Below, piece by piece: positions 1 to 64,000 of a stretch of DNA of 64,000 nucleotides. Numbering within the stretch: position 1 is the first letter of the stretch; every line of letters starts with the position of its first letter. The position numbers and the translations under genes are program-made. A model generated the notes under the pieces. The model did not search any database and was not told where the DNA came from. It saw only the letters and a program-made list of their open reading frames with translations. Source of the DNA: Bacillota bacterium (GTDB lineage: Bacteria > Bacillota > Clostridia > Acetivibrionales > JAMNXU01); the NCBI GenBank assembly GCA_023623175.1, contig JAMNXU010000026.1:74383-138382 (forward strand). Direction: 5' to 3'.

Positions 1-197
1 AGCGTAATGACACCGTCGTGTATTTTGAGCGTGGTCGTTGTGCCTTCCATTCCCGTGACTTCGCTTTCATTGTATGTTATATAATAGGCGCCTTCCTTCT
101 TGTAGTACCTGCCCTCGGTAACGAGTTCAAGATCGTCTCCGAAATAGCCCCGTGCGCCCTGGTTCCCCTTAAGTGATATTATTACGTTCTTATCCAT
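1..197 (-). CDS. DUF1934 (YwiB-like) beta-barrel protein, 3' part cut by window edge
   Basis: Only the first 65 codons are inside the window. The protein starts MDKNVIISLKGNQG and continues through LELVTEGRYYKKEGAYY and YNESEVTGMEGTTTTLKIHDG. This is the N-terminal pattern of the small DUF1934 calycin-like proteins of Firmicutes (YwiB in Bacillus), whose function is not established. The start is the ATG at 197, preceded by a GGAG site about 10 bases upstream. It is transcribed away from ddl, which lies on the same strand behind a spacer of about 200 bases. The C-terminus is not visible, so frame integrity beyond codon 65 cannot be judged. Confidence 0.8.
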   Translation of the reverse strand, partial: MDKNVIISLKGNQGARGYFGDDLELVTEGRYYKKEGAYYITYNESEVTGMEGTTTTLKIHDGVIT

Positions 198-393
198 AGT
201 GCATCCACTCCGTTTTAATCCCAGTCACCTTTATAGCTGTACCGAAGTATTGGAATAACAAACTGTTTGTCAATTCAGGCAATGGATAAACCAACTGCCT
301 GTGGAATTACCAGGCTATTTGTGAAATTTACCAGTTCATTTTTCAATTGTCAATCAGTTTTCATCCGTAAATAATGGCGAAATTTATTGAAAA

Positions 394-1542
394 TCAGGTA
401 TTCTGACAGTCCCGTATCCCCCTGCTGTCTTCATATCTCTCAAAAGCGAGCTCTATCAGCCGGCTTATGAGCTCGGGATAGGGCAGGCCGCTGGCGGCCC
501 ACAGCTTCGAATACATGCTGATATCGGTAAAACCGGGTATCGTATTTATCTCATTTATATATACCTCACCGGTCTGCTTGTGAACAAAAAAATCCACCCT
601 GGCAAGACCTGCGCAGTCCAGCGCCTTATAAGCCCTGACCGCATAGGACCTTATAAGCTGCGCCGTTTCTTCCTGCAGGTCGGCCGGTATTTCGATCCTT
701 GCCCTGTTATTCTTGTACTTGTCATCATAGTCGTAAAATTCCGCGCCAGGTATGATCTCTCCCACCACCGACGCCAGCGGTTCGTCATTTCCCAGGACGG
801 CGCACTCTATTTCCCTTGCGTTGATAAATTCCTCGACAAGGATCCTCCTGTCATGCCGGCAGGCAAGTTCCAGGGCTTTTAGAAGTTCCTCGCGGTTGCG
901 AGCCTTGCTGACCCCTACCGACGATCCCGAATTTGAAGGCTTTACGAAGCACGGGTATGGCAGCTCTCTTTCAACGGTTTCCACTACTGCGTCGATATCG
1001 CCATGAACCTGCTTCCTGCTGAAAACCAGGTACTTGGCCTGGGGAATGTTCTCCGCTGCAAACAGTATTTTTGAATACGCCTTGTCCATTCCCAGCGAAG
1101 AGGCAAGCACACCGCTGCCCACGTAGGGAATGTCGGCGAGCTCAAAAAGTCCCTGGATTGTCCCGTCCTCCCCGTTTTTTCCATGGAGTACTGGAAATAC
1201 CGCATCAATGGGTTTTTCCGGAGTTTCGGCCCCGATGGCCCGGAAAATTCCACGCAGCGTATTCCTTCCTGCGGCATGGCAGCTTTCATCCGTTATATCC
1301 GGCAATTGTTCCATGCCACATTTCAAACCGGATTCGGCAAGTTCTTCCCACTCGCCGGATCCTATTTTTTCAACCGGTCCTGTATAGTGCAGCCACCGGC
1401 CGTCCCTTGTAATTCCGACCATAACAACATCGTACTTGCTTCTGTCAATATTCGTAATGACTGACTGGGCGGAAACCCTGGACACTTCGTGTTCCGAAGA
1501 CTGTCCGCCGAAAATGACCGCCACGGTTTTCTTCCGTTCCAT
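394..1542 (-). CDS. ddl: D-alanine--D-alanine ligase
   Basis: An ATP-grasp enzyme that joins two D-alanines for the peptidoglycan stem peptide in the cytoplasm. The 382-residue protein opens with VAVIFGGQSSEHEVS, carries FPVLHGKNGEDGTIQG, the loop NSGSSVGVSKA and the metal-binding end EINTIPGFT. The omega-loop reads FYDYDDKY, which fits D-Ala-D-Ala rather than the D-Ala-D-Lac (VanA-type) enzymes. The open frame extends 43 codons further upstream, but the ATG at 1542 has a good site (GGGAGAGGTG) and begins at the family's usual N-terminus, so the longer form is rejected. It is divergent from the zinc-ribbon gene at 1763. Confidence 0.95.
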   Translation of the reverse strand: MERKKTVAVIFGGQSSEHEVSRVSAQSVITNIDRSKYDVVMVGITRDGRWLHYTGPVEKIGSGEWEELAESGLKCGMEQLPDITDESCHAAGRNTLRGIFRAIGAETPEKPIDAVFPVLHGKNGEDGTIQGLFELADIPYVGSGVLASSLGMDKAYSKILFAAENIPQAKYLVFSRKQVHGDIDAVVETVERELPYPCFVKPSNSGSSVGVSKARNREELLKALELACRHDRRILVEEFINAREIECAVLGNDEPLASVVGEIIPGAEFYDYDDKYKNNRARIEIPADLQEETAQLIRSYAVRAYKALDCAGLARVDFFVHKQTGEVYINEINTIPGFTDISMYSKLWAASGLPYPELISRLIELAFERYEDSRGIRDCQNT

Positions 1543-1762
1543 ATGGCACCTCTCCCGGTATATATAAAAATAATCCATACAATCCAAATGCCAAAACAAA
1601 AAGAAGGTATTTTTCATTGTACTATTATAAAACGGCAACTTCAAGCAAAAGCGCGCAGGCCGGGCATGCATCCGGAAACGGTTGCCCCGGGGTACTTTTC
1701 AATAATGGTTTAATATATTAAAATATGAGGTAAAAAGGGAATCAATTGCGGAGGTTACAGCC

Positions 1763-1978
1763 ATGCCTTTTTATGATCTGAAATGCGATCGTTGCGGAAT
1801 TGAATTCAACGTCAGGGCTACAATAAAAGAGAGGGAAAACAAAAGCATCAAATGCCCCGAATGCGGCTCTGATTCCCTCAGCGCTGTTTTCAAAAATGTA
1901 AATGTTATCCGGTCGCGCAAGTTCGAAGAAAGCGCCTGTCCCAACATCGACAGGTGCGGTGGCTGCTGCCTGAATTAA
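1763..1978 (+). CDS. FmdB-type zinc-ribbon protein
   Basis: A 71-residue protein with a single zinc ribbon. The first pair CDRCG lies at about residues 8-12 and the second CPECGSDS near residue 32. It begins MPFYDLKCDRCG, the hallmark of the FmdB/CxxC regulatory family found beside many metabolic genes. The tail has four more cysteines (CPNIDRCGGCC), a common extra in anaerobes. The start has GCGGAGG eight bases upstream. No function is proven for the family. It stands alone on the plus strand, and the gap to ddl holds both promoters. Confidence 0.8.
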   Translation: MPFYDLKCDRCGIEFNVRATIKERENKSIKCPECGSDSLSAVFKNVNVIRSRKFEESACPNIDRCGGCCLN

Positions 1979-2061
1979 TTCCCGATAATATTTCTATAAA
2001 ATATTTCAATATTTCAACAGGTTATATCTGATACCAGCTTATATCTGCCCGTTTATTTGTC

Positions 2062-2093
2062 TGTATTTATGCCAGTGTATTTATACCTGGCTA
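2062..2093. repeat. short tandem echo at the end of the GerM-like gene
   Basis: Two degenerate copies of GTATTTATGCC/GTATTTATACC lie about 13 bases apart and run up to the stop codon of the minus-strand lipoprotein gene. One of several places in this window where bases at a gene end recur in the adjoining spacer. Confidence 0.4.
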
Positions 2094-2918
2094 TTCGAGC
2101 ATTTCGCCTGTTTCCTCGTCAAAGAGGTGATGCCCCGAGGCCGGCGTTCCCTGGTCGTCCAGGGATGGAGTATCCTGTGATGTGTCCGTCGATGTATTCT
2201 GCGGCGCATCCGGTGTCACATCGGGCGATGCGGTCGGTGATGCATCCGGCGTTACACTGGGCGATGCATCCTTTTTGTCCTGGTTTTTCGATACCTGGTC
2301 CGCAGGCTCAACTTCGGTGCTGATAAGGGCAACACTCCTGGGGAACGGCAGGTCGAAGGCGAAGCTGCCTTTAAGATCCTTCCTCGGCTCACCCTCGATG
2401 GTGAATGTAACTGCCGAAATGTCCTTGAGCTCCGTGAGAGAATTTACTATCGAGTAAATGCTCATCTGTTCCGCTGCTTTTCCGCCGGGATGATTATCTA
2501 CAAATTCCTTTGAAAGGTTGACCGTGGCAACCCCTTCATTGACCGCCACGGGCGACAGCAGCCGCGTACCCGTGGGAATCGCGTTCCTGAGACCTTCGTT
2601 AGAAGGTCCGTTTATAAGCTCTTCAACCACGATGGAAGCAAGATGGCTTACGCTTTTTGCCGCTTCGCTGATGGGTATGTATCTTATCTCGAGCTTTAAT
2701 TTTTCATTATTCTCGTCGGCAAAGTACAAATGGATCGGCACCTTGTCCGCCAGTTCCGCCGCCTCTTCCTCGCTGATGGAGATACTGCTGGTCGGTGTCA
2801 TTTCCCCTTCATTCCGGCCGAATCCCAGTTTCCTCAGTATGCCGCATCCTGAAAGCAAAAACGTCATCATGAAAAATAACATTACGACAGATATAGATCT
2901 AGATATAAATCTGCGCAT
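2091..2918 (-). CDS. GerMN-domain lipoprotein, sporulation/germination type
   Basis: A 275-residue secreted lipoprotein. It has an arginine-rich start, a hydrophobic stretch and a lipobox LLSGC with the lipidated Cys at residue 25. The middle (about residues 50-200) carries the GerMN pattern, including LYFADENNEKLKLEIRYIP and a region ending in ELKDISAVTFTIEGEP. GerM-type proteins act in spore formation and germination in Bacillus. The last 60 residues are a low-complexity tail rich in Asp, Pro, Ser and Thr. The ATG at 2918 is chosen over an in-frame upstream start because GAGGTG sits correctly before it and it gives a clean signal peptide. Confidence 0.8.
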   Translation of the reverse strand: MRRFISRSISVVMLFFMMTFLLSGCGILRKLGFGRNEGEMTPTSSISISEEEAAELADKVPIHLYFADENNEKLKLEIRYIPISEAAKSVSHLASIVVEELINGPSNEGLRNAIPTGTRLLSPVAVNEGVATVNLSKEFVDNHPGGKAAEQMSIYSIVNSLTELKDISAVTFTIEGEPRKDLKGSFAFDLPFPRSVALISTEVEPADQVSKNQDKKDASPSVTPDASPTASPDVTPDAPQNTSTDTSQDTPSLDDQGTPASGHHLFDEETGEMLE

Positions 2919-3068
2919 TACTCGGCACCTCGCTATCATATCCTTATATGATATTTCTATGCCGGTAATGTTTTTAGTATTCTATTTCAGATGTTTTAAG
3001 CTTTTCTCAAGGCTACGGCATCATGGCGGGTCAGCGGTAAAGCATTCTGACGGATCAGTTGTTATGAA

Positions 3069-3731
3069 TCATGCGTTTTCCGACAGGATCATTTCCGTGG
3101 AACTGGTCCCTATCCTGCCACATCCCGCTTCTATGAATTCCCACGCTTTCGCCGCATCGGAAATGCCTCCCGAAGCCTTTATTCCGACACGGTCGCTGAC
3201 CGAGGCTTTCATCAGCAAAACATCTTCGATCGTGGCGCCTCCTCCTCCAAAACCCGTTGAAGTCTTGACATAATCGGCTCCGGCTTTTTCCGCGATTTCA
3301 CATGCTTTAACAATGGACTCCCTGTCCAGCAGGCATGTTTCAAGAATAACCTTGACAAGGACACTTCTGCTGTGGGCAGCTTCCACCACCTGCTCAATGT
3401 CGCGGTAAACATAGTCAAAATCGCCGGACAGCAGCTTGCCAATGTTTATCACCATATCGATTTCTTCTGCACCGTTTTCAATTGACTCTATGCACTCCGC
3501 CACCTTTGACGCCGTTGTCGTGCCTCCGTGGGGGAACCCCACAACCGTTGAGACCTTGACACCGCTGCCCTTCAACAGACTGCACGCCAGTTCCACGTGG
3601 CAGGGCTTGACGCAGACCGAAGCCACATTATATTTTTTTGCCACGGCGCATTCCCTTTCAACATCGCCGTCGGTAGCCTGGGGTTTTAACACTGCGTGAT
3701 CGATTGCCGACGCTATCTTTTTATAATCCAT
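3069..3731 (-). CDS. deoC: deoxyribose-phosphate aldolase
   Basis: A 220-residue TIM-barrel aldolase that splits 2-deoxyribose 5-phosphate into glyceraldehyde 3-phosphate and acetaldehyde in deoxynucleoside salvage. Visible motifs are IDHAVLKP near the start, VGFPHG around residue 65, the Schiff-base lysine in YVKTSTGFGGGGA and the second active lysine in GIKASGGI. Length is typical. AAAGGAGAG precedes the ATG. It lies between the GerM-like lipoprotein and the CoA-disulfide reductase on the same strand, with gaps of about 150 bases on both sides, so each gene may be transcribed separately. Confidence 0.95.
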   Translation of the reverse strand: MDYKKIASAIDHAVLKPQATDGDVERECAVAKKYNVASVCVKPCHVELACSLLKGSGVKVSTVVGFPHGGTTTASKVAECIESIENGAEEIDMVINIGKLLSGDFDYVYRDIEQVVEAAHSRSVLVKVILETCLLDRESIVKACEIAEKAGADYVKTSTGFGGGGATIEDVLLMKASVSDRVGIKASGGISDAAKAWEFIEAGCGRIGTSSTEMILSENA

Positions 3732-3861
3732 GCAAACTCTCCTTTAAAAACATATTCTCTTTTAAATTTCTTAAAGACATTTTCCCGCTTTGAAATCAGC
3801 CCTGAAAACACTGAAGTTTATCGATGCAGGTCTTAATTATATACAGGTCTGAATGTTTTTA

Positions 3862-3896
3862 CCGGCCTAAAGCATTTACCGGCCGGCCTAAAGCAT
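3862..3896. repeat. 14-base direct repeat overlapping a stop codon
   Basis: CCGGCCTAAAGCAT occurs at 3862-3875 and again, identical, at 3883-3896, a period of 21 bases. The second copy contains the stop codon (3888-3890) of the CoA-disulfide reductase gene; the first lies in its 3' spacer. Confidence 0.85.
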
Positions 3897-5555
3897 CGTA
3901 CGCTGCAAAACGGCGGAAGCATAGGTTTTCCAGCCGCCGCTCAGGTTGTAGACACTGGAATAGCCGTTCTGGTAAAGTATACGGCACGCGAGATACCCTC
4001 TCAGTCCCACGTGGCAGAATACATAAATGCTCTTGTCCCTGGGGATTTCGGACAGGCGTCCGCGCAGTTCATCAAGGGGTATGTTCACCGCGCCTTCGAT
4101 AGTGCCAAGCATGTACTCGCGGGGAGTCCTCACGTCAAGAAGGACGGATTGGCTCCTGTCAATTGATGAAACCTGGTCCCAGTGAAAAACCCTGACGTCT
4201 CCCTTCAGTATGTTGGAAGCCGTGTATCCCGCAATGTTCACGGGGTCCCTGGCCGACGAATAGGGCGGGGCATAAGCCAGTTCAAGCTTCTGCAGGTCAT
4301 AAACCGTCATCTTGGCTCTCATCGCGGTGGAAATAACGTCGATTCTCTTGTCCACGCCTTCATATCCCACGATCTGCGCGCCGAGGATCTTCCCGTTCTT
4401 TTTTGAAAAAATGAGTTTTATAGCCATCGGTGTTGCACCGGGATAATACTCGGCATGGGAAGACGCATGGACGATGTATTTCTCATAGTCTGTTCCTTTC
4501 CGGGAAAGCAGCCTCTCGTTGTTTCCCGTGACTGCAACGGTCATGTCAAAAACCTTAACAATGGATGTTCCCTGCGTTCCTTCATATTTCTCATTCCTGC
4601 CGCATATATTGTCGGCGGCGATCCTGCCCTGCTTGTTGGCGGGTCCCGCCAGCGGAATCAGCCTGGGATCGCCCGTTACAAAATCCTTAACTTCAACGGC
4701 GTCTCCCACGGCATAAATATCGGGATCCGAAGTTCTCATATATTCATCAACGAGAATGCCTCCCGTAACGCCGAGCTTCAGCCCCGCGCGCGCAGCGAGG
4801 CCCGCCTCCGGCCTCACACCGGTTCCGAAAACTACCATATCCGCTCTCAAAGCCTGGCTGTCGTTTAACACCACCGTCGCATGTTCCTGGGAGTCTTCAA
4901 TGGCTTTGACGGAACGCCCGAGGTACAGTTCCACGCCTTTCGATTTCAGGTGCTGATGCACGAGGGCTGCCATCTCAAAATCGAGGGGACCCAGGACCTG
5001 GTTTGCAAGTTCGACCACCGCTACTTCAACCCCGAGGCTGTGAAGGTTTTCCGCCACCTCAAGGCCGATAAACCCCGCGCCGATCAAAACCGCCCGTTTT
5101 ACATCATATTTTTCCACGAAATTTCTTAACCTGTATGTATCGGGTATATCCCTGAGAGTAAACACTCTCTCCGAATTTATGCCTTCAATGTCCGGCAGTA
5201 CCGGCCTTGCGCCGGGGGAAAGTATGAGCTTGTCGTAGGATTCGGTATACCTGGTATTTTTCCTGTGATCATGGACAACAACGGTTTTTTCGGCGGGATT
5301 TATTGAAATGACTTCACTGTTGGTTCTAACGTCAATATTAAAGCGACGTTTCATGCTTTCCGGCGTCTGGACGACCAAACGCTCCTTTTTGGTGATAACG
5401 CCTCCTACATAGTAAGGCAGCCCGCAATTGGCAAAAGAAATGAACTCTCCCTTCTCGAATATTATGATCTCGGCATTTTCGTCGAGCCTTCTCAGCCTTG
5501 CGGCAGCGCTTGCACCGCCTGCCACTCCTCCGACTATGACAACCTTCAGTGCCAT
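3888..5555 (-). CDS. CoA-disulfide reductase with C-terminal rhodanese domain
   Basis: A 555-residue flavoprotein. It has the FAD fold VVIVGGVAGGASAAARLRR at the N-terminus, the single redox Cys in FANCGLPYY (about residue 43) that marks CoA-disulfide reductases, an NAD(P)H fold (VLIGAGFIGLEVAENL) and the dimer domain GTQGTSIVKVFDM. Roughly residues 460-550 form a rhodanese domain with the active-site loop FCHVGLRG. This CoADR-RHD architecture reduces CoA disulfide or persulfide using NAD(P)H and handles sulfane sulfur. GGGAGGG precedes the ATG. The physiological substrate, CoA disulfide or polysulfide, cannot be told from sequence. Confidence 0.9.
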   Translation of the reverse strand: MALKVVIVGGVAGGASAAARLRRLDENAEIIIFEKGEFISFANCGLPYYVGGVITKKERLVVQTPESMKRRFNIDVRTNSEVISINPAEKTVVVHDHRKNTRYTESYDKLILSPGARPVLPDIEGINSERVFTLRDIPDTYRLRNFVEKYDVKRAVLIGAGFIGLEVAENLHSLGVEVAVVELANQVLGPLDFEMAALVHQHLKSKGVELYLGRSVKAIEDSQEHATVVLNDSQALRADMVVFGTGVRPEAGLAARAGLKLGVTGGILVDEYMRTSDPDIYAVGDAVEVKDFVTGDPRLIPLAGPANKQGRIAADNICGRNEKYEGTQGTSIVKVFDMTVAVTGNNERLLSRKGTDYEKYIVHASSHAEYYPGATPMAIKLIFSKKNGKILGAQIVGYEGVDKRIDVISTAMRAKMTVYDLQKLELAYAPPYSSARDPVNIAGYTASNILKGDVRVFHWDQVSSIDRSQSVLLDVRTPREYMLGTIEGAVNIPLDELRGRLSEIPRDKSIYVFCHVGLRGYLACRILYQNGYSSVYNLSGGWKTYASAVLQRTML

Positions 5556-5756
5556 TGAAAACCCTCCCTGACGTTTCGGAGCGCAGGCTTTTCAGCATGC
5601 GCTCCGGTTTTTAAGGCATGTATGATTATAATTCATTTTCATCATTTCCGTCAATTAAATACAGCCATTGTAATAAGACCGTCCTACCCAGATAAAACAA
5701 CTACTGTTCATGGACCCATATAAACATTCGTTTAATAAAGGTGTTTTCCATGTTGA

Positions 5757-6284
5757 CTACATGGCCTTGGTGTACCTGTCGGCGAAACAGCTGGCGCAGT
5801 AGCTGTCGGGTTTGATTTTAGGCACGAAATCAAGGCCCTTCACCATTGCAGTCATTTCATTAATAAGGGACTTGGTCTTGCCCTGGGTGCCGATATCTAT
5901 ATGGAACTCAAAGGAAACCTTCTTGCCCAGCATGTCGGTTATGGTCTTTATCCTTTCCTCGTTGAAAAGGTAGGCCAGCTGGAGGCTGCAGCATGTCTCA
6001 AGGTAAATCTTTTCCCTGAGGCTTTTAACCGCCCTCGGCATGGAACACTTGTGCAGAAAACCTATGGCTCCCCTGCCTATCCTGTGGACGTGGATGCACG
6101 AAACAATCACGGTTCCTTTCCCGACCTGCGAATCGCTGCCTATGGATATCCTGTAGGAACTGTTGGTGTCAGCCCTGATAAAAGCGAGGATTTCATCGAA
6201 CACTTCATTAAATGTTAAGTTGTCTTTTCTGAGGCTTCTGAAAACCGCTCCCTCATCCAGAACTACAGTGTTGCCTATAACCAT
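5757..6284 (-). CDS. YkuK-like RNase H-fold protein (DUF458)
   Basis: A 175-residue protein matching the YkuK/DUF458 family, predicted to have an RNase H-like fold. Visible features are RISIGSDSQVG (putative first acidic pair), IVSCIHVHRIGRG, and the C-terminal block FHIDIGTQGKTKSLINEM followed by CASCFADRYTK. Activity is unproven in the family. An alternative TTG start 36 bases upstream exists, but the ATG at 6284 gives the usual N-terminus and length. An intrinsic terminator sits only about 40 bases upstream of this start, so expression may pass through an attenuator. Confidence 0.75.
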   Translation of the reverse strand: MVIGNTVVLDEGAVFRSLRKDNLTFNEVFDEILAFIRADTNSSYRISIGSDSQVGKGTVIVSCIHVHRIGRGAIGFLHKCSMPRAVKSLREKIYLETCCSLQLAYLFNEERIKTITDMLGKKVSFEFHIDIGTQGKTKSLINEMTAMVKGLDFVPKIKPDSYCASCFADRYTKAM

Positions 6285-6323
6285 TGTATCACCACTCGAT
6301 CCTTTAGCTTGAAAAGGCAAATT

Positions 6324-6360
6324 TTATAAAAAAACCCTGTGTACGCATACGCACACAGGG
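6324..6360 (-). terminator. intrinsic terminator 40 bases upstream of ykuK
   Basis: The arms CCCTGTGT (6335-6342) and ACACAGGG (6353-6360) form a stem. On the minus strand this is followed by seven or more T. It is oriented to stop transcription coming from the TrxB-like gene and lies immediately before the ykuK ribosome binding site, so it may end the upstream unit or act as a leader attenuator. Confidence 0.75.
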
Positions 6361-6577
6361 TCATTTTCACTCTCCATGGCAAAAAAACGGGCAATGATGC
6401 ATAATGCGACCGTGTCGCCTATGTCTGTAATAATCGCTATGGTACAGCTTTACAATCATTATATCCATATGCCCCGTCCTTTTTGCTTATTTAGGAATTA
6501 ATTCTATACAATACTATCATACTGAAGAACTAAATTCAATGTAAAATTTGGGCAACATGACACACGGTGGACAGCGT
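6361..6577. other. non-coding spacer, no gene seen
   Basis: AT-rich spacer between the ykuK leader terminator and the GGGGACGG repeat pair. Reading both strands I see no frame with a credible start and ribosome binding site. Confidence 0.5.
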
Positions 6578-6638
6578 GGGACACGGGGACGGTTCTCTTG
6601 TCCCATGACGGAACACGGGGACGGTTCTCTTGTCCCAC
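6578..6638 (+). repeat. direct pair of a dispersed GGGGACGG element
   Basis: Two copies at 6578-6605 and 6611-6638 share ACACGGGGACGGTTCTCTTG followed by TCCCA. GGGAC at one end and GTCCC at the other make each unit an imperfect palindrome. The same element occurs in a larger array at 17484-17760. Similar GGGGACGGTTC repeats are dispersed in many Firmicutes genomes and resemble REP elements mobilised by TnpA_REP (RAYT) enzymes, but no such enzyme is in the window. The pair lies in the 3' region of the TrxB-like gene. Confidence 0.85.
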
Positions 6639-6737
6639 GGCAAATACGGATATCCCCGGACCCGGCAAAGTTCTCGCGCCTGTCCGGCCATTGAACTGTT
6701 TTCCCTGTTTTGCCCGGGTCGGGCAACTCCCGATGTA

Positions 6738-7616
6738 TCATGGCAATTTTCGGACATATTCAATTATGCTTTTCGCTGCAAGGGCTCCCTGTCCCACCGC
6801 GACAGCTATTTGCTTGAATCCGCCCGTGCAGTCGCCTGCGGCAAAAACGCCGTCCACATTCGTTTTTTGAGCCCCGTCGACTATTATCGAATTATTCTCC
6901 GTCAATATTCCGAGTTTCATCGCAAAGTCAACGCTCGATGCTGTCTCATACGCGATGAACATTCCGTCGAGGGATTCCTCGGTTCCATCCTCAAAACATA
7001 CCTTTTCCAAGAACTCGCTGCCTTCAAATTTCAGTATGGGCCTGTGATCGATCCTGAACTTGCCGAATTCTTCCCTGTACTTTTCCGAGAGCTCCAGTTC
7101 CTTTCCGTTCGTGTATATGGTGATATTTTTTGTGAATGCCGTCAGCTCAATGGCTTCATGGACAGCAAAGTCCCTGTAGCCCAGCACGCCTACTTTCAAA
7201 TCTTTATAGAAGAATCCGTCGCACGTCGTACAGTAACTTACACCCTTTCCCTCGTATTTCTCGAGGTTGCCGATCCTCAGCTTTTTCTGGGGCTGTCCCG
7301 TGGCCAGCAGTACCGATTTTGCAGTATAAGACGCGCCAGGTGTTGTGACCTCAAACAAATCCTTCTTTTCAATTGCTATGACTTCATCTTCCACAAGTTC
7401 TGCCCCGAGCCTTATGGCCTGCAATTCTCCCTGCTTCAGCAGAAATTCTCCCGTTACTGTCTCGGAAAATCCGTAATAGTTGTCCACCTTCCCGGCCTTG
7501 CGGAGCGAACTGCCGGGACCTCCGATTACAAGAGTTTTAAGATTGGCCCTCACCGTGTACAGTGCCGCCGAAATTCCCGCGGGACCCTTGCCTACTATTA
7601 TCACGTCATATACCAA
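6738..7616 (-). CDS. thioredoxin reductase-like flavoprotein without NADPH motifs
   Basis: A 292-residue low-molecular-weight thioredoxin reductase relative. The FAD loop VGKGPAGISAALY is intact, the redox pair CTTC is at residues 129-132 and FAAGDCTGG closes the FAD site. The NADPH domain is abnormal: the usual GGGxSA reads GYRDFA (146-151), and the HRRxxxR phosphate-binding motif is absent (IYTNGKELE). That combination is known from ferredoxin-dependent clostridial thioredoxin reductases (FFTR), so the electron donor may be ferredoxin; this is inference. The start is a TTG with GGATGGTG upstream. The TlpA-like and CcdA genes lie upstream on the same strand and suggest a redox relay. Confidence 0.8.
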   Translation of the reverse strand: MVYDVIIVGKGPAGISAALYTVRANLKTLVIGGPGSSLRKAGKVDNYYGFSETVTGEFLLKQGELQAIRLGAELVEDEVIAIEKKDLFEVTTPGASYTAKSVLLATGQPQKKLRIGNLEKYEGKGVSYCTTCDGFFYKDLKVGVLGYRDFAVHEAIELTAFTKNITIYTNGKELELSEKYREEFGKFRIDHRPILKFEGSEFLEKVCFEDGTEESLDGMFIAYETASSVDFAMKLGILTENNSIIVDGAQKTNVDGVFAAGDCTGGFKQIAVAVGQGALAAKSIIEYVRKLP

Positions 7617-7725
7617 TTTTATTCACCATCCGTTTCTTTTGATATTTTTCCGGTGTGTTTTTTATTGCTTTTACAATATCTTCCTTCTGCGCTTTCCCAT
7701 GCTTTTCACCGCGCTTCACAATTAC

Positions 7726-8373
7726 CTACCGTGCTTTATCAAATTTCCCCTGCCTGCCCAGGTATTCAACATAATCCAGCAGGAGATCACTGTTCGTCAT
7801 ACCACCTATTATATTATAAATCGTGCCGTCGGGGTTGATTATAAAAGTCACGGGAACGCTGTAAATTCCAAAGGGAACCATGTACTGGTACGATACTTTG
7901 CCCTCGGTGTCAAGCAATACGGGAAGATCCAGTTTTTCTTTTTTTATATATTCCTGCACCTGCTTTTTGCTCTCCATCATATTGACCGTGAGGATTTCGG
8001 CCCTGCCGTATTTTTTCATTTCATTGCGCGCTTCTTCCAGTTCGCTCCTCTCCCGGAGACAATAAGGGCACCAGGTGGCCCAGAAATTCAAAAACACCAC
8101 TTTCCCCCTGTAATCGGACAACCGTACGGTTTTCCCGTTCAAATCCTTAAGTTCAAACTTCGGGGCTTCCAGTTCGTATGGTATCTGATCGAGCAGCCGG
8201 CTTTCATCAATTTCCCTTGGCGCGGGGCTTTCCGCGGGGCTGCTTTCTTCCCGGGGCTTTTCGTTTTCAGGTTTTTCAGCCAGCGTATCGCCTTTATACA
8301 TAACGGCAAGGACAAAAAATGCCAGCACAGATACAAGAATCCAAAGAGCCAGGTACACTTTCTTCCTGTTCAT
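7726..8373 (-). CDS. membrane-anchored TlpA/ResA-type thioredoxin-like protein
   Basis: A 215-residue protein with one N-terminal membrane anchor (about residues 6-25), then a Glu/Pro-rich linker and a thioredoxin fold from about residue 70. The active site FWATWCPYC (Cys102 and Cys105) is followed by LRERSELEEA, and the cis-Pro region reads YSVPVTFIINPDGTI. Such proteins reduce or transfer disulfides outside the membrane, receiving electrons from CcdA. The ATG at 8373 is preferred to an upstream start because GGGAGATG precedes it and it begins the positively charged anchor. It sits between ccdA and the TrxB-like gene. Confidence 0.88.
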   Translation of the reverse strand: MNRKKVYLALWILVSVLAFFVLAVMYKGDTLAEKPENEKPREESSPAESPAPREIDESRLLDQIPYELEAPKFELKDLNGKTVRLSDYRGKVVFLNFWATWCPYCLRERSELEEARNEMKKYGRAEILTVNMMESKKQVQEYIKKEKLDLPVLLDTEGKVSYQYMVPFGIYSVPVTFIINPDGTIYNIIGGMTNSDLLLDYVEYLGRQGKFDKAR

Positions 8374-8490
8374 AAAACATCTCCCTGCTACAATTTTTAT
8401 TGGCATAGTTGGCGGAACTTCAATGCAGTTTTTTGCCGCAGCCAGGCAAAGTTAAGTTAATTTAAATTTGTTTAAGTTAATTTAAGCCGG

Positions 8491-9210
8491 TCAGGTAAAA
8501 AGAGTCCCGAGGTATTTCATCCTGTCCGTTATCACGAGGATGCCGGCAAGAATCAGTACAATTCCTGATACAATGTTTATTATCCTGCCGTGCTTTCTGA
8601 AAAATGCGAAAACCTCCCGGGCCCTGTCAAAAATTGCTGCCGAAACCAGGAACGGCACTCCAAGCCCGAGGGAGAAAAGAACCAGCATTAAAATTCCCTG
8701 CAGCATCGTTTCTGAGTTACCTGCCATTATAAGCGCCGAACCCAGAAACGCGCTCAGGCAGGGCGTCCAGCTGAACGCAAAAACAATTCCGAACAGCACT
8801 GAATGTATAAAACCGGTTTTTGAGGTGATTTTGTCCAGATATTTCCCGACCTTTGCGGACGATGTACCGGGGATGGTTATCCTCAGTAATCCCAGGAAAT
8901 TCAATCCGAACAATATCATTACGAGACCGCTGCCAATTCGGAAAATATCGCGGTTGCTGCCGAGAAAACGTCCGACAATCGTGGCTGTTGCTCCCAGCAG
9001 CACAAATACCAGCGAAAACCCCAGAACAAAACCCGCGGCATTAAATAACAGCCTGTTTTTTGGCGCACCTTTTGCCACGCTTTCCGACGTATCCCCGGCA
9101 AGATACAGGTAGTATACGGGAAGCAGTGGCAAAATGCACGGAGATATAAATGTAAGTATTCCTTCAATAAAGCTCATGAAATAGTATGAATCAAAAAACA
9201 AGCGGTGCAT
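8491..9210 (-). CDS. ccdA: CcdA-type thiol-disulfide membrane transporter
   Basis: About 239 residues with six hydrophobic segments. The first conserved cysteine is in FIEGILTFISPCILPLLPVY and the second in FAFSWTPCLSAFLGSAL, both in the DsbD-beta/CcdA pattern. The protein carries electrons from cytoplasmic thioredoxin to extracytoplasmic TlpA-like partners, here encoded just downstream. The start is uncertain: the ATG at 9210 has GGGGG directly against it, the ATG at 9177 lacks a clear site and a TTG lies at 9252. I use 9210. Confidence 0.88.
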   Translation of the reverse strand: MHRLFFDSYYFMSFIEGILTFISPCILPLLPVYYLYLAGDTSESVAKGAPKNRLLFNAAGFVLGFSLVFVLLGATATIVGRFLGSNRDIFRIGSGLVMILFGLNFLGLLRITIPGTSSAKVGKYLDKITSKTGFIHSVLFGIVFAFSWTPCLSAFLGSALIMAGNSETMLQGILMLVLFSLGLGVPFLVSAAIFDRAREVFAFFRKHGRIINIVSGIVLILAGILVITDRMKYLGTLFT

Positions 9211-9342
9211 CCCCCTGTCCGGCAAATTTTCTGGCAGGACATCATACAGCAACGGGATCGCTGGAGCAGACTCTCCGGATACCGTCTGCTACTAGATAAA
9301 TATTATATACCCCTGCCAGGTATGTGTTTAAACGTTTTAATG

Positions 9343-9389
9343 TAAATGAGTAACAATCCTTTTATATAAATGAGTAACAATCCATTTAT
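9343..9389. repeat. tandem 24-base duplication
   Basis: TAAATGAGTAACAATCC followed by TTTTAT (9343-9365) is repeated as TAAATGAGTAACAATCC followed by ATTTAT (9367-9389), 22 of 23 bases identical with a period of 24. It lies about 50 bases upstream of the small hydrophobic-protein gene at 9441 and could hold paired promoter or operator elements. Confidence 0.8.
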
Positions 9390-9440
9390 GTTAAGCGTAT
9401 TATGCCATTGAAGACATATAAGCATTCGGAGGCGAATATT

Positions 9441-9620
9441 ATGGATACATTACGTCGCAATGACAGCAGCCTTTTATTTTTCATTTTAGTATTCCTCCTG
9501 CTGTTCTATGACAGCAGTGCGCTGGTAGCATTGTCAAACGGAAAATTCTGCCTGGACACCGAAAGAGACAGTACTGTACTGTTCTTCATCCTGGTCTTCC
9601 TGCTGCTCTTTTATAAATAA
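9441..9620 (+). CDS. 59-residue protein with a duplicated hydrophobic segment
   Basis: Not recognised as a named family. The protein has two near-identical hydrophobic segments: DSSLLFFILVFLLLFYD and, about 25 residues later, DSTVLFFILVFLLLFYK, with 14 of 16 core positions identical. The DNA of the two copies differs at many third positions, so the similarity looks maintained at protein level. The ATG at 9441 has GGAGG eight bases upstream and is preferred to the open frame's first ATG at 9402. It begins a plus-strand run of four small genes that ends at sleB. A role in spore layers or the membrane is a guess from context. Confidence 0.75.
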   Translation: MDTLRRNDSSLLFFILVFLLLFYDSSALVALSNGKFCLDTERDSTVLFFILVFLLLFYK

Positions 9621-9684
9621 CCATTGGTGTTTTGCCATGGCAGGCGGTCCGCATGACCGCAAAAGCGCCTAACATTGTTTCTGA

Positions 9685-9711
9685 GCGGCTCGATGCCGCC
9701 TTTTGCTTTTT
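9685..9711 (+). terminator. intrinsic terminator after the 59-residue gene
   Basis: GCGGC (9685-9689) pairs with GCCGC (9695-9699) across a five-base loop, followed by CTTTTGCTTTTT. A second short stem, GCGGTC/GACCGC, lies just upstream. Confidence 0.55.
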
Positions 9712-9913
9712 ACGGCGGGGAGTAACAATATTGCACCTGCTCTCATAATATGTAAGCATGAAATAACAATGGCATATTGTGCCTGGCTTTCTTCATATCA
9801 TCGACTGGAGAAATACATTATAATCGGCTGAAGAAATATTATCACGATCTAAGGAATACTTAACAGTAAAACAAAAAATAAACCATAAAAAATAAAATGA
9901 AAGGATTGATTTT

Positions 9914-10234
9914 ATGAGCAATGCTTTTAATAAAAAATTGAACGAGATTATGGGCAAAATGGATGAAAAAATGCTCCAGGCCAAAATCAACGCGGCGCTC
10001 GATATGCTAAAAAAAGGAAACACCGATGAACTTGCAAGAAAAATCAAAAAAATTGACAAGGAGGAACTGCTGGCCAAGATAAATGAATTCGACGATTCCA
10101 GGCTGAAAGAATTAAAAATCAACAAGGATGAAATCAAACAAAGGATCACCGAGGCCGACTTCCAGAAGCTCGCAGACCTGATCGGCGAACACGGCGATGT
10201 CGTTGTAGCCAAAATCAAGGAATTCCTGAAGTGA
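9914..10234 (+). CDS. small helical protein, unknown function
   Basis: 106 residues, highly charged, predicted almost wholly alpha-helical and without signal peptide or membrane segment. It repeats a pattern of lysine-rich amphipathic helices (LNEIMGKMDEKML, LDMLKKGNTDELARKIKKI, LLAKINEFDDSRLKEL, LADLIGEHGDVVVAKIKEFL). I recall similar short proteins of unknown role in other clostridia but cannot name a characterised member. AAAGGATTG precedes the ATG. It is followed closely by two further small genes. Confidence 0.75.
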   Translation: MSNAFNKKLNEIMGKMDEKMLQAKINAALDMLKKGNTDELARKIKKIDKEELLAKINEFDDSRLKELKINKDEIKQRITEADFQKLADLIGEHGDVVVAKIKEFLK

Positions 10235-10300
10235 CCGTGCCTTCTACACTAAAAGGCACATGCATATATTTTAGTGACAGTTTTTTTGGGGGAATATCAA

Positions 10301-10690
10301 ATGAGCGATGACCTGGGCAAAAAGATAAAACAGATTACCGATATCCTCGGACAGGAAAAACTGCCGGAAAACATCAAAAACCTTCTGAGTCTCCTGGTCT
10401 CCGGCGACGACGAATCCCGGGACGAGCCTCCGCCGGCATTGCCCTCTGAACCGGAAAAAGAAATGCCCGAAAAAGCCGTACGCAGCGAAAATAAAGAAAA
10501 TACGGATTTACTCTTAAGGGCGAAGGACCTGGCGGAGCGCCTGAAAGTCGAAAACGACCCAAGAATCAACCTGTTGTCGGCAATCAAGCCCTTCATGAAC
10601 AGCTCAAGACAAAAGCGAATAAACAGTTGCATAAGAATGTTGCAGATATCCAACCTTGCAAGGTATCTTGATGAAATGGAAAATAAATGA
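10301..10690 (+). CDS. 129-residue protein of unknown function
   Basis: Not recognised as a characterised family. The N-terminal third is helical (MSDDLGKKIKQITDILG), the middle (about residues 45-75) is an acidic Pro/Glu-rich linker, and the C-terminal third has the conserved-looking block DPRINLLSAIKPFMNSSRQ then CIRMLQISNLARYL. The ATG at 10301 has GGGGGA nine bases upstream and is preferred to the earlier start at 10274. The next gene begins 16 bases after its stop, so the two are probably co-transcribed. Confidence 0.75.
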   Translation: MSDDLGKKIKQITDILGQEKLPENIKNLLSLLVSGDDESRDEPPPALPSEPEKEMPEKAVRSENKENTDLLLRAKDLAERLKVENDPRINLLSAIKPFMNSSRQKRINSCIRMLQISNLARYLDEMENK

Positions 10691-10705
10691 CCGGGAGTGA
10701 AATAA

Positions 10706-11044
10706 ATGGCATACCGCAGAGTTCCTGTACACAGGCGACCCTATCATCCGTCGTACAAGCAGCCGTATGCCGGAGCCTATCCGTATCCAGGCGGCGATTA
10801 CAGCATCCCCGAAGAAGAAAGGATCCCGCTGCCTACGGAAGAGGAGCCGATACCCCTGCCCGGCGATGAAAGGGCAATAGAGAGAAAGAAAAAGCCTTTT
10901 GGTTTTTTGCCTTTCAAACTGGGCATAGAAGAGCTCCTGCTTATAGGGCTGATAATTATACTTTTCCGCGAGGGAATCGATGACGACATATTGATTTTAC
11001 TCTTACTTTACATACTTTTTGCGGGTTTTGAATCCGTCAGCTGA
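10706..11044 (+). CDS. 112-residue protein, Pro/Tyr-rich head and hydrophobic tail
   Basis: Not recognised as a named family. The first 35 residues are rich in Pro, Tyr and Arg (RRPYHPSYKQPYAGAYPYPG), then comes an acidic Pro-rich stretch (PTEEEPIPLPGDE), a basic patch and two hydrophobic segments (GIEELLLIGLIIILF and DDILILLLLYILFAG) separated by an acidic turn. Tyr/Pro-rich heads joined to short hydrophobic hairpins are typical of spore-surface and inner-coat proteins, which fits the neighbouring sleB, but this is inference. GGGAGTG precedes the ATG. It is the last of the four small genes. Confidence 0.75.
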   Translation: MAYRRVPVHRRPYHPSYKQPYAGAYPYPGGDYSIPEEERIPLPTEEEPIPLPGDERAIERKKKPFGFLPFKLGIEELLLIGLIIILFREGIDDDILILLLLYILFAGFESVS

Positions 11045-11240
11045 CTGCCTGTCCCAAAATTAACGGCAATTCCGGCAAATTGACTGTATATCCGGTAATA
11101 ATTTCATAGCCACAAAATAATGGCATGCCGGTAAAATCAGGGACAGCAGGTAATATTCTGATAGCTGCGATTTATTCTGGACTGACATAAATAAAATGTA
11201 ATATTGCGCACAAAATAAAGAAAAAAAGGAGTTATGTGTT

Positions 11241-11948
11241 GTGCGCAGGAAAACTGTGTCCAGAATACTTATCTTTACTGTCGTTGTCGCATCATTGGCC
11301 TCTTTGTTTTATTACATGGATGAAATAAGTATGCTGGCCGGTTATTATGCCGGCTCGCGGGCAGCCCTGTCCTATTACGGATCCCGGGGGCAGGAAGTAC
11401 GGCAAATACAGGAGAGGCTTAAAAGATGGGGCTACTATGACGGTGAAGTTGACGGTATATTCGGGTACAAGACTTATCAAGCCGTAAGGAAGTTCCAGGC
11501 AAAAAACGGGTTGAAAGTTGACGGCATAGTCGGCCCGCAGACCCTTGCAGCGCTCGGTCTCCCTACGGGCACGAGCAGCGCTCCGTCAAGCAGGACCAGT
11601 GCCGATGTCAGGCTGTTGGCCCACCTCATCTATGGCGAAGCACGGGGCGAACCCTATGAAGGCCAGGTCGCGGTAGGCGCCGTAGTGCTGAACAGGACGC
11701 GGGACAGCCGATTTCCGAAAACAATAGCCGGAGTCATTTATCAGCCCGGGGCCTTTGACGCGGTCAGGGACGGCCAGATTAACCTGACGCCAAATGAAAC
11801 GGCCTACAGGGCGGCCAGGGACGCCCTGAACGGATGGGATCCTACCTATGGCTGCCTGTACTACTGGAACCCGGCAACAGCAACAAGCCGGTGGATATGG
11901 TCCAGGAAGATAGTTGTAAGAATAGGTAAACATGTTTTTGCAAAATAA
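11241..11948 (+). CDS. sleB: spore cortex-lytic enzyme SleB
   Basis: A 235-residue lytic transglycosylase that degrades spore cortex during germination. It has an N-terminal hydrophobic anchor (about residues 8-25), a PG_binding_1 domain (about 49-102; VRQIQERLKRWGYYDGEVDG and YQAVRKFQAKNGLKVDG) and a Hydrolase_2 (CwlJ-like) domain from about residue 124 with the catalytic Glu in YGEARGEPYEGQVAVGAVV. The start is a GTG at 11241 with AAAGGAG nine bases upstream; the nearer ATG at 11234 is out of frame. No YpeB-like partner lies beside it. Confidence 0.92.
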   Translation: MRRKTVSRILIFTVVVASLASLFYYMDEISMLAGYYAGSRAALSYYGSRGQEVRQIQERLKRWGYYDGEVDGIFGYKTYQAVRKFQAKNGLKVDGIVGPQTLAALGLPTGTSSAPSSRTSADVRLLAHLIYGEARGEPYEGQVAVGAVVLNRTRDSRFPKTIAGVIYQPGAFDAVRDGQINLTPNETAYRAARDALNGWDPTYGCLYYWNPATATSRWIWSRKIVVRIGKHVFAK

Positions 11949-11979
11949 AAAGGCGGAAAAAGCGCCGCCTTTTTATTTT
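11947..11979 (+). terminator. bidirectional terminator after sleB
   Basis: AAAAAGGCGG and CCGCCTTTTT form a strong stem around a short loop, with T-runs on both strands. It serves sleB and possibly the convergent membrane-protein gene ending at 12033. Confidence 0.85.
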
Positions 11980-11983
11980 GATT

Positions 11984-12033
11984 AAACTTCCGGCTTGGCC
12001 CGATTTCAATTTTAAACTCCAAACTTCCGGCTT
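11984..12033. repeat. 13-base direct repeat at a gene end
   Basis: AAACTTCCGGCTT occurs at 11984-11996 and 12021-12033, identical, period 37. The second copy runs into the stop codon (12033-12035) of the minus-strand membrane-protein gene. Confidence 0.8.
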
Positions 12034-12908
12034 CAGGCTTCCGCTTTCCTGTAATACCTGATGAACCGGTCAAATACAAATACGCCGAAAACAAGAAAGA
12101 ACAGCGTCTCAAAAGCCCATCTCAAAATGAAGATGACCACGGACAATATTATTGCCGGCGATTCATAGCTGGCCGCCATGAAACTGAAAACCGAAAATGC
12201 AAATTCAAAGACAATAAACACTATGTCAAACAGGGCAAAACCTGCGACAATCGGCCAGAAATTGCTGTCCGCAACGCGCTTTCCAATCGTAAAAGCCCTT
12301 TCCGGAACATTTACCAGGGCAGGGTACCAGAAAAGCAAAAAAGTGCGGAAAAACATGAATCCGAAAAATACGGTGAGCAAAGTGATGAAATCCACAAACA
12401 GGGCCGTTGTCATCAATTCGGGCTTTCCATTAACCCACGAACTGGAAATGACAAGGGCGGGGATTGTCACAATCGCCATGAAAAGAACAAAAACCGTACC
12501 TAAAAGCAGAACGGTGAAATTCACCACACTGTATTTGAGAAAATATTTCCTAACGCCTTCCCTGAACCCGCCGGAGCTTCTCCGCCCCGTAATCTCCAGG
12601 TTCATTACGTTAAATCCACCGGAAAAAACGAGGGCCAGGAGCAGCGACACAACAATGAGCAACCCGGTAAAAACCAGAATAACGAGCGACATGTAACCCG
12701 TATCCGACAAAAACTCCATTGCGAGTCTCAGGGTTGTTAAAAGGGTGTTAAAAACATTTCCCTGCCTGCTTATGTCAAAATGGAACACCAGGCTGAAAAT
12801 CGGGTTCATCTGGTTTATCAGGCCGGTAACAAGAAAAATAGCTCCCCATAAAAGAATAAGGGTAGGTCTTTTTCTGATAATTTTCAGTGTTTTAATTATT
12901 ATATTCAC
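12033..12908 (-). CDS. multi-pass membrane protein of unknown function
   Basis: About 291 residues with six or so membrane segments and no motif I can tie to a function. Visible features are a short basic N-terminus, long hydrophobic stretches (LILLWGAIFLVTGLI, LVILVFTGLLIVVSLLLALVF), and a cytoplasmic-looking loop NLEITGRRSSGGFREGVRKYF. That loop resembles those of glycerophosphodiesterase-type membrane domains. I place the start at the GTG at 12908, which has GAAGGG seven bases upstream; the ATG at 12956 has no visible site. It is convergent with sleB. Confidence 0.65.
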   Translation of the reverse strand: MNIIIKTLKIIRKRPTLILLWGAIFLVTGLINQMNPIFSLVFHFDISRQGNVFNTLLTTLRLAMEFLSDTGYMSLVILVFTGLLIVVSLLLALVFSGGFNVMNLEITGRRSSGGFREGVRKYFLKYSVVNFTVLLLGTVFVLFMAIVTIPALVISSSWVNGKPELMTTALFVDFITLLTVFFGFMFFRTFLLFWYPALVNVPERAFTIGKRVADSNFWPIVAGFALFDIVFIVFEFAFSVFSFMAASYESPAIILSVVIFILRWAFETLFFLVFGVFVFDRFIRYYRKAEA

Positions 12909-13031
12909 AAATATACCCTTCTTTCCCCGATCGATAAGCTCATCGGAACTTACCATGCTGATGCAGCGTTATTATATCATAACTTCCTTTATTTTTCCAT
13001 CTTATTGCAATCGGCAAACAGCATTTGTCAA

Positions 13032-13574
13032 TCATTTTATTATCCTGTTTACCATCTCAAAAATCCAGATAAAGACAATGCTGTTTGCAAACAAAGACAT
13101 AACAAGGACAATGAAGTTCAGCCCGAAGTAGTAGTACCTGACAAGCTTGTTTGCGGCAAGTTTTATACCCAAAAATACAACCAGGCTGCTTATTACAAAC
13201 GTCAATACATTGCGCAGCCACTGCTCGATCGTAACTGTAAACAGTTTCTCTATGGCTATAACTAATGACATTGAAATCAACAGGCCTCCGATAATGCCTA
13301 CTGCCGCCGAAATCAACACCGCCGCCATGAAAAGCAAAATCGTTCTGCGTCTGTTTTCGCCTTCCAGTTTCCTAAGTGTCAGCCAGGACATAAAAGACAA
13401 TAACAGGATATATACCAGGACCGTCAAGAATATCTTTAATCCAGGTTGCGAAGTTAACACAATCCTGTATTCATTGCTGGTTTCAATCGCGCTTTCAGCG
13501 CCGCTCTCCGCCACTGCCACCGCCGTGTTGAACAGGAACGCGCATATCCCTGATGCAGCAAAACTCCTTTTCAC
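13032..13574 (-). CDS. membrane protein of unknown function
   Basis: 180 residues with an N-terminal signal-like segment and four further hydrophobic segments (IFLTVLVYILLLSFMSWLTL, ILLFMAAVLISAAVGIIGGLLISM, VLTFVISSLVVFLGI, LNFIVLVMSLFANSIVFIWIF). No cysteine pair, catalytic motif or transporter signature is visible. The start codon is GTG at 13574 with GGAGG seven bases upstream. It is 123 bases upstream of the other unknown membrane-protein gene on the same strand and divergent from the Crp/Fnr regulator, which may control both. Confidence 0.65.
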   Translation of the reverse strand: MKRSFAASGICAFLFNTAVAVAESGAESAIETSNEYRIVLTSQPGLKIFLTVLVYILLLSFMSWLTLRKLEGENRRRTILLFMAAVLISAAVGIIGGLLISMSLVIAIEKLFTVTIEQWLRNVLTFVISSLVVFLGIKLAANKLVRYYYFGLNFIVLVMSLFANSIVFIWIFEMVNRIIK

Positions 13575-13621
13575 AAAAATGCCTCCAGTCGGTCAGGTTA
13601 TGATTTAACAAACACACCGAG

Positions 13622-13656
13622 TGGTATAATATCATTTAATCAAACCAATTATACCA
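13622..13656. promoter_or_regulatory. inverted repeat upstream of the Crp/Fnr gene
   Basis: TGGTATAAT (13622-13630) and ATTATACCA (13648-13656) are perfect 9-base inverted arms around a 17-base centre, ending about 20 bases before the regulator's ATG. The left arm contains a possible extended -10 (TGGTATAAT). The symmetry suggests an operator, perhaps autoregulatory; this is inference. Confidence 0.55.
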
Positions 13657-13676
13657 AAATATGCGGAGAGTTAGTA

Positions 13677-14357
13677 ATGAAAAATACCCGGGCAATAAAA
13701 AACTCCAGCTTTTTTCAGGATTTTGACGATGCCGATATAGACAAAATTTCCAGGCTGTCCATAGAACGCAGTTACCCCAAAAACACCGTGCTTTTTAATG
13801 AAGGAGATCCGGGCAGCGCGTTCTATTATATCCTTTCAGGAAAAGTAAAGGTTTTTCGCACCTATGCGGACGGAAACGAGCACTTAATACATATTTTAGG
13901 ACCCGGCGACGTGTTCGGGGAAGCTACGCTTTTCAATGACGTGCCCTATCCCGCCTCCGCGTCGGTATATGAGGACGCTGTTATAGGGACGATAAAAAAC
14001 AGCGACATGGAAAACCTCGTTAAGTCCGATCCAAACATTGCGTTGAAACTTCTGAAGGTATTCAGCCGCAAACTGGTTTTTGCGCAGCAGAAAATCAAGG
14101 ATCTTACCACTTATAATGACGTGTTTTCAAGGACTGCATCACAGCTGCTGACGCTGGCTGAAACCCACGGTGCCAGGGACGGCAGCGGGATAAAGCTGAA
14201 TATAAAACTTTCGCGGCAGGAACTGGCCGACCTCGTAAGCACCACGCGTGAAACCGTCTCAAGAGTTATCAGCCGCTTTAAAAAAGAGGGAGCTATCCGC
14301 GAGGAAAACGGTTACATAGTTATAACGGATGAAAACAAGCTCGGGGATTGGGTATAG
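13677..14357 (+). CDS. Crp/Fnr-family transcription regulator
   Basis: 226 residues. The cyclic-nucleotide-binding fold covers about residues 10-125 (FNEGDPGSAFYYILSGKVKVF, GDVFGEATLFNDVPYPASA) and a C-terminal HTH_Crp domain contains LSRQELADLVSTTRETVSRVISRFKKEGAI. There is no N-terminal Cys cluster, so it is not an Fe-S Fnr. The PYPASA loop resembles the cAMP-binding RxxS site but has Pro in place of Arg, so the ligand is uncertain. GCGGAGAG precedes the ATG. It is divergent from two membrane-protein genes. Confidence 0.88.
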   Translation: MKNTRAIKNSSFFQDFDDADIDKISRLSIERSYPKNTVLFNEGDPGSAFYYILSGKVKVFRTYADGNEHLIHILGPGDVFGEATLFNDVPYPASASVYEDAVIGTIKNSDMENLVKSDPNIALKLLKVFSRKLVFAQQKIKDLTTYNDVFSRTASQLLTLAETHGARDGSGIKLNIKLSRQELADLVSTTRETVSRVISRFKKEGAIREENGYIVITDENKLGDWV

Positions 14358-14401
14358 CTTGTGATTTTGCAGTAAATTCACCTCACTGATATTTTAAAAA
14401 G

Positions 14402-14441
14402 CAAAATATAAAGCAGCCGTCCTTTGGCTGCTTTATATTTT
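14402..14441 (+). terminator. strong bidirectional terminator
   Basis: CAAAATATAAAGCAGCC (14402-14418) is complementary to GGCTGCTTTATATTTTG (14425-14441), a perfect 17-base stem. It lies between the Crp/Fnr gene and the convergent 45-residue gene and can terminate both. Confidence 0.9.
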
Positions 14442-14443
14442 GC

Positions 14444-14581
14444 CTATTTGCCCTTTTTATCTTTCTTTCCCTCAGGGGCATATTTTTCATACGCATTTTC
14501 TCCCAGCTGGTCATTATCAACGGCAGGCCTGTTCACTGGGCGATCACTTTTCCCCGTGCCGCTTTTTTTGCCTTTACCCAT
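14444..14581 (-). CDS. 45-residue lysine-rich protein of unknown function
   Basis: A short gene with an ideal AGGAGG site five bases before the ATG at 14581 and a strong terminator right after its stop. The product begins MGKGKKSGTGKSDRPVNRPA, continues with VDNDQLGENAYEKYAPEG and ends in a run of Lys and Gly. It has no hydrophobic segment. I recall no characterised homologue; small basic Gly/Lys proteins of this kind occur in spores and at the nucleoid. The good initiation site and dedicated terminator support a real gene. Confidence 0.7.
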   Translation of the reverse strand: MGKGKKSGTGKSDRPVNRPAVDNDQLGENAYEKYAPEGKKDKKGK

Positions 14582-14647
14582 TTCATACCTCCTGGTTTTT
14601 TCTTATGGCTGTTTTTACACTCTATCCTTCGTACTTTTCAACACTTT

Positions 14648-15487
14648 TTATCTGCCTATGAACATCTGCACGAATATCTTGCCGTATGTCGGGCTGCTAA
14701 CTATTCCGATACCGGTATAGTTAAAGTTGCCGTTCAAAATATTCTTCCTGTGGCCTTCGGATTTCATCCAGGCATTGAAAGCACCTTCAACGCTGGGGTT
14801 ACCGGCGATATTTTCGCCTGCTGTCCTGAAACTTATACCAAACTGCCTCATCATGTCAAAAGGCGAACCATAGGTAGGCGACTGGTGGGAGAAATATCTT
14901 TTGTCCACCATGTCCTGGGCTTTCAAACGCGCCACTTTCTGCAGCTGCGGATCAAACTGCAGCGGTTGCAGTCCGGCATCGGCCCTGGCCTTGTTGACAA
15001 GGTTCAGCATTTGCTGTTCTTCTGCCGATACATCTGCCGACGGCACTGTTCCCGTGGGTCCGGGTTGAACTGAAGGCGCCGGTGATGCAGGTGGCGGAGT
15101 AGGTGACTGTACTGGTACTGAAGGTGTCGGAGCCGGAGAATTTGCCGGCGGCTGGGGTGTCTTGGAAGGAGCCGGCCAGTCTATTTTGATGTACTGTCCT
15201 GAAACTACGCCGACACAGCCTGATACAGGCTCATAAATCGCATACCAGTCGTTTATCTTGGCAAAAACCTTGACCTGCTGACCTTTGTATAACAGGCACA
15301 CTTTGGGATATTGGGTCGACGGTCCCTGTCTCACGTTGAGCGCAGATGCAGTAACCGTCGCATTTACCACACCTGTAACCTGTAATGTGGGAGCCGCGGA
15401 CGCCTGCTGTATGTCAACATTCCCAAGGGTAAACAACCCTGTAAACAAAAAAGTCATAATCAGCAGCAAAATCAGTTTTTTCTTCAT
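14648..15487 (-). CDS. secreted SH3b-CAP (YkwD-like) protein
   Basis: 279 residues. The signal peptide (MKKKLILLLIMTFLFTGLFT) ends near QQASAAP. An SH3_3 domain covers about residues 45-105 (ASALNVRQGPSTQYPKVCLL), followed by a long Pro/Ser-rich linker. The CAP/SCP domain is at the C-terminus (LNLVNKARADAGLQPLQFD, YFSHQSPTYGSPFDMM, GENIAGN, WMKSEGHRKNILNGNF). This fits the YkwD-type secreted proteins of spore formers, which may bind the cell wall; enzymatic activity is not established. The ATG at 15487 has GGAGGG six bases upstream and is preferred to an upstream in-frame start. Confidence 0.9.
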   Translation of the reverse strand: MKKKLILLLIMTFLFTGLFTLGNVDIQQASAAPTLQVTGVVNATVTASALNVRQGPSTQYPKVCLLYKGQQVKVFAKINDWYAIYEPVSGCVGVVSGQYIKIDWPAPSKTPQPPANSPAPTPSVPVQSPTPPPASPAPSVQPGPTGTVPSADVSAEEQQMLNLVNKARADAGLQPLQFDPQLQKVARLKAQDMVDKRYFSHQSPTYGSPFDMMRQFGISFRTAGENIAGNPSVEGAFNAWMKSEGHRKNILNGNFNYTGIGIVSSPTYGKIFVQMFIGR

Positions 15488-15610
15488 ACAATCCCTCCAA
15501 CTGGTTCTGATAGATTTACTTGGTTCTTCATATAGTATTAACAAATACGTTCGAATTATTTACAAAAGCCGAAGGGATTATTATAAAAAGCAATAATTTA
15601 TTTAATTTTA

Positions 15611-15660
15611 AAATGTGAAAACGGACCGCTGATGCACTCACCGTGCAAAAGGCGGTCCGT
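15611..15660 (-). terminator. nested-hairpin terminator after the ProRS-like gene
   Basis: ACGGACCGC (15621-15629) pairs with GCGGTCCGT (15652-15660), and the loop holds its own stem TGCAC/GTGCA. On the minus strand it is followed by TTTTCACATTTT. Confidence 0.75.
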
Positions 15661-15711
15661 TGGAAGTCTGCTCTTCAGAAATATTTATTCACAATGCAGC
15701 TATTTGACAAC

Positions 15712-17418
15712 TCAATCTCCCGGTTTCAAAATTTCTACAGCTGTATCGACAGCCTCTTCCGCGCTCATTTCCCTTTTTTCCTTGCTGTTCCTCAACTTCA
15801 TCTCGACTATCCGGTCAACGGCTTTTCTGCCGATGGTTATCCTGACGGGAATGCCCAACAGGTCGGCGTCGTTGAATTTCACACCGGCGCGTTCGTCGCG
15901 GTCGTCAAGGAGAGTTTCCACCCCGGCTTCCTTAAGCTTTTCGTACAATTCCTGCGCCAGCCCGAAGGGCACGGGGTCAACGCTGACGGGCACAATAACC
16001 GCCTGGTAGGGAGCCACCGAAACCGGCCATATAATTCCGTAATCATCGTGGCTGTATTCTATTATCGCGGCCATGATCCTGCCGATGTCGATTATATAAG
16101 AGCCCATTACAACAGGCTTTTCGCTGCCGTTCTCGTCGATATACATGCAACCTGCCGCATCGGTGTATCTCGTCCCGAGCCTGTTAATACGCGCTACTTC
16201 AATGCCTCTTTCGATTTTCAGCGGGCTTTTGCACCGGCAGCACGGATCTCCCTCGACAACATTTCTCAGGTCAGCGACCGTTCCCCTGAAGTCCCTGTTA
16301 ATATTCACATTCACAAGATGATACCCGGTCTCGTTCGCGCCGGTTATCAGGTTTACTGATCGGGCCACTTCCATATCTATGTACAGCTCGGCATTTATCC
16401 TCACCGGACCCGCAAAGCCAATATCAGCACCGGTGGCTTTTCTGACGGTTTCCCCGTCAGCCATTTCAAGTTCGCCGCATTGGGCCGCAGCGCGCAGTTT
16501 TGCTTCATTCAGTTCCCTGTCGCCCCTTACCATTGCGGCTATGATCCTGTCGCCCGAGCGATAAATTAATGTTTTGGCGAAGCGGTCGGGAGAACAGCCG
16601 AAAAAGTAAGTCAAATCTTCTATCGTTCTTGCATCGGGAGTTTCAACTTTTTCTATGGGAAGCATTTCGGAAAAATCGGCATTGCCTCCGTCCGCCGCTC
16701 CGCACGCTGCAGCAGACACTGCGTCAAGTCCGGCTGCATAACCGCATGCTTTGCAGTGGGCAAAAACCGTTTCTCCAATATCCGATCGCACTAAAAACAC
16801 AGATGAATCGCATCCGTCGGGGCTTTTAGATTCAGCTTCAACAACTTCAAGCCCACAGCGCTCAAAGATTCGCCTGTATGCTTCATGCATTTTCCCGAGG
16901 GATTCCCCGAGACCCTGTTCATCCCTGTCAAAGCTGCACGCTTCCATTACAAGGTATTCCCTGCATTTTATGATGCCGTTTCCCGGTTTTTTTTCATCGC
17001 TGTATATGTTTTGAACATGGTAAAGTAAAAGAGGAAAGGACCTGTAAGACCTTGTGCTGTGTTTTACGATATCTGCGAATATTTCCTCGCCGGTGGCGCC
17101 GAGACACAGTTCCCTTCCTGATCGGTCCCTGAATTTGTGTATTTCCGGGCTGAAATGTTCCCATCGGCCCGACTGCCTGAATGGCTCGGCAGGCAGAAGC
17201 GCCGGAATCGAAATCTCCTGTGCGCCTGTTCTTTCCATCTCTTCTCGTACAACTTGCCCTATTTTTTTCAGGGTCCTGTATCCCACAGGAAGATAGGCAT
17301 AAAGCCCCGATGAAATTTTTCGCATCAGGCCGGCTTTCAGCATCAGTTTATGGCTGACAGCCACGGCTTCGGCAGGAATCTCTCTCAGCGTAGGCGCCAG
17401 CAGCCTGGATATAAACAT
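15712..17418 (-). CDS. bacterial-type prolyl-tRNA synthetase relative with eroded catalytic motifs
   Basis: 568 residues, full length for bacterial ProRS with the INS editing domain. The synthetase core deviates at conserved sites. TGEE (109-112) replaces THEE, YSDEKKP (139-145) replaces FRDEIRP so the motif 2 arginine is Ser140, DSSVF (204-208) replaces the SxEF proline-site segment, and motif 3 reads SYIIDIGR (440-447) instead of CYGIGVSR. The editing domain keeps its key positions: Lys282 in AKTLIYR, VRGDRELNE, GFAGP (334-338) and GANETGYH with His367. It may edit mischarged tRNA-Pro rather than charge tRNA. AAGGAGG precedes the ATG. The gene follows the canonical proS. Confidence 0.85.
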   Translation of the reverse strand: MFISRLLAPTLREIPAEAVAVSHKLMLKAGLMRKISSGLYAYLPVGYRTLKKIGQVVREEMERTGAQEISIPALLPAEPFRQSGRWEHFSPEIHKFRDRSGRELCLGATGEEIFADIVKHSTRSYRSFPLLLYHVQNIYSDEKKPGNGIIKCREYLVMEACSFDRDEQGLGESLGKMHEAYRRIFERCGLEVVEAESKSPDGCDSSVFLVRSDIGETVFAHCKACGYAAGLDAVSAAACGAADGGNADFSEMLPIEKVETPDARTIEDLTYFFGCSPDRFAKTLIYRSGDRIIAAMVRGDRELNEAKLRAAAQCGELEMADGETVRKATGADIGFAGPVRINAELYIDMEVARSVNLITGANETGYHLVNVNINRDFRGTVADLRNVVEGDPCCRCKSPLKIERGIEVARINRLGTRYTDAAGCMYIDENGSEKPVVMGSYIIDIGRIMAAIIEYSHDDYGIIWPVSVAPYQAVIVPVSVDPVPFGLAQELYEKLKEAGVETLLDDRDERAGVKFNDADLLGIPVRITIGRKAVDRIVEMKLRNSKEKREMSAEEAVDTAVEILKPGD

Positions 17419-17483
17419 AACCTTTTCCTCCTTTTGCTGACACAGGGCAACTCCCGTTCAAGGTGACAGTTCCCCTGCCTGAT

Positions 17484-17760
17484 ACAAGGGGACGGTTCTT
17501 CTGTCCCACCATGATACCTGGTACCTGGAACAGTTTCCCGACCTGGTATGCGGGAACGGTTCACTCTGCCCGTTCCGGTGCCTGGTACACGGGGACGGTT
17601 CCCCTGTCCCGATATCGGAACAAAAGAACCGCCCCCACATTCTTCGCTGTCAATTGGGACAAAATGGCCGAACCAATATATCGGTTCACCTGTCAAGTGA
17701 TTGGGACAAGAGAACCGTCCCCTTGTCCCGATTGGGACAAAAGAACCGTCCCCGTGTCCC
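17484..17760. repeat. head-to-head inverted array of the GGGGACGG element
   Basis: Three forward copies (17484-17508; a degenerate one 17547-17572; 17586-17610) face four reverse copies (17617-17637; a degenerate one 17655-17674; 17703-17729; 17734-17760). The core is ACGGGGACGGTTC with CTTGTCCC at the far end. Two forward copies are preceded by CCTGGTA. The array fills most of the 360-base gap between the two ProRS genes and could fold into one large cruciform. No coding frame in it looks genuine. Confidence 0.85.
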
Positions 17761-17778
17761 GGTTTCCTTGTCACGTTA

Positions 17779-19215
17779 TTAATATGCCTTCGCCCAATAA
17801 ACCATTGTTTCGGCCTTTTCGCCGCAGCATACACATTTATCTGAAATCTTTTCCTGCTGGAAAGGTATGCAGCGCGCCGTTGCTCCGGTTTTTTCCTTAA
17901 TGTTGTCTTCGCATTCCCTTTTTCCGCACCACATTGCCTTTATAAACCCAGGCGTTTTTTCGATGATTTCCGAAAACTCTTCGAAATTCCGGGCTGTAAA
18001 TGTTTTCTTTTCCCTCATTTCAAGCGCCTTTTCATACAGGCTCCGCTGCACGGTGTCAAGCGCCTGCAGGACCTTCTCCTCGAGCTCGTCCATGGATACA
18101 AACAGCTTTTCCCTGTTATCTCTTCTGACAAGGACCACCTGGTTCTTCTCAATATCCTTGGGACCTATTTCGAGCCTGAGCGGAACGCCTTTCATTTCAT
18201 ATTCACTGAACTTCCAGCCAGGCATCTTGTCGCTGTCGTCAATCTTTACCCTTACCTTGCCCTTGAGCCTGTTCATGAGTTCATAGGCTTTTTCAAGCAC
18301 GCCTTCCCTGTGTTGCTGCACCGGAATTATCACGAGCTGGATGGGAGCCACTTTCGGCGGAAGAACAAGACCGCTGTCATCACCGTGCACCATGATCAGC
18401 GCTCCGATTATACGCGTAGACATGCCCCACGAAGTCTGGTGCACATATTTCAACTGGTTGTCGCGGTCGGTGTACTGTATCCCGAAAGCCCGGGCAAAGC
18501 CGTCGCCGAAATTATGGGAAGTTCCCGACTGCAGCGCCTTTCCGTCATGCATCAGGCTTTCTATTGTATAGGTTTCCTGCGCTCCCGCAAATTTTTCCTT
18601 GTTGGTCTTTTTGCCCTTTATAACGGGTATGGCAAGAAACTCTTCGCAGAAATCGGCATATACATTGAGCATGCGAATGGTTTCTTCCTGGGCTTCCTCA
18701 GCCGTGGCATGGGCAGTATGCCCCTCCTGCCAGAGGAATTCCAGTGTCCTGAGGAACGGGCGCGTGGTTTTCTCCCACCTTACCACGGAGCACCACTGGT
18801 TGTAAAGCTTCGGAAGATCCCTGTAGGACTGAATGACGTTTTTGTAATGATCACAGAAAAGCGTTTCCGATGTCGGCCTCACGCAAAGCCTTTCAGTAAG
18901 TTGTTCCTGTCCGCCGTGGGTTACCCAGGCCACTTCTGGAGCAAAACCTTCAACATGGTCTTTTTCCTTCTGAAGCAGCCCTTCGGGAATAAACAGCGGC
19001 ATGTACACGTTCTCATGCCCCGTCTCCTTGAATCTCCTGTCCAGTTCCCTCTGGATGTTTTCCCAGATAGCATAACCGTAGGGCCGGATAATCATGCAGC
19101 CCCTGACACTTGAATAATCGACAAGTTCAGACTTCTTCACCACATCGGTGTACCATTGGGCAAAGTCCTCGTTCATGGATGTAATCTCTTCAACAAACTT
19201 TTTTTCCTGCGCCAT
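17779..19215 (-). CDS. proS: prolyl-tRNA synthetase, archaeal/eukaryotic type
   Basis: 478 residues of the short ProRS type without an INS editing domain. All class II motifs are normal: [14 protein letters not shown], the motif 2 arginine in [25 protein letters not shown], and [20 protein letters not shown]. The C-terminal domain has [18 protein letters not shown], the usual Tyr end, with paired cysteines typical of the zinc-binding version. It charges tRNA-Pro. GGAGG sits seven bases before the ATG. A T-box leader directly upstream couples expression to uncharged tRNA-Pro. The ProRS-like gene downstream could be read through from the same promoter. Confidence 0.95.
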
Positions 19216-19369
19216 ATCTAACCTCCAGTAAACTTTAATATTTTGCGTTGTTATTACGGTAATTTGATTCAGCCGTCATACAGGTAAATTTCAGTCAGAA
19301 CCATATAAAAATCATGGCTTTATGCGGCTTTTTCTTTCTTAAGATTTAACTCATTATAAAACCAGAAAA

Positions 19370-19628
19370 ACTAAAAAACTCCATCCTGTTAAGGGACGGA
19401 GTCATAATCCGCGGTACCACCCAAATTGGCAATGAAATTACCCGGCTCTTAAGCATTTATCGCTGCTTGGGCGGCAGTTTCATCAACTGCTTCTCAAGGG
19501 TGGGAAGACGGCTTTCATCCGGGGGTTTCGCACCTTAAACAACCCCTGTCTCTGTGAATGAAGTCCCGTCGCAGTCCTCTCATCGAATTTGCCTGTATTT
19601 ATTTAAATTGAAACTCTTATTTATGCTC
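19370..19628 (-). promoter_or_regulatory. T-box riboswitch leader of proS
   Basis: Read on the minus strand, the leader contains the invariant T-box GGGTGGTACCGCGG (complement at 19409-19422) followed by a terminator stem ACTCCGTCCC/GGATGGAGT (19378-19402) and a T-run. Upstream, about 200 bases of Stem I and linker sequence run to a probable transcription start near 19628. The specifier is expected to be a proline CCN codon because proS follows; CCC/CCG occurs in the Stem I region, but I did not fold it. Uncharged tRNA-Pro should favour the antiterminator. Confidence 0.92.
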
Positions 19629-19634
19629 TTAATA

Positions 19635-19663
19635 AATATAATATACGGTTCCCAACGTGTCAA
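19635..19663 (-). promoter_or_regulatory. sigma-A promoter of the T-box/proS unit
   Basis: On the minus strand: TTGACA, a 17-base spacer, then TATATT. The -35 is at 19658-19663 and the -10 at 19635-19640, placing the start of the T-box leader near 19628. Confidence 0.8.
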
Positions 19664-19912
19664 GCCGATGCGGCACATGAGCTCCGGGCTGATTCAGCTG
19701 CGCCTGCTGTTTTTGCAACATTGCCCGCATTACGGCGTCGCCCTGTTAATCAAAAACCTTCCGCATTGTGCTATAATGTAAAATAACATGCATTTTTTAT
19801 GTAACAAAAATAACAGGCATTTTATACACTATACCAAACAGGATATAACAGGCATTTAAATGCGCGGGAAGCCAGTTTACATTCAAGTAAATCAATGAAT
19901 CGGAGGTTTGCA
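19664..19912. other. spacer with repeated AACAGGCATTT word
   Basis: Between the proS promoter and ispF. AACAGGCATTT occurs twice, with a further variant AACATGCATTT upstream, all between about 19785 and 19865. No gene is seen. The plus-strand ispF promoter must lie here. Confidence 0.5.
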
Positions 19913-20383
19913 ATGAAGGTAGGAATCGGGCAGGATAGCCACAGGTTTGATTTCAGTGACAAGGAAAAGAAACTGATCCTCGGGGGCGTGGTGTTTGAAG
20001 GCCATCCACCGCTGGCGGGAAACAGCGATGCCGATGTGGTTTTGCATTCACTGACCAACGCCATATCGGGAGTCACCTGTGTAAACATACTGGGTCCGGT
20101 CAGCGACGATCTTTGCCTGAACAAGGGTATCAAGGACAGTTCGGTTTACCTTAGGGAAGCGCTTAAGTACCTTAACGGCAGAAAAATCGTTCATGCCTCC
20201 ATATCCATTGAATGCTCAACGCCCAAAATAACGCCCAAAATCCCCGAGATGCGCAGAAATATAGCCAGGCTGCTCGATGTGCCCGAAGACTGTGTAGGCA
20301 TCACGGCCACCACGGGCGAGGGACTGACCGAGTTCGGCAGGGGCAACGGAATCCAGGTATTTTCCTGTGTCACAGTTGTCTGA
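19913..20383 (+). CDS. ispF: divergent IspF (MECDP synthase) homologue
   Basis: 156 residues, the length of 2-C-methyl-D-erythritol 2,4-cyclodiphosphate synthase, which acts in non-mevalonate isoprenoid synthesis. The metal ligands Asp8, His10 and His45 are present. Several otherwise conserved residues differ: GNSDAD has Asn37 for the substrate-site His, LTNA has Asn49 for Asp, VNILG replaces the DIG motif, the FPDTD loop is absent, and KATTTEKLGF reads TATTGEGLTEF. Activity is therefore uncertain. The ATG at 19913 has GGAGG six bases upstream; the frame's earlier start is not preferred. It is convergent with ispD rather than co-directional. Confidence 0.75.
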   Translation: MKVGIGQDSHRFDFSDKEKKLILGGVVFEGHPPLAGNSDADVVLHSLTNAISGVTCVNILGPVSDDLCLNKGIKDSSVYLREALKYLNGRKIVHASISIECSTPKITPKIPEMRRNIARLLDVPEDCVGITATTGEGLTEFGRGNGIQVFSCVTVV

Positions 20384-20413
20384 TATTCCCTGGCAGCTGT
20401 CTGATATTACCTG
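20377..20413. repeat. 16-base direct repeat spanning two convergent gene ends
   Basis: TGTCTGATATTCCCTG (20377-20392) and TGTCTGATATTACCTG (20398-20413), 15 of 16 identical, period 21. The first contains the ispF stop codon (20381-20383), the second the ispD stop codon (20407-20409). Confidence 0.85.
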
Positions 20414-21135
20414 AACCGCCGGCCCAGCCGTGAAGCGGCTATGGCCTCCGCCACGGCAATATCCTCGGGCGTCGTCAGTTTTATATTTTCATAACTGCCC
20501 ATGACAATTTTGAGCTTTTTGCCCATTCTTTCCACGAGTACGGCGTCATCGGTCCCGGTAAACCCTTCTTCCGCCGCCTTTTTGTGGGCTTCCTTCAGCA
20601 GCGCCGCGTCAAAGGCCTGGGGCGTCTGAACAGCCCAAAGAGTATTTCTGTCAAGGGTCCCTGTTACGAATCCTTCTTCGTCTGCCGCCTTGATTGTATC
20701 CTTGACAGGAACCGCTGCGGTTACGGCTCCGTATTCTGCAGCCTCCCTTGCAACATCGGCGATCAATTCACCCGTAACAAAAGGCCTGGCGCCGTCATGC
20801 ACAAGGACAATACCGCATTCTTCGTCCAATTCCATGAGACCGTTGTACACCGAGTTCTGCCTTTCGGGTCCCCCGGCCACGATGGACTTCACCTTTGTAA
20901 AACCAAAGGCGTCCACAATTTCGCGCTTGCAAAAAATAATCTCCTCCGCCGGTGTGACGAGGATAATGTCGCTAATTACCTCGCAGTCCTCGAAAGCCTG
21001 GATTGTCCACGAAAGCAACGGTCTTCCGCAAATATCAATATACTGCTTGTTAATATCAAGATTCATCCGGCTTCCCCGACCACCCGCAACTATTACGGCG
21101 CAGGCGCGCAAGCCCCTGTGTCCTGAAAAACTCAT
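20407..21135 (-). CDS. ispD: 2-C-methyl-D-erythritol 4-phosphate cytidylyltransferase
   Basis: 242 residues of the IspD nucleotidyltransferase family, which makes CDP-methylerythritol in the MEP isoprenoid pathway. The N-terminal loop is VIVAGGRGSRMNLDINKQY, and LVHDGARPFV, WAVQTPQAF and TGTDDAVLVER are all present. The ATG overlaps the stop of the upstream PIN/TRAM gene by four bases (ATGA), so the two are translationally coupled. The carD-PIN/TRAM-ispD order resembles the radA-disA-yacL-ispD-ispF arrangement of Bacillus. Confidence 0.95.
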   Translation of the reverse strand: MSFSGHRGLRACAVIVAGGRGSRMNLDINKQYIDICGRPLLSWTIQAFEDCEVISDIILVTPAEEIIFCKREIVDAFGFTKVKSIVAGGPERQNSVYNGLMELDEECGIVLVHDGARPFVTGELIADVAREAAEYGAVTAAVPVKDTIKAADEEGFVTGTLDRNTLWAVQTPQAFDAALLKEAHKKAAEEGFTGTDDAVLVERMGKKLKIVMGSYENIKLTTPEDIAVAEAIAASRLGRRFR

Positions 21136-22205
21136 ACCGAATTCTCTCCTGTGGGCAGCGGCTTTGCAAAAATCATTCTTCCCGCCGCTGTCTGCAGCAC
21201 ACTGGTCACCATTACGGGAATAGTTTCTCCGATATGCTTCTTGCCGCCCTCAACGACAACCATGGTCCCGTCGTTCATATAACCTATGCCCTGGTTGCTT
21301 TCCTTGCCGTCCTTGAGAACCTGGATCTCAAATTCTTCGCCGGGAAGAGCCAGGGGTTTCACGGCATTGGCAAGCTCGTTGATGTTAAGCACTTCAACGC
21401 CATGCAGCGACGCAACCTTGCCGAGGTTATAATCTATCGTCATGATTTTGCCGCCGAGCTGCGATGCGGCCCTGATCAGCTTTTCATCAACTTCCATGTT
21501 GTTTTCGAATTCAAAACTGACAATTTTGATGCGATTTTCAAATTCCTTCTGAAGAGTATTCAGTATGTCCAAACCTCTGCGTCCCTTGCTGCGCTTGACG
21601 GAATCGGCTGAATCCGCAATGTGCCTGAGCTCTTCAAGCACAAACAGCGGCACGACAAGCTCTCCTTCAATAAATCCGCTTCGGCATATATCAAGTATTC
21701 GGCCGTCAATGATCATGTTAGTGTCCAGGATTTTCGGGCACACCACGCTGACTCCGTTGTTTTTCGGGTCCCTGCTCCCCGATTTGAGAAAATCAAGATC
21801 ATCCTTTTTCGTGCCTGCTATCACGATACCAAGGGATGCAAACAAAATGTTGGCTATTATGGACAGGGGCACATTGATTATATCCAGTTTGTTTATGGGT
21901 ATTGTAATCAGGTTGGCAGCAATCAGACCGAGCACAAGACCCACCGAGCGCGCAATCAGCTCCTGGGGCGTCATATTCTGTATGACAGTTTCAGCTCTTT
22001 CCGCAAACCTTGTCACGCTTTCAATTACTTTCTTGCTGGAAAAATAAAAAATCAGGGCTGAAATCAGGGAGGCCAGTATATAAAAAACTATATTGAAATT
22101 CTCCGAAATATCCGGTTCATAACTGACAATAACCAGCTTTAACACTGTATAACCGGTTATAGCTCCGACCAAGGCAAAAGAATATCTGATTACCCTGTTA
22201 AGCAC
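21132..22205 (-). CDS. YacL-like PIN/TRAM-domain membrane protein
   Basis: 357 residues. About four membrane segments occupy residues 1-115. A PIN nuclease-like domain follows (LDTNMIIDGRILDICRSGFIEG, LEELRHIADSADSVKRSKGRRGLDIL, ASQLGGKIMTIDYNLGKVA), with a C-terminal TRAM domain (GIGYMNDGTMVVVEGG). This matches YacL of Bacillus, whose role is not settled but which is thought to act on RNA at the membrane. The first acidic residue of the PIN site (LDTN) is present. It overlaps ispD by four bases and follows carD by 21 bases, forming one operon. Confidence 0.9.
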   Translation of the reverse strand: MLNRVIRYSFALVGAITGYTVLKLVIVSYEPDISENFNIVFYILASLISALIFYFSSKKVIESVTRFAERAETVIQNMTPQELIARSVGLVLGLIAANLITIPINKLDIINVPLSIIANILFASLGIVIAGTKKDDLDFLKSGSRDPKNNGVSVVCPKILDTNMIIDGRILDICRSGFIEGELVVPLFVLEELRHIADSADSVKRSKGRRGLDILNTLQKEFENRIKIVSFEFENNMEVDEKLIRAASQLGGKIMTIDYNLGKVASLHGVEVLNINELANAVKPLALPGEEFEIQVLKDGKESNQGIGYMNDGTMVVVEGGKKHIGETIPVMVTSVLQTAAGRMIFAKPLPTGENSV

Positions 22206-22226
22206 GGTATCCTTCTCCTTCTGGGA

Positions 22227-22706
22227 TCAAAAATCAAAGAAGCTGTTGAGCGTTTCTTCGATTTCAGTCTGCTTCATGTTGCGAACTAGTATTAATTCAC
22301 TGATCAGTATTTGCTTCGCGCTGTTTAACATCTTCCTTTCGCATGTTGAAAGTCCCTTTTCTTTTTCCCTCAGCATCAGCGTTCTCACCACGTCAGCTAC
22401 TTCAAAAATATTGCCGCTTTTGATTTTTGCCATGTTTTCGCGGTAACGCCTGTTCCAGTTGGTTGTATAATCAACCCTGTGATCCCTTAGTATATTGAAA
22501 ACCTTTTCAACATCCGCACCGTTTATTATTTCCCTGATCCCTATTCCTTCAGTATTGTTGGTCGGAATCATTACAACCATGTCGCCAATGGGCATTTTCA
22601 TAATATAGTAACTCTGCCTGTTTCCGAGTATTTCCCTTTCCTCTATGGAAACAATAACACCGGCCCCATGCATTGGGTAAACTATCTTGTCCCCAATATT
22701 AAACAT
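22227..22706 (-). CDS. CarD-family transcription regulator
   Basis: 159 residues. The N-terminal RNA-polymerase-interaction domain has MFNIGDKIVYPMHGAGVIVSIEEREILG, and the C-terminal helical domain has WNRRYRENMAKIKSG and VADVVRTLMLREKEKGLSTCERKML. CarD proteins bind the RNAP beta subunit and stabilise open promoter complexes. The ATG at 22706 has GGGAGATG upstream and starts at the family N-terminus; an extension to 22760 is not preferred. It leads the carD-PIN/TRAM-ispD operon, with a sigma-A promoter about 250 bases upstream and therefore a long leader. Confidence 0.92.
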   Translation of the reverse strand: MFNIGDKIVYPMHGAGVIVSIEEREILGNRQSYYIMKMPIGDMVVMIPTNNTEGIGIREIINGADVEKVFNILRDHRVDYTTNWNRRYRENMAKIKSGNIFEVADVVRTLMLREKEKGLSTCERKMLNSAKQILISELILVRNMKQTEIEETLNSFFDF

Positions 22707-22950
22707 ATCAACATCTCCCGTAAAACCCGACAATTTATTAATAAACCAACCTCTTCGCAAAGCGGCGATGCGACAGGTTCGTTTTTATCATGCCCTTATA
22801 CCATATGCACAGGCCGGTATTACATCATGAGCCACAACAATTAAAAGGAGTCATTTTCCAAACTTACCGGTTAAATGTCGGTTAAATATGCCAAAAAGCG
22901 CCTGCCAAACCGAACAGTCGCCCGGATCAGGAAAGTATAGAACATATAAA
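22707..22950 (-). other. long 5' leader of carD, no gene seen
   Basis: About 240 bases lie between the carD promoter and start codon. CGGTTAAAT recurs (near 22868 and 22880, minus-strand transcript sense not determined). No start-stop frame with a ribosome binding site is evident and no known riboswitch motif was recognised. Confidence 0.45.
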
Positions 22951-22979
22951 AGTATACTATAAAGTAATTATCGTGTCAA
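22951..22979 (-). promoter_or_regulatory. sigma-A promoter of the carD operon
   Basis: On the minus strand TTGACA (22974-22979), 17-base spacer, TATACT (22951-22956). A close match to consensus. Confidence 0.8.
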
Positions 22980-23056
22980 AAAAGCTTATTCTAACATTGT
23001 ATAGCGTGGAATGTCAATTACACCAATGTGACAGTTTTATTACATTATAGGGACAA

Positions 23057-24253
23057 TCAGCGCAAAACTATTTCCCTTACGCCGTCGCCTATATCGCATA
23101 TATAGAATGCCGGTTTCAATCCTGTTCTTTTTTCGTAGTTTTTCCCGACAACCGATATAAATTCATCGGCCGCGTCCCTTTCCACAATGTTTACGGTGCA
23201 GCCTCCAAATCCCGCGCCGGTCATTCTTGCCCCTACAACGCCGGGAACTGCAAGCGCCTCTTCAAACATGGCGTCAAGCTCCGGTCCCGTTACTTCATAA
23301 AGATCACGAATTGACTCGTGGGCCTCTTTCATATACTCGCCGAACAGTCCAATATCGTTTTTCTCAAGGGCTTCAATGGATTTGTGCACGCGGGCGTTTT
23401 CCATGACCACATGCTCCACCCTCCTGCGTATTACCGGATCTTCTATCTTGTCAATGTGATTTTTCAGGTCTTCGGGAGTCATATCACAAAGGTTGTTGAT
23501 CTGCGGCAGGTGGTTTCTCAGAATTCTCAGCCCTTTGCTGACTTCTGCGAACCTCTCGTTGTATTTTGAATCGGCAAGGGAACGTTTTTTCTTTGTATCA
23601 GCAAGAATAATGCAGTATTTGCCCAGCCTGAGGGGCACATACCGGTATTCCAGTGTCGAGCAGTTCAGCAGGATCGCATGGTCCTTTTTTCCCATGGCGG
23701 AAGCAAACTGGTCCATAATTCCGCAGCTTACGCCACAGAAATTGTTCTCGGCCCTCCTCGAAATCAATGCCATTTCGACGGGATCTGGATTTTTGTCAAT
23801 CCCTCCGTGTTCAAATCCCGTTTTCGCCAATGCGAATGCCGTGGCAACTTCAATTGCCGCCGAGGATGAAAGTCCTGCCCCATGGGGAACCGTATCATCA
23901 TAGAGCATGTCCGCTCCAACCAGTGTATAGCCGGCTTTCTGCAGCTCGTCGGCAACGCCCGCCTGGTAGTTTCCCCACTTCAGGTTTCTCGCGGGTTCCA
24001 GGTTATCGAGGTCCAGTTCGACCCTGTCGGGCAGGTCCGTCGCGGCAAGCCTTATTTTCCTGTCCTTTCTGACCCTCATGACAATTACAGTATCAAGCGT
24101 CAGGGCGGCCGGCAGCACGAATCCACCGCAATAATCAATATGTTCTCCTATCAGGTTCACCCTGCCCGGAGAAGCAAAAATCCTTAAATCATCGGGGCTT
24201 CCTCCGTATATTTCACAAAACATCTTTTTCAAGCGCTCTGTTCTTTCCTGCAT
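23057..24253 (-). CDS. galK: galactokinase
   Basis: 398 residues of the GHMP kinase family, phosphorylating galactose at C1 in the Leloir pathway. The galactokinase signature GRVNLIGEHIDYCGGFVLP is near residue 30, the ATP loop PHGAGLSSSAAIEVA around 120 and motif 3 GARMTGAGFGGCTVNIV near the end. The ATG at 24253 is preceded by GGGAGGAAA, so the in-frame upstream extension to 24301 is rejected. It follows galT by 64 bases on the same strand, forming a galT-galK operon. Confidence 0.96.
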   Translation of the reverse strand: MQERTERLKKMFCEIYGGSPDDLRIFASPGRVNLIGEHIDYCGGFVLPAALTLDTVIVMRVRKDRKIRLAATDLPDRVELDLDNLEPARNLKWGNYQAGVADELQKAGYTLVGADMLYDDTVPHGAGLSSSAAIEVATAFALAKTGFEHGGIDKNPDPVEMALISRRAENNFCGVSCGIMDQFASAMGKKDHAILLNCSTLEYRYVPLRLGKYCIILADTKKKRSLADSKYNERFAEVSKGLRILRNHLPQINNLCDMTPEDLKNHIDKIEDPVIRRRVEHVVMENARVHKSIEALEKNDIGLFGEYMKEAHESIRDLYEVTGPELDAMFEEALAVPGVVGARMTGAGFGGCTVNIVERDAADEFISVVGKNYEKRTGLKPAFYICDIGDGVREIVLR

Positions 24254-24317
24254 GACAGTTTCCTCCCGCGGATATTGTGTTTTCTTATTCAACTGCACCA
24301 TGTTTTCTGAAACTTAT

Positions 24318-25292
24318 CTATTTGCCGCTCTGCTTGTACTTCCTGTAAGCCGCCCTCAGCTCTTCGGCCTTTTCTTCGGGAGACGTGGGGTTACACGGCG
24401 CCCATGCCCCGGTTTCACTGGAAGCGTTAAACTTCTGCTTATCCCTTGACCTCATCGGAGGGTAAAACTCTATGTGAAAATGGTACCAGTCGCGGCAGTC
24501 TTCCGAATTTACCGGGGCCTGGTGCATGCACATCATATAGGGAAACGCATAATCAAAAAGCGCATCCAGCGTTCCCGTAGCGTCCTTCAGCGCAGCCGCA
24601 AGGTTTTTCCTCTCTCTTTCAGTAAGCTCCATGATAGTGCTTACATGCCTCTTGGGATATATGAACACTCCATAGGGGTATTCGGTAAAAAACGGCAGCA
24701 CTGTTACAAAATCTTCATTTTCAAAAATGACTCTTTTTGCTTCCGATACCTCCTCGTCCTTTATATCACAGACGAGGCATCTGCCGGTTTTTTCAAAATA
24801 CTCGCTGGAAGACTGTAGCTCCAACTCTATTTTTTTGGGTATATAGGAATATCCGTAGATCTGTCCGTGGGGATGGGGCATCGTTACGCCGACCACTTCT
24901 CCGCGGTTTTCAAAAATAAGTATGTATTTTATATCCGGATCCCCTGACAGGTCTGCAAAACGCTCTTGCCAGAGCTCCACGAGTTTTTCTATGTGTTCCT
25001 GCGGAAGCTCGGGCAGCGTGGCATTGTGGTCGGGAGAATAAAGTATGACCTCGCATTTGCCGTAAGCCCTGCGGGTTTTGAACAAATCCGTCGCCACGTC
25101 GTCGGGTTCGGGGGGATTGAGCATCAGTGCGGGAAAATCGTTGTCGTATTTATAGACTTCATAACTGTCGGGCACCTTTCCCGAACCCGGGCAGAAAGGA
25201 CACCAGTCTTTCGGCATCTGTGGCCTGTTCTGCCTGTGGGAAGCAATCATTACCCAGTCTTTCAGCAATGGATTGTATCTCAGTTCAGCCAT
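24318..25292 (-). CDS. galT: galactose-1-phosphate uridylyltransferase
   Basis: 324 residues of the HIT-superfamily GalT type I. It swaps UMP between UDP-glucose and galactose 1-phosphate. The active-site HPH is in GVTMPHPHGQIYGYSYIP and the N-terminal zinc-type pair in DWCPFCPGSGKVPD. The frame extends 35 codons upstream, but the ATG at 25292 has GGAGGAA eight bases before it and begins with the usual MAELRYNPLLKDWVMIA. It is promoter-proximal in the galT-galK operon, with a sigma-A-like promoter at 25403-25431. Confidence 0.95.
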   Translation of the reverse strand: MAELRYNPLLKDWVMIASHRQNRPQMPKDWCPFCPGSGKVPDSYEVYKYDNDFPALMLNPPEPDDVATDLFKTRRAYGKCEVILYSPDHNATLPELPQEHIEKLVELWQERFADLSGDPDIKYILIFENRGEVVGVTMPHPHGQIYGYSYIPKKIELELQSSSEYFEKTGRCLVCDIKDEEVSEAKRVIFENEDFVTVLPFFTEYPYGVFIYPKRHVSTIMELTERERKNLAAALKDATGTLDALFDYAFPYMMCMHQAPVNSEDCRDWYHFHIEFYPPMRSRDKQKFNASSETGAWAPCNPTSPEEKAEELRAAYRKYKQSGK

Positions 25293-25402
25293 CAAAAATT
25301 CCTCCGTAAACGTAATTTCCACAGCTTTAAATTCTTTGCCCAGTCTTTTTTGTATCTGGATGCAATTTATTCGACTTCGCTTTTTAAAATGTACCATAAA
25401 TG

Positions 25403-25431
25403 AATATACTATAACTGCCGCTTCCCTTCAA
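25403..25431 (-). promoter_or_regulatory. promoter of galT-galK
   Basis: On the minus strand TTGAAG (25426-25431), 17-base spacer, TATATT (25403-25408). Confidence 0.65.
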
Positions 25432-25463
25432 CGTTTTGAACAGCCAAACCCTGGCGGTGGCAA

Positions 25464-25492
25464 TTGACCGGAAAGAATTTTACAATTATAAT
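25464..25492 (+). promoter_or_regulatory. promoter of the MazG-like gene
   Basis: On the plus strand TTGACC (25464-25469), 17-base spacer, TATAAT (25487-25492), about 65 bases before the TTG start at 25558. Confidence 0.75.
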
Positions 25493-25557
25493 AAAATTAT
25501 GCAATAAAAAATATACAGGTGCTCCGGCAATGCAGTAAACAACAAGGAGTGAGCCGA

Positions 25558-25953
25558 TTGAAAGAAATAAGCGCCGTCGATTTCCAGCATACTGTGAAGG
25601 AACTGCTCTCGAGAAACAAAAGCATACTCGATCTTATCACTAAATTCCAGGACTCCAATGCCCGCGTTAACCGCGCGATAGTAAAGGCGGTAACCCAATG
25701 CGGGTGTATCAGGATAAACGCGGAAAAGCAAGTTGTACCGGAAAATGCAGATTTCTCACAGCTCAAGGAAGCAATGAAAACCCATCTTGAAGGCCATCTT
25801 TGCGAAAACTGCATGGACATAATCGAGAGGGAAATCGGCAAAAACCTGTTTTACCTCGTAGCATTGTGTGATACGCTGGATATGGATTTCTACGATATCA
25901 TAATTAAAGAAGACCAGAGAGTCAACCTTTTGGGGAATTACAACCTGAGATAA
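25558..25953 (+). CDS. small MazG-like helical protein
   Basis: 131 residues, all-helical in appearance. The C-terminal part EIGKNLFYLVALCDTLDMDFYDIIIKE follows the MazG-type pattern (E..GD.LFYL..L...L.ID). A Cys pair LCENC lies at about residue 84 and a CGC at about residue 51. Similar proteins with FQ.TV.ELL.R.KSILD....K.Q..NARVNRA are common in clostridia, but I know of no assigned function. The start is a TTG at 25558 with AGGAG eight bases upstream. It is a single gene with its own promoter and terminator. Confidence 0.65.
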   Translation: MKEISAVDFQHTVKELLSRNKSILDLITKFQDSNARVNRAIVKAVTQCGCIRINAEKQVVPENADFSQLKEAMKTHLEGHLCENCMDIIEREIGKNLFYLVALCDTLDMDFYDIIIKEDQRVNLLGNYNLR

Positions 25954-25997
25954 AAAGCTCTGCAGCTATCATATTCCAAATCCCGAAATATAAAGAG

Positions 25998-26036
25998 AAA
26001 TTGCCCACGTCATAAAACGTGGGTAATTTTTTATTT
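25998..26036 (+). terminator. intrinsic terminator of the MazG-like gene
   Basis: AATTGCCCACGT pairs with ACGTGGGTAATT, followed by TTTTATTT. Confidence 0.9.
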
Positions 26037-26090
26037 AAGGAGGAAAATCTTAACCGCTTTTATTTTTCGCTTTCATCAGGCAGCGGAAGG

Positions 26091-27449
26091 TCAGAACAAT
26101 ACCTCAAAAGCTTCTTCGAGGTTCCCCACGGCTTTTATGTCGATACCGCCGAGCCCTTTCATTTGTTCCACAGCCCTGATGTTGCCCGAGGGCACAAGGC
26201 ATCTCTTAAACCCTATTCTTGCCGCTTCCGTGATTCTCTTGTCTATATGGCTGACAGCCCGTATCTCGCCCGTCAGACCCGTTTCGCCAATCAACACCGT
26301 GCCCGGATCAATCGGTACATTTTTGAAACTCGAGGCTATCGCCCCGATAAGCCCCAAATCACAGGCCGGCTCATCAATTTTTATGCCTCCGATTACATTT
26401 ACGTAGGCGTCCTGGTTGTAGAGCTGCATGCCGATCCTTTTTTCCAGTATAGCCATCAGCATCGTAACCCTGTTATAATCAACGCCCGTCGCGAGCCTGC
26501 GAGGCATTCCGAAACTCGTGGGACAAACCAGAGCCTGGACTTCTATAAGCATCGGCCTTGTGCCTTCCATGCTTGCAACCACCACGGATCCCGGGACTCC
26601 CTGGGGTCTGCCTGAAAGCATGACTTCCGACGGGTTGCCCACTTCCACAAGTCCCATGTCGCGCATTTCAAATATTCCTATTTCATTGGTGGATCCAAAA
26701 CGGTTCTTGACCGCCCTCAAAATCCTGTAACTCAGATGGCGGTCGCCCTCGAAATACAACACCGTATCCACCATGTGTTCAAGAACCTTCGGCCCGGCAA
26801 TGGCCCCTTCCTTGGTGACATGGCCGACAATCAGAACAGAGGTCGCACCCGCCTTGGCAATCCTCATAAGGCCGGCAGTCACGTCCCTGACCTGGCTTAC
26901 GCTCCCGGGAGCCGATGAAAGGTCCTCATTGTATATGGTCTGAATAGAGTCAATAATGAGAATAGCAGGCCTGACCTCTTCGACGAGTTTCTGCACCGTG
27001 TTGAAGGAAGTCACCGAAGCGAGCATTAGTTTCGGATTTTCAACCGCGAGCCTGTCGGCGCGCATCTTGATCTGCCTTGCGGACTCCTCGCCGGAAATAT
27101 ACAAAATGGGCGATTCGGTACGGAGCATATTGCAGATCTGCAGCAGCAGCGTTGACTTGCCTATGCCGGGATCGCCGCCTATCAGCACGAGGGACCCCTT
27201 CACAATGCCTCCGCCGAGCACCCTGTCCATTTCGCGAATTCCGGTTGTATAGCGTTCTTCGTCCTGGGTCGTTATTTCATTTATTTTTACGGGTTTGACC
27301 AGGGTTTCAGCCCTGTCTTTTCCGGAACCCTGGACCATGATTTCTTCCACGAAGGTGTTCCACCGGTTGCAGGCGGGGCACTTGCCCAGCCAGCCCATGG
27401 CTTCATATCCGCACTCCTGGCATATGAAAACCGACTTGTTTTTGGCCAT
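26091..27449 (-). CDS. radA: DNA repair protein RadA
   Basis: 452 residues. The N-terminal zinc finger CQECGYEAMGWLGKCPAC, a RecA-like ATPase with Walker A GGDPGIGKSTLL, the RadA signature KNRFGSTNE and a C-terminal Lon-type domain (DAYVNVIGGIKIDEPACDLG) are all present. RadA processes recombination intermediates and drives branch migration. GGTGGAC precedes the ATG. In Bacillus it follows clpC directly; here an LtaS-like enzyme and a glycosyltransferase intervene, and disA is not beside it. Confidence 0.96.
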   Translation of the reverse strand: MAKNKSVFICQECGYEAMGWLGKCPACNRWNTFVEEIMVQGSGKDRAETLVKPVKINEITTQDEERYTTGIREMDRVLGGGIVKGSLVLIGGDPGIGKSTLLLQICNMLRTESPILYISGEESARQIKMRADRLAVENPKLMLASVTSFNTVQKLVEEVRPAILIIDSIQTIYNEDLSSAPGSVSQVRDVTAGLMRIAKAGATSVLIVGHVTKEGAIAGPKVLEHMVDTVLYFEGDRHLSYRILRAVKNRFGSTNEIGIFEMRDMGLVEVGNPSEVMLSGRPQGVPGSVVVASMEGTRPMLIEVQALVCPTSFGMPRRLATGVDYNRVTMLMAILEKRIGMQLYNQDAYVNVIGGIKIDEPACDLGLIGAIASSFKNVPIDPGTVLIGETGLTGEIRAVSHIDKRITEAARIGFKRCLVPSGNIRAVEQMKGLGGIDIKAVGNLEEAFEVLF

Positions 27450-27532
27450 CTTTGTCCACCAATAATCCCTTTTATTGCGTCCCAGTTATCACGGGCATTA
27501 AATAATGCAAGTTATTGCGCGAAATCCGGTTT

Positions 27533-29476
27533 CTATTCTTCTTGCCCGGCAGCTTCCCAGGCATTGTTCTCATTTACGCCGAGAAAATCCGCCAGCATGT
27601 TGTTCTCAAGAACCTCGTCGGAAATTCTTAAGTCATTCAGGCATCTTTCAATGTAGCCTGCAAAATTCTCCCGGTCCACGGGTTCCCCCGAGGCAATATC
27701 TATGCACTCGTCACTTTCGGCAAAATAAACAGTTTTTCCGTCGGTAACGGTGCCGTCCCTGAAAATCACGTAGTTTTCCCTGCTGTTTATCAGGTCACGT
27801 CCCATGTAATACACGGGCTGCAAGCCAAACAGGTTTGCAATTGTCGGGAGAAAATCAACCTGTCCACCCACGGTGTCTATCTTCAAAGGTCCCTTAAGGC
27901 CCGGAACCATTATTATCAGCGGCACATTCTTCATGTTGTACCAGCCAAGGCCGTTTTTCGCAGCCGGATTAACCTCGGGATCAATCTCGTTTTCATCCTT
28001 TTTCTTCAATCCTTCATGGTCGCCGTATATGGCGATCACAGTGTCCTTGAGGAGCCCGGCCTCGTCAAGCTGCTGCAGGAATTCCCCTATGCACTGGTCC
28101 ACATAGTGCATGGCGTTCAGATAATTCCTGTAAGTGTTGAAGCTTGACAGGTCCATGCCGAATACATCGTCCTTTTTAAACCCGTTGAACGGATAATGGG
28201 ACGTCAGCGTAACCATGAAAGCGTAAAAAGGCTTCGGCATTTCTTTTATCCTGCCAACTGCCTGTGTGAAAAATGACCGGTCACTCAGGCCCCACCCGAT
28301 AAGCTCGTCCTGCTCAAAATCCTTCTGGCTGTAAAATACGTCAAAGCCCAGGCGCGGATAGATAACCGCCCTGTTCCAGTAACTTCCCTTGTACGCGTGC
28401 ATTGCCACGGTGGCATATCCCTGTTCCCTGAACAAGGCGGGAAGCGAAGCGAAAGTGTTGTTCACGCATCGGAAATACGCAGCCCCCTGGGACAGGGGAT
28501 AAAAGGAATTGTTGGTTACAAACTCGGCGTCGGAGGTATTTCCCTGGGCAATCTGGCTGTAATAACTGGAGAAATATATGTTCTCCCTCGCCAGCCTGTT
28601 GAGGTTGGGCGTTACTTCCATGCCGTTGACTTCCAGTCCCAGCACAAAATTCTGCAGTGCTTCCACCTGTATTACAATCAGGTTCTTGCCCCTGGCCTTC
28701 CCTTTCAGCTTTGGGTTGCTTACGGGCTTCCTGCTTTCAAACATAGATTTAATCTCTTCCCTGATATCAACAGGCGTCGGTTCTTGCTCATTGACAACCT
28801 TGGTCATGTTGTAATAGGCATCAAAGGCATGATAACCTATGACACCGACATTTCGCAGAAAATACCCGTTGTCAAACACAGAAGTGAAAGCCGTTTTGCC
28901 CATGGTTACGGCCACCACGAAAAGTCCGACAAAAACCATGCACAGTCCCGTCATCAAAACGGCAAAGGAATTCCGTACTCTTTGCCAGAACCTTACCATA
29001 CTTTTCTGCTCATCCCTGAAAACCAGCGCAATGATTATAATGAAAAACGGCGCGTCTGCAAAAAAGACCAGGTCCCACGGGCTGAGCAGATTTATGATGC
29101 TGCTCGTCAGCGCAGAGTCTACCTGCCCTATCTGTTTCAGAACGGGATAAGTTATGAGATTGTCGTAATACCTGAAATATACAATGTCAGACACCATCAG
29201 TACCGACACAAGGATGTCCAGGACAAAAAGCGCAACAGCCCTTGGTCTCCTCGAAAGCCAGAATACCAGTGACATCATGACCACGGCGGTTCCCGCCGCG
29301 CCGACGAGAAACATGATAGTTGTCTTTGATCCCACAAATATATTGAATATAAAGCACTTGGCTACTATGGCCGCGACAAAGAAATATTCCGCGTTTTTCC
29401 AAATCTGACCGAATAGCCAGTAAATTATTCCCTTTATGCTTGACTGTTTTAAACGATTTAAAGCAACCTGCATCAT
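27533..29476 (-). CDS. LtaS-like sulfatase-fold membrane phosphotransferase
   Basis: 647 residues. Five membrane segments fill roughly the first 200 residues and an extracellular sulfatase-fold domain follows. The nucleophilic Thr lies in QGNTSDAEF, and other metal-site segments are VIQVEALQNF, YGDHEG and LTSHYPFNG. Proteins of this kind transfer glycerol phosphate from phosphatidylglycerol to make lipoteichoic acid or modify other glycans. GGGGAAG precedes the ATG. A processive glycosyltransferase gene lies upstream on the same strand, which suggests a joint role in an envelope glycopolymer; the product is not known. Confidence 0.88.
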   Translation of the reverse strand: MMQVALNRLKQSSIKGIIYWLFGQIWKNAEYFFVAAIVAKCFIFNIFVGSKTTIMFLVGAAGTAVVMMSLVFWLSRRPRAVALFVLDILVSVLMVSDIVYFRYYDNLITYPVLKQIGQVDSALTSSIINLLSPWDLVFFADAPFFIIIIALVFRDEQKSMVRFWQRVRNSFAVLMTGLCMVFVGLFVVAVTMGKTAFTSVFDNGYFLRNVGVIGYHAFDAYYNMTKVVNEQEPTPVDIREEIKSMFESRKPVSNPKLKGKARGKNLIVIQVEALQNFVLGLEVNGMEVTPNLNRLARENIYFSSYYSQIAQGNTSDAEFVTNNSFYPLSQGAAYFRCVNNTFASLPALFREQGYATVAMHAYKGSYWNRAVIYPRLGFDVFYSQKDFEQDELIGWGLSDRSFFTQAVGRIKEMPKPFYAFMVTLTSHYPFNGFKKDDVFGMDLSSFNTYRNYLNAMHYVDQCIGEFLQQLDEAGLLKDTVIAIYGDHEGLKKKDENEIDPEVNPAAKNGLGWYNMKNVPLIIMVPGLKGPLKIDTVGGQVDFLPTIANLFGLQPVYYMGRDLINSRENYVIFRDGTVTDGKTVYFAESDECIDIASGEPVDRENFAGYIERCLNDLRISDEVLENNMLADFLGVNENNAWEAAGQEE

Positions 29477-29985
29477 TTTGACTTCCCCTGTAACTATTAA
29501 AATGCAATTTCCGGCCTCAACAAATCATATAAAACAAATAAGACAATTTTACATAAGAGTTAATTCCACTGGTTACAGCCTGAAAAAACAACTCTGTCTG
29601 ATTCTAAAAAACATCTTTTGCTAAAAACCAGTTCAAATTTATTATACTTCATTTGCTTAGATTTGTCTGACAACCAGGTAACGAAGTATAATTATATTAT
29701 AACAAATACGGCACCGCAACCTTTGTCGCCCTGTCGCGCACAGTTTCTGCGGTGCCCGTCGTCCATTCCGGGTCTTTTTCGCCGTGTTGCTTATCCGGCT
29801 GCTTTTTCTCACCACCGTGCAATTTATTGTTTCCGACGAGTTTTTCCATTTGGTTTTTTATGTTGCATGTTTATGCGGCATGATGCCTGTTGCCTTTCAC
29901 GAGATTATTGCGTTTCATCGGGCCGTCATTTTTCGCTGTTTGTATTTCAGTCACGGACATTGTATTGATCATTGCGGACAATTTG
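29477..29985. other. 509-base spacer, no gene seen
   Basis: Between the glycosyltransferase end and the LtaS-like start. The plus strand is T-rich. An open frame at 29618-29968 has no site, odd composition and no recognisable motif. TTTGTCGCCCTGTC at 29722-29735 echoes TTTGTCACCCTGTC (29982-29995) at the glycosyltransferase stop codon, and GCATG/CATGC words recur around 29860-29900. Confidence 0.5.
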
Positions 29986-31233
29986 TCACCCTGTCTTTTC
30001 CATTCCTTCTATCTCATGTATTTCTATAGCCCTCGTATGAATTGTATGGACCCATTCTTTCCTGTCCCTTTCTATAAATCCCTGTATTATGATCGGGATC
30101 CACGTCAGGCTGAAGACGGGAAATAGTATGAAATATTTCATTATCTCTTTTGAAAGCTTGCCCTCAATATAAACAAAGATTATATTCGCATAAGCAGCCA
30201 GTGCCATGAAAATCGCCGTGGCGCAAAGCTGCGCGCCCGCCTGTCCCGAAATGCCGGAAAGCGCCTGCATAATCATCTGCATTACCGTGAATACCAGTCC
30301 AAGACCATTCAGAACTATGATGAACGGTTGAACCAGGTAAAGGGCAAGGTCAAAAGCCAATACGTCCCCGTCCCTGAATGCCTTTGCCAGCAGCTTTTTC
30401 AGGTATCTTACGGCACAGTCGCAATGGCCCTGCATCCATCTTTTCCTCTGTTTCCAGGATTGCCACAGGAAAAGCGGCTTCTCGTCATATACAACGGCGT
30501 CGTGAGCCCATGCAACACGCTCTCCGCTCAGTACAAGCCGGATTGAGAATTCAAGATCCTCCGTCAGGCATGTGGCTCCCCATCCCAATTCCTTAAGCAG
30601 TGCTGTGCTCATCACAAATCCCGTGCCCCCGAGCTGGCAATTCAGCCCGAGATAATGCCTGGGCAGCTGGAACAGCCTGTTGCTTATCCAGTAGGAAATG
30701 GAATAATTGCCTGAAATCCAGGTATCATAAGGATTCTTGCTGTCGAGGTATCCCTGGATCACCTTGTGGCCCAGGCACAGTTGCTTGTTCATTTCGGTTA
30801 AAAAATCCGGAGCAACGAGGTTGTCAGCATCGAGAACACAAATCGCTTCATATTCCCTGTCCAGCTTGAAAAGCCTCTCAAACATCCATTCCAGTGAATA
30901 GCCTTTTCCCTTTCGCTCGGTATCAAATCTTTCATACACCAGCGCGCCGTTTTCCCGCGCTTTTTCCGCTGTCCTGTCAGTGCAGTTGTCGGCTATCACA
31001 AAAATATCGTACATTTCTGCCGGATAATTCAGCTTTTTCAGGCTTCGGACTGCATTGCCTATGACCGCCTCTTCATTATGGGCCGGTATGATCACGGCAA
31101 ACCGGTTTTTTGCGGGAAAACTGCATCCCGGTTCTTCAGTTTTTCTGAACCAGCCGAAAATCGAAATTGCAAAATTGTACGCGAAAATTCCCCACAAAAA
31201 ATACTGCATCAGCGTAAACAATAATGAAAACAT
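29986..31233 (-). CDS. processive family 2 glycosyltransferase, membrane-bound
   Basis: 415 residues. One N-terminal membrane segment is followed by a GT2 domain with IIPAHNEEAVIGNAV, ADNCTDRTAE, the DxD region LDADNLV, TEDLEFS and the QxxRW motif QRKRWMQG. The last third has three or four membrane segments. The set is typical of processive synthases (cellulose, hyaluronan or poly-N-acetylglucosamine type). The start at 31233 is chosen for GGAG spaced seven bases before ATGTTT; a TTG and an ATG lie just upstream in frame. It is followed by the LtaS-like gene after a long spacer. Confidence 0.88.
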   Translation of the reverse strand: MFSLLFTLMQYFLWGIFAYNFAISIFGWFRKTEEPGCSFPAKNRFAVIIPAHNEEAVIGNAVRSLKKLNYPAEMYDIFVIADNCTDRTAEKARENGALVYERFDTERKGKGYSLEWMFERLFKLDREYEAICVLDADNLVAPDFLTEMNKQLCLGHKVIQGYLDSKNPYDTWISGNYSISYWISNRLFQLPRHYLGLNCQLGGTGFVMSTALLKELGWGATCLTEDLEFSIRLVLSGERVAWAHDAVVYDEKPLFLWQSWKQRKRWMQGHCDCAVRYLKKLLAKAFRDGDVLAFDLALYLVQPFIIVLNGLGLVFTVMQMIMQALSGISGQAGAQLCATAIFMALAAYANIIFVYIEGKLSKEIMKYFILFPVFSLTWIPIIIQGFIERDRKEWVHTIHTRAIEIHEIEGMEKTG

Positions 31234-31335
31234 ATCCATCTCCAAATGCAGGCATTATTGCTAATATCGCATCAGAATTAGTATGAGCAAACAGGCTAAT
31301 ATCATACTTCTTAAAAAAGTTTTGCCAATGTCGGC

Positions 31336-31369
31336 GAAAAAAATAAATCCCGGAATTGCTCCGGGATTT
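31336..31369 (-). terminator. terminator of the clpC operon
   Basis: AAATCCCGGA (31345-31354) pairs with TCCGGGATTT (31360-31369). On the minus strand the tail is ATTTATTTTTTT. It separates clpC from the glycosyltransferase downstream. Confidence 0.85.
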
Positions 31370-31478
31370 GCCTTTTTCCGTTTATTTCACCTGTTTACGT
31401 CTGTTTCAGTCATATCATTTTTGGCTGTTTTGGCTATTCATTTACTGAACTGATTACTTACCCGTTGAGTTTTGTTTT

Positions 31479-33926
31479 TTACGCCTTTTGCCTTTCCTTT
31501 CTCTTCACAACCAGCCTGTCGTCTTCGAGCGTAACAAGCACCCTGTCTCCGGGAGCGATGTTTTCCTCGAGCATTTCTTCCGCTATCCGGTCTTCGACAA
31601 GGCTGCGTATTGACCTCCTCAGCGGCCTTGCGCCGTACACGGGGTCAAATCCTTTCTTGGCAAGGAAATTTTTGGCCTCATCGCTGACTTCAAGTTCAAT
31701 ATCGTTTTGCCTGAGTCTCCCGGCAAGACCTTCAAGCATTAATTCAACAATCTTCCTTATATGCTCTTCTTCAAGCGGATGGAAGACGATAATTTCATCG
31801 ACCCTGTTGAGGAATTCAGGCCTAAAGGTCTTTTTAAGCTCTCCCATCACGTTGTTCTTCATTTCCTCGTAACTGCGCGCCCTGTCATCATCGCCGGTCG
31901 AAAAACCGAGGCGCTTGGGTTCGGTGATCAGGCGCGCTCCCACGTTGGAAGTCATGATAATAATCGTGTTGCGGAAATTTACAGTTCTTCCGTGGGAGTC
32001 GGTAAGCCGTCCGTCTTCCAGTATCTGCAGCAGGATGTTGAATACATCAGGATGAGCCTTTTCTATTTCATCGAACAGAACCACCGAGTAAGGCTTTCTC
32101 CTTACTTTTTCGGTCAGCTGTCCCCCTTCTTCGTATCCCACGTAACCGGGAGGCGAGCCTATAAGCCTTGAAACACTGTGCTTTTCCATGTACTCGGACA
32201 TGTCAATGCGGATCATCGCATTTTCATCTCCGAAAACGGCTTCGGCCAGCGCCTTGGTCAACTCGGTCTTGCCGACGCCGGTGGGGCCAAGGAAGATGAA
32301 TGAACCCACGGGCCTGTTGGGATCTTTCAGGCCAACCCTTCCGCGGCGAATAGCCCTGGATACAGCCTTGACGGCCTCATCCTGGCCGATGACGCGTTTG
32401 TGCAGTATATCTTCCATTTTCCTGAGACGCTCAGATTCTTCTTCTGCAAGCCTTTTCACGGGTATGCCCGTCCACAGTGACACGATCTCGGCAATCTCCT
32501 CGGCCGTAACTTCCCCCGTGGTCGTCTCTTTCTGCTGTTGCCAGCGATCCCTTGCTATTTCAAGCTCCTTTTTGAGCCTGTGTTCTTCATCCCTGATTTT
32601 TGCCGCCTTTTCAAACTCCTGGCACTTGACTGCCTCTTCCTTCTCCTTGGCGAGCTTTTCCACCTGCTCCTCGAGTTCCTTCAGATCCGGAGGCGCCGTA
32701 AAGGACTTCAGCCTCAGCCTTGAAGCCGCTTCGTCAATCAGGTCTATTGCCTTGTCGGGCAGATACCTGTCGGTGATGTAACGATCGGAAAGCTTTACGG
32801 CGGCCTCAAGCGCGTCGTCGGTTATCTTGACCCTGTGGTGAGCCTCGTACTTGTCGCGGATGCCTTTAAGTATTTCAAGCGCTTCCTCCTTTGTCGGCTC
32901 CCCGACGATTATCGGCTGGAACCTTCTTTCAAGCGCTGCGTCCTTCTCCACGTGCTTCCGGTATTCATCAAGCGTTGTAGCGCCTATAACCTGGATCTCG
33001 CCTCTTGCCAGCGCAGGCTTGAGAATGTTAGACGCGTCTATAGCCCCTTCAGCGGCGCCGGCGCCGATAATGGTATGCATTTCGTCAATGAACAGGATTA
33101 CATTGCCTGCCTTCCGGATTTCGTCCATCGCCTTTTTGAGGCGTTCCTCAAATTCTCCCCTGTATTTGGCTCCGGCCACCATCGCAGAAAGATCAAGCGT
33201 CACAACACGCTTATCCTTCAATATTTCAGGAACATTGCCTTCAACAATTCTTTGTGCAAGACCTTCGCCTATGGCCGTTTTTCCAACGCCGGGTTCTCCG
33301 ATCAGGCACGGATTGTTCTTTGTCCTGCGGCTAAGTATCTGTATGACCCTCTCAATTTCCTTGTCACGCCCTATTACGGGGTCAAATTTGCCTTCCCTCG
33401 CGAGCTCGGTCAAATCCCTTCCAAACTGGTTCAATGTGGGCGTATTTTTATATCCCGGACTGCTTCTCGGACCTCCGGGCGCACCGGGAGAATCCTCATT
33501 GAGCATCCTGACAATTTCGGCAAGCAGCTTCTGGAGGTCGACGCCGAGATCCATGAGAATCCTCACTGCAACGCTTTCGCCCTCTTTCATGATGCCGAGC
33601 AGCAGGTGTTCCGTGCCGATATAATTGCTTCCAAGTTTCTTTGCTTCTTCAAAAGAAAGCTGCAAGACCCTTTTTGTCCTGGGAGTGAAGCCCAGCGGCT
33701 GCTGCCCGGTTTCCTGGCCCCTTCCAATCAGTTCCGTAATTTCTTTTATAACTTTCTCCTCTGTAACACCCTGGCTCTGGAGCACACGTGCGGCAATTCC
33801 GGTTCCTTCTTTAAGAAGTCCGAGCAGAAGATGTTCAGTGCCTACGTAATTGTGTCCCAAATGCATTGCTCCGGCCTGAGCCAGGTTTATAGCCTTTTCA
33901 GCTTTTTCCGTAAAACGTCCGAACAT
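31479..33926 (-). CDS. clpC: ATP-dependent Clp protease ATPase subunit ClpC
   Basis: 815 residues of the HSP100 family. Two Clp-N repeats ([40 protein letters not shown]), AAA-1 with [15 protein letters not shown], a UVR motif in the middle coiled domain ([21 protein letters not shown]), AAA-2 with [16 protein letters not shown], and a C-terminal D2 domain are present. ClpC unfolds substrates for ClpP, including proteins phosphorylated on arginine by McsB. It is the last gene of ctsR-mcsA-mcsB-clpC but is separated from mcsB by an unusually long, low-complexity spacer. Confidence 0.97.
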
Positions 33927-34170
33927 TATAAGCTCCCACCTTCCTTTGCTTGTGGCAGTTTCCCCGTTGTTGTCTCCTGCCCTGCAATTTTTGCTCTGTA
34001 ATTTTCGTGTTATTATGTCCTGTTATCTATGTTTTGATTATTTGTATGACTTGTATTACTGTTATTCGCAATTTTTGTGTGCGTATCATTCGTATGTTTT
34101 GTACCTGTGTTATTTGCAGTTTTGTGTATTCGTGTTAATTGTGTTTTCCTGTTATTTATATTCCCACTTT
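33927..34170 (-). other. low-complexity A/C-rich spacer between mcsB and clpC
   Basis: 244 bases. The transcribed (minus) strand is almost G-free and made of variants of AATAACAC and ACAAA, for example near 34080-34165. It is predicted to be largely unstructured RNA. One open frame encodes an Asn/Thr-rich peptide with no site and is rejected. No terminator or CtsR site was found inside. Confidence 0.6.
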
Positions 34171-35196
34171 TTATGTTGTCAATAATTTTCTGATCAATTC
34201 GGCCCTTTGCACATCCCTTTCCTCGGGTGTAAGCTGCCTGTTGCACACTTTCTGAAGGTTCGCCGGCTGGATCTTGAGCATTATTTCATTAAGTTTTTCA
34301 ATCGTTATATCTTTTATTATGCCCATCTCAACTCCCAACCGGATATCGGAAAGCAGCTTGAGGCTTTCCTCCGAGGATATGATCCGGGCGTTGGAAAACA
34401 CTCCAAGCGACCGGTAAATGGTATCTTCTATTTTAATGGGGTTCTGCCGGTAGAGCTCTTTCCTGAGCATCCTCTCCTGTTCTATGACCTGGGTGGCAAT
34501 GCCCGTAATGCTCTCGACTATGTCCTGTTCCGACTGCCCCATTGTCACCTGGTTCGACAACTGGAACATGTTTCCCGTTGCTTCACTGTGTTCTCCGTAC
34601 AGTCCCCTCACGGCAATCCCGATCTTGGCGCATACCTCCAGCACATTCTTGATATACCCGGTCATGATCAATGCCGGCAGATGGAGCATCACCGACGCCC
34701 TGATTCCCGTGCCCGCGTTTGTGGGGCAGCATGTAAGATACCCGTACCTTTCGTCAAAAGCATATTCCACCTTTTGCTCCAGCAAATCATCCATGCTGTT
34801 GCAAAGCTGCCATGCCTCGGCGAGGTTCAGCCCGGGGTAAAGGCACTGTATCCTTAAATGATCTTCCTCGTTTATCATGATACTGACTTTTTCGTCGCTG
34901 CTCAGCAGCAGGCCGCGGAAAGATCCGCTTTCCGTCATTTCAGGGCTGATCAGGTGTTTTTCAACCATCGCCTGCCTGTCCAGCGGACTAATTTCATTCA
35001 TATTGATAAAGGTAAATTCCATTCCCGATTTGCTGTTATTCAGGATGCTGTCCCTTACAATGCCGACAACTTCCGCTTCCTGCTGCCTGCTCATCCTGTG
35101 GGGAAACGGGTAATCCTTCAGATTCCTCGCAAGCCTAACCCTGCTGCTTATTACGACGTCGGATTCAGGTCCCCTCTCATAGTACCATGCCGACAT
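34171..35196 (-). CDS. mcsB: protein arginine kinase McsB
   Basis: 341 residues of the phosphagen-kinase fold. ISSRVRLARNLKDYPFPHR at the start, CPTNAGTGIRASVMLHLPAL in the catalytic core and GLYGEHSEATGNMFQLSNQ are diagnostic. McsB phosphorylates arginines, which inactivates CtsR and tags misfolded proteins for ClpCP. The usual NLGTG reads NAGTG, a mild change. It starts one base after the mcsA stop, so the two are tightly coupled. Confidence 0.96.
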   Translation of the reverse strand: MSAWYYERGPESDVVISSRVRLARNLKDYPFPHRMSRQQEAEVVGIVRDSILNNSKSGMEFTFINMNEISPLDRQAMVEKHLISPEMTESGSFRGLLLSSDEKVSIMINEEDHLRIQCLYPGLNLAEAWQLCNSMDDLLEQKVEYAFDERYGYLTCCPTNAGTGIRASVMLHLPALIMTGYIKNVLEVCAKIGIAVRGLYGEHSEATGNMFQLSNQVTMGQSEQDIVESITGIATQVIEQERMLRKELYRQNPIKIEDTIYRSLGVFSNARIISSEESLKLLSDIRLGVEMGIIKDITIEKLNEIMLKIQPANLQKVCNRQLTPEERDVQRAELIRKLLTT

Positions 35197-35197
35197 G

Positions 35198-35695
35198 TTA
35201 CTCCACCTCCAGCTTCCGGATCATATCGCGGATTTCGGCCGCTTTTTCGTAATCTTCCCTCTCTATGGCCTGGTTAAGCAGCTCCTTCAGCCTTTGAATT
35301 TCCCTTGAAGCATTCTTTCCGGCAAACATCCTCCTGGGATACTTCCCAACATGCTCCTGCGCTCCGTGCAGTTTTCTGAACACCGGCTGCAACCTCGGTC
35401 CAAATACCTCGTAACATTTTGCGCATCCCATTTTTCCGATATGCATAAAATCGCTGTAGCTCATTCCGCACATCGGGCATCTTGTCTCCTCCGTCGCAGC
35501 GGTTACATACTTGACCGGATTTTCAAAACCAAACAATCCCGAGAAGAAATTGCTCATATCAAACGGCGCACCAAAATTTGAATAAGCGCTTTCATTTGCG
35601 CATTTTTCGCAAAGGTACATTTCAAACTTTTCCCCGTTTATTACCTTGGTAACGTGGACGTTGGCAATCCTTTTCTGGCAGTTTTGGCACAGCAT
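35198..35695 (-). CDS. mcsA: McsA, activator of McsB kinase
   Basis: 165 residues. Zinc-binding Cys pairs CQNCQ, CEKCANE, CPMCGMS and CAKCYE occupy the first two thirds and a UVR motif (LNQAIEREDYEKAAEIRDMIRKLE) forms the C-terminus. McsA binds and activates McsB and modulates CtsR. AAGGAGTTG precedes the ATG. It is the second gene of the heat-shock operon, 29 bases after ctsR. Confidence 0.95.
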   Translation of the reverse strand: MLCQNCQKRIANVHVTKVINGEKFEMYLCEKCANESAYSNFGAPFDMSNFFSGLFGFENPVKYVTAATEETRCPMCGMSYSDFMHIGKMGCAKCYEVFGPRLQPVFRKLHGAQEHVGKYPRRMFAGKNASREIQRLKELLNQAIEREDYEKAAEIRDMIRKLEVE

Positions 35696-35724
35696 GGCAT
35701 TTCAACTCCTTGATACCGGATTTC

Positions 35725-36183
35725 TCAAACCAGCAAAATAGTCAGCATGTTTTTAAGCAGCGTCGCCCTCAGCACATCGCGATCGGGTGCCGGAACCATG
35801 GAAAGGGCCTTGTCGCTCGTGGCCGCTCTTAAAATTTTCCCTTCCCTGCTGCTTACTACCTCATAATCTATGAAGTTATTTATAAAAGCTTCGGCTGCCT
35901 GCTGGGACAGGCGGTCACCTATGGAATTAACAATATGCATCAGGTAATTGGTATTAGGAGAAACGTTCACTTTCTGGATTTTGATATATCCGCCTCCGCC
36001 TCTCCTGCTCTCGACGTAGTAACCTCTTTCAGTCGTGAATCTCGTATCGATAACGTAATTTATCTGGGAGGGAACACACTTGAAGTAATTTGCGAGCTCG
36101 TTCCTCTGTATTTCAATGGTGCCGTCCATATCCTCGATAAGCTGCTTGATGAAAGCTTCTATCAAATCACTTAGTCTCGCCAA
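35725..36183 (-). CDS. ctsR: CtsR, repressor of class III heat-shock genes
   Basis: 152 residues. The winged-helix half begins MARLSDLIEAFIKQLIEDMDG and contains the glycine-rich wing RRGGGGYIKI. The C-terminal half (AAEAFINNFIDYEVVSSREGKI) is the dimer domain seen in the family. CtsR represses clp genes at normal temperature and is inactivated by heat and McsB. AGAGGTG precedes the ATG. The operator at 36325-36341 lies about 140 bases upstream, consistent with autoregulation. Confidence 0.95.
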   Translation of the reverse strand: MARLSDLIEAFIKQLIEDMDGTIEIQRNELANYFKCVPSQINYVIDTRFTTERGYYVESRRGGGGYIKIQKVNVSPNTNYLMHIVNSIGDRLSQQAAEAFINNFIDYEVVSSREGKILRAATSDKALSMVPAPDRDVLRATLLKNMLTILLV

Positions 36184-36324
36184 TTTGCATCACCTCTTTC
36201 GCCCATAATTTGCTCATCTTCCGCTGAGACGGCATTTTGCTTTTGTTTTCCCCTTGCAGGTTCATAGCATATTTTACTGCTTTTTTCTGTTTTTATTGCA
36301 TCTTAAAAAAATCTTTTATCTGAT

Positions 36325-36341
36325 TTTGACTATCTTTGACT
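36325..36341 (-). promoter_or_regulatory. CtsR operator
   Basis: On the minus strand AGTCAAAGATAGTCAAA, which matches the CtsR heptad direct repeat (A/GGTCAAA-NAN-A/GGTCAAA) exactly. A TTGAAA overlapping its upstream edge and a TTATAAT further upstream are possible promoter elements. Confidence 0.9.
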
Positions 36342-36469
36342 TTCAAAAATATTATAAAATATTTCCTTAAGTACTGCAAGAATTTTTTAATAAAAATTTA
36401 AACAAAAAAGAGGATCGCCTTCGGCGCTATGCCCCTACGGCCGACCATGGCCCCCGCCTTTCAAGCGAA
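36342..36469. other. ctsR upstream spacer, no gene seen
   Basis: AT-rich to about 36400, then a GC-richer stretch with short inverted words (CGCCTTCGGCG). It contains no credible reading frame. Confidence 0.4.
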
Positions 36470-36504
36470 ACAAAAAGGAAGCAGCCTGTCTCCAAACCGC
36501 TTCC
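36470..36504 (-). terminator. terminator of the EF-G paralogue gene
   Basis: GGAAGC (36477-36482) pairs with GCTTCC (36499-36504). On the minus strand it is followed by TTTTTGTTT. It lies about 135 bases after the stop at 36638. Confidence 0.65.
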
Positions 36505-36637
36505 CTAGCTCACAGCTTTATTAGTCTTAATTTCTAATTTTTATTATTTACTTAAACTTATTATTTACTAAAACTCACTAAAACTCACTAAAAATCATTT
36601 CAGATTAAAATTCATTTCAGTTAACAACGTCAATTGT
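36505..36637. repeat. AT-rich self-similar 3' spacer
   Basis: Short words recur in tandem: TTATTTACT twice, ACTCACTAAA twice and TCATTTCAG twice, immediately downstream of the EF-G paralogue gene. Confidence 0.5.
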
Positions 36638-38686
36638 TTAGTCCTCGTCATCATCATCAGTCATTGTCTTCCTTGCTTCTTCAATGACCTTCTGGGCTAT
36701 CGGAGCAGGAGCCTCTTCGTACCTTTCAAACCATGTCTTGAAATATCCCCTGCCCTGGGTCATGGACCTCAAATCCGTAGCGTATTTGAACATTTCGGAT
36801 TGCGGCACTTCGGCAACAACCTGCTGGATTCCGCCCTCCTGGGGATTCATGCCGAGGATTCTTCCCCTTCTCTTGTTGAGGTCGCCGATGATGTCTCCCA
36901 TGTAGCTGTCGGGCACATAAACCTCAACATGGAGAATGGGCTCCAGCAAAACGGGTGACGCTTCCGCGAGACCTTTCTTGTATGCCTTGGATGCCGCGGT
37001 CTTGAATGCCATTTCCGATGAGTCGACGGGATGGTATGAACCGTCCACCAGCGTCGCCTTGAGGTTCACAACGGGATAACCGGCTAGAACGCCTTTCTTG
37101 ATAGCATCGCGCAGACCCTTTTCAACAGCCGGGATGTACTGCTTCGGAACGGCGCCGCCGAAGATCTTTTCTTCAAATGTGAGGTCCTCGGTTTCACCAG
37201 GCTCAAACTCGATCCAGACATGGCCGTACTGACCGTGACCGCCCGTCTGTTTCTTGTGTTTGCCCTCGACCTTGACCTTCTTCCTGATAGTCTCCCTGTA
37301 AGGTACCTTGGGCTCGGTAAGGTTGACCGAAACTCCGAACTTGGCCTTGAGCTTGCTTACCACAACGTCAAGATGCTGCTCGCCCATGCCTGACACCAGG
37401 GTTTGGTGGGTTTCATTGTTGATTGTGACCTTGAAAGTCGGGTCTTCATCAATAAGCCTTTGCAGACCCGAGCTGATCTTTTCCTCGTCGCCCTTTGCCT
37501 TGGGTTCGACAGCCATGGTCAGTACCGGTTCAGGGAATTCAATTTTCTTAAGTTCCACGGGTCTGGACGGATCGCAAAGGGTATCGTTGGTATTGGTAAC
37601 CTGGAGTTTTGCAACGGCTCCGATATCGCCGGCTATCAACTGCTGGACGGGCTCCTGTTTCTTGCCTCTCATCACAAAAATCTGCGCAATTTTCTCGTTC
37701 TTTCCGGCCGTAGTGTTGAGCAGCTGCGAATCAGCCTTCAGTGTTCCGCTGAATACCCTGAACAGCGAAATCTTTCCTACGAACGGGTCGGCAATGGTTT
37801 TGAACACAAGCGCTGATACGGGTTCATCTACTTTTGCCTTAATTTCAACCGTTTCATCACTGCCGGGTTTTGTGGCAATTTCATTCGGTACGTCAGCCGG
37901 TGACGGCATGTATTCAATGATAGCGTCCATCAGGAGCCTGACACCGGCGTTGTTTATGGCTGAAGCACAGAATACCGGCATAATAGAACCGTCCAGTATT
38001 CCGAGCCTGATTCCGCGTTTAATTTCTTCCGGTGTGAATTCTTCGCCGCCGAAATATTTCTCCATGAGCTCTTCATCATTTTCGGCTATTGCTTCGTTAA
38101 GCACATCACGGATTTCCGAAACTCTATCGCTTAAACCGGCGGGGATATCGGCTTCGACAATCTTGTCCTTGTCGAATTTCTTTGCCTTCATGTTGATTAT
38201 ATCTACAACGCCGGTAAATTTATCGTTTTCAAAAATGGGAAGCTGGAAAGCTACTACGCCCTTCCCGAAGGCGTCGACAAGCTGCTGCAGAACTTCGTCA
38301 AAGTTTGCATGTTCTTCATCCATCTTGCTTACAAGGAACATTTGAGGCAATTTGCGTTCCTTGGCATAAGCCACGGATTTTTCAGTTCCTACCGCTACTC
38401 CTCCCTTGGCCGGCACAAGAATCAACGCAGCGTCCGCAACCCTGATACCCTGCTTCACTTCGCCTACAAAATCAAAATAACCGGGAGTATCTATGACATT
38501 AATCTTGTGGTCATTCCACTCGCATGGTGCAAGAGCCGTATTTATCGAAATCTTTCTTTTGATTTCCTCGAATCTGTCAAGCACACCGGTATTGAAAAGC
38601 ATGGCTTCCGCTAGCGTTGTTTTTCCTGAACCGCCGTGACCCATCAGGCAAATATTTCGTATTTTTTCAACGCTATAATCTTTCAT
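36638..38686 (-). CDS. EF-G-type translational GTPase paralogue, switch I shortened
   Basis: 682 residues with all five EF-G domains, closest to the FusA2-type paralogues. The P-loop is GHGGSGKTT (16-24), with DTPGYFDF and SKMDE for nucleotide binding. Domain IV has the QTGGHGQYGHVWIEFEP block and GSYHPVDSSEMAFK. Between TGVLDR and FEEIKRKISI (junction at Arg38-Phe39) about 15 residues usual in relatives, including the conserved G-T-x-x-D-x-x-P segment of switch I, are missing in frame. Function is uncertain; standard EF-G is presumably elsewhere. The C-terminus is an Asp-rich tail. Confidence 0.88.
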   Translation of the reverse strand: MKDYSVEKIRNICLMGHGGSGKTTLAEAMLFNTGVLDRFEEIKRKISINTALAPCEWNDHKINVIDTPGYFDFVGEVKQGIRVADAALILVPAKGGVAVGTEKSVAYAKERKLPQMFLVSKMDEEHANFDEVLQQLVDAFGKGVVAFQLPIFENDKFTGVVDIINMKAKKFDKDKIVEADIPAGLSDRVSEIRDVLNEAIAENDEELMEKYFGGEEFTPEEIKRGIRLGILDGSIMPVFCASAINNAGVRLLMDAIIEYMPSPADVPNEIATKPGSDETVEIKAKVDEPVSALVFKTIADPFVGKISLFRVFSGTLKADSQLLNTTAGKNEKIAQIFVMRGKKQEPVQQLIAGDIGAVAKLQVTNTNDTLCDPSRPVELKKIEFPEPVLTMAVEPKAKGDEEKISSGLQRLIDEDPTFKVTINNETHQTLVSGMGEQHLDVVVSKLKAKFGVSVNLTEPKVPYRETIRKKVKVEGKHKKQTGGHGQYGHVWIEFEPGETEDLTFEEKIFGGAVPKQYIPAVEKGLRDAIKKGVLAGYPVVNLKATLVDGSYHPVDSSEMAFKTAASKAYKKGLAEASPVLLEPILHVEVYVPDSYMGDIIGDLNKRRGRILGMNPQEGGIQQVVAEVPQSEMFKYATDLRSMTQGRGYFKTWFERYEEAPAPIAQKVIEEARKTMTDDDDED

Positions 38687-39043
38687 AACTAAATTCCCCC
38701 TTGGTTTTATGTAAAGGTAATAATTTTATACCTTCGAGCCGATATATCCAATATAGATATGATACCATAAAAAAAGGCAAACAATACACACTTTTAAATT
38801 GGCAGGGCCGTACATACAAAAAACAAGTAATATAATATATTCTATTTATTTTGCGTTTTTCCTTTATTTTTCCCAAAGTTTTTGCAGTTATTTTTAACCA
38901 TTCCGCCGAAATCGCGTCTGAACCGATTTTTTGATGCGTTTCCGCGTTGCCTGTCTTTTTTCTGATGTTGACAATGGCGCTCAAGTGTTGTTTAATTTTG
39001 CATAACCATAATAAATGCATAGTAGCAGAGAGCAGTTGCAGCG
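38687..39043. other. divergent promoter region of the EF-G paralogue and tyrA
   Basis: 357 AT-rich bases. A plus-strand promoter for tyrA is at 38968-38996. No coding frame with a site was found. Confidence 0.5.
38968..38996 (+). promoter_or_regulatory. promoter of tyrA
   Basis: TTGACA (38968-38973), 17-base spacer, TTTAAT (38991-38996), about 48 bases before the start codon. Confidence 0.7.
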
Positions 39044-40159
39044 ATGAATACGTCCAAATCTTTCGAAAACAAAAAAATATCCATTATAGGGCTTGGGCTG
39101 ATAGGCGGCTCCCTGGCAAGGGCATTTCGCCACAAACTGGGTATCCGTGACATCACCGCGGTAAACGCCGACCGGGACTCCATCGACAGGGCCCTGCAGG
39201 ACGGTGTGATCGCGCGCGGATTTACACGGTTAAATGATCATGTCTGCAACTCGGATATTATTTTCATATGCACGCCGGTCAGGACCGCGGTGCAGATCAT
39301 CGACTCACTGTCGGGCAAAGTCTCTGAAAGCTGCATCGTTACCGATGTGGCAAGCACAAAGTCGGAGATAATAGAACACGTAAACAACGCCGGCATGCCT
39401 TTCAGGTTTGTCGGGGGACATCCGATGGCCGGCGGAGAAAAAAGCGGTTATGCAGCCGGTTCCGAGCGCCTTTTTGAAAACGCCTGGTATATACTGTGCC
39501 CGTCCCGTACCTCCGACCGCGGCTCCATTGACGAACTGGCTTCTCTCATTTCAGGCATAGGCGCCTTCCCCACCGTCATGGACGCAAAACGCCATGACGA
39601 AGTAACCGGCGCTATCAGCCATCTGCCTCATATAATAGCTTCGGCACTGGTTAACCTGGTTAAACACCATGATGACGACGGAGCGCTGCGCAAACTTGCC
39701 GCAGGAGGATTCAGGGACATAACGCGCATAGCGTCATCGGATCCGGAAATGTGGGAAAACATAGTAATGAGCAATACGGGGCCGATATCAAGCCTTATCG
39801 ACGAATTTATAAAGCGCCTCGAAGAATTCCGGGCGCAAATGGAAAACAATAATGGAACGGAAATAATCCAATTTTTCAAATCTGCCCGGGACTACCGCAA
39901 TTCTCTTCCGGTCACTCCGAAAGGGCTTATTGAACCGCTTTACGAAATCACCGCCGATATTGCCGACAGGCCGGGTGTTATAGGAGAAATAACCACGCTG
40001 CTCGGCTCAAACGGTATAAATATCAAGAACATAAACATTTCCCACAGCAGGGAGTTTGAAAAAGGCTGCCTGACCATTACGCTCCAGGACATGGCGAGCG
40101 TCGACGCGGCGCTTAAGCTGCTGTCTGCAAAAGGATACAGGGTCTACAGGAAAAGCTGA
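39044..40159 (+). CDS. tyrA: prephenate dehydrogenase with ACT domain
   Basis: 371 residues. The NAD-binding loop ISIIGLGLIGGSLARAF is at residues 12-28. The catalytic region has VASTKSEII, GGHPMAGGEKSGY and AISHLPHIIASAL. A C-terminal ACT domain (about 300-371; YEITADIADRPGVIGEITTLLGSNGINIKNI) suggests tyrosine feedback. It converts prephenate to 4-hydroxyphenylpyruvate in tyrosine synthesis. The site before the ATG is weak. It is a single gene, convergent with rex. Confidence 0.95.
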   Translation: MNTSKSFENKKISIIGLGLIGGSLARAFRHKLGIRDITAVNADRDSIDRALQDGVIARGFTRLNDHVCNSDIIFICTPVRTAVQIIDSLSGKVSESCIVTDVASTKSEIIEHVNNAGMPFRFVGGHPMAGGEKSGYAAGSERLFENAWYILCPSRTSDRGSIDELASLISGIGAFPTVMDAKRHDEVTGAISHLPHIIASALVNLVKHHDDDGALRKLAAGGFRDITRIASSDPEMWENIVMSNTGPISSLIDEFIKRLEEFRAQMENNNGTEIIQFFKSARDYRNSLPVTPKGLIEPLYEITADIADRPGVIGEITTLLGSNGINIKNINISHSREFEKGCLTITLQDMASVDAALKLLSAKGYRVYRKS

Positions 40160-40195
40160 GCAGCCCGCCCGCAAGCGCGCTGCTTTTATTTTTCG
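40160..40195 (+). terminator. terminator of tyrA
   Basis: GCAGC (40160-40164) and GCTGC (40179-40183) with a GC-rich inner loop, followed by TTTTATTTTT. It overlaps the 3' end of rex. Confidence 0.75.
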
Positions 40196-40872
40196 CCGTC
40201 TTTTGCGTCGCCGCTTTTGGCTTCGCCCCTGCCGCCTTTGCAAAATCTTTCGTTGAGCCTGTAGCCCAGGACCATGAGGCTGTCGCTCAAATGCACGTTT
40301 TCTATGATTACATCATAAGGCAGTTTCAAATCCATGGGGGAGAAGTTCCAAAGCCCCTTTATTCCAAGCTTTGCCGCCTTTTCGGCCACTATCGGCGTAA
40401 CCTCGTAAGGCACCGTCAACATGGCAATATCAACCTTGTGGTGCTTTACAAATTCATCAAGTTCATCAATGTGCATTACCTTGATGCCGTTGATTTCCTT
40501 GCCAATAATCTCCTCTTTTACATCGAAAATTCCTATGTTTTTAAAACCTCTCTTCTCGAAATTCTTGTAGTTTGCAAGGGCCTGCCCCATATGACCGGCA
40601 CCTATGATAATGGTTGTATAATTGTTCGTAAGACCCAGTATTGCGCCGATTTCCCTGAACAATACCTCTACGTTGTAGCCGTAGCCCTGCTGGCCGAAAC
40701 CACCGAAGCAGTTCAGGTCCTGCCTTATCTGGGACGCAGTGATTCCCATGCGCGCGCTCAGTTCCTTCGATGAAATACGGGTTATATCCATTTTAAGCAA
40801 ATCAGCAAGGTATCTATAGTATCTGGGAAGCCGTCTTACCACCGCAAGCGAAACTTTCTTCTTATCATTCAT
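40186..40872 (-). CDS. rex: redox-sensing transcriptional repressor Rex
   Basis: 228 residues. The winged-helix part has RRLPRYYRYLADLL, ISSKELSARMGITASQIRQDLNCFGGFGQQGYGYNV. The Rossmann domain has IIGAGHMGQALANY and FDVKEEIIGKEI. Rex senses NADH/NAD+ and represses fermentation genes in anaerobes. The ATG at 40872 has GAGGTG upstream and starts MNDKKKVS; an upstream GTG is not preferred. A Rex-box-like palindrome overlaps its own promoter at 40967-40984. The C-terminal tail is rich in Gly, Lys and Asp. Confidence 0.95.
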   Translation of the reverse strand: MNDKKKVSLAVVRRLPRYYRYLADLLKMDITRISSKELSARMGITASQIRQDLNCFGGFGQQGYGYNVEVLFREIGAILGLTNNYTTIIIGAGHMGQALANYKNFEKRGFKNIGIFDVKEEIIGKEINGIKVMHIDELDEFVKHHKVDIAMLTVPYEVTPIVAEKAAKLGIKGLWNFSPMDLKLPYDVIIENVHLSDSLMVLGYRLNERFCKGGRGEAKSGDAKDGEK

Positions 40873-40955
40873 TCGTAACACCTCTTATTTAATAAGCGCT
40901 GAAAATTTTGTGCAGACAAACTATATAAAAATTTTCAAATTATTAGGTTAAGGCA

Positions 40956-40984
40956 ATTATATACTATTGTTATTTTATTGTCAA
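40956..40984 (-). promoter_or_regulatory. rex promoter with overlapping Rex box
   Basis: On the minus strand TTGACA (40979-40984), 17-base spacer, TATAAT (40956-40961). TTGACAATAAAATAACAA (40967-40984) matches 11 of the 14 defined positions of the clostridial Rex box TTGTTAA-N4-TTAACAA, suggesting autoregulation. Confidence 0.65.
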
Positions 40985-41301
40985 TATTGCCATACCATGG
41001 ATTGCCGCTAAAACGGGCTTTTTCAGGGAACTTGCGGTTGTCTGTCCTTCTGCTGCGGACGGCCTTACCAAATTGTTATTGGCTTATTTGGAGTTTTTAT
41101 TATATATTTTGAGCATATCTCGAAGTTTTAAATATAAAAGTTTTAAATATATTTCTAAGTTTTATTTTGAAATTTAATCAGGTTATATTGAAATTATATA
41201 TTGAAGTTTTCATTATTTTAATTATTTTTCGAATTATATATTAAAGTTATCATTTGTTTTTTCGCCTGCTTTTTAATTATCATTTGTTTTCTGCTTAATT
41301 T
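40985..41301. repeat. self-similar AT-rich 3' spacer of cwlD
   Basis: AGTTTTAAATATA recurs twice near 41123-41150. AATTATATATT(G/A)AAGTT recurs near 41194 and 41232. TATCATTTGTTTT occurs near 41249 and 41279, echoing the cwlD gene end (TTCATTTGCTCC at 41301). No gene seen. Confidence 0.65.
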
Positions 41302-42021
41302 TCATTTGCTCCTGAAATAGTTTACGATACCTTCTGCTATGGCCTCGGCCAGGAGATCTTGGTACTCTTTCTGCCGCAGCTTCTGCTCTTCCCCGGGGTT
41401 GGAGAGGAAGCCGCACTCTACAATGGTGGTCGGGGTTTTCCAGTTTTTCAGGATTATAATCTGCTCTTTTTTTGCAAGGGCCTGGCGGGTATTATTCGGA
41501 TCTACTTTTTCGCGCAGGACTTTCTGGATATGTTCCGCTGCCTTCCGCCCTTCCTCGCAGTCCGGCGGATAGAACGTCTGGGCGCCGAAATACTGTGGCT
41601 GCTGGAACTTGTTCAAATGTATGCTTACAACAAGGTCTGCGCCCGAGTTGTCCATAAGTTCCTTTCTGCGCAGAAGGTCCTGTTTTCTCTTTTGCTCAAT
41701 CCGCTGGGTGCCGTGATCATATTCAAGCCTGTCTTCGGTCCTCGTCATGAGGACTTTGAAATTCTGCTTTTCCAGCAGTTCTTTGACCCTCATGGCGATA
41801 TACAGGTTTATTACCGATTCCTTAATGCCGCTGTAATCGCTCACTGCCCCGGGGTCCTCCCCGCCGTGACCCGGATCGAGCATGACCACCCATTGTTGGG
41901 TCTGGCCGCTTGCAGGAGAAGCCCGTTCCGTCATTCCGGCATTAATGCCGTAAAGAAGAACTGACAGCATGAAAATTAAAGCAATCAGCGCAATATTGTT
42001 TTTTCTTACAACAATAATCAT
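41302..42021 (-). CDS. cwlD: N-acetylmuramoyl-L-alanine amidase CwlD
   Basis: 239 residues. The N-terminal membrane anchor or signal is at about residues 9-27. An Amidase_3 zinc domain follows: MLDPGHGGEDPGAVSDYSGIKESVINL (zinc His and Glu), VVSIHLNKF, and the catalytic Glu in TTIVECGFLSNPGEEQ. CwlD removes peptide side chains as the first step of muramic-lactam formation in spore cortex. Length and anchor match CwlD rather than the larger autolysins. A membrane-protein gene lies just upstream on the same strand. Confidence 0.92.
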   Translation of the reverse strand: MIIVVRKNNIALIALIFMLSVLLYGINAGMTERASPASGQTQQWVVMLDPGHGGEDPGAVSDYSGIKESVINLYIAMRVKELLEKQNFKVLMTRTEDRLEYDHGTQRIEQKRKQDLLRRKELMDNSGADLVVSIHLNKFQQPQYFGAQTFYPPDCEEGRKAAEHIQKVLREKVDPNNTRQALAKKEQIIILKNWKTPTTIVECGFLSNPGEEQKLRQKEYQDLLAEAIAEGIVNYFRSK

Positions 42022-42097
42022 GTTCCTATCCCGCCTGTACTTTTACTTTAATATATGATTATTCATGTACAGGTTGGACATATGCAAAGCGCGCGGC

Positions 42098-42129
42098 AAA
42101 ATATTAAAAGCTGCGTTCAGCGCAGCTTT
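42098..42129 (-). terminator. terminator overlapping the stop of the 183-residue gene
   Basis: AAAGCTGCG (42107-42115) pairs with CGCAGCTTT (42121-42129) on either side of the stop codon, followed on the minus strand by TAATATTTTG. Confidence 0.8.
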
Positions 42130-42668
42130 CTTTTCGGAGTCCTGGGATTCAGTTTAAGCAGTTTTCTTATCTTGTTCTCGATAATGAAATCCTTGTAACC
42201 GGCAAGATACCCCAAGCCGGACGTCAGGGGGATTACAAGCGTTGAGAGAAGATAGCCTGCAAACGTCTCATTGCCGAGCTTGAAAAAGTTATACAGCGGG
42301 CTCATTATGGAATTCAACAGCAGTTCTTTTGCGCGGTCCTGCTGGGGATCGCCCGTAATGTGGAAACCAATTACGGTAAAGATTAACGGCAGAATGGCAA
42401 AAAAGCCCATCACAAATCCCTTCAGCGGATGACCCGTTTTTTCGCTTTTTGCAAGCCGGTCCTTTTCCCCGAGTAACTCCATGTCGGAGTACAGCACAAC
42501 AAACAAAAGCGAAAATACGGCAAGGCTGTATAAGTCAAGAATCTTCTCAATAACCACAAAGCGCATTATATTAATTATCAGAAAAACATACGCCAGCATG
42601 AACGTCAAATAGTCCATGAGCACCTTCACTGTGCCTTTTCTGTAACTTTTGAATTTTGCACTGTTCAT
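42117..42668 (-). CDS. membrane protein of unknown function
   Basis: 183 residues with four membrane segments: about 18-35 (LTFMLAYVFLIINIMRFV), 45-62, 88-105 (GFFAILPLIFTVIGFHI) and 140-158. An acidic/basic loop LGEKDRLAKSEKTGHPLKG lies between segments 2 and 3, and the C-terminus is strongly basic. I recognise no family signature. CAGGAGTTG precedes the ATG. Its end is shaped by the terminator stem, so the last residues are constrained by RNA structure. It is upstream of cwlD but separated from it by that terminator. Confidence 0.65.
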   Translation of the reverse strand: MNSAKFKSYRKGTVKVLMDYLTFMLAYVFLIINIMRFVVIEKILDLYSLAVFSLLFVVLYSDMELLGEKDRLAKSEKTGHPLKGFVMGFFAILPLIFTVIGFHITGDPQQDRAKELLLNSIMSPLYNFFKLGNETFAGYLLSTLVIPLTSGLGYLAGYKDFIIENKIRKLLKLNPRTPKRKLR

Positions 42669-43189
42669 CAGTTCAACTCCTGTTGTCGATTTATTTCTTT
42701 ATTAAACAAAAACCGCCCGGTTTAATTGTTTAATTGTTTTGTCTTAATTAATTGTTTAATGCTTTAATTAGCTTAACTTTTATTTTTTGATTTTAATAAG
42801 CCTAATTCTTAATTAACTCAAATTCATAACTAACACAATTCTAAATTTGCTTAATTAATTAACTTGTTTCAATGCCTTAATTATCTCAATTCAGCTCAAT
42901 TATATATTAAACGCGAATATTTTGGAAGCTGTGCATTATGTTCTGCTCTTCCCGGCTTGTTGTTCCGAGCCTGTGCCCAAGCCGGATTCCCGGTTACCGT
43001 CCCGGCCTGTTTCAGCATATCTCCCGATCGGTTTCAAGTTTATGCCTGTTCTGTTTTCCTCCAATGTATCGGCCGGTCCCCTGTGCTGGTATGTTTTTCA
43101 CTGTTCCGACGCTATTTCCTGTTACTGCACCGGTCTGATTCTTACTGCCGTCACAGCAGGTTCCCGGTTACTGCCCGGTCTGTTTCCCG
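42669..43189. repeat. 521-base self-similar spacer in two word-sets
   Basis: The first part (about 42715-42910) is built of TTAATT, TTAATTG and CTCAATT variants. The second (about 42950-43189) is GC-rich and built of CCCGGTTAC, CTGTTACTGC and CCGGTCTG variants. TTCCCGGTTACTGCCCG (43161-43177) recurs with one base missing at 43184-43199, covering the stop codon of the NagZ-like gene. No coding frame looks genuine. Confidence 0.75.
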
Positions 43190-44515
43190 TTACTGCCCGC
43201 GCGAAACCCGCTTATTTATATTTTTAATTAATTCGTTAATATAACCCACGTCAGCGGGAGCGGTTTGCTCATCAGAAAGTCCGTACTTTTCTTTCAGTTT
43301 TAAAATCCTGTAAACACTGCTGTTTACGGTTTCCTCACTAATTGTTCCGTTCCTTGCGGCTTGCAGCAGGGCTTCAATTACCGCGACCTGTTTCGAATAA
43401 TCATGGCAGACGAGTATGATGTCGCTGCCGGCGTTTATTGATTTCACCGCCGCTTCCCCAATATCATAATTCTCCGCAATGGCTCCCATGGTCATGTCGT
43501 CGGTGATAACCACTCCGTCAAAGCCCATTTCACCGCGCAAAATGTCTGTTATGAAAACCCTGGACAGCGACGCGGGATTGTCACGGTCAATTTTCGGAAA
43601 CAGGATATGGGCGACCATGATCGCGTCAGCCTTGCTTTCAACAGCGCTGAAAAACGGCTGCAGTTCAAAGCTTTTGAGCCTTTCCATATCGCTTTCAACC
43701 ACCGGCAGCCCAACGTGGGAGTCTTCTGCAGTGTCTCCATGGCCGGGAAAATGCTTTACCACGGAAATCATGCCCTGCGACCGGATCCCCTTCATGACCT
43801 CCACGCCGAGTCTTGCCACCGGCCCGGGTTTTGTGCCAAAAGCCCTGTCTCCGATGACCTGGTTGTCAGGGTTGCTGTAAATATCCAATACAGGCGCGAA
43901 ATTTGTATTAAACCCCAGGGCTTTTAAAACCTTTGCAGTCACGCTGCCAAAATCAAAGGCTACATTGCCGTCGCCCAGGTCCCCTATGGTTTTTGCCGAA
44001 GGCAATCGCCCCAGTTCGCCGGGCAGCCTTGAAACCCTTCCTCCCTCTTCATCCACTGATATAAAAAGGGGGATCCCGTTTGCCGCATTCAAAGCCCTGA
44101 GAGAATTTATCAGGCTCAGCGTCTGCGCTGCGTCCCGGATGTTTCTTTTAAAAAGTATAAATCCTCCGGCGTGGTAGTCTTCCACCATGTGCCTGGAATT
44201 CTCGTCAATGGTATGGCCCCCGAGACCGACGATCACCATTTGACCAATTTTTTCTTCAATGGTCATTTCGGCAATTTTTTCCATGATACTGTCCGGCTCG
44301 CCTTTCTCATCGGTTTGATCCGCCTGCTCTTGATTCGCCTGCTCTTCCCTTCCTCCGGCATAGTTTCCGTCGCCGCTGTTGCCGCTGTCAGCGCAGTCGT
44401 CCGATATACCAAAAAACCCGCAGGCTGATGCAAATATCAGGGAAAATATTAATACCGGCAAGAGTATTGCCTTTAATATCCGTGTCCATCTTCTGAAAAT
44501 CCATGTCCATCGCAA
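43190..44515 (-). CDS. NagZ-like beta-N-acetylglucosaminidase lipoprotein (GH3)
   Basis: 441 residues. A basic, Trp-rich start is followed by a hydrophobic stretch and a lipobox SLIFASAC, then a Gly/Asp/Glu/Gln-rich linker. The GH3 domain begins near residue 75 (MTIEEKIGQMVIVGLGG), with the NagZ signature KHFPGHGDTAEDSHVGLP and the DDMTMGAI nucleophile region. It is expected to hydrolyse GlcNAc from peptidoglycan fragments outside the cell. The start is a TTG at 44515 with AGAGGAG upstream; the longer frame to 44581 lacks a site. Confidence 0.88.
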   Translation of the reverse strand: MRWTWIFRRWTRILKAILLPVLIFSLIFASACGFFGISDDCADSGNSGDGNYAGGREEQANQEQADQTDEKGEPDSIMEKIAEMTIEEKIGQMVIVGLGGHTIDENSRHMVEDYHAGGFILFKRNIRDAAQTLSLINSLRALNAANGIPLFISVDEEGGRVSRLPGELGRLPSAKTIGDLGDGNVAFDFGSVTAKVLKALGFNTNFAPVLDIYSNPDNQVIGDRAFGTKPGPVARLGVEVMKGIRSQGMISVVKHFPGHGDTAEDSHVGLPVVESDMERLKSFELQPFFSAVESKADAIMVAHILFPKIDRDNPASLSRVFITDILRGEMGFDGVVITDDMTMGAIAENYDIGEAAVKSINAGSDIILVCHDYSKQVAVIEALLQAARNGTISEETVNSSVYRILKLKEKYGLSDEQTAPADVGYINELIKNINKRVSRGQ

Positions 44516-44628
44516 TGTAAAGCACTCCTCTTGGCAAAGCAATAACCACTGCACCAGGCACCGTCCGGCTATATAAGTCAAATGCCTTTGTACAAGACAA
44601 ATGCCTTTATATAGTGACGGGTGCCCGG

Positions 44629-44671
44629 AACAAAGAAAATATGGGCTTGCGCTTCACTGAAAAGCCCACAT
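44629..44671 (-). terminator. terminator of the bacteriohemerythrin gene
   Basis: ATGGGCTT (44641-44648) pairs with AAGCCC(A)CAT (44662-44671), one bulge. On the minus strand the tail is ATTTTCTTTG. Confidence 0.6.
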
Positions 44672-44763
44672 ACTGTATAACGATTTTTCATTTATTTTGT
44701 TCCAAAAGGAGTCTGTTAAACAATGAAAAACAAAATAACATGCGAAAAAAGTATATTTGCAAT

Positions 44764-44783
44764 AATTTACCGAGATTTACCGA
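44764..44783. repeat. 10-base tandem duplication over a stop codon
   Basis: AATTTACCGA (44764-44773) is followed directly by GATTTACCGA (44774-44783). The second copy contains the stop codon of the hemerythrin gene (44777-44779). Confidence 0.7.
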
Positions 44784-45193
44784 AGACCATGGCTGTTGAA
44801 AAACGCCCCGTACTTTGCGTCGGTTTTAAGTATATGGCCGGCTATCCAGTCGGAAATAAAGGTAATAAGCTCAATGACGGCTTCTCTCTGCATGTTGTCC
44901 AGGTCCTTGCTTTCGATTTTCTGAAGCTTTTTTCTGAAAAACATGTGCTCAATTTTATGGCTTTCCAGTTCCGGGTATCCGTACTGCTCCATAAGTATTT
45001 CTTCCTGGTCGAAATGGTAAACGGCATAATCCGCCAGTTCCGCAAGTATGCCGACTATTTCATCATAATGGTCAAAACCGTCATCGGCCATCACAAGATC
45101 GGAAATCCTTCCGCCTATCTCGAACAATTTCCTGTGCTGCCTGTCCAGTTCCCCGACATTAACGCTGAACTCGTCCTTCCATTTGAAATACAT
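44777..45193 (-). CDS. bacteriohemerythrin
   Basis: 138 residues of the diiron hemerythrin fold. The iron ligands are visible in order: His in LDRQHRKLFEIG, His and Glu in YAVYHFDQEEILMEQ, His in ELESHKIEHMFF, and the C-terminal His-Asp in DWIAGHILKTDAKY. It begins MYFKWKDEFSVNV as usual. In anaerobes such proteins bind O2 or serve oxygen sensing and scavenging. AGGGGGT precedes the ATG. The DUF2935 gene lies upstream on the same strand, and its terminator separates them. Confidence 0.93.
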   Translation of the reverse strand: MYFKWKDEFSVNVGELDRQHRKLFEIGGRISDLVMADDGFDHYDEIVGILAELADYAVYHFDQEEILMEQYGYPELESHKIEHMFFRKKLQKIESKDLDNMQREAVIELITFISDWIAGHILKTDAKYGAFFNSHGLR

Positions 45194-45432
45194 GATGATA
45201 CCCCCTGTATGTAATTATGATTTGAAAGTTTATAAGCTTCATATAATTGTCCTGTCACTGTTCAATCATCTGGCATCTGTCAGTTGCGTTTTCAAACGTG
45301 TTTCAGACAGCGTTCATTGCTGTATCGACACCGGTAGACAAGCAGGGTTCAAAGACCCCGGTCAGGCTTTTCCAAACTTTTTTCCATATATACCACTTGT
45401 GTCAAATCAAAAAACATTCATTTTGGCAATAT
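45194..45432. other. spacer upstream of hemerythrin, no gene seen
   Basis: AT-rich region carrying the presumed hemerythrin promoter. CTGTCA and TTCAAA words recur. No frame with a start site is evident. Confidence 0.4.
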
Positions 45433-45467
45433 GCAAAAAAATAAAGCCCCTGGTGCATTATACCAGG
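45433..45467 (-). terminator. terminator of the DUF2935 gene
   Basis: CCTGGT (45449-45454) and ACCAGG (45462-45467) form the stem, followed on the minus strand by GGCTTTATTTTTTTG. Confidence 0.8.
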
Positions 45468-45505
45468 AGCCGGCCCAGTCGGTTTCAGTTTTGCCCAAAC
45501 TTCTT

Positions 45506-46450
45506 TCAGCCCTGACCGAACATCTTCAGGAGACGCAGATAGTGGTTTGCTTCGCGCAATACGTGATCGCCGAGCAAAGGTATGATAATTGACCGGATCT
45601 TGCATTCAAGAAGTCCCTGGGTTCCCTGCGCCTTGAAGTCCCTGATAGCCTGTGTCGCCTTAAGGCTGTCGGCTGTGACCTTTGCGGGCTTAATGCTCTT
45701 CTCCAGGGCTGCTTTCGCCTCATCGGTCAGCTTGTCAAATTCCTTTCCGAAGTTGTTGGCCGCTTCTATCAAATCGTTTTCGGTCGGGTCGAGCAAGCCG
45801 CGGATAAATTTTGCGTGTTCAGCCATTATCCTGTTCCAGAAGGATTCCTGCTCCAGGGCCTCCTTGTTAATATCAATATTCTCCCTGTTTTGCAGCCTGC
45901 GGATCAGGCCCAGGTAGAGCCTTGCCTCGCGCATGATGTGGTCAATCAGCAGGGGATAGTTGACAGTGAACATTTTACACGACAAAACATCGGACAAAAT
46001 TCTCGCTTTGAACCGGATCAGCCCGTCAACAAGGTTCATTGCCCTCATATTGAGCATATATACGCTTCTCTCCAGCATCGGGCTGACAACGGTCGCATCT
46101 CCCGGCGACAGGGCAGTTTCAGCCTGCGTTATTCCCGTCGGTATTCTTACTCCCGTAAAGAAGGACGAAACCGATTCGGCTCTTAATGTATACGGCGTAA
46201 CCACTTCTCCGCTGCCCAGGACATCGCGGCTGACAACGCCGTTGGAAAGCGCAGCAACTTCGCTCAAAAGCCTGTCAAAGTCCATTCTGAACCTGTCGGC
46301 CTGCTGCGCAAAAACAACGTCCTTCGGCGTAAATCCCACCTGCAGGAAAAACGAGTGCTCCTTCATTATCCTCGCAAAGAAAAGATGCAGCTCCAGGGAC
46401 CGGCGAACGAAATCCGCACCCGAGAGCATGGTATTTTTACCTGAAAGCAT
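45506..46450 (-). CDS. DUF2935 hemerythrin-like metal-binding protein
   Basis: 314 residues made of two similar four-helix halves. Each half has the pattern W/H-FARIM-EH--F (LELHLFFARIMKEHSFFL; EQESFWNRIMAEHAKFI) and a later H-x-x-REA (DHIMREARLYLGL; DHVLREANHYLRL). The repeated EH and HxxREA residues look like metal ligands and the family is found in spore formers; no function is established. GGAGG lies nine bases before the first ATG. It sits upstream of bacteriohemerythrin, which supports an oxygen- or metal-related role. Confidence 0.85.
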   Translation of the reverse strand: MLSGKNTMLSGADFVRRSLELHLFFARIMKEHSFFLQVGFTPKDVVFAQQADRFRMDFDRLLSEVAALSNGVVSRDVLGSGEVVTPYTLRAESVSSFFTGVRIPTGITQAETALSPGDATVVSPMLERSVYMLNMRAMNLVDGLIRFKARILSDVLSCKMFTVNYPLLIDHIMREARLYLGLIRRLQNRENIDINKEALEQESFWNRIMAEHAKFIRGLLDPTENDLIEAANNFGKEFDKLTDEAKAALEKSIKPAKVTADSLKATQAIRDFKAQGTQGLLECKIRSIIIPLLGDHVLREANHYLRLLKMFGQG

Positions 46451-46611
46451 GGATTATTCCTCCATAAGACCATATATTACGCTTTATATTATGTTTGTGT
46501 TACATAATATGTTACTTTGAGAAAAAATGCGCCACTTTCAGGGAAACTTGCCTTATTATCTTCTGCAGGCGTACTTGAATACCGGGTTTAATGATTGCCG
46601 GAACCAGAAAC

Positions 46612-46639
46612 GTAAAAAAGGCGGCTGATTTATGCCGCC
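46612..46639 (-). terminator. terminator hairpin upstream of the DUF2935 gene
   Basis: GGCGGC (46620-46625) pairs with GCCGCC (46634-46639), followed on the minus strand by TTTTTTACG. It lies just after the orphan C-terminal fragment and may be that gene's original terminator. Confidence 0.75.
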
Positions 46640-46679
46640 CTGCAGGTATTTGGCTAATGATCAGCGAAAAATGTAAGGT

Positions 46680-46823
46680 TTAATAAATTATTTCACAGTT
46701 GCCGCCTGCAAAATCGTCTTTTAACCATGTAAGAACCTTTTCAAGCAACAGTCCTTCCCTTGCGGGCGTTCCGGCTTCATAGGTAGTTTTGACGGCCAGC
46801 GACAGGAACCGTAAAACTGGTGA
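46680..46823 (-). pseudogene. orphan C-terminal gene fragment
   Basis: A 47-codon open stretch on the minus strand ending in a TAA. It reads ...VKTTYEAGTPAREGLLLE, then KVLTWLKDDFAGGNCEIIY, and has coding-like codon use. There is no start codon with a site and it is cut upstream by an in-frame TGA. A terminator follows it directly. It looks like the remaining 3' end of a lost or rearranged gene beside the tRNA operon. I cannot identify the parent protein. Confidence 0.4.
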
Positions 46824-46858
46824 TCAAAGTTTGATTTTAGACAATGGGTTCAGACAAA

Positions 46859-46890
46859 TAAAAAACCTACAGAATACTAATTCTGTAGGT
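46859..46890 (-). terminator. terminator of the tRNA operon
   Basis: ACCTACAGAAT (46865-46875) pairs with ATTCTGTAGGT ending at 46890, with a four-base loop. On the minus strand it is followed by TTTTTTATTTG. Confidence 0.9.
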
Positions 46891-46892
46891 CT

Positions 46893-46967
<75 letters not shown>

Positions 46968-47000
46968 GTTTAGGTCAACAAAACCGCTGACCATAAAAAA

Positions 47001-47075
47001 TGGAGCGGGATACGAGATTCGAACTCGCGACTTTCACCTTGGCAAGGTGACACTCTACCACTGAGTTAATCCCGC
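47001..47075 (-). tRNA. tRNA-Gly (GCC)
   Basis: Acceptor GCGGGAT/ATCCCGC, D-arm with CTCAGTGGTAGAG, anticodon loop TTGCCAA with GCC, T-loop GTTCGAATC and encoded CCA. Confidence 0.95.
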
Positions 47076-47080
47076 GTGCG

Positions 47081-47156
<76 letters not shown>

Positions 47157-47196
47157 GTATAGAGGCGATGCTTTCAACATCTGCCTCTCTGCTGAA

Positions 47197-47273
47197 TGGC
47201 GACCCGGAAGGGGCTCGAACCCTCGACCTCCAGCGTGACAGGCTGGCATTCTAACCGACTGAACTACCGGGCC
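47197..47273 (-). tRNA. tRNA-Asp (GTC)
   Basis: Acceptor GGCCCGG/CCGGGTC, D-arm GTTCAGTCGGTTAGAAT, anticodon loop CTGTCAC with GTC, T-loop GTTCGAGCC and encoded CCA. First gene after the promoter. Confidence 0.95.
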
Positions 47274-47292
47274 ATCAAAAGCGGCAATATCT

Positions 47293-47320
47293 ATTATACA
47301 CGATTTGATCCGTTTGTCAA
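47293..47320 (-). promoter_or_regulatory. promoter of the tRNA operon
   Basis: On the minus strand TTGACA (47315-47320), 16-base spacer, TATAAT (47293-47298): a consensus promoter 20 bases before tRNA-Asp. Confidence 0.9.
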
Positions 47321-47417
47321 CTAAAAAGCGGTGGCAATTAATGTTTTAAGCGCTGGCAATAACGGCGCCATAGTCAGAATGATACTATAAAGGCATGCCT
47401 TTTGTCAATACGAAATT

Positions 47418-48305
47418 TTAGCGCGGTTCTTCCAATGAATTCAACAAATCCGTCAATTCCTTCTCCGTAAAATCATATTTTGCATTGCAGAAATGGCACT
47501 GGACTTCCGCACCCTTCTGCTCCTTTATCAGGCTGCGCAGTTCATCGGCGCCCAGGGCGACCAGGCCCCGTTCCATGCGCTCCCTTGAGCAGTTGCATTT
47601 AAACCTGCACGGCACCCTGTCGTTTATTTTCAGCCCTATTTCTCCGAGCATTTCACCCAGGATATCCTCGGGCGATTTGCCTGAAGCAATCAGGCTCGTC
47701 ACCGGGGGCTGCTCCGCCACCTTCTTTTCCAGGTATGAAATGATCTCCTCGTCAGCCTCAGGCATAAGCTGCAATATATATCCCCCGGCGCATATTATGG
47801 TTTCGTCCGCGTCCACGTAAACACCGAGCGAAACGGCCGAAGGTATCTGTTCCGAGATTGTAAAATAATATGCCATGTCTTCGGCTATCTCTCCCGACAT
47901 CAGCTTTACATACCCGATATAGGGTTCCCTGAGCCCGAGGTCGCGTATTATATTCAAATATCCCTTGCCGACGGCTCCCGCCACATCGAACTTACCTTTA
48001 TCGTTCAGCGGCAGGTATGTCTTGGGATTGTGCACATAGCCCCTTACATTCAAATTTGAATCGGATACAACCACGATTCCGCCAAGTGGTCCGTCCCCTT
48101 TTATCTGTATCGTCAGCGTATCCTTCTCGCCTTTCATCGAAACCGCCATCATTGCCGCCGCCGTCATCGTTCTTCCCAGCGCTACTGCGGCAAGGGGCGA
48201 AAGATCATGCACTTTTCTTGCGTCATTGACCATGTTGCCTGTAGAAGCCGCAAAGGCTCTTACAGAACCATTCCCTGCTGTCGCCCTGATTACATAGTCT
48301 TCCAT
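47418..48305 (-). CDS. hslO: Hsp33 redox-regulated chaperone
   Basis: 295 residues. The N-terminal chaperone domain has YVIRATAGNGSVRAFAAST and LGRTMTAAAMMAV. The C-terminal redox switch has the zinc-binding CxC in CRFKCNCSRERM and CxxC in EVQCHFCNAKYDF. Hsp33 becomes an unfoldase-type holdase when oxidation releases zinc. Length is typical. It stands as a single gene between the tRNA operon and csp. Confidence 0.95.
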   Translation of the reverse strand: MEDYVIRATAGNGSVRAFAASTGNMVNDARKVHDLSPLAAVALGRTMTAAAMMAVSMKGEKDTLTIQIKGDGPLGGIVVVSDSNLNVRGYVHNPKTYLPLNDKGKFDVAGAVGKGYLNIIRDLGLREPYIGYVKLMSGEIAEDMAYYFTISEQIPSAVSLGVYVDADETIICAGGYILQLMPEADEEIISYLEKKVAEQPPVTSLIASGKSPEDILGEMLGEIGLKINDRVPCRFKCNCSRERMERGLVALGADELRSLIKEQKGAEVQCHFCNAKYDFTEKELTDLLNSLEEPR

Positions 48306-48552
48306 CCAATCACTCCGTATATTTGATTATATAAAAATTGTTATTGTAAGCATGCATACAGATATTATCAAGAGGCATGCGGCACTGTCAGCACGCTATT
48401 GAATTATCTGCATACATATAACGTAACATCATCAGCATTCATATCAGTTCCATCAGCATGTATATTGGCATTGCATGCTAACATGCAATGCCTGTTACCC
48501 TCTTCCATGGTATGATTTTAGTCGTACCAAACGGAAATTACAATATTCCTGT
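48306..48552. repeat. spacer with GCATGC words and a perfect 11-bp hairpin
   Basis: CATGC, GCATG and ATCAGCAT words recur from about 48350. GGCATTGCATG (48467-48477) and CATGCAATGCC (48482-48492) form a perfect stem with a four-base loop but no T-run on either side, so it does not look like a terminator. No gene seen. Confidence 0.65.
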
Positions 48553-48589
48553 AAATTGAAAATCCCGGTATAAATCAATTATACCGGGA
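48553..48589 (-). terminator. terminator of csp
   Basis: TCCCGGTATAA (48563-48573) and TTATACCGGGA (48579-48589) form an 11-bp stem, followed on the minus strand by TTTTCAATTT. Confidence 0.85.
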
Positions 48590-48665
48590 AGTGTCAAGGT
48601 CTACATCATTTTATTATAAAGTTTGTACAAACTTTAAAATCGATACTGCAGCCTTTCCTGTTTGG

Positions 48666-48875
48666 TTAGTTTGCGTTTACTTTCTGTACATTGGCGGCCT
48701 GAGGTCCCTTTGCTCCGGCAACTACATCGAAGATAACCTCTTCGCCCTCTTCAAGGGTCTTGAAACCATCCATGGCTATGGCTGAAAAATGAACGAAAAC
48801 GTCATTGCCGTTTTCTCTTTCAATAAAGCCAAAACCTTTCTCCGCATTAAACCACTTAACTCTTCCTCTTTCCAT
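48666..48875 (-). CDS. cold-shock protein (CspA family)
   Basis: 69 residues. RNP1 (KGFGFIERE) and RNP2 (DVFVHFSAI) are intact in the OB-fold, and it begins [14 protein letters not shown]. It binds single-stranded RNA/DNA and melts RNA structure. The ATG at 48875 is chosen over one at 48884 because GGAGG directly abuts the latter. The promoter at 48985-49014 leaves a leader of about 100 bases. The C-terminus is slightly longer than in typical 66-residue relatives. Confidence 0.95.
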
Positions 48876-48984
48876 TAACTTCATTCCTCCTGACGGTTAC
48901 TTTAGCCTGCCGAGTCAGATCAACTTATTAAGGACCTGCGTATCAGGAACCGCTTACTAAGGACCAACTCATTAAGCTAAAGTA

Positions 48985-49014
48985 AGTTTAACATAATTTC
49001 ATATTCTTTGTCAA
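48985..49014 (-). promoter_or_regulatory. promoter of csp
   Basis: On the minus strand TTGACA (49009-49014), 18-base spacer, TAAACT (48985-48990). Confidence 0.7.
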
Positions 49015-49099
49015 CTTAATAATTTTTATTTATTTACTGTAAAACATCGTTAACAAAATTTTATGTTTATAGTATACCGTCAGGATTAAATATTATACT

Positions 49100-49837
49100 T
49101 TACGGTTTCCTGCAAACAAAAAATATTCTTTCCGATTTTTCCCCGGGTGTGTCAAAGGTTAAATTGTCATACACTCCTATTATTTGCAGTTTTTCGGCCT
49201 CAAGGGCATCCGTAATCTCCCCGGCGGTATACGCCCTTTCCCTGTGGATTTCGTCCCAGCGCCTGTAAAGCGATCCTTCCCGGACCAGCAGCGTCAGGTC
49301 GAACTCGCAGATTTTTCTTTTTTCATCGTAGCGATTTTGCCACAAACATATGACATCATCGCCTAAATCATAAAAAAAATTATTCCCCAAAACCTTTTCA
49401 AACTTGTATTGAGTATTGATGTCAAAAATAAACAGTCCGCCGGTTTTGAGGTTTTCGCGGACTCGCCGGAACATTCTTTTAAGTTTTCTTTTGTCCGTAA
49501 TATAATTTACGCTGTCCAGCAGTGACACGATGCATTCCGTCGCTTCGAACAGCTCGAAATCTGCCATGTCCTGTTGAATGTACAATACGTCCAATCCTTT
49601 TTCAATGGCCTTGTTTTTGGCGCATGACAACATATCGGCCGAACGATCTATGCCGATAACGCTGTATCCCCTCGCGGCCATTTCACTGCAAAAGCTGCCC
49701 GTTCCGCAACCGAGGTCGACCAGGCTTTTCGGTTTTGCACCCGTTTTCTCAAATATGGATTCTATGTAATCCGCCCATTTTGAATAATCAATATCGGCGG
49801 TCAGTTTGTCATAAACGTAGGCAAAACCTTCGTACAT
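49100..49837 (-). CDS. class I SAM-dependent methyltransferase
   Basis: 245 residues with the Rossmann-like methyltransferase fold. Motif I is LVDLGCGTGSFCSEMA (about residues 39-54), the acidic end of strand 2 is VIGIDRSADML, and post-motif regions include IQQDMADFE and GLFIFDINTQYKFEKVLG. The N-terminus FAYVYDKLTADIDYSKWADYI matches the YqeM-type small methyltransferases of Firmicutes. The substrate is unknown. Its 5' end faces the SASP gene end, about 100 bases away on the same strand. Confidence 0.85.
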   Translation of the reverse strand: MYEGFAYVYDKLTADIDYSKWADYIESIFEKTGAKPKSLVDLGCGTGSFCSEMAARGYSVIGIDRSADMLSCAKNKAIEKGLDVLYIQQDMADFELFEATECIVSLLDSVNYITDKRKLKRMFRRVRENLKTGGLFIFDINTQYKFEKVLGNNFFYDLGDDVICLWQNRYDEKRKICEFDLTLLVREGSLYRRWDEIHRERAYTAGEITDALEAEKLQIIGVYDNLTFDTPGEKSERIFFVCRKP

Positions 49838-49938
49838 TCCTTCACCTTCTGAAGCAGCGCGCTCAGTAAACCGTCTGCCGCATGGAACAATACATAGAAC
49901 AAATATATCATTTTATTCTTCCCGTAGCAATAAAAAAT

Positions 49939-50145
49939 TCAAAAAAGAGCGGTCCATTCGCGGTTTTTCTGCCTGCCTTCGGGCTTGCCGGCAGCTTCCA
50001 TGGCTTTTTTTCTTTTTGTTATCAATCCCCCGATACGGCCGGTCTCCTTGGCCGACAGGCTTTTCCATCCGAACTTCAGGACCTTGTCAAGCAATCCAAG
50101 TTCGCCGGCTATCTCGTATTTAAGTTCTTCATTGTTTTTATCCAC
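49939..50145 (-). CDS. small acid-soluble spore protein, alpha/beta type
   Basis: 68 residues. LKYEIAGELGLLDKVLKFGWKS followed by LSAKETGRIGGLITKRKK is the alpha/beta SASP pattern, including the ETGRIGG germination-protease region. These proteins coat and protect spore DNA. The GTG at 50145 is preferred because GGAGGTG lies eight bases before it; the ATG at 50160 would put that site inside the gene. The C-terminus is lysine-rich and somewhat extended. It resembles the SspF-like subgroup. Confidence 0.85.
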   Translation of the reverse strand: MDKNNEELKYEIAGELGLLDKVLKFGWKSLSAKETGRIGGLITKRKKAMEAAGKPEGRQKNREWTALF

Positions 50146-50220
50146 AACACCCACCTCCATAGGTAATTATGTGGATAAAACTGCAACAATATACATTGCT
50201 TCCATATATAGCATCAATTT

Positions 50221-51456
50221 TTATTGCTGCTTCATTTTTTCCTTCAATATTTTCACTGCCGTTTGCAGCTGTATATCATCTTCGCGGGGTATATTGGCCA
50301 CAGGGAAACCCTTGTATTCTTCCCTGACCTCTATTTCCACGTCAGGCTCAATTCCCTTTTCATGGATACACACGCCTGACGGCGTAAAGTAGCGCGCTAT
50401 GGTGATATTAAGTCCCGAGCCGTCTTCCAGCGTTTTCATTCCCTGCACCAGGCCCTTGCCGAAGGTCCTGGTTCCGACGAGCGTTCCCCAGTTATTGTCC
50501 TTTATGGCTCCGGCCAATATCTCGGAAGCACTGGCGCTTCGTCCGTTTACTAGAACGACAATGGGCAGGTCTATGCAGCTGGCGTCGGAGTAATGGGTTT
50601 CCCTCCTCTTATACTTGTCTTCCGTATATACAATCATTCCTTCAGGCAGAATTATGTCGGCAATTCGCACTACCTGGTCAAAAGATCCGCCGGGATTGTC
50701 CCTCAGATCCAGTATCAGTCCTTTTATGCCGTTCATCATCAAATTGGTCATCTGATGGAAAAATGCCGGGGCCACTTCAAAATCGAACTTCTCGATCAGC
50801 ACATAACCGATGCGGTCCTCGAGGATTTCACTCTTAATGTTCAGACCGGTGACCTTTCTCCTTACTATTTCGAAAACCAGGAGCCTGTTTTCCGATGCCC
50901 TGTACACGGTAACAGTGACCTTGGTGTTTATCTCGCCCCTGAGCAGTTCCGAAATCTGGTCCAGGTCTCCGAGGGCGGTAACATCCCTGTCGTCCACCTT
51001 AACGATTTTGTCAGCGGGAAGCAAACCGGCTTCGCGGGCAGGAGATCCCTCATAGGTTTCTACCACGGTGGCCACATTGTTTTCATCCAGTGTCACGACG
51101 CAGCCTATTCCTACGTAGCTGCCCTCGAGACTCTCCATGTTTTTTTGCTGTTGTTCCACGGTGAGATAACGCGTGTAGGGGTCTTTCAGCGAGCTTGCCA
51201 TTCCCGCTATTGCTCCTTCCAGGAGCACATTTTCATCGACATCGAGGTAAAATTCCTTTTTCAGCAAATCCCTTACCTGGTTGAATTTCCTGATATTCTT
51301 CAGATCAACCGTATTTTTGTCAAAAGTTATTGAATAGTCCGGCGTGTAGTAATCCCATACATAGTATCCCCCTACCGTCGCCGAAAAAGTTATAACCGCC
51401 GTGATAACAATCGTTAAAATTCTTTCAGCCAAAAGGTTCCTGCGTTTGAGCCGCAT
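50221..51456 (-). CDS. C-terminal processing protease (S41 family)
   Basis: 411 residues. One N-terminal membrane segment (about 12-32), a PDZ domain (about 95-180; VGIGCVVTLDENNVATVVETYEGSPAREAGL) and an S41 peptidase with the catalytic Ser in NGRSASASEILAGA and Lys in TFGKGLVQ are visible. CtpA/CtpB proteases act outside the membrane; CtpB in Bacillus cleaves SpoIVFA during sporulation. The ATG at 51456 has AAGGAGTG upstream; an extension to 51528 is not preferred. It lies downstream of the ftsEX-M23 peptidase unit, as is common in Firmicutes. Confidence 0.93.
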   Translation of the reverse strand: MRLKRRNLLAERILTIVITAVITFSATVGGYYVWDYYTPDYSITFDKNTVDLKNIRKFNQVRDLLKKEFYLDVDENVLLEGAIAGMASSLKDPYTRYLTVEQQQKNMESLEGSYVGIGCVVTLDENNVATVVETYEGSPAREAGLLPADKIVKVDDRDVTALGDLDQISELLRGEINTKVTVTVYRASENRLLVFEIVRRKVTGLNIKSEILEDRIGYVLIEKFDFEVAPAFFHQMTNLMMNGIKGLILDLRDNPGGSFDQVVRIADIILPEGMIVYTEDKYKRRETHYSDASCIDLPIVVLVNGRSASASEILAGAIKDNNWGTLVGTRTFGKGLVQGMKTLEDGSGLNITIARYFTPSGVCIHEKGIEPDVEIEVREEYKGFPVANIPREDDIQLQTAVKILKEKMKQQ

Positions 51457-51479
51457 CCGGTCCACTCCTTCACATACCG

Positions 51480-51745
51480 ATATATAATCATGCTTGTGCC
51501 CGCCATGCCTTTTCCAGGTTAAATGCATACCATGTTTTATTCCATGCCATGCTTTTTAATTTAAATGCATGCCATGTTAATCAGGTTTTACACTTGCTTC
51601 ACATGGCATGCATTCCGCATGGACTGACCATCATTGTATGCGTTTTGCCGCATGTCCTGATCATCGTGGCATGCTTTGCCGCATGGTATTGCCGCATAAC
51701 TTTATTATTGCATGGCATTCATTATATCATATGCCTGTAGAATGC
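51480..51745. repeat. GCATGC-word spacer
   Basis: The 416-base gap between ctp and the M23 peptidase gene is dense in CATGC, GCATG and CCATG words, including ATGCATACCATG, ATGCATGCCATG, CATGGCATGC, GTGGCATGC and TTGCCGCAT (twice). Copies are degenerate and irregularly spaced. No gene seen. Confidence 0.75.
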
Positions 51746-51754
51746 CCCTCATGA

Positions 51755-51781
51755 GAATAATAAACCCGGAAAACTTCCGGG
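51755..51781 (-). terminator. terminator of the ftsEX-M23 unit
   Basis: CCCGGAA (51765-51771) and TTCCGGG (51775-51781) with a three-base loop, followed on the minus strand by TTTATTATT. Confidence 0.8.
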
Positions 51782-51872
51782 CCAGTGTATATTCGATCTC
51801 CAGTTTTTTTAAGATTTTTTGCGTGATCATCCGACTTTATGAGTTTTTGTCAGATCATCTGATTAAATGCTT

Positions 51873-53003
51873 TTAAGGCTTTACATAGTTCAAGGGATTT
51901 GTTGTGGCGCCGTTGACAATAACTTCAAAGTGGAGGTGAGGTCCCGTGGACCAGCCTGTGCTTCCGACCAGTGCTATTACACTGCCTGCTTCCACTTTGT
52001 CTCCGACTTTAACCAGTATTTTGCTGGCATGGGCGTACAGCGTCGCAACTCCGCCTCCATGGTCAATGATAACCGTGTTCCCGTATCCGTTCTGCCATCC
52101 TGCAACGATAACGGTTCCCTTCTGCGCCGCTAATATGGAAGTTCCAAAACCGGCTCCTATGTCAATGCCCGTATGGAGTTTGTACACTCTCAGGATCGGG
52201 TGCAGCCTCATGCCATAGGGTGAAGTTATTGTCCTGGAAGCCGCGGAAGGCCATACCATCGCTCCGCTGGCATACGTGGTGTTTTTGCTCATCAGGGCCT
52301 GTATGCTGCGTGCCAGCTCGGCGGAAATCCGGATTAATTCATCCTCCTGTCTTTCATATTCCTCGAGCGTCATGTTCAGCCTTCTGATTTCCGATTCCTT
52401 TGCCGCCCTCGATGTTTTCAGTTGCTCTATGTTCTGCTGAAGCTGCTTTGCCCTGTCGCTGAGCTCTTTTCTTATAAGCTCCATTTCCATCTTTTTTAAC
52501 TCGTGATCTTTTTTTGCAGCTTCAAGTTCCTCGAGCAGTTTTGTATCCTTTTGGGATATCCTGACCAGGTACTCAAGCCGTTCAAAGAAATTGAGAAGAC
52601 TGGTGGAATTCAAAAGTGTTTCCATGGCTGATATACCTGAAACCTGGTACATTGCCTTCAGTCTTTTAGCATAAAGGTCTCTCTGCCTCTGATATTCAGC
52701 TTCCGTATCCTGGATTGTCTGCTCAATGGACTGAATTTCCTGCTGGACTGCCTCAAATTCCTTGAGAAGCTCTTCATACTCCTTGCTGCGCTGGTTTTCT
52801 GCGCTGAGCAGCTGTTCCTTCTGGGTCTCAATCTGCTGCAGCTTTTTCTGCGTTTCGGTCTTCTTTCTTTCTATTTGCGAAAGCTGGCTGTCAATGTTCT
52901 GTTTTTTGTTTTGAATTTCGGACAACTGGTCGGCTGTAACCGGAAACGAGCACAACGTCAAAAACATCGCCAGCAGCAAAGTAATGGCTATCGGCTTCCT
53001 CAT
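51873..53003 (-). CDS. EnvC/PcsB-type M23 peptidase with coiled coil
   Basis: 376 residues. A signal peptide (about 1-24) is followed by two long coiled-coil segments (about 25-120 and 150-225) rich in Gln, Glu and Lys. The C-terminal LytM domain has zinc ligands in LHTGIDIGAG and HLHFE, and LYAHASKILVKVGDKV. Domain order matches EnvC-like proteins, which are activated by FtsEX to cleave septal peptidoglycan or activate amidases. The LytM zinc residues appear intact, so it may be catalytic itself. It is directly downstream of ftsE-ftsX. Confidence 0.92.
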   Translation of the reverse strand: MRKPIAITLLLAMFLTLCSFPVTADQLSEIQNKKQNIDSQLSQIERKKTETQKKLQQIETQKEQLLSAENQRSKEYEELLKEFEAVQQEIQSIEQTIQDTEAEYQRQRDLYAKRLKAMYQVSGISAMETLLNSTSLLNFFERLEYLVRISQKDTKLLEELEAAKKDHELKKMEMELIRKELSDRAKQLQQNIEQLKTSRAAKESEIRRLNMTLEEYERQEDELIRISAELARSIQALMSKNTTYASGAMVWPSAASRTITSPYGMRLHPILRVYKLHTGIDIGAGFGTSILAAQKGTVIVAGWQNGYGNTVIIDHGGGVATLYAHASKILVKVGDKVEAGSVIALVGSTGWSTGPHLHFEVIVNGATTNPLNYVKP

Positions 53004-53086
53004 TTGTCACATTTACCCCCTGAAAAAGCTTCCGTTAATATATTAATCCATCCGCACCACTTATATCAATACTTTGACTAACTTAT

Positions 53087-53119
53087 ATCAAAGCCTCAGG
53101 CTTAAATCAAACCCTCAGG
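53087..53119. repeat. 14-base direct repeat over the ftsX stop codon
   Basis: ATCAAAGCCTCAGG (53087-53100) and ATCAAACCCTCAGG (53106-53119), 13 of 14 identical, period 19. The second includes the ftsX stop codon (53107-53109). Confidence 0.75.
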
Positions 53120-54006
53120 TGCTTCCTCACGGAAATCATGCTTCCAAGGCACCCGACCGAACTTCCGATCAGGAGAAGCAGTCCGAACACCTTAGACGCA
53201 ATATCCCTCAATGCCGCAATCGATATGAAGTTAATACTGAGCCTCGTTACGTCGCTGTGAAAATTGCTCTCGATGGATGAATATCCGTAGCAAAGCAATA
53301 TAAAGGCCAAAACAGCGCCCGCAATCCCTATTATAACACCTTCTACCACAAATGGCCAGCGGATGAACCAGTCAGTGGCGCCTATATACTTCATTATGTT
53401 TATCTCTTTTCTTCTTGCGAACACCGTGAGCCTTATTGTATTAGAAATAATGAACACTGAGATTCCCGTCAAAAGTGCTACAAAAGCAGTGCTTATCCAC
53501 TTGACCCAGCTGTTGATCCTGTTCATTATGTCAATGACTCTCTGGGAATACCTCACCGATTCAATGCCGAAAATGCCCTTAATTTCTTCCACGAGCTCCG
53601 GCGTCCTGGAAGTATCCTTTATATTAATGATAAAGGACACGGGCATAATATTCTCGCTGTAGCCTTCGAGCATCTCTTCCCTGTTGTCGAGCATTTCCTT
53701 CAGCTTTTCAAACGCCTCTTTCCTCGTGACCATCTGGACCGATTCAATTTTGTCGTTATTCATCAACATCTCCTTAACCTGGTTTATCTCCTCGTCGTTC
53801 AGTTCCGTGTAACAAAAGGCTTCAAGCTCGGGCTGTTCCTGGAAAGCCTTTATGTTGTAGTTCAGGTTAAGTATTATAGCAAAAAATATGCCGAATATCA
53901 GCAAAGTGGCTGTAACTATGCTGACCGAGGCAAGAGACATTAATTTATTTCTATACGTATTTAAAAAACCCTCTTTAACTATATATTTTATTGTCCTTAT
54001 CTTCAT
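53107..54006 (-). CDS. ftsX: cell division protein FtsX
   Basis: 299 residues with four membrane segments: about 22-45, 165-190, 215-240 and 270-290. A large extracellular domain lies between the first two (ELEAFCYTELNDEEINQVKEML, SVQMVTRKEAFEKLKEM). It is the membrane part of FtsEX, which transmits ATP hydrolysis to a cell-wall hydrolase, here probably the M23 peptidase downstream. The start overlaps the end of ftsE by 32 bases. Confidence 0.93.
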   Translation of the reverse strand: MKIRTIKYIVKEGFLNTYRNKLMSLASVSIVTATLLIFGIFFAIILNLNYNIKAFQEQPELEAFCYTELNDEEINQVKEMLMNNDKIESVQMVTRKEAFEKLKEMLDNREEMLEGYSENIMPVSFIINIKDTSRTPELVEEIKGIFGIESVRYSQRVIDIMNRINSWVKWISTAFVALLTGISVFIISNTIRLTVFARRKEINIMKYIGATDWFIRWPFVVEGVIIGIAGAVLAFILLCYGYSSIESNFHSDVTRLSINFISIAALRDIASKVFGLLLLIGSSVGCLGSMISVRKHLRV

Positions 54007-54682
54007 CCCCGTAGATCCCCTTTTCCTGGTCCCTGACTATTTGCCCCCTGTCAAGGGCAACCACTCTCTTCTTCATTGCATCGACTATGGACTTCTCGTG
54101 GGTCGCCACTATGACGGTTGTCCCGCGCTGATTTATCTCGCTGAGAAGCTTCATGATTTCCAGCGAAATCTCAGGATCAAGATTGCCCGTGGGCTCATCG
54201 GCAATCAGCAGCGAGGGGTTGTTTACGAGTGCCCTTGCCAGTGCCACCCTCTGCTGTTCGCCGCCCGACAGCTGGTCGGGGTACACATCGGCCTTTTTGC
54301 TGAGTCCCACGAGCGCCAGGGCCATTGGAACCTGCCTCCTGATTTCCTTTGGCGTGGCTTCCACTATCTGCATCGCAAACGCAACATTTTCATAAACCGT
54401 TTTATGCTGAAGCAGCCTGAAGTCCTGAAAAACTATGCCGAGGCTCCTCCTCAGGTAGGGTATCTTGTTTCTCGGCAACGTGGAGATGTTGTAACCGTTA
54501 ACAATTACTTCTCCCTCCGTCGGGTCCTCTTCCTTCATTATCAGCTTTATCAGCGTGGACTTGCCGGACCCGCTCGGGCCTATTACGAAAACAAATTCGC
54601 CCTTCCTTATTTTAAGGTTAATATCCCGCAATGCCACGGTACCGTTCGGATACCTTTTCATTACATTTCTGAATTCAACCAT
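53975..54682 (-). CDS. ftsE: cell division ATPase FtsE
   Basis: 235 residues of an ABC ATPase. Walker A IGPSGSGKSTLIK, Q-loop VFQDFRLL, signature LSGGEQQRVALARA and Walker B LLIADEPTGNLD are intact. It starts MVEFRNVMKRYPNG, as FtsE does. It powers FtsX. The C-terminus (about 12 residues, rich in Asp and Lys) runs past the ftsX start. The upstream CdaR-like gene ends two bases before it, so they share a transcript. Confidence 0.95.
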   Translation of the reverse strand: MVEFRNVMKRYPNGTVALRDINLKIRKGEFVFVIGPSGSGKSTLIKLIMKEEDPTEGEVIVNGYNISTLPRNKIPYLRRSLGIVFQDFRLLQHKTVYENVAFAMQIVEATPKEIRRQVPMALALVGLSKKADVYPDQLSGGEQQRVALARALVNNPSLLIADEPTGNLDPEISLEIMKLLSEINQRGTTVIVATHEKSIVDAMKKRVVALDRGQIVRDQEKGIYGDEDKDNKIYS

Positions 54683-54684
54683 TT

Positions 54685-55758
54685 TTATCTCCTGCTGTCG
54701 ATATAGTTTTTTACAAGCATCGCTACCTTGAACACGACTGCGTCATCAAATTTCCTCAGGTCAAGGCCGGTAAGCTTCTGTATCTTGTCAAGACGGTAAA
54801 CCAGTGTATTCCTGTGCACAAAAAGCTGCCGGGATGTTTCGCTTACATTCAGGCTGTTTTTAAAGAAACTGTGGATCGTGTGCATTGTTTCATCATCCAG
54901 CGATTCAAAGGATCCATCCTTAAAAACCTCATCCAGAAAAGCGTTGCATGCATCTTCGGGCAGCTTGTATATTAATCTTCCGATACCTAAATCATCGTAC
55001 TTCTTTATTCTCTTGTCACTGTCAAAGATCATGCCGATTGTCAGCGCAAGATCCGCTTCGGCGTAGGACCTGGAAAGATCCCTCAGGTTTGACACCACGG
55101 GACCAATGCCGACAAACACGTTCTCCATGAGTTCCGCATTCAGCGTATCGGCAATGGTTTCGGCAACCCTGTAAACCTCTTCGCCTTCGGCGGATCCCGC
55201 CAGTTCCCTTATGAGCGCGATTTTTTCGTCCTCTATTACAAAAACCGTGTCCTTCTGCTTGTTAGGAAACATTCCCTGCAGCACGTCACAGGCATAGGAC
55301 TCGCTGCGTGGTTCGGTTTTAACCAGGTATACCACTCTTTCCGAGTCCGGCGTTATACGGTAAAGCCTTGAATTGAGAGCAATATCGCCTGCCGCCAAGC
55401 CGCCCCTGAGCACTGCCTTCAGAAAATTGATCCTGCTGCTTCTGTCATCCGTAAGCTGCCTGATGTTCAAAACATTCATGGATAAAAGCGAAAGGTATTT
55501 TTCGAATTGTTCCCCGGTTCCCTTTACAAACACGATATACTCAAAGCGGTTCCTGATATACAGCTTTTGCAGCGTATAACCGCCGGATACCCCGGTTTTG
55601 CTTTTCAAAGACAGAAATTCCCGTGCAGGTTGGCTCACACTGTTGATTTTGCTGCCGTCGGAGCATGCAATTACAACTCCGTTTTCATCCGCAATGCCAA
55701 ATTCCGCATTAACAAGCTCACTTGCTTTTGTAACCGCATTTTGCAGCAAATCCAGCAC
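54685..55758 (-). CDS. PucR/CdaR-type transcription regulator
   Basis: 357 residues. There is an N-terminal sensory region, a central GGDEF-like PucR fold (about 150-260) and a C-terminal HTH_30 domain (FFKNSLNVSETSRQLFVHRNTLVYRLDKIQKLTGLDL). CdaR-type regulators respond to small metabolites; the ligand here is not evident. The start is the GTG at 55758 because GGAGG lies seven bases before it. Its stop is two bases from ftsE, so it heads a regulator-ftsE-ftsX-M23 transcript, which is unusual enough to suggest it adjusts cell-wall hydrolysis. Confidence 0.85.
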   Translation of the reverse strand: MLDLLQNAVTKASELVNAEFGIADENGVVIACSDGSKINSVSQPAREFLSLKSKTGVSGGYTLQKLYIRNRFEYIVFVKGTGEQFEKYLSLLSMNVLNIRQLTDDRSSRINFLKAVLRGGLAAGDIALNSRLYRITPDSERVVYLVKTEPRSESYACDVLQGMFPNKQKDTVFVIEDEKIALIRELAGSAEGEEVYRVAETIADTLNAELMENVFVGIGPVVSNLRDLSRSYAEADLALTIGMIFDSDKRIKKYDDLGIGRLIYKLPEDACNAFLDEVFKDGSFESLDDETMHTIHSFFKNSLNVSETSRQLFVHRNTLVYRLDKIQKLTGLDLRKFDDAVVFKVAMLVKNYIDSRR

Positions 55759-55941
55759 GGAAATTCCTCCAAACAACCACCCGGCACACCGGCCTCCGTG
55801 TCAGGCGCACAGGGCGCAATGCACAGTCTTTGCTTTAAGTACAATTATACACTAAAAGAACATGATTCAACAACAAAATACAAAATTCATAAACGGAAAT
55901 TTCTTACCATTTACCAAATTCAAGACTTTTCAGAGGCCATA

Positions 55942-55967
55942 CAAAAAGCCCGCTCCTGGGAGCGGGC
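55942..55967 (-). terminator. terminator of the UgpC/MsmK gene
   Basis: GCCCGCTC (55948-55955) and GAGCGGGC (55960-55967), four-base loop, followed on the minus strand by TTTTTGTATGG. Confidence 0.9.
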
Positions 55968-55992
55968 CTGTTTTTGGCAGATTTGTATGATG

Positions 55993-57111
55993 TTAGTTGA
56001 TGATTGTCTTTTCGGTTTCCTTGTCGAAGATGTGAATCTTGTTGGCGTCGATAGCTATCTTTATCTTGTCGCCGACTCTCGCGGTGCTTCTCGGATTCAC
56101 TCTTCCGACGATTACGTTGTTTATGCCTTCAACCTGCATGTAGATCAGGGTTTCGGCACCGAGTCTTTCAACAACGTCCACAACTGCGTTAATCGTGGAA
56201 TCGGGCATCTGTTCAATATATACAGCTTCGTCATGTATAGCCTCGGGCCTGAAACCGATTATAACTTCCTTGTCGTCGTAACCGGTTCCTGCAAGTTTCT
56301 TGGCTTTGCCTTCGGGCAGCTTGATGTCGTGTCTTCCGAACAGCAGGTGGTATTCTCCGTCGCGGTTTTCAATTGTAGCCTTGACGAAGTTCATCTGCGG
56401 CGTTCCGATAAATCCTGCGACGAACAGGTTTGCAGGTTTTTCGTACAGAGCCGTAGGTGTGTCAACCTGCTGGATGATACCATCCTTCATAACGACGATT
56501 CTTGTACCCATCGTCATAGCTTCTACCTGGTCGTGGGTAACGTAAATGAACGTCGTATCGAGTCTCTGGTGGAGTCTTGTGAGCTCCGTTCTCATCTGGG
56601 CCCTCAGTTTTGCGTCGAGGTTTGACAGCGGCTCGTCCATAAGGAATACCTTGGGTTCACGGACTATGGCGCGGCCCAGCGCAACTCTCTGTCTCTGACC
56701 GCCGGACAGAGCCTTCGGTTTTCTGTCAAGCAGGTGTTCGATACCCAGGATCCTTGCAGCTTCATGAACTTTTCTCTTGATTTCTTCTTTCGGGGTCTTT
56801 CTGAGCTTGAGACCGAAAGCCATGTTATCAAACACAGTCATGTGAGGATACAGCGCGTAGTTCTGGAAAACCATCGCGATGTCTCTGTCCTTCGGCGCTA
56901 TATCGTTAACAAGCCTGTCGCCGATATAGATTTCGCCTTCGGTTATCTCTTCGAGTCCTGCGACCATTCTCAGCGTCGTTGTTTTACCACATCCTGACGG
57001 TCCGACCAATATAATGAATTCCTTGTCCTCAATATCAAGGTTGAAATTGTTTACGGCTGTAACCCCGCCAGGGAACTTTTTGGTGACATTTCTGAACTTT
57101 ACGTTTGCCAT
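55993..57111 (-). CDS. UgpC/MsmK-type ABC ATPase for sugar importers
   Basis: 372 residues. The nucleotide-binding domain has Walker A GPSGCGKTTTLRMVAGL, signature ALSGGQRQRVALGRAI and Walker B VFLMDEPLSNLDAKLR. A C-terminal TOBE/MalK regulatory domain (about 235-372) includes IGFRPEAIHDEAV and VGRVNPRSTARVGDKIKIAID. Standalone ATPases of this kind serve several carbohydrate importers encoded elsewhere. AGGGAGG precedes the ATG at 57111. No permease or binding-protein gene is adjacent. Confidence 0.93.
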   Translation of the reverse strand: MANVKFRNVTKKFPGGVTAVNNFNLDIEDKEFIILVGPSGCGKTTTLRMVAGLEEITEGEIYIGDRLVNDIAPKDRDIAMVFQNYALYPHMTVFDNMAFGLKLRKTPKEEIKRKVHEAARILGIEHLLDRKPKALSGGQRQRVALGRAIVREPKVFLMDEPLSNLDAKLRAQMRTELTRLHQRLDTTFIYVTHDQVEAMTMGTRIVVMKDGIIQQVDTPTALYEKPANLFVAGFIGTPQMNFVKATIENRDGEYHLLFGRHDIKLPEGKAKKLAGTGYDDKEVIIGFRPEAIHDEAVYIEQMPDSTINAVVDVVERLGAETLIYMQVEGINNVIVGRVNPRSTARVGDKIKIAIDANKIHIFDKETEKTIIN

Positions 57112-57516
57112 GAAGTAACCTCCCTTAATTATAAGCATACCGCCGTTATGTTATCATATGGCTTTATGCTATAAATATAACACTCAAACGCCGCCTCTTC
57201 TATTATCCTTTTTAACAAATTTGACCGGGGGTATTTAGTAAATTTGTATATGCTGTTTGCATAAACACCTGTACTAATCGAAAATAATAAATTATTTGAT
57301 TGTAATAATTAATTCAACAAATCAAAATGATTAATTCAACAAATTAAAAATAATTAACTCAACAGTTCAAAAATAAATTCATTTGTATAAATTATCAATA
57401 AGCAATGCATAAATCACCAAAAAGCTGTTGCATGGATTAAAAAAACATTTGCAAAGTTTACAAAAAACATTTATTCATAGTGAGAAAATATTTGTTCATT
57501 GTTGTATTAATTATTG
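57112..57516. repeat. self-similar AT-rich spacer before argB
   Basis: From about 57290 AATTCAACAAAT, AATTCAACAAAT, AACTCAACAGTT and related words recur with a period of roughly 25 bases. AAACATTT recurs near 57445 and 57466. CATTTATTCAT near 57468 resembles a second ARG box. No gene seen. Confidence 0.6.
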
Positions 57517-57545
57517 TTGCATTTTTATACCTGCGGATGTATAAT
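57517..57545 (+). promoter_or_regulatory. argB promoter with overlapping ARG box
   Basis: TTGCAT (57517-57522), 17-base spacer, TATAAT (57540-57545). TGCATTTTTATACC (57518-57531) overlaps the -35 and resembles the ArgR operator half-palindrome TGAATWWWWATTCA. The argD promoter has the same layout. Confidence 0.6.
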
Positions 57546-57641
57546 TATAAATCAATCGGCATGCAAATGCATACAGAGTGTAACACAAGCTGCTCAGAGC
57601 CGGCAAGAACGGCCTGACACGGTAAGAAACGGGGGACCATT

Positions 57642-58544
57642 ATGAAAGACCTTATTAAAAAAGCGGAAATCCTGATTGAAGCGTTGCCGTACATACAGAA
57701 ACTTTACGGCAAAACCATTGTAATCAAGTACGGCGGCAATGCCATGATTTCGGAAGATTTGAAAAATTCCGTGATGGAAGACATCACTCTGCTTAAATAT
57801 ATAGGAATGAATCCCATCGTGGTTCACGGAGGCGGACCTGACATCAGCAGCACGTTAAAAAAGCTTAACATCGAAAGCCGGTTTGTCAACGGTCTCAGGG
57901 TGACCGACGCCGCCACCATGGAAGTCGCCCAGATGGTGCTCGTGGGAAAAACAAACAAGGAAATCGTGTCGCTGCTGAACCAAAAGGGCGGCAAGGCCAT
58001 CGGTCTGTGCGGCATAGACGGGCACCTTATCGAGTGCGAGCAGTACAGGGCCATGGCTGACGGCAAGTGGATTGATCTGGGTTATGTCGGTCAGATAGTG
58101 AAAATCAACTCGAAAGTGCTGGACCTGATAGCAAAGGATGAATACATACCCGTTGTGGCGCCTATAGGGGTAGGTAAGGACGGTCAAAGCTACAACATAA
58201 ACGCCGATACCGTGGCCTCGGAAATTGCGGCGGCCCTTCGCGCCGAAAAACTGATACTTCTCACCGACGTTGAAGGAATAAAGCTTTCTGCCGACAGCAA
58301 TGAAATAATCCCGGTCCTGACCGTTCCCGAGGCCTACGAGCTCATTGAAAAAAAGGTAATAAGCGGCGGAATGATACCCAAGGTTCTGGGCTGTATCGAT
58401 GCTCTCAACAGGGGCGTAGGCAGGACCCACATAATTGACGGCAGGATTCCCCATTGCATACTGCTTGAAATATTCACAAACAAGGGAATCGGAACAATGA
58501 TAACCAAGGAAAAAGTCCCTTACCACAGCACTGAAAAGCTGTAA
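57642..58544 (+). CDS. argB: acetylglutamate kinase
   Basis: 300 residues of the amino-acid kinase fold. The glycine loops VIKYGGNAM and [11 protein letters not shown], substrate loop [15 protein letters not shown] and the nucleotide region [29 protein letters not shown] are present. The C-terminus has the arginine-sensitive type end [28 protein letters not shown], preceded by [11 protein letters not shown]. It phosphorylates N-acetylglutamate in arginine synthesis. GGGGGAC precedes the ATG. It heads an argB-argD-carA-carB run on the plus strand. Confidence 0.96.
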
Positions 58545-58730
58545 TTTACAGCTATGCCACGGAGTTAAGCGTATTATTGCTTTTTAGTTTGCGCTTTAAT
58601 TGTTTAAAGTCTTTTTATACACATTGTTTAAAGCCCTTTTTTATACACAGTTTTAAGTTTTACAGAGCTCAGAGCCTAAGACTGTGGATTGTACTGCGGT
58701 TTCAGACTCGGGGCATTTTTATTGATGTTG

Positions 58731-58759
58731 TTGCATTTTTATTCATTGATGTGTATAAT
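58731..58759 (+). promoter_or_regulatory. argD promoter with overlapping ARG box
   Basis: TTGCAT (58731-58736), 17-base spacer, TATAAT (58754-58759). TGCATTTTTATTCA (58732-58745) is close to the ArgR operator consensus and overlaps the -35. The gap before it (58545-58730) repeats TTTAAAGYCTTTTTATACACA twice in degenerate form and holds no gene. Confidence 0.65.
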
Positions 58760-58791
58760 TATTTGTATTATGTACAGGGAGGTTTCCTGCC

Positions 58792-59994
58792 ATGAAACTT
58801 AATGAAATAATCGAAATGGACAGCAAATATTACATGAAAACCTTCGGGAACAGGACGCCCGTCTGTTTCGGACACGGCAAAGGCATGTACCTGTGGGACA
58901 CCGAGGGAAAAAAATACACCGACATGCTCGGCGGGCTCGCGGTAAACGCACTGGGACATTCACACCCCAAACTCGTGGATGCGATTACCTCCCAGGCATG
59001 CAAACTTATACACTGTTCCAACCTGTATTATATAGAAACCCAGGCAAGACTGGCCAAGGTCCTCGTGGAAAACTCATGCGCCGACAGGGTGTTTTTCGCC
59101 AACAGTGGCGCCGAAGCCAATGAGGCGGCTATCAAGCTTGCAAGGATTTATTTCAAGAAAAACGGCCAGCCGGAAAAATATGAAATCATAACGCTTATAA
59201 ACTCCTTTCATGGCAGGACGCTGACAACGGTAGCGGCCACGGGGCAGGAAAAATACCAGAAGCCCTTTGCTCCGCTCACACCCGGTTTCAGGCATGTTCC
59301 TATCAATAATATAGATGAACTTGAAAAAGCAATCGGCGAAAATACCTGCGCCATTATGATGGAGCCGATCCAGGGCGAGAGCGGTGTCAACCCTGTGACC
59401 AAAGAATACGCGCAGGCTGTGCGCAAACTGTGCGATGAAAAGGGCCTTCTCCTTATATTTGATGAAATACAGTGCGGCCTTGGCCGTACGGGAGAACTCT
59501 TCGCATACCTGCACCTGGGCGTCGAACCCGATATATTTACGCTGGCAAAAGCTCTCGGCGGGGGCTTCCCGATAGGAGCCGTCCTCGCGAAGGAACCTGT
59601 AGCAAGCGCCTTTGAAAAAGGCGACCATGGCTCGACCTTCGGAGGAAACCCGCTGGCATGCGCCGCAGGTCTAGCCGTCATGGATGTACTTCTCAACGAC
59701 GGCCTTATTGAAAACGCCCGCAAAATGGGAGCATATCTGAAACATAAGCTTGAGGACCTGAAAGCAAAGTTCCCCAGCATAACGGAAATACGCGGAAAAG
59801 GCCTGATGATCGGTATACAGCTCAACAACAGCAAAGCGGCGTCAATAGCGTCCGGCCTGCTGGGCAAAGGCTATCTTGTCGGAAGCGTAGGCGCCGACAT
59901 AATCAGGCTTCTTCCTCCGCTGGTAATAGAAAAGCACGACATAGACGGCTTTGTGGAAGCCCTGGAAAACGTATTGCAGGAATTACAGGAATGA
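58792..59994 (+). CDS. argD: acetylornithine aminotransferase
   Basis: 400 residues, PLP fold type I class III. NSGAEANEAAIKLAR binds the phosphate, FDEIQCGLGRTGELFAY has the PLP Asp, and the Schiff-base lysine is in FTLAKALGGGFPIGAV. The region HGSTFGGNPLACAAGLA completes the active site. It transfers an amino group to N-acetylglutamate semialdehyde in arginine synthesis. CAGGGAGG precedes the ATG. It has its own ARG-box promoter, unlike a simple argB operon member. Confidence 0.96.
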   Translation: MKLNEIIEMDSKYYMKTFGNRTPVCFGHGKGMYLWDTEGKKYTDMLGGLAVNALGHSHPKLVDAITSQACKLIHCSNLYYIETQARLAKVLVENSCADRVFFANSGAEANEAAIKLARIYFKKNGQPEKYEIITLINSFHGRTLTTVAATGQEKYQKPFAPLTPGFRHVPINNIDELEKAIGENTCAIMMEPIQGESGVNPVTKEYAQAVRKLCDEKGLLLIFDEIQCGLGRTGELFAYLHLGVEPDIFTLAKALGGGFPIGAVLAKEPVASAFEKGDHGSTFGGNPLACAAGLAVMDVLLNDGLIENARKMGAYLKHKLEDLKAKFPSITEIRGKGLMIGIQLNNSKAASIASGLLGKGYLVGSVGADIIRLLPPLVIEKHDIDGFVEALENVLQELQE

Positions 59995-60001
59995 GATAAT
60001 G

Positions 60002-60042
60002 CCGGATTTTTAGGAATTAGGGGCTTCCAATTCCGGATTTTT
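60002..60042. repeat. short direct repeat after argD
   Basis: CCGGATTTTT occurs at 60002-60011 and 60033-60042. AGGAATTA inside the argD end (59978-59985) recurs at 60012-60019. Confidence 0.5.
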
Positions 60043-60112
60043 GGCAAATTCAAAACTTGACTGTCAAAAGACAGAGGACTTAAATTTCAAAAGACTGACT
60101 GGGTGGTATGAA

Positions 60113-61174
60113 ATGAAATCTGTTTTATTGCTTGAAGACGGAACCTGTTTTGTGGGAAAAAGCTTCGGACAGCCCGGCGAAACCGCGGGAGAGGTTGTAT
60201 TCAACACCAGCATGGCGGGGTACCAGGAAATCGTGGCAAACCCTTCCTACTGCGGCCAGATCGTGGTCATGGCCTATCCTCTTATAGGCAACTGCGGTTT
60301 CAACGAAGGCGATCAGCAAAGTTCCAAACCCCATGTCAGGGGCCTTGCGGTCAAGGAGCTCTGCGACGCCCCAAGCCACTGGAGCTGCACAACTTCTCCC
60401 GAAGAGTATTTCAGGAAACACGGTATTACTGGAATAAAAGGTATAGACACGAGGGCTCTCGTGCAGCATATCCGCGACAACGGTACAATGTTCGGGCTTA
60501 TATCCACCGAAACGGGAAACATAGACTGCCTCATGGAAAAACTAAAAAGGAAAAAACAAGAGAAGCACAATCCCGTCGAGGAAGTTACGAGGCAGCAACC
60601 GGTTCACATTCCCGGGCCGTCAAAAAAAGTCGCGGTCCTGGATTTCGGGGTTAAAAGCTCTGTCATTCGGGACCTTGAGAAACTCGGCTGCGACATATAC
60701 CTGCTTCCGGCCTTTTCTTCAGCGGGAGAAATACTGGAACTGAACCCCGACGGCATAGTCCTGTCCAACGGTCCCGGCAACCCCGAAGATCTTCCGCAAG
60801 CAAAGGAAACGGTGCGCGAAATTATAGGTAAAAAACCCCTGCTTGGCATCGGGCTCGGGCACCAGTTGCTCGGCCTTGCGCTGGGCGGCGAAGTGTACAG
60901 GCTCAAATTCGGCCACCACGGGTCCAACCAGCCCGTCAGGGATCTGATCAACAATCGCTGTTACGTAACCGAGCAGTGCCACAACTATGTGCTGAGGGAC
61001 AATCTGGGCGATGACATACAGATAACCCATGTAAATGTGAATGACAACACGGTGGAAGGATTCCGCCACAGGCGTCTGCCCATCCTGTCCGTGCAGTTCC
61101 ACCCGCTGATGGAAGAGGGACTGCCCGAAACAACTTATGTTTATAACACATTTATGAAAATGATGTCTCAATAG
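60113..61174 (+). CDS. carA: carbamoyl-phosphate synthase small subunit, glutaminase residues lost
   Basis: 353 residues, normal CarA length. The N-terminal domain is ordinary ([33 protein letters not shown]). In the class I glutaminase domain the nucleophile motif GICLGHQ reads GIGLGHQ, with Gly247 in place of Cys (codon GGG, 60851-60853). The HPE of the triad reads HPL (His330 kept, Leu332 for Glu), and TSQNHGY reads TEQCHNY. Glutamine hydrolysis should be abolished, as in the ammonia-using mitochondrial CPS-I where Cys is also replaced. The ATG at 60113 has GGGTGG upstream. carB begins 29 bases downstream. Confidence 0.9.
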
Positions 61175-61202
61175 CAGAAATTCGCAATTTACGGAGGACA
61201 TT

Positions 61203-64000
61203 ATGCCAATATCCAAAAAAATAAAAAAGGTACTGGTAATCGGATCGGGACCCATAGTAATAGGCCAGGCTGCGGAATTTGACTATTCGGGAACCCAGGC
61301 CTGCAAAGCCCTCAGGGAAGAAGGCATAGAAGTGGTGCTCGTCAACAGCAACCCGGCCACCATCATGACGGACGGCGAAACCGCCGACAGGGTCTATATA
61401 GAGCCGATAACTCTGGATTTTATGAAACAGATAATCCGGCGCGAAAAGCCCGACGGAATTTTGGCGTCGCTCGGAGGACAGACGGGGCTCAACATGGCTG
61501 TCCAGCTGTCGGAAGACGGCATCCTCGATGAGCTGGGAATAGAACTTTTGGGCACTTCGCTTCAATCCATCAAAAAAGCCGAGGACCGCGAGCTCTTCAA
61601 GCTGACCATGCAGGAAATAGGCGAAAGGGTTCCCCACAGCACCATCGTCAGGGACCTGGACTCCGCCGTGGCCTTTGCCAGGGAAGTGGGCTTCCCCATC
61701 ATCATTCGCCCCGCATACACGCTCGGAGGAACCGGTGGCGGCATAGCCCACGACATGGACGAATTCCTTTATATCTGCGGAAAAGGCCTGAAATCCAGCA
61801 TGATCCACCAGGTTCTCCTGGAACAGAGCGTCGCGGGCTGGAAGGAAATCGAATACGAAGTAATGCGCGACGGCGCCGACAACTGCATTGTAATATGCAG
61901 CATGGAAAACTTCGACCCCGTGGGCGTCCACACCGGCGACAGCATCGTCGTGGCCCCGAGCCAGACGCTCACCGCCGAAGAATCCCGGATGCTGCGTGCC
62001 GCATCCATAAGGATAATCAGGGCTCTCGGCATCAAGGGCGGGTGCAACATACAGTTTGCGCTTAATCCCGAAAACTCCGAATATGTCGTCATAGAAGTAA
62101 ATCCCAGGGTAAGCCGTTCCAGCGCGCTTGCGTCCAAGGCCACGGGCTACCCCATTGCAAGGGTTACCGCCAAGATTGCCGTAGGTCTCAACCTCGATGA
62201 AATCGTAAACTCCGTGACTAAAAACACGAGCGCATGCTTTGAGCCGGCTATTGACTACGTGGTGACGAAGTTCCCGCGCTGGCCCTTTGACAAGTTCGTC
62301 ACGGCCGACCGCAGCCTCGGGACCCAGATGAAAGCCACGGGAGAAGTAATGGCCATCGGGAGAACCTTCGAAGAGTCATTGCTGAAAGCCATCGACTCCC
62401 TCGACGTCAAGTTCAACTACCAGCTTGGTCTGAGCCTCTATGACAACATGACGAAGGAAGAACTCGTACCGTACCTGCAAAAACCTCACGACCAGCGCAT
62501 TTTCGCCATCTGCAAGGCCCTCCAGAAGGGAATGGAAGTCGGCGAAATAGTTAAAATAACCAAGATAGATGAATTCTTTATAAGAAAGCTCGAAAACATA
62601 GTCAGGCTGGCCGGGGAAATCAGGCAGTCGGGCATCGCGTGGCTCGATTATGACCTGTATTCCAGGGCAAAGAAAATTGGCTTCGGCGACTCATACATAG
62701 CCAATCTCGCCAATGTGCCGCTGGAAAAGATCACTGCGCTGCGCAAAAAATTCCCGATAAACCCTGTTTACAAGCTCGTCGACACCTGCGCCGCGGAACA
62801 CGAGGCCAAAACCCCGTATTACTATTCAACCTATGAAGAAAAGGACGATGTGATAGTAAGCGACAGGGAAAAAGTTCTCGTGCTGGGTTCAGGACCGATA
62901 AGAATAGGCCAGGGCATTGAATTCGACTACTGCAGCGTTCATTCCGTAAAGACCCTGAGAGAGTCAGGTTATGAGGCAATCATCATAAACAACAATCCCG
63001 AAACGGTAAGCACCGATTTTGACACATCCGACAAGCTGTATTTCGAACCGCTCACCGTGGAATGCGTCCTTGACGTTATAAACAAGGAAAAACCCCTGGG
63101 CGTCATAGTGCAGTTCGGGGGCCAGACCGCGATCAACCTCGCAGGCCCGCTCTACAAGGCAGGAGTCAACATCCTCGGCACTTCCGTGGAGGATATCGAC
63201 GTCGCCGAGGACAGGGACAGGTTCATGAACCTGCTCAGGAAACTGGACATCCCGTTCCCCAGGGGCGGAACGGCGTTTTCCGCGGAGGAGGCAAAACGCG
63301 TAGCGCAGCAGATAGGATATCCAGTGCTCGTGAGACCGTCCTATGTCCTGGGCGGCCGCGCAATGGAAATAGTGTTCGGTGACGAGATGCTTGAAGAATA
63401 CATGAAAATGGCCGTTGAGATATCCTCGAACCATCCCGTGCTCATCGACAAGTACATCAACGGCATAGAAGCTGAAGTGGACGGCATTTGCGACGGCAAT
63501 GACGTACTGATTCCCGGAATAATGGAGCACGTCGAAAGGGCCGGGGTCCATTCGGGAGACAGCATCGCCGTATATCCCCCGAACAGGCTCAGCGAAAAGG
63601 CAAAGCAGGCCATTGTGGATTACACGATAAAACTCGGAAAAGCCCTGCATATAAAGGGTCTGTTCAACATACAGTTTTTGATTGACCGCGACGACAGGGT
63701 CTATGTAATCGAGGTCAATCCCAGGGCAAGCCGAACTGTTCCGATCATGAGCAAAATAACCGGCATACCCATGGTCAACGTGGCCACGAAGATAATACTC
63801 GGGAAAACGCTCAGGGAACTCGGCTATACCTGCGGTCTCGCGAAAGAAAGCGTACTTACGGCGGTCAAGGCGCCCGTGTTCTCCTTCTCCAAGCTGACCA
63901 CCGTGGATACCTTCCTGGGACCCGAAATGAAGTCCACGGGAGAAGTAATGGGTGTCGGCAAAAACTACAAGAGCGCTTTGTATAAAGCCCTGTTGGCCTC
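61203..64000 (+). CDS. carB: carbamoyl-phosphate synthase large subunit, cut by window end
   Basis: At least 932 codons, open to the window edge. It has two homologous ATP-grasp halves. The first starts [22 protein letters not shown] and carries [14 protein letters not shown] and [20 protein letters not shown]. The second starts [22 protein letters not shown] and carries [14 protein letters not shown] and [15 protein letters not shown]. The MGS-like allosteric domain has just begun ([19 protein letters not shown]). It makes carbamoyl phosphate from bicarbonate, ammonia and two ATP. ACGGAGGAC precedes the ATG. All catalytic motifs seen look normal, in contrast to CarA. Confidence 0.96.

Follow-up and report, generated by a model that had tools for sequence, protein, structure and literature searches.

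The 64,000 nt stretch of DNA analysed here (the window) carries, at 15712-19215, tandem genes for both kinds of prolyl-tRNA synthetase, one of family I and one of family II with an editing domain. Both proS genes are transcribed from the minus strand and are separated by a 360 nt spacer (17419-17778), in which an imperfect palindrome of 29 nt, YGGGACACGGGGACGGTTCTCYTGTCCCA, can be recognised six times, as three forward copies facing three reverse ones. Copies were scored in bits with a 29-nt weight matrix built from the source genome's own copies, and the features of the locus are as follows.

15712..17418, minus strand: proline--tRNA ligase family II with editing domain, 568 aa, downstream gene (TIGR00409, 501.6 bits; PF04073)
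17454..17482, plus strand: doubtful fourth forward remnant (5.5 bits; five reversed-window matches exceed 3 bits)
17480..17508, plus strand: element copy, forward, TGATACAAGGGGACGGTTCTTCTGTCCCA (36.4 bits; exact GGGGACGG)
17544..17572, plus strand: degenerate forward element copy (14.2 bits)
17583..17611, plus strand: element copy, forward, TGGTACACGGGGACGGTTCCCCTGTCCCG (40.1 bits)
17616..17644, minus strand: degenerate reverse element copy (12.7 bits; inverted repeat I5; fold)
17652-17682, minus strand: further remnant in the reverse register (only 61 % similarity to the reference)
17702..17730, minus strand: element copy, reverse, CGGGACAAGGGGACGGTTCTCTTGTCCCA (44.9 bits)
17733..17761, minus strand: element copy, reverse, CGGGACACGGGGACGGTTCTTTTGTCCCA (45.9 bits), 17 nt past the stop codon of the family I gene
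17779..19215, minus strand: proline--tRNA ligase family I, 478 aa, upstream gene (TIGR00408, 631 bits)
6577..6637, plus strand: another array of the element elsewhere in the window, in which two direct copies repeat every 32 nt (47.7 and 44.5 bits)

A sequence-only reading of the window had described three forward copies facing four reverse copies around 17613 and filling the gap. The count is correct once the degenerate copies found in the weight-matrix scan and the remnant at 17652-17682 are included, and the array does take up about 300 nt of the spacer. At its centre the degenerate reverse copy pairs with the adjacent forward copy at 17583-17611 to form a hairpin, and exact GGGGACGG octamers lie at 17488 and 17591 on the plus strand and at 17715-17722 and 17746-17753 on the minus strand. 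The window also contains a cluster of four tRNA genes (46896-47273, minus strand). Of 30 proS family I loci retrieved from the order, only those of the source genome and of G409, a member of another family, have the two proS genes side by side.

The element belongs to a large dispersed population, as the earlier reading had supposed when it likened the copies to RAYT-mobilised REPs and proposed a genome-wide search. The exact core GGGGACGGTTC is present in 282 copies in the source genome (G000) and in a single copy for the reversed control. Genome statistics were taken from a 781 kb sample and a 391-kb hold-out, and in the former the weight matrix detected 125 elements at 14 bits or more with one match in the reversed control. 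The consensus, derived from 107 copies in the 781 kb, has arms GGGACA/TGTCCC followed by a mismatch, then a short stem that includes G-T pairs, and CGG as the loop, and information falls to background just outside it, beyond positions -8 and +20. Gene prediction relied on a home-made codon-usage finder, for which exact gene starts are approximate, and placed 118 of the 125 elements outside predicted genes where about 27 were expected, as well as 70 of 71 in the hold-out. Within the window the short octamer occurs seven times against 1.8 expected, a number that one in 100 window shuffles also reaches, and it could accordingly be asked whether chance G-rich low-complexity sequence explains the matches; the ratio of 282 to 1, the weight-matrix control and the covariation of the arms described below refute this reading, whose probability we regard as negligible. 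Literature searches with the core GGGGACGGTTC, and with GGGGACGG together with the word repeat, gave nothing relevant among the papers listed.

Over the combined 1.17 Mb (41 % of the genome) the copies form 73 clusters: 43 same-direction arrays, 15 head-to-head, one tail-to-tail and 14 singles. Same-direction copies recur with a period of 31-33 nt, with a second mode at 21-22 nt where the 3′ arm is missing. Some of these arrays repeat the spacer sequence along with the element, which points to tandem duplication. A search beside direct arrays for a decayed partner in the opposite orientation found four weak copies ahead and none behind, too few to conclude from.

The position of the clusters relative to genes follows a pattern that bears on how the array should be read. 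Within 60 nt of gene ends, 26 clusters adjoin 3′ ends and four adjoin 5′ ends (16 and five in the hold-out), while random points are distributed about equally. Copies within 30 nt of a 3′ end are in sense orientation in 14 of 15 cases (8 of 9 in the hold-out), whereas those within 60 nt of a 5′ end are mostly antisense, with one of four in sense orientation and none of five in the hold-out. Since the 5′-end copies are antisense, the rule is not that elements are sense in RNA; copies are directed into the spacer and away from whichever gene is closest, like the ends of an inward-facing (> <) unit. A transcriptional cause of the 3′-end bias is ruled out by the opposite bias at 5′ ends, the orientation tracking the side of the spacer.

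These data weigh on the proposal, in line with the earlier reading, that the array is a functional RNA device: its hairpins would terminate, attenuate or shield the proS transcript, uncoupling the two genes, and the array would be retained for this effect. The long hairpin foreseen in the spacer RNA is borne out by computation (-165 kcal/mol, z -7.6 against shuffles), and the closeness of clusters to gene 3′ ends in sense orientation fits such a role. However, the antisense copies at 5′ ends are oriented as transposon ends would be, several inner copies of the spacer are degenerate, and no convincing intrinsic terminator (a GC stem followed by a T run) was found in the spacer, only the weak tails GGTTCTCTTG and GCCATTTTGT. 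Neither a T-box nor another Rfam structure was detected there; Rfam matches at E values up to 1 comprised weak plant miRNA hits (MIR3440, 22.7 bits, where the gathering score is 105), which are caused by the inverted repeat. The repeat is moreover genome-wide, and the element is absent beside proS at all 29 other family I loci checked in the order, one of which has GGGGACGG 499 nt downstream. The data do not support a function made specifically for this proS pair, and we consider the RNA device unlikely. In E. coli, REPs exert polar or stabilising effects on RNA, and by analogy a similar effect of the array on proS RNA is possible.

The earlier reading had added that no transposase is near and had suggested a search for TnpA_REP proteins. 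Its statement holds within the window and fails for the genome, which encodes three Y1_Tnp genes, one of which, on contig C30, lies between arrays of the element.

C30:31142-31921: REP-associated tyrosine transposase (RAYT) gene flanked by element arrays (PF01797; NF047646)

Two elements lie on one side of this gene and three inverted elements on the other (>> and <<<), and the repeats beside it are those found elsewhere in the genome, as is typical of the family. The C30 RAYT scores 83.6 bits against NF047646 (REP_Tyr_transpos; cut-off 80) and has the Y1_Tnp core of REP-associated tyrosine transposases, with an HUH motif (H60/H62) and a single tyrosine, Y119, in Y---NP; H60, H62, Y119, N123 and P124 are invariant in 16 of 16 aligned sequences. 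A PDB profile search with this protein returned 4ER8, TnpAREP bound to a REP hairpin, as the sole match. The AlphaFold model of its relative L037 (64 % identical) likewise has 4ER8 as its top Foldseek match (E 4.7e-8, TM (target) 0.74), so that, by way of this relative, the C30 enzyme is predicted to adopt the TnpAREP fold. The L037 model adds a C-terminal helical domain of three helices (residues 229-260), which may correspond to the HTH-like extension of TIRYT enzymes; Pfam HTH matches are weak and confined to a few members. At -60, where a copy usually lies, the C30 gene has none, and the array upstream of it is about 530 nt away. The element is missing from the 200 nt on either side of the other two RAYT genes of the source genome (contigs C39 and C19), which were treated as non-cognate; as loci L032 and L033, these RAYT-like genes show 38 % and 32 % identity.

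Relatives of the C30 RAYT were gathered from named genomes (80 loci) and from a sample of the class (29 loci), collections that partly overlap (for example L037 and L117), so that the following counts are not fully independent: among the 27 relatives with at least 50 % identity, 19 have a forward element within 200 nt upstream and none a reverse one, while downstream 15 have a reverse and one a forward element. In clostridial relatives of the C30 RAYT the element occupies the same positions with the same orientation. In 391 genomes of the class a RAYT match was present in 28 of the 33 with at least 20 copies and in 101 of the 358 others (Fisher p 2e-10), although this tally was done by hand and the genomes are related, so the test overstates independence. 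No RAYT was detected in the remaining five genomes with at least 20 copies, one of which is only 76 % complete. G172, with 71 exact core copies, has no RAYT match at E 1e-3, and G272 of the same genus (55 copies) has one; the repeats of G172 are possibly orphaned. A contig of a MAG labelled Pacearchaeota (L041) bears a clostridial-type RAYT with flanking elements and is probably misbinned.

Elements were also compared across species for covariation of the arms. In 48 distinct elements, 46 from RAYT flanks of other genomes and two from the source genome, with truncated tandem copies omitted, 93.5 % of the cells of 10 pairs are paired, and 58 cells show double changes, whereas shuffling gives 15.7 and sliding gives no more than 29. 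Arm pairs include AGACA/TGTCT, TGTCA/TGACA, GCCA/TGGC, GAAGC/GCTTC and TGAGTA/TACTCA. On this sequence comparison the arms vary between species and yet remain complementary around a near-constant core, of which the GGGGACGG octamer is invariant by construction, having been used to collect the elements, and the following TTCT was not required. G353 carries a related element with the changed core GGGACGGAGC.

How the element should be classified was judged against three known groups. Classical GTAG REPs and REPINs with their RAYTs (E. coli, Pseudomonas; PMC2817692, PMC3116915) are likewise short imperfect palindromes that are extragenic, clustered and found beside a RAYT gene, and the C30 enzyme matches 4ER8. 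That the element is simply such a population is nonetheless very improbable: the 107 copies have no GT[AG]G at the hairpin foot and no conserved base outside the palindrome, what is constant is the sequence of the upper stem and loop, and long same-direction tandem arrays outnumber inverted pairs. CGTC-tagged REPs (PMC3733652) share the preference for head-to-head dimers; however, their tag is at the end and they have no associated transposase, whereas here CGTC is internal (in CCGTCCCC) and the element flanks a RAYT. The element and the C30 enzyme thus work like a REP/RAYT system of neither the GTAG nor the CGTC class.

The closest known group is TIRYT/GGGGWSAS (subclass 2.1), as judged by the published motif and not by subclass 2.1 reference sequences. 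TIRYT/TIRtron inverted repeats carry a GGGGWSAS motif (Di Nocera 2013, PMC3733652), and in both cases a Y1/HUH RAYT-like transposase is bordered, at a set distance, by inverted repeats whose core contains GGGG; some TIRYT repeats are also amplified in dimers or clusters (PMC3733652). In contrast, the core here, GGGGACGG, departs from GGGGWSAS at base 7, and the element is a hairpin with covarying arms present in hundreds of copies, mainly in tandem arrays, in Clostridia. Because relatives below 50 % identity, many of them from Campylobacterota, have a forward GGGGWSAS upstream in 41 of 82 cases and a reverse one in 5 of 82, the clostridial element and the GGGGWSAS repeats look, from their sequences, like one continuum. 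Subclass 2.1 TnpAREP has been equated with RAYT group 1 of Bertels 2017 (Quentin 2018, PMC6006769), and the same survey reported no REP-like sequences near subclass 2.1 genes (PMC6006769).

Related genomes offer spacers that lack the array. In G409, from the same taxonomic order, the two proS genes have the same arrangement, with 45 nt and no element between them, and in silico deletion of 17454-17761 from the source spacer leaves 52 nt including the ribosome-binding site; the comparison is with a single genome of another family, the source genome being alone in its genus and family. Within genus g100, 90 copies are present in G166 and none in its sister species. The G166 RAYT is 32 % identical to the C30 RAYT and lies between >>>> and <<<< arrays, whose copies have different arms and recur exactly every 21 nt. 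Different elements occupy the dnaJ spacer in G166 and G353, and none is present there in G143 and G388; the G353 element, with its changed core, is head-to-head in the dnaJ-prmA spacer (L276), the same spacer that holds G166's own array. At L254:12819-13066 of G166, a <<<< array and a 109-nt stretch separate two genes that we take, from their position, to be hrcA and grpE; in the sister species the stretch lies beyond hrcA, which suggests a rearrangement with the array at the breakpoint. The G409 and g100 comparisons concern array-free orthologous spacers and not strain-level empty sites.

The head-to-head arrangement might also be the remains of a complete RAYT transposon (TIRtron) that has lost its transposase gene, with each half-array marking one of its ends. 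The > > ... < < layout is indeed that seen around the C30 and G166 RAYT genes. Yet 90 nt (17612-17701) separate the innermost strong copies, a stretch that is too short for any transposase gene and consists in part of degenerate elements, and there are 15 head-to-head clusters to only one RAYT of this type, which argues that short > < units are the common form. We hold the remnant to be quite improbable.

We consider it highly probable instead that the array between the proS genes is a REP-like non-autonomous cluster, made and spread by the TIRYT-kind HUH/Y1 RAYT encoded on C30 and inserted in the proS pair. The likeliest reading is that a mobile-element array came to lie between the two genes, and not that a switch arose for the sake of proS. 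In the mechanism we propose, the near-constant inner part GGGGACGGTTCT is enclosed by arms that need only to pair, and the RAYT, we infer, would recognise the single-stranded hairpin together with the core, cut it and rejoin it. Inward-facing (> <) units would be put into gaps between genes, mostly right after stop codons, and neighbouring copies would then multiply in tandem with a period of 31-33 or 21-22 nt. At this locus the two proS genes, probably co-transcribed, would have been about 50 nt apart when one > < unit was inserted between them, which then partly decayed. We give an even chance to the more specific proposal of a system widespread in Clostridia, namely that the clostridial RAYT reads the fixed core GGGGACGGTTCT in the upper stem and loop while the arms are free to evolve as long as they pair, and that lineage-specific, compatible and tandem-amplified repeat populations arise in this way.

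As such arrays sit in many spacers of the source genome, usually just after stop codons, arrays of this kind between genes should not be read as gene-specific regulators. If core reading is true, it would be a mode of recognition unlike that of the GTAG foot, and the enzymes of RAYT group 1/subclass 2.1 would gain their missing REP partners. Should the clostridial enzymes belong to subclass 2.1/RAYT group 1, they would supply that group with a large repeat population that has lineage-specific arms and a near-constant core, and the co-evolution of RAYTs with their repeats would become testable in Clostridia.
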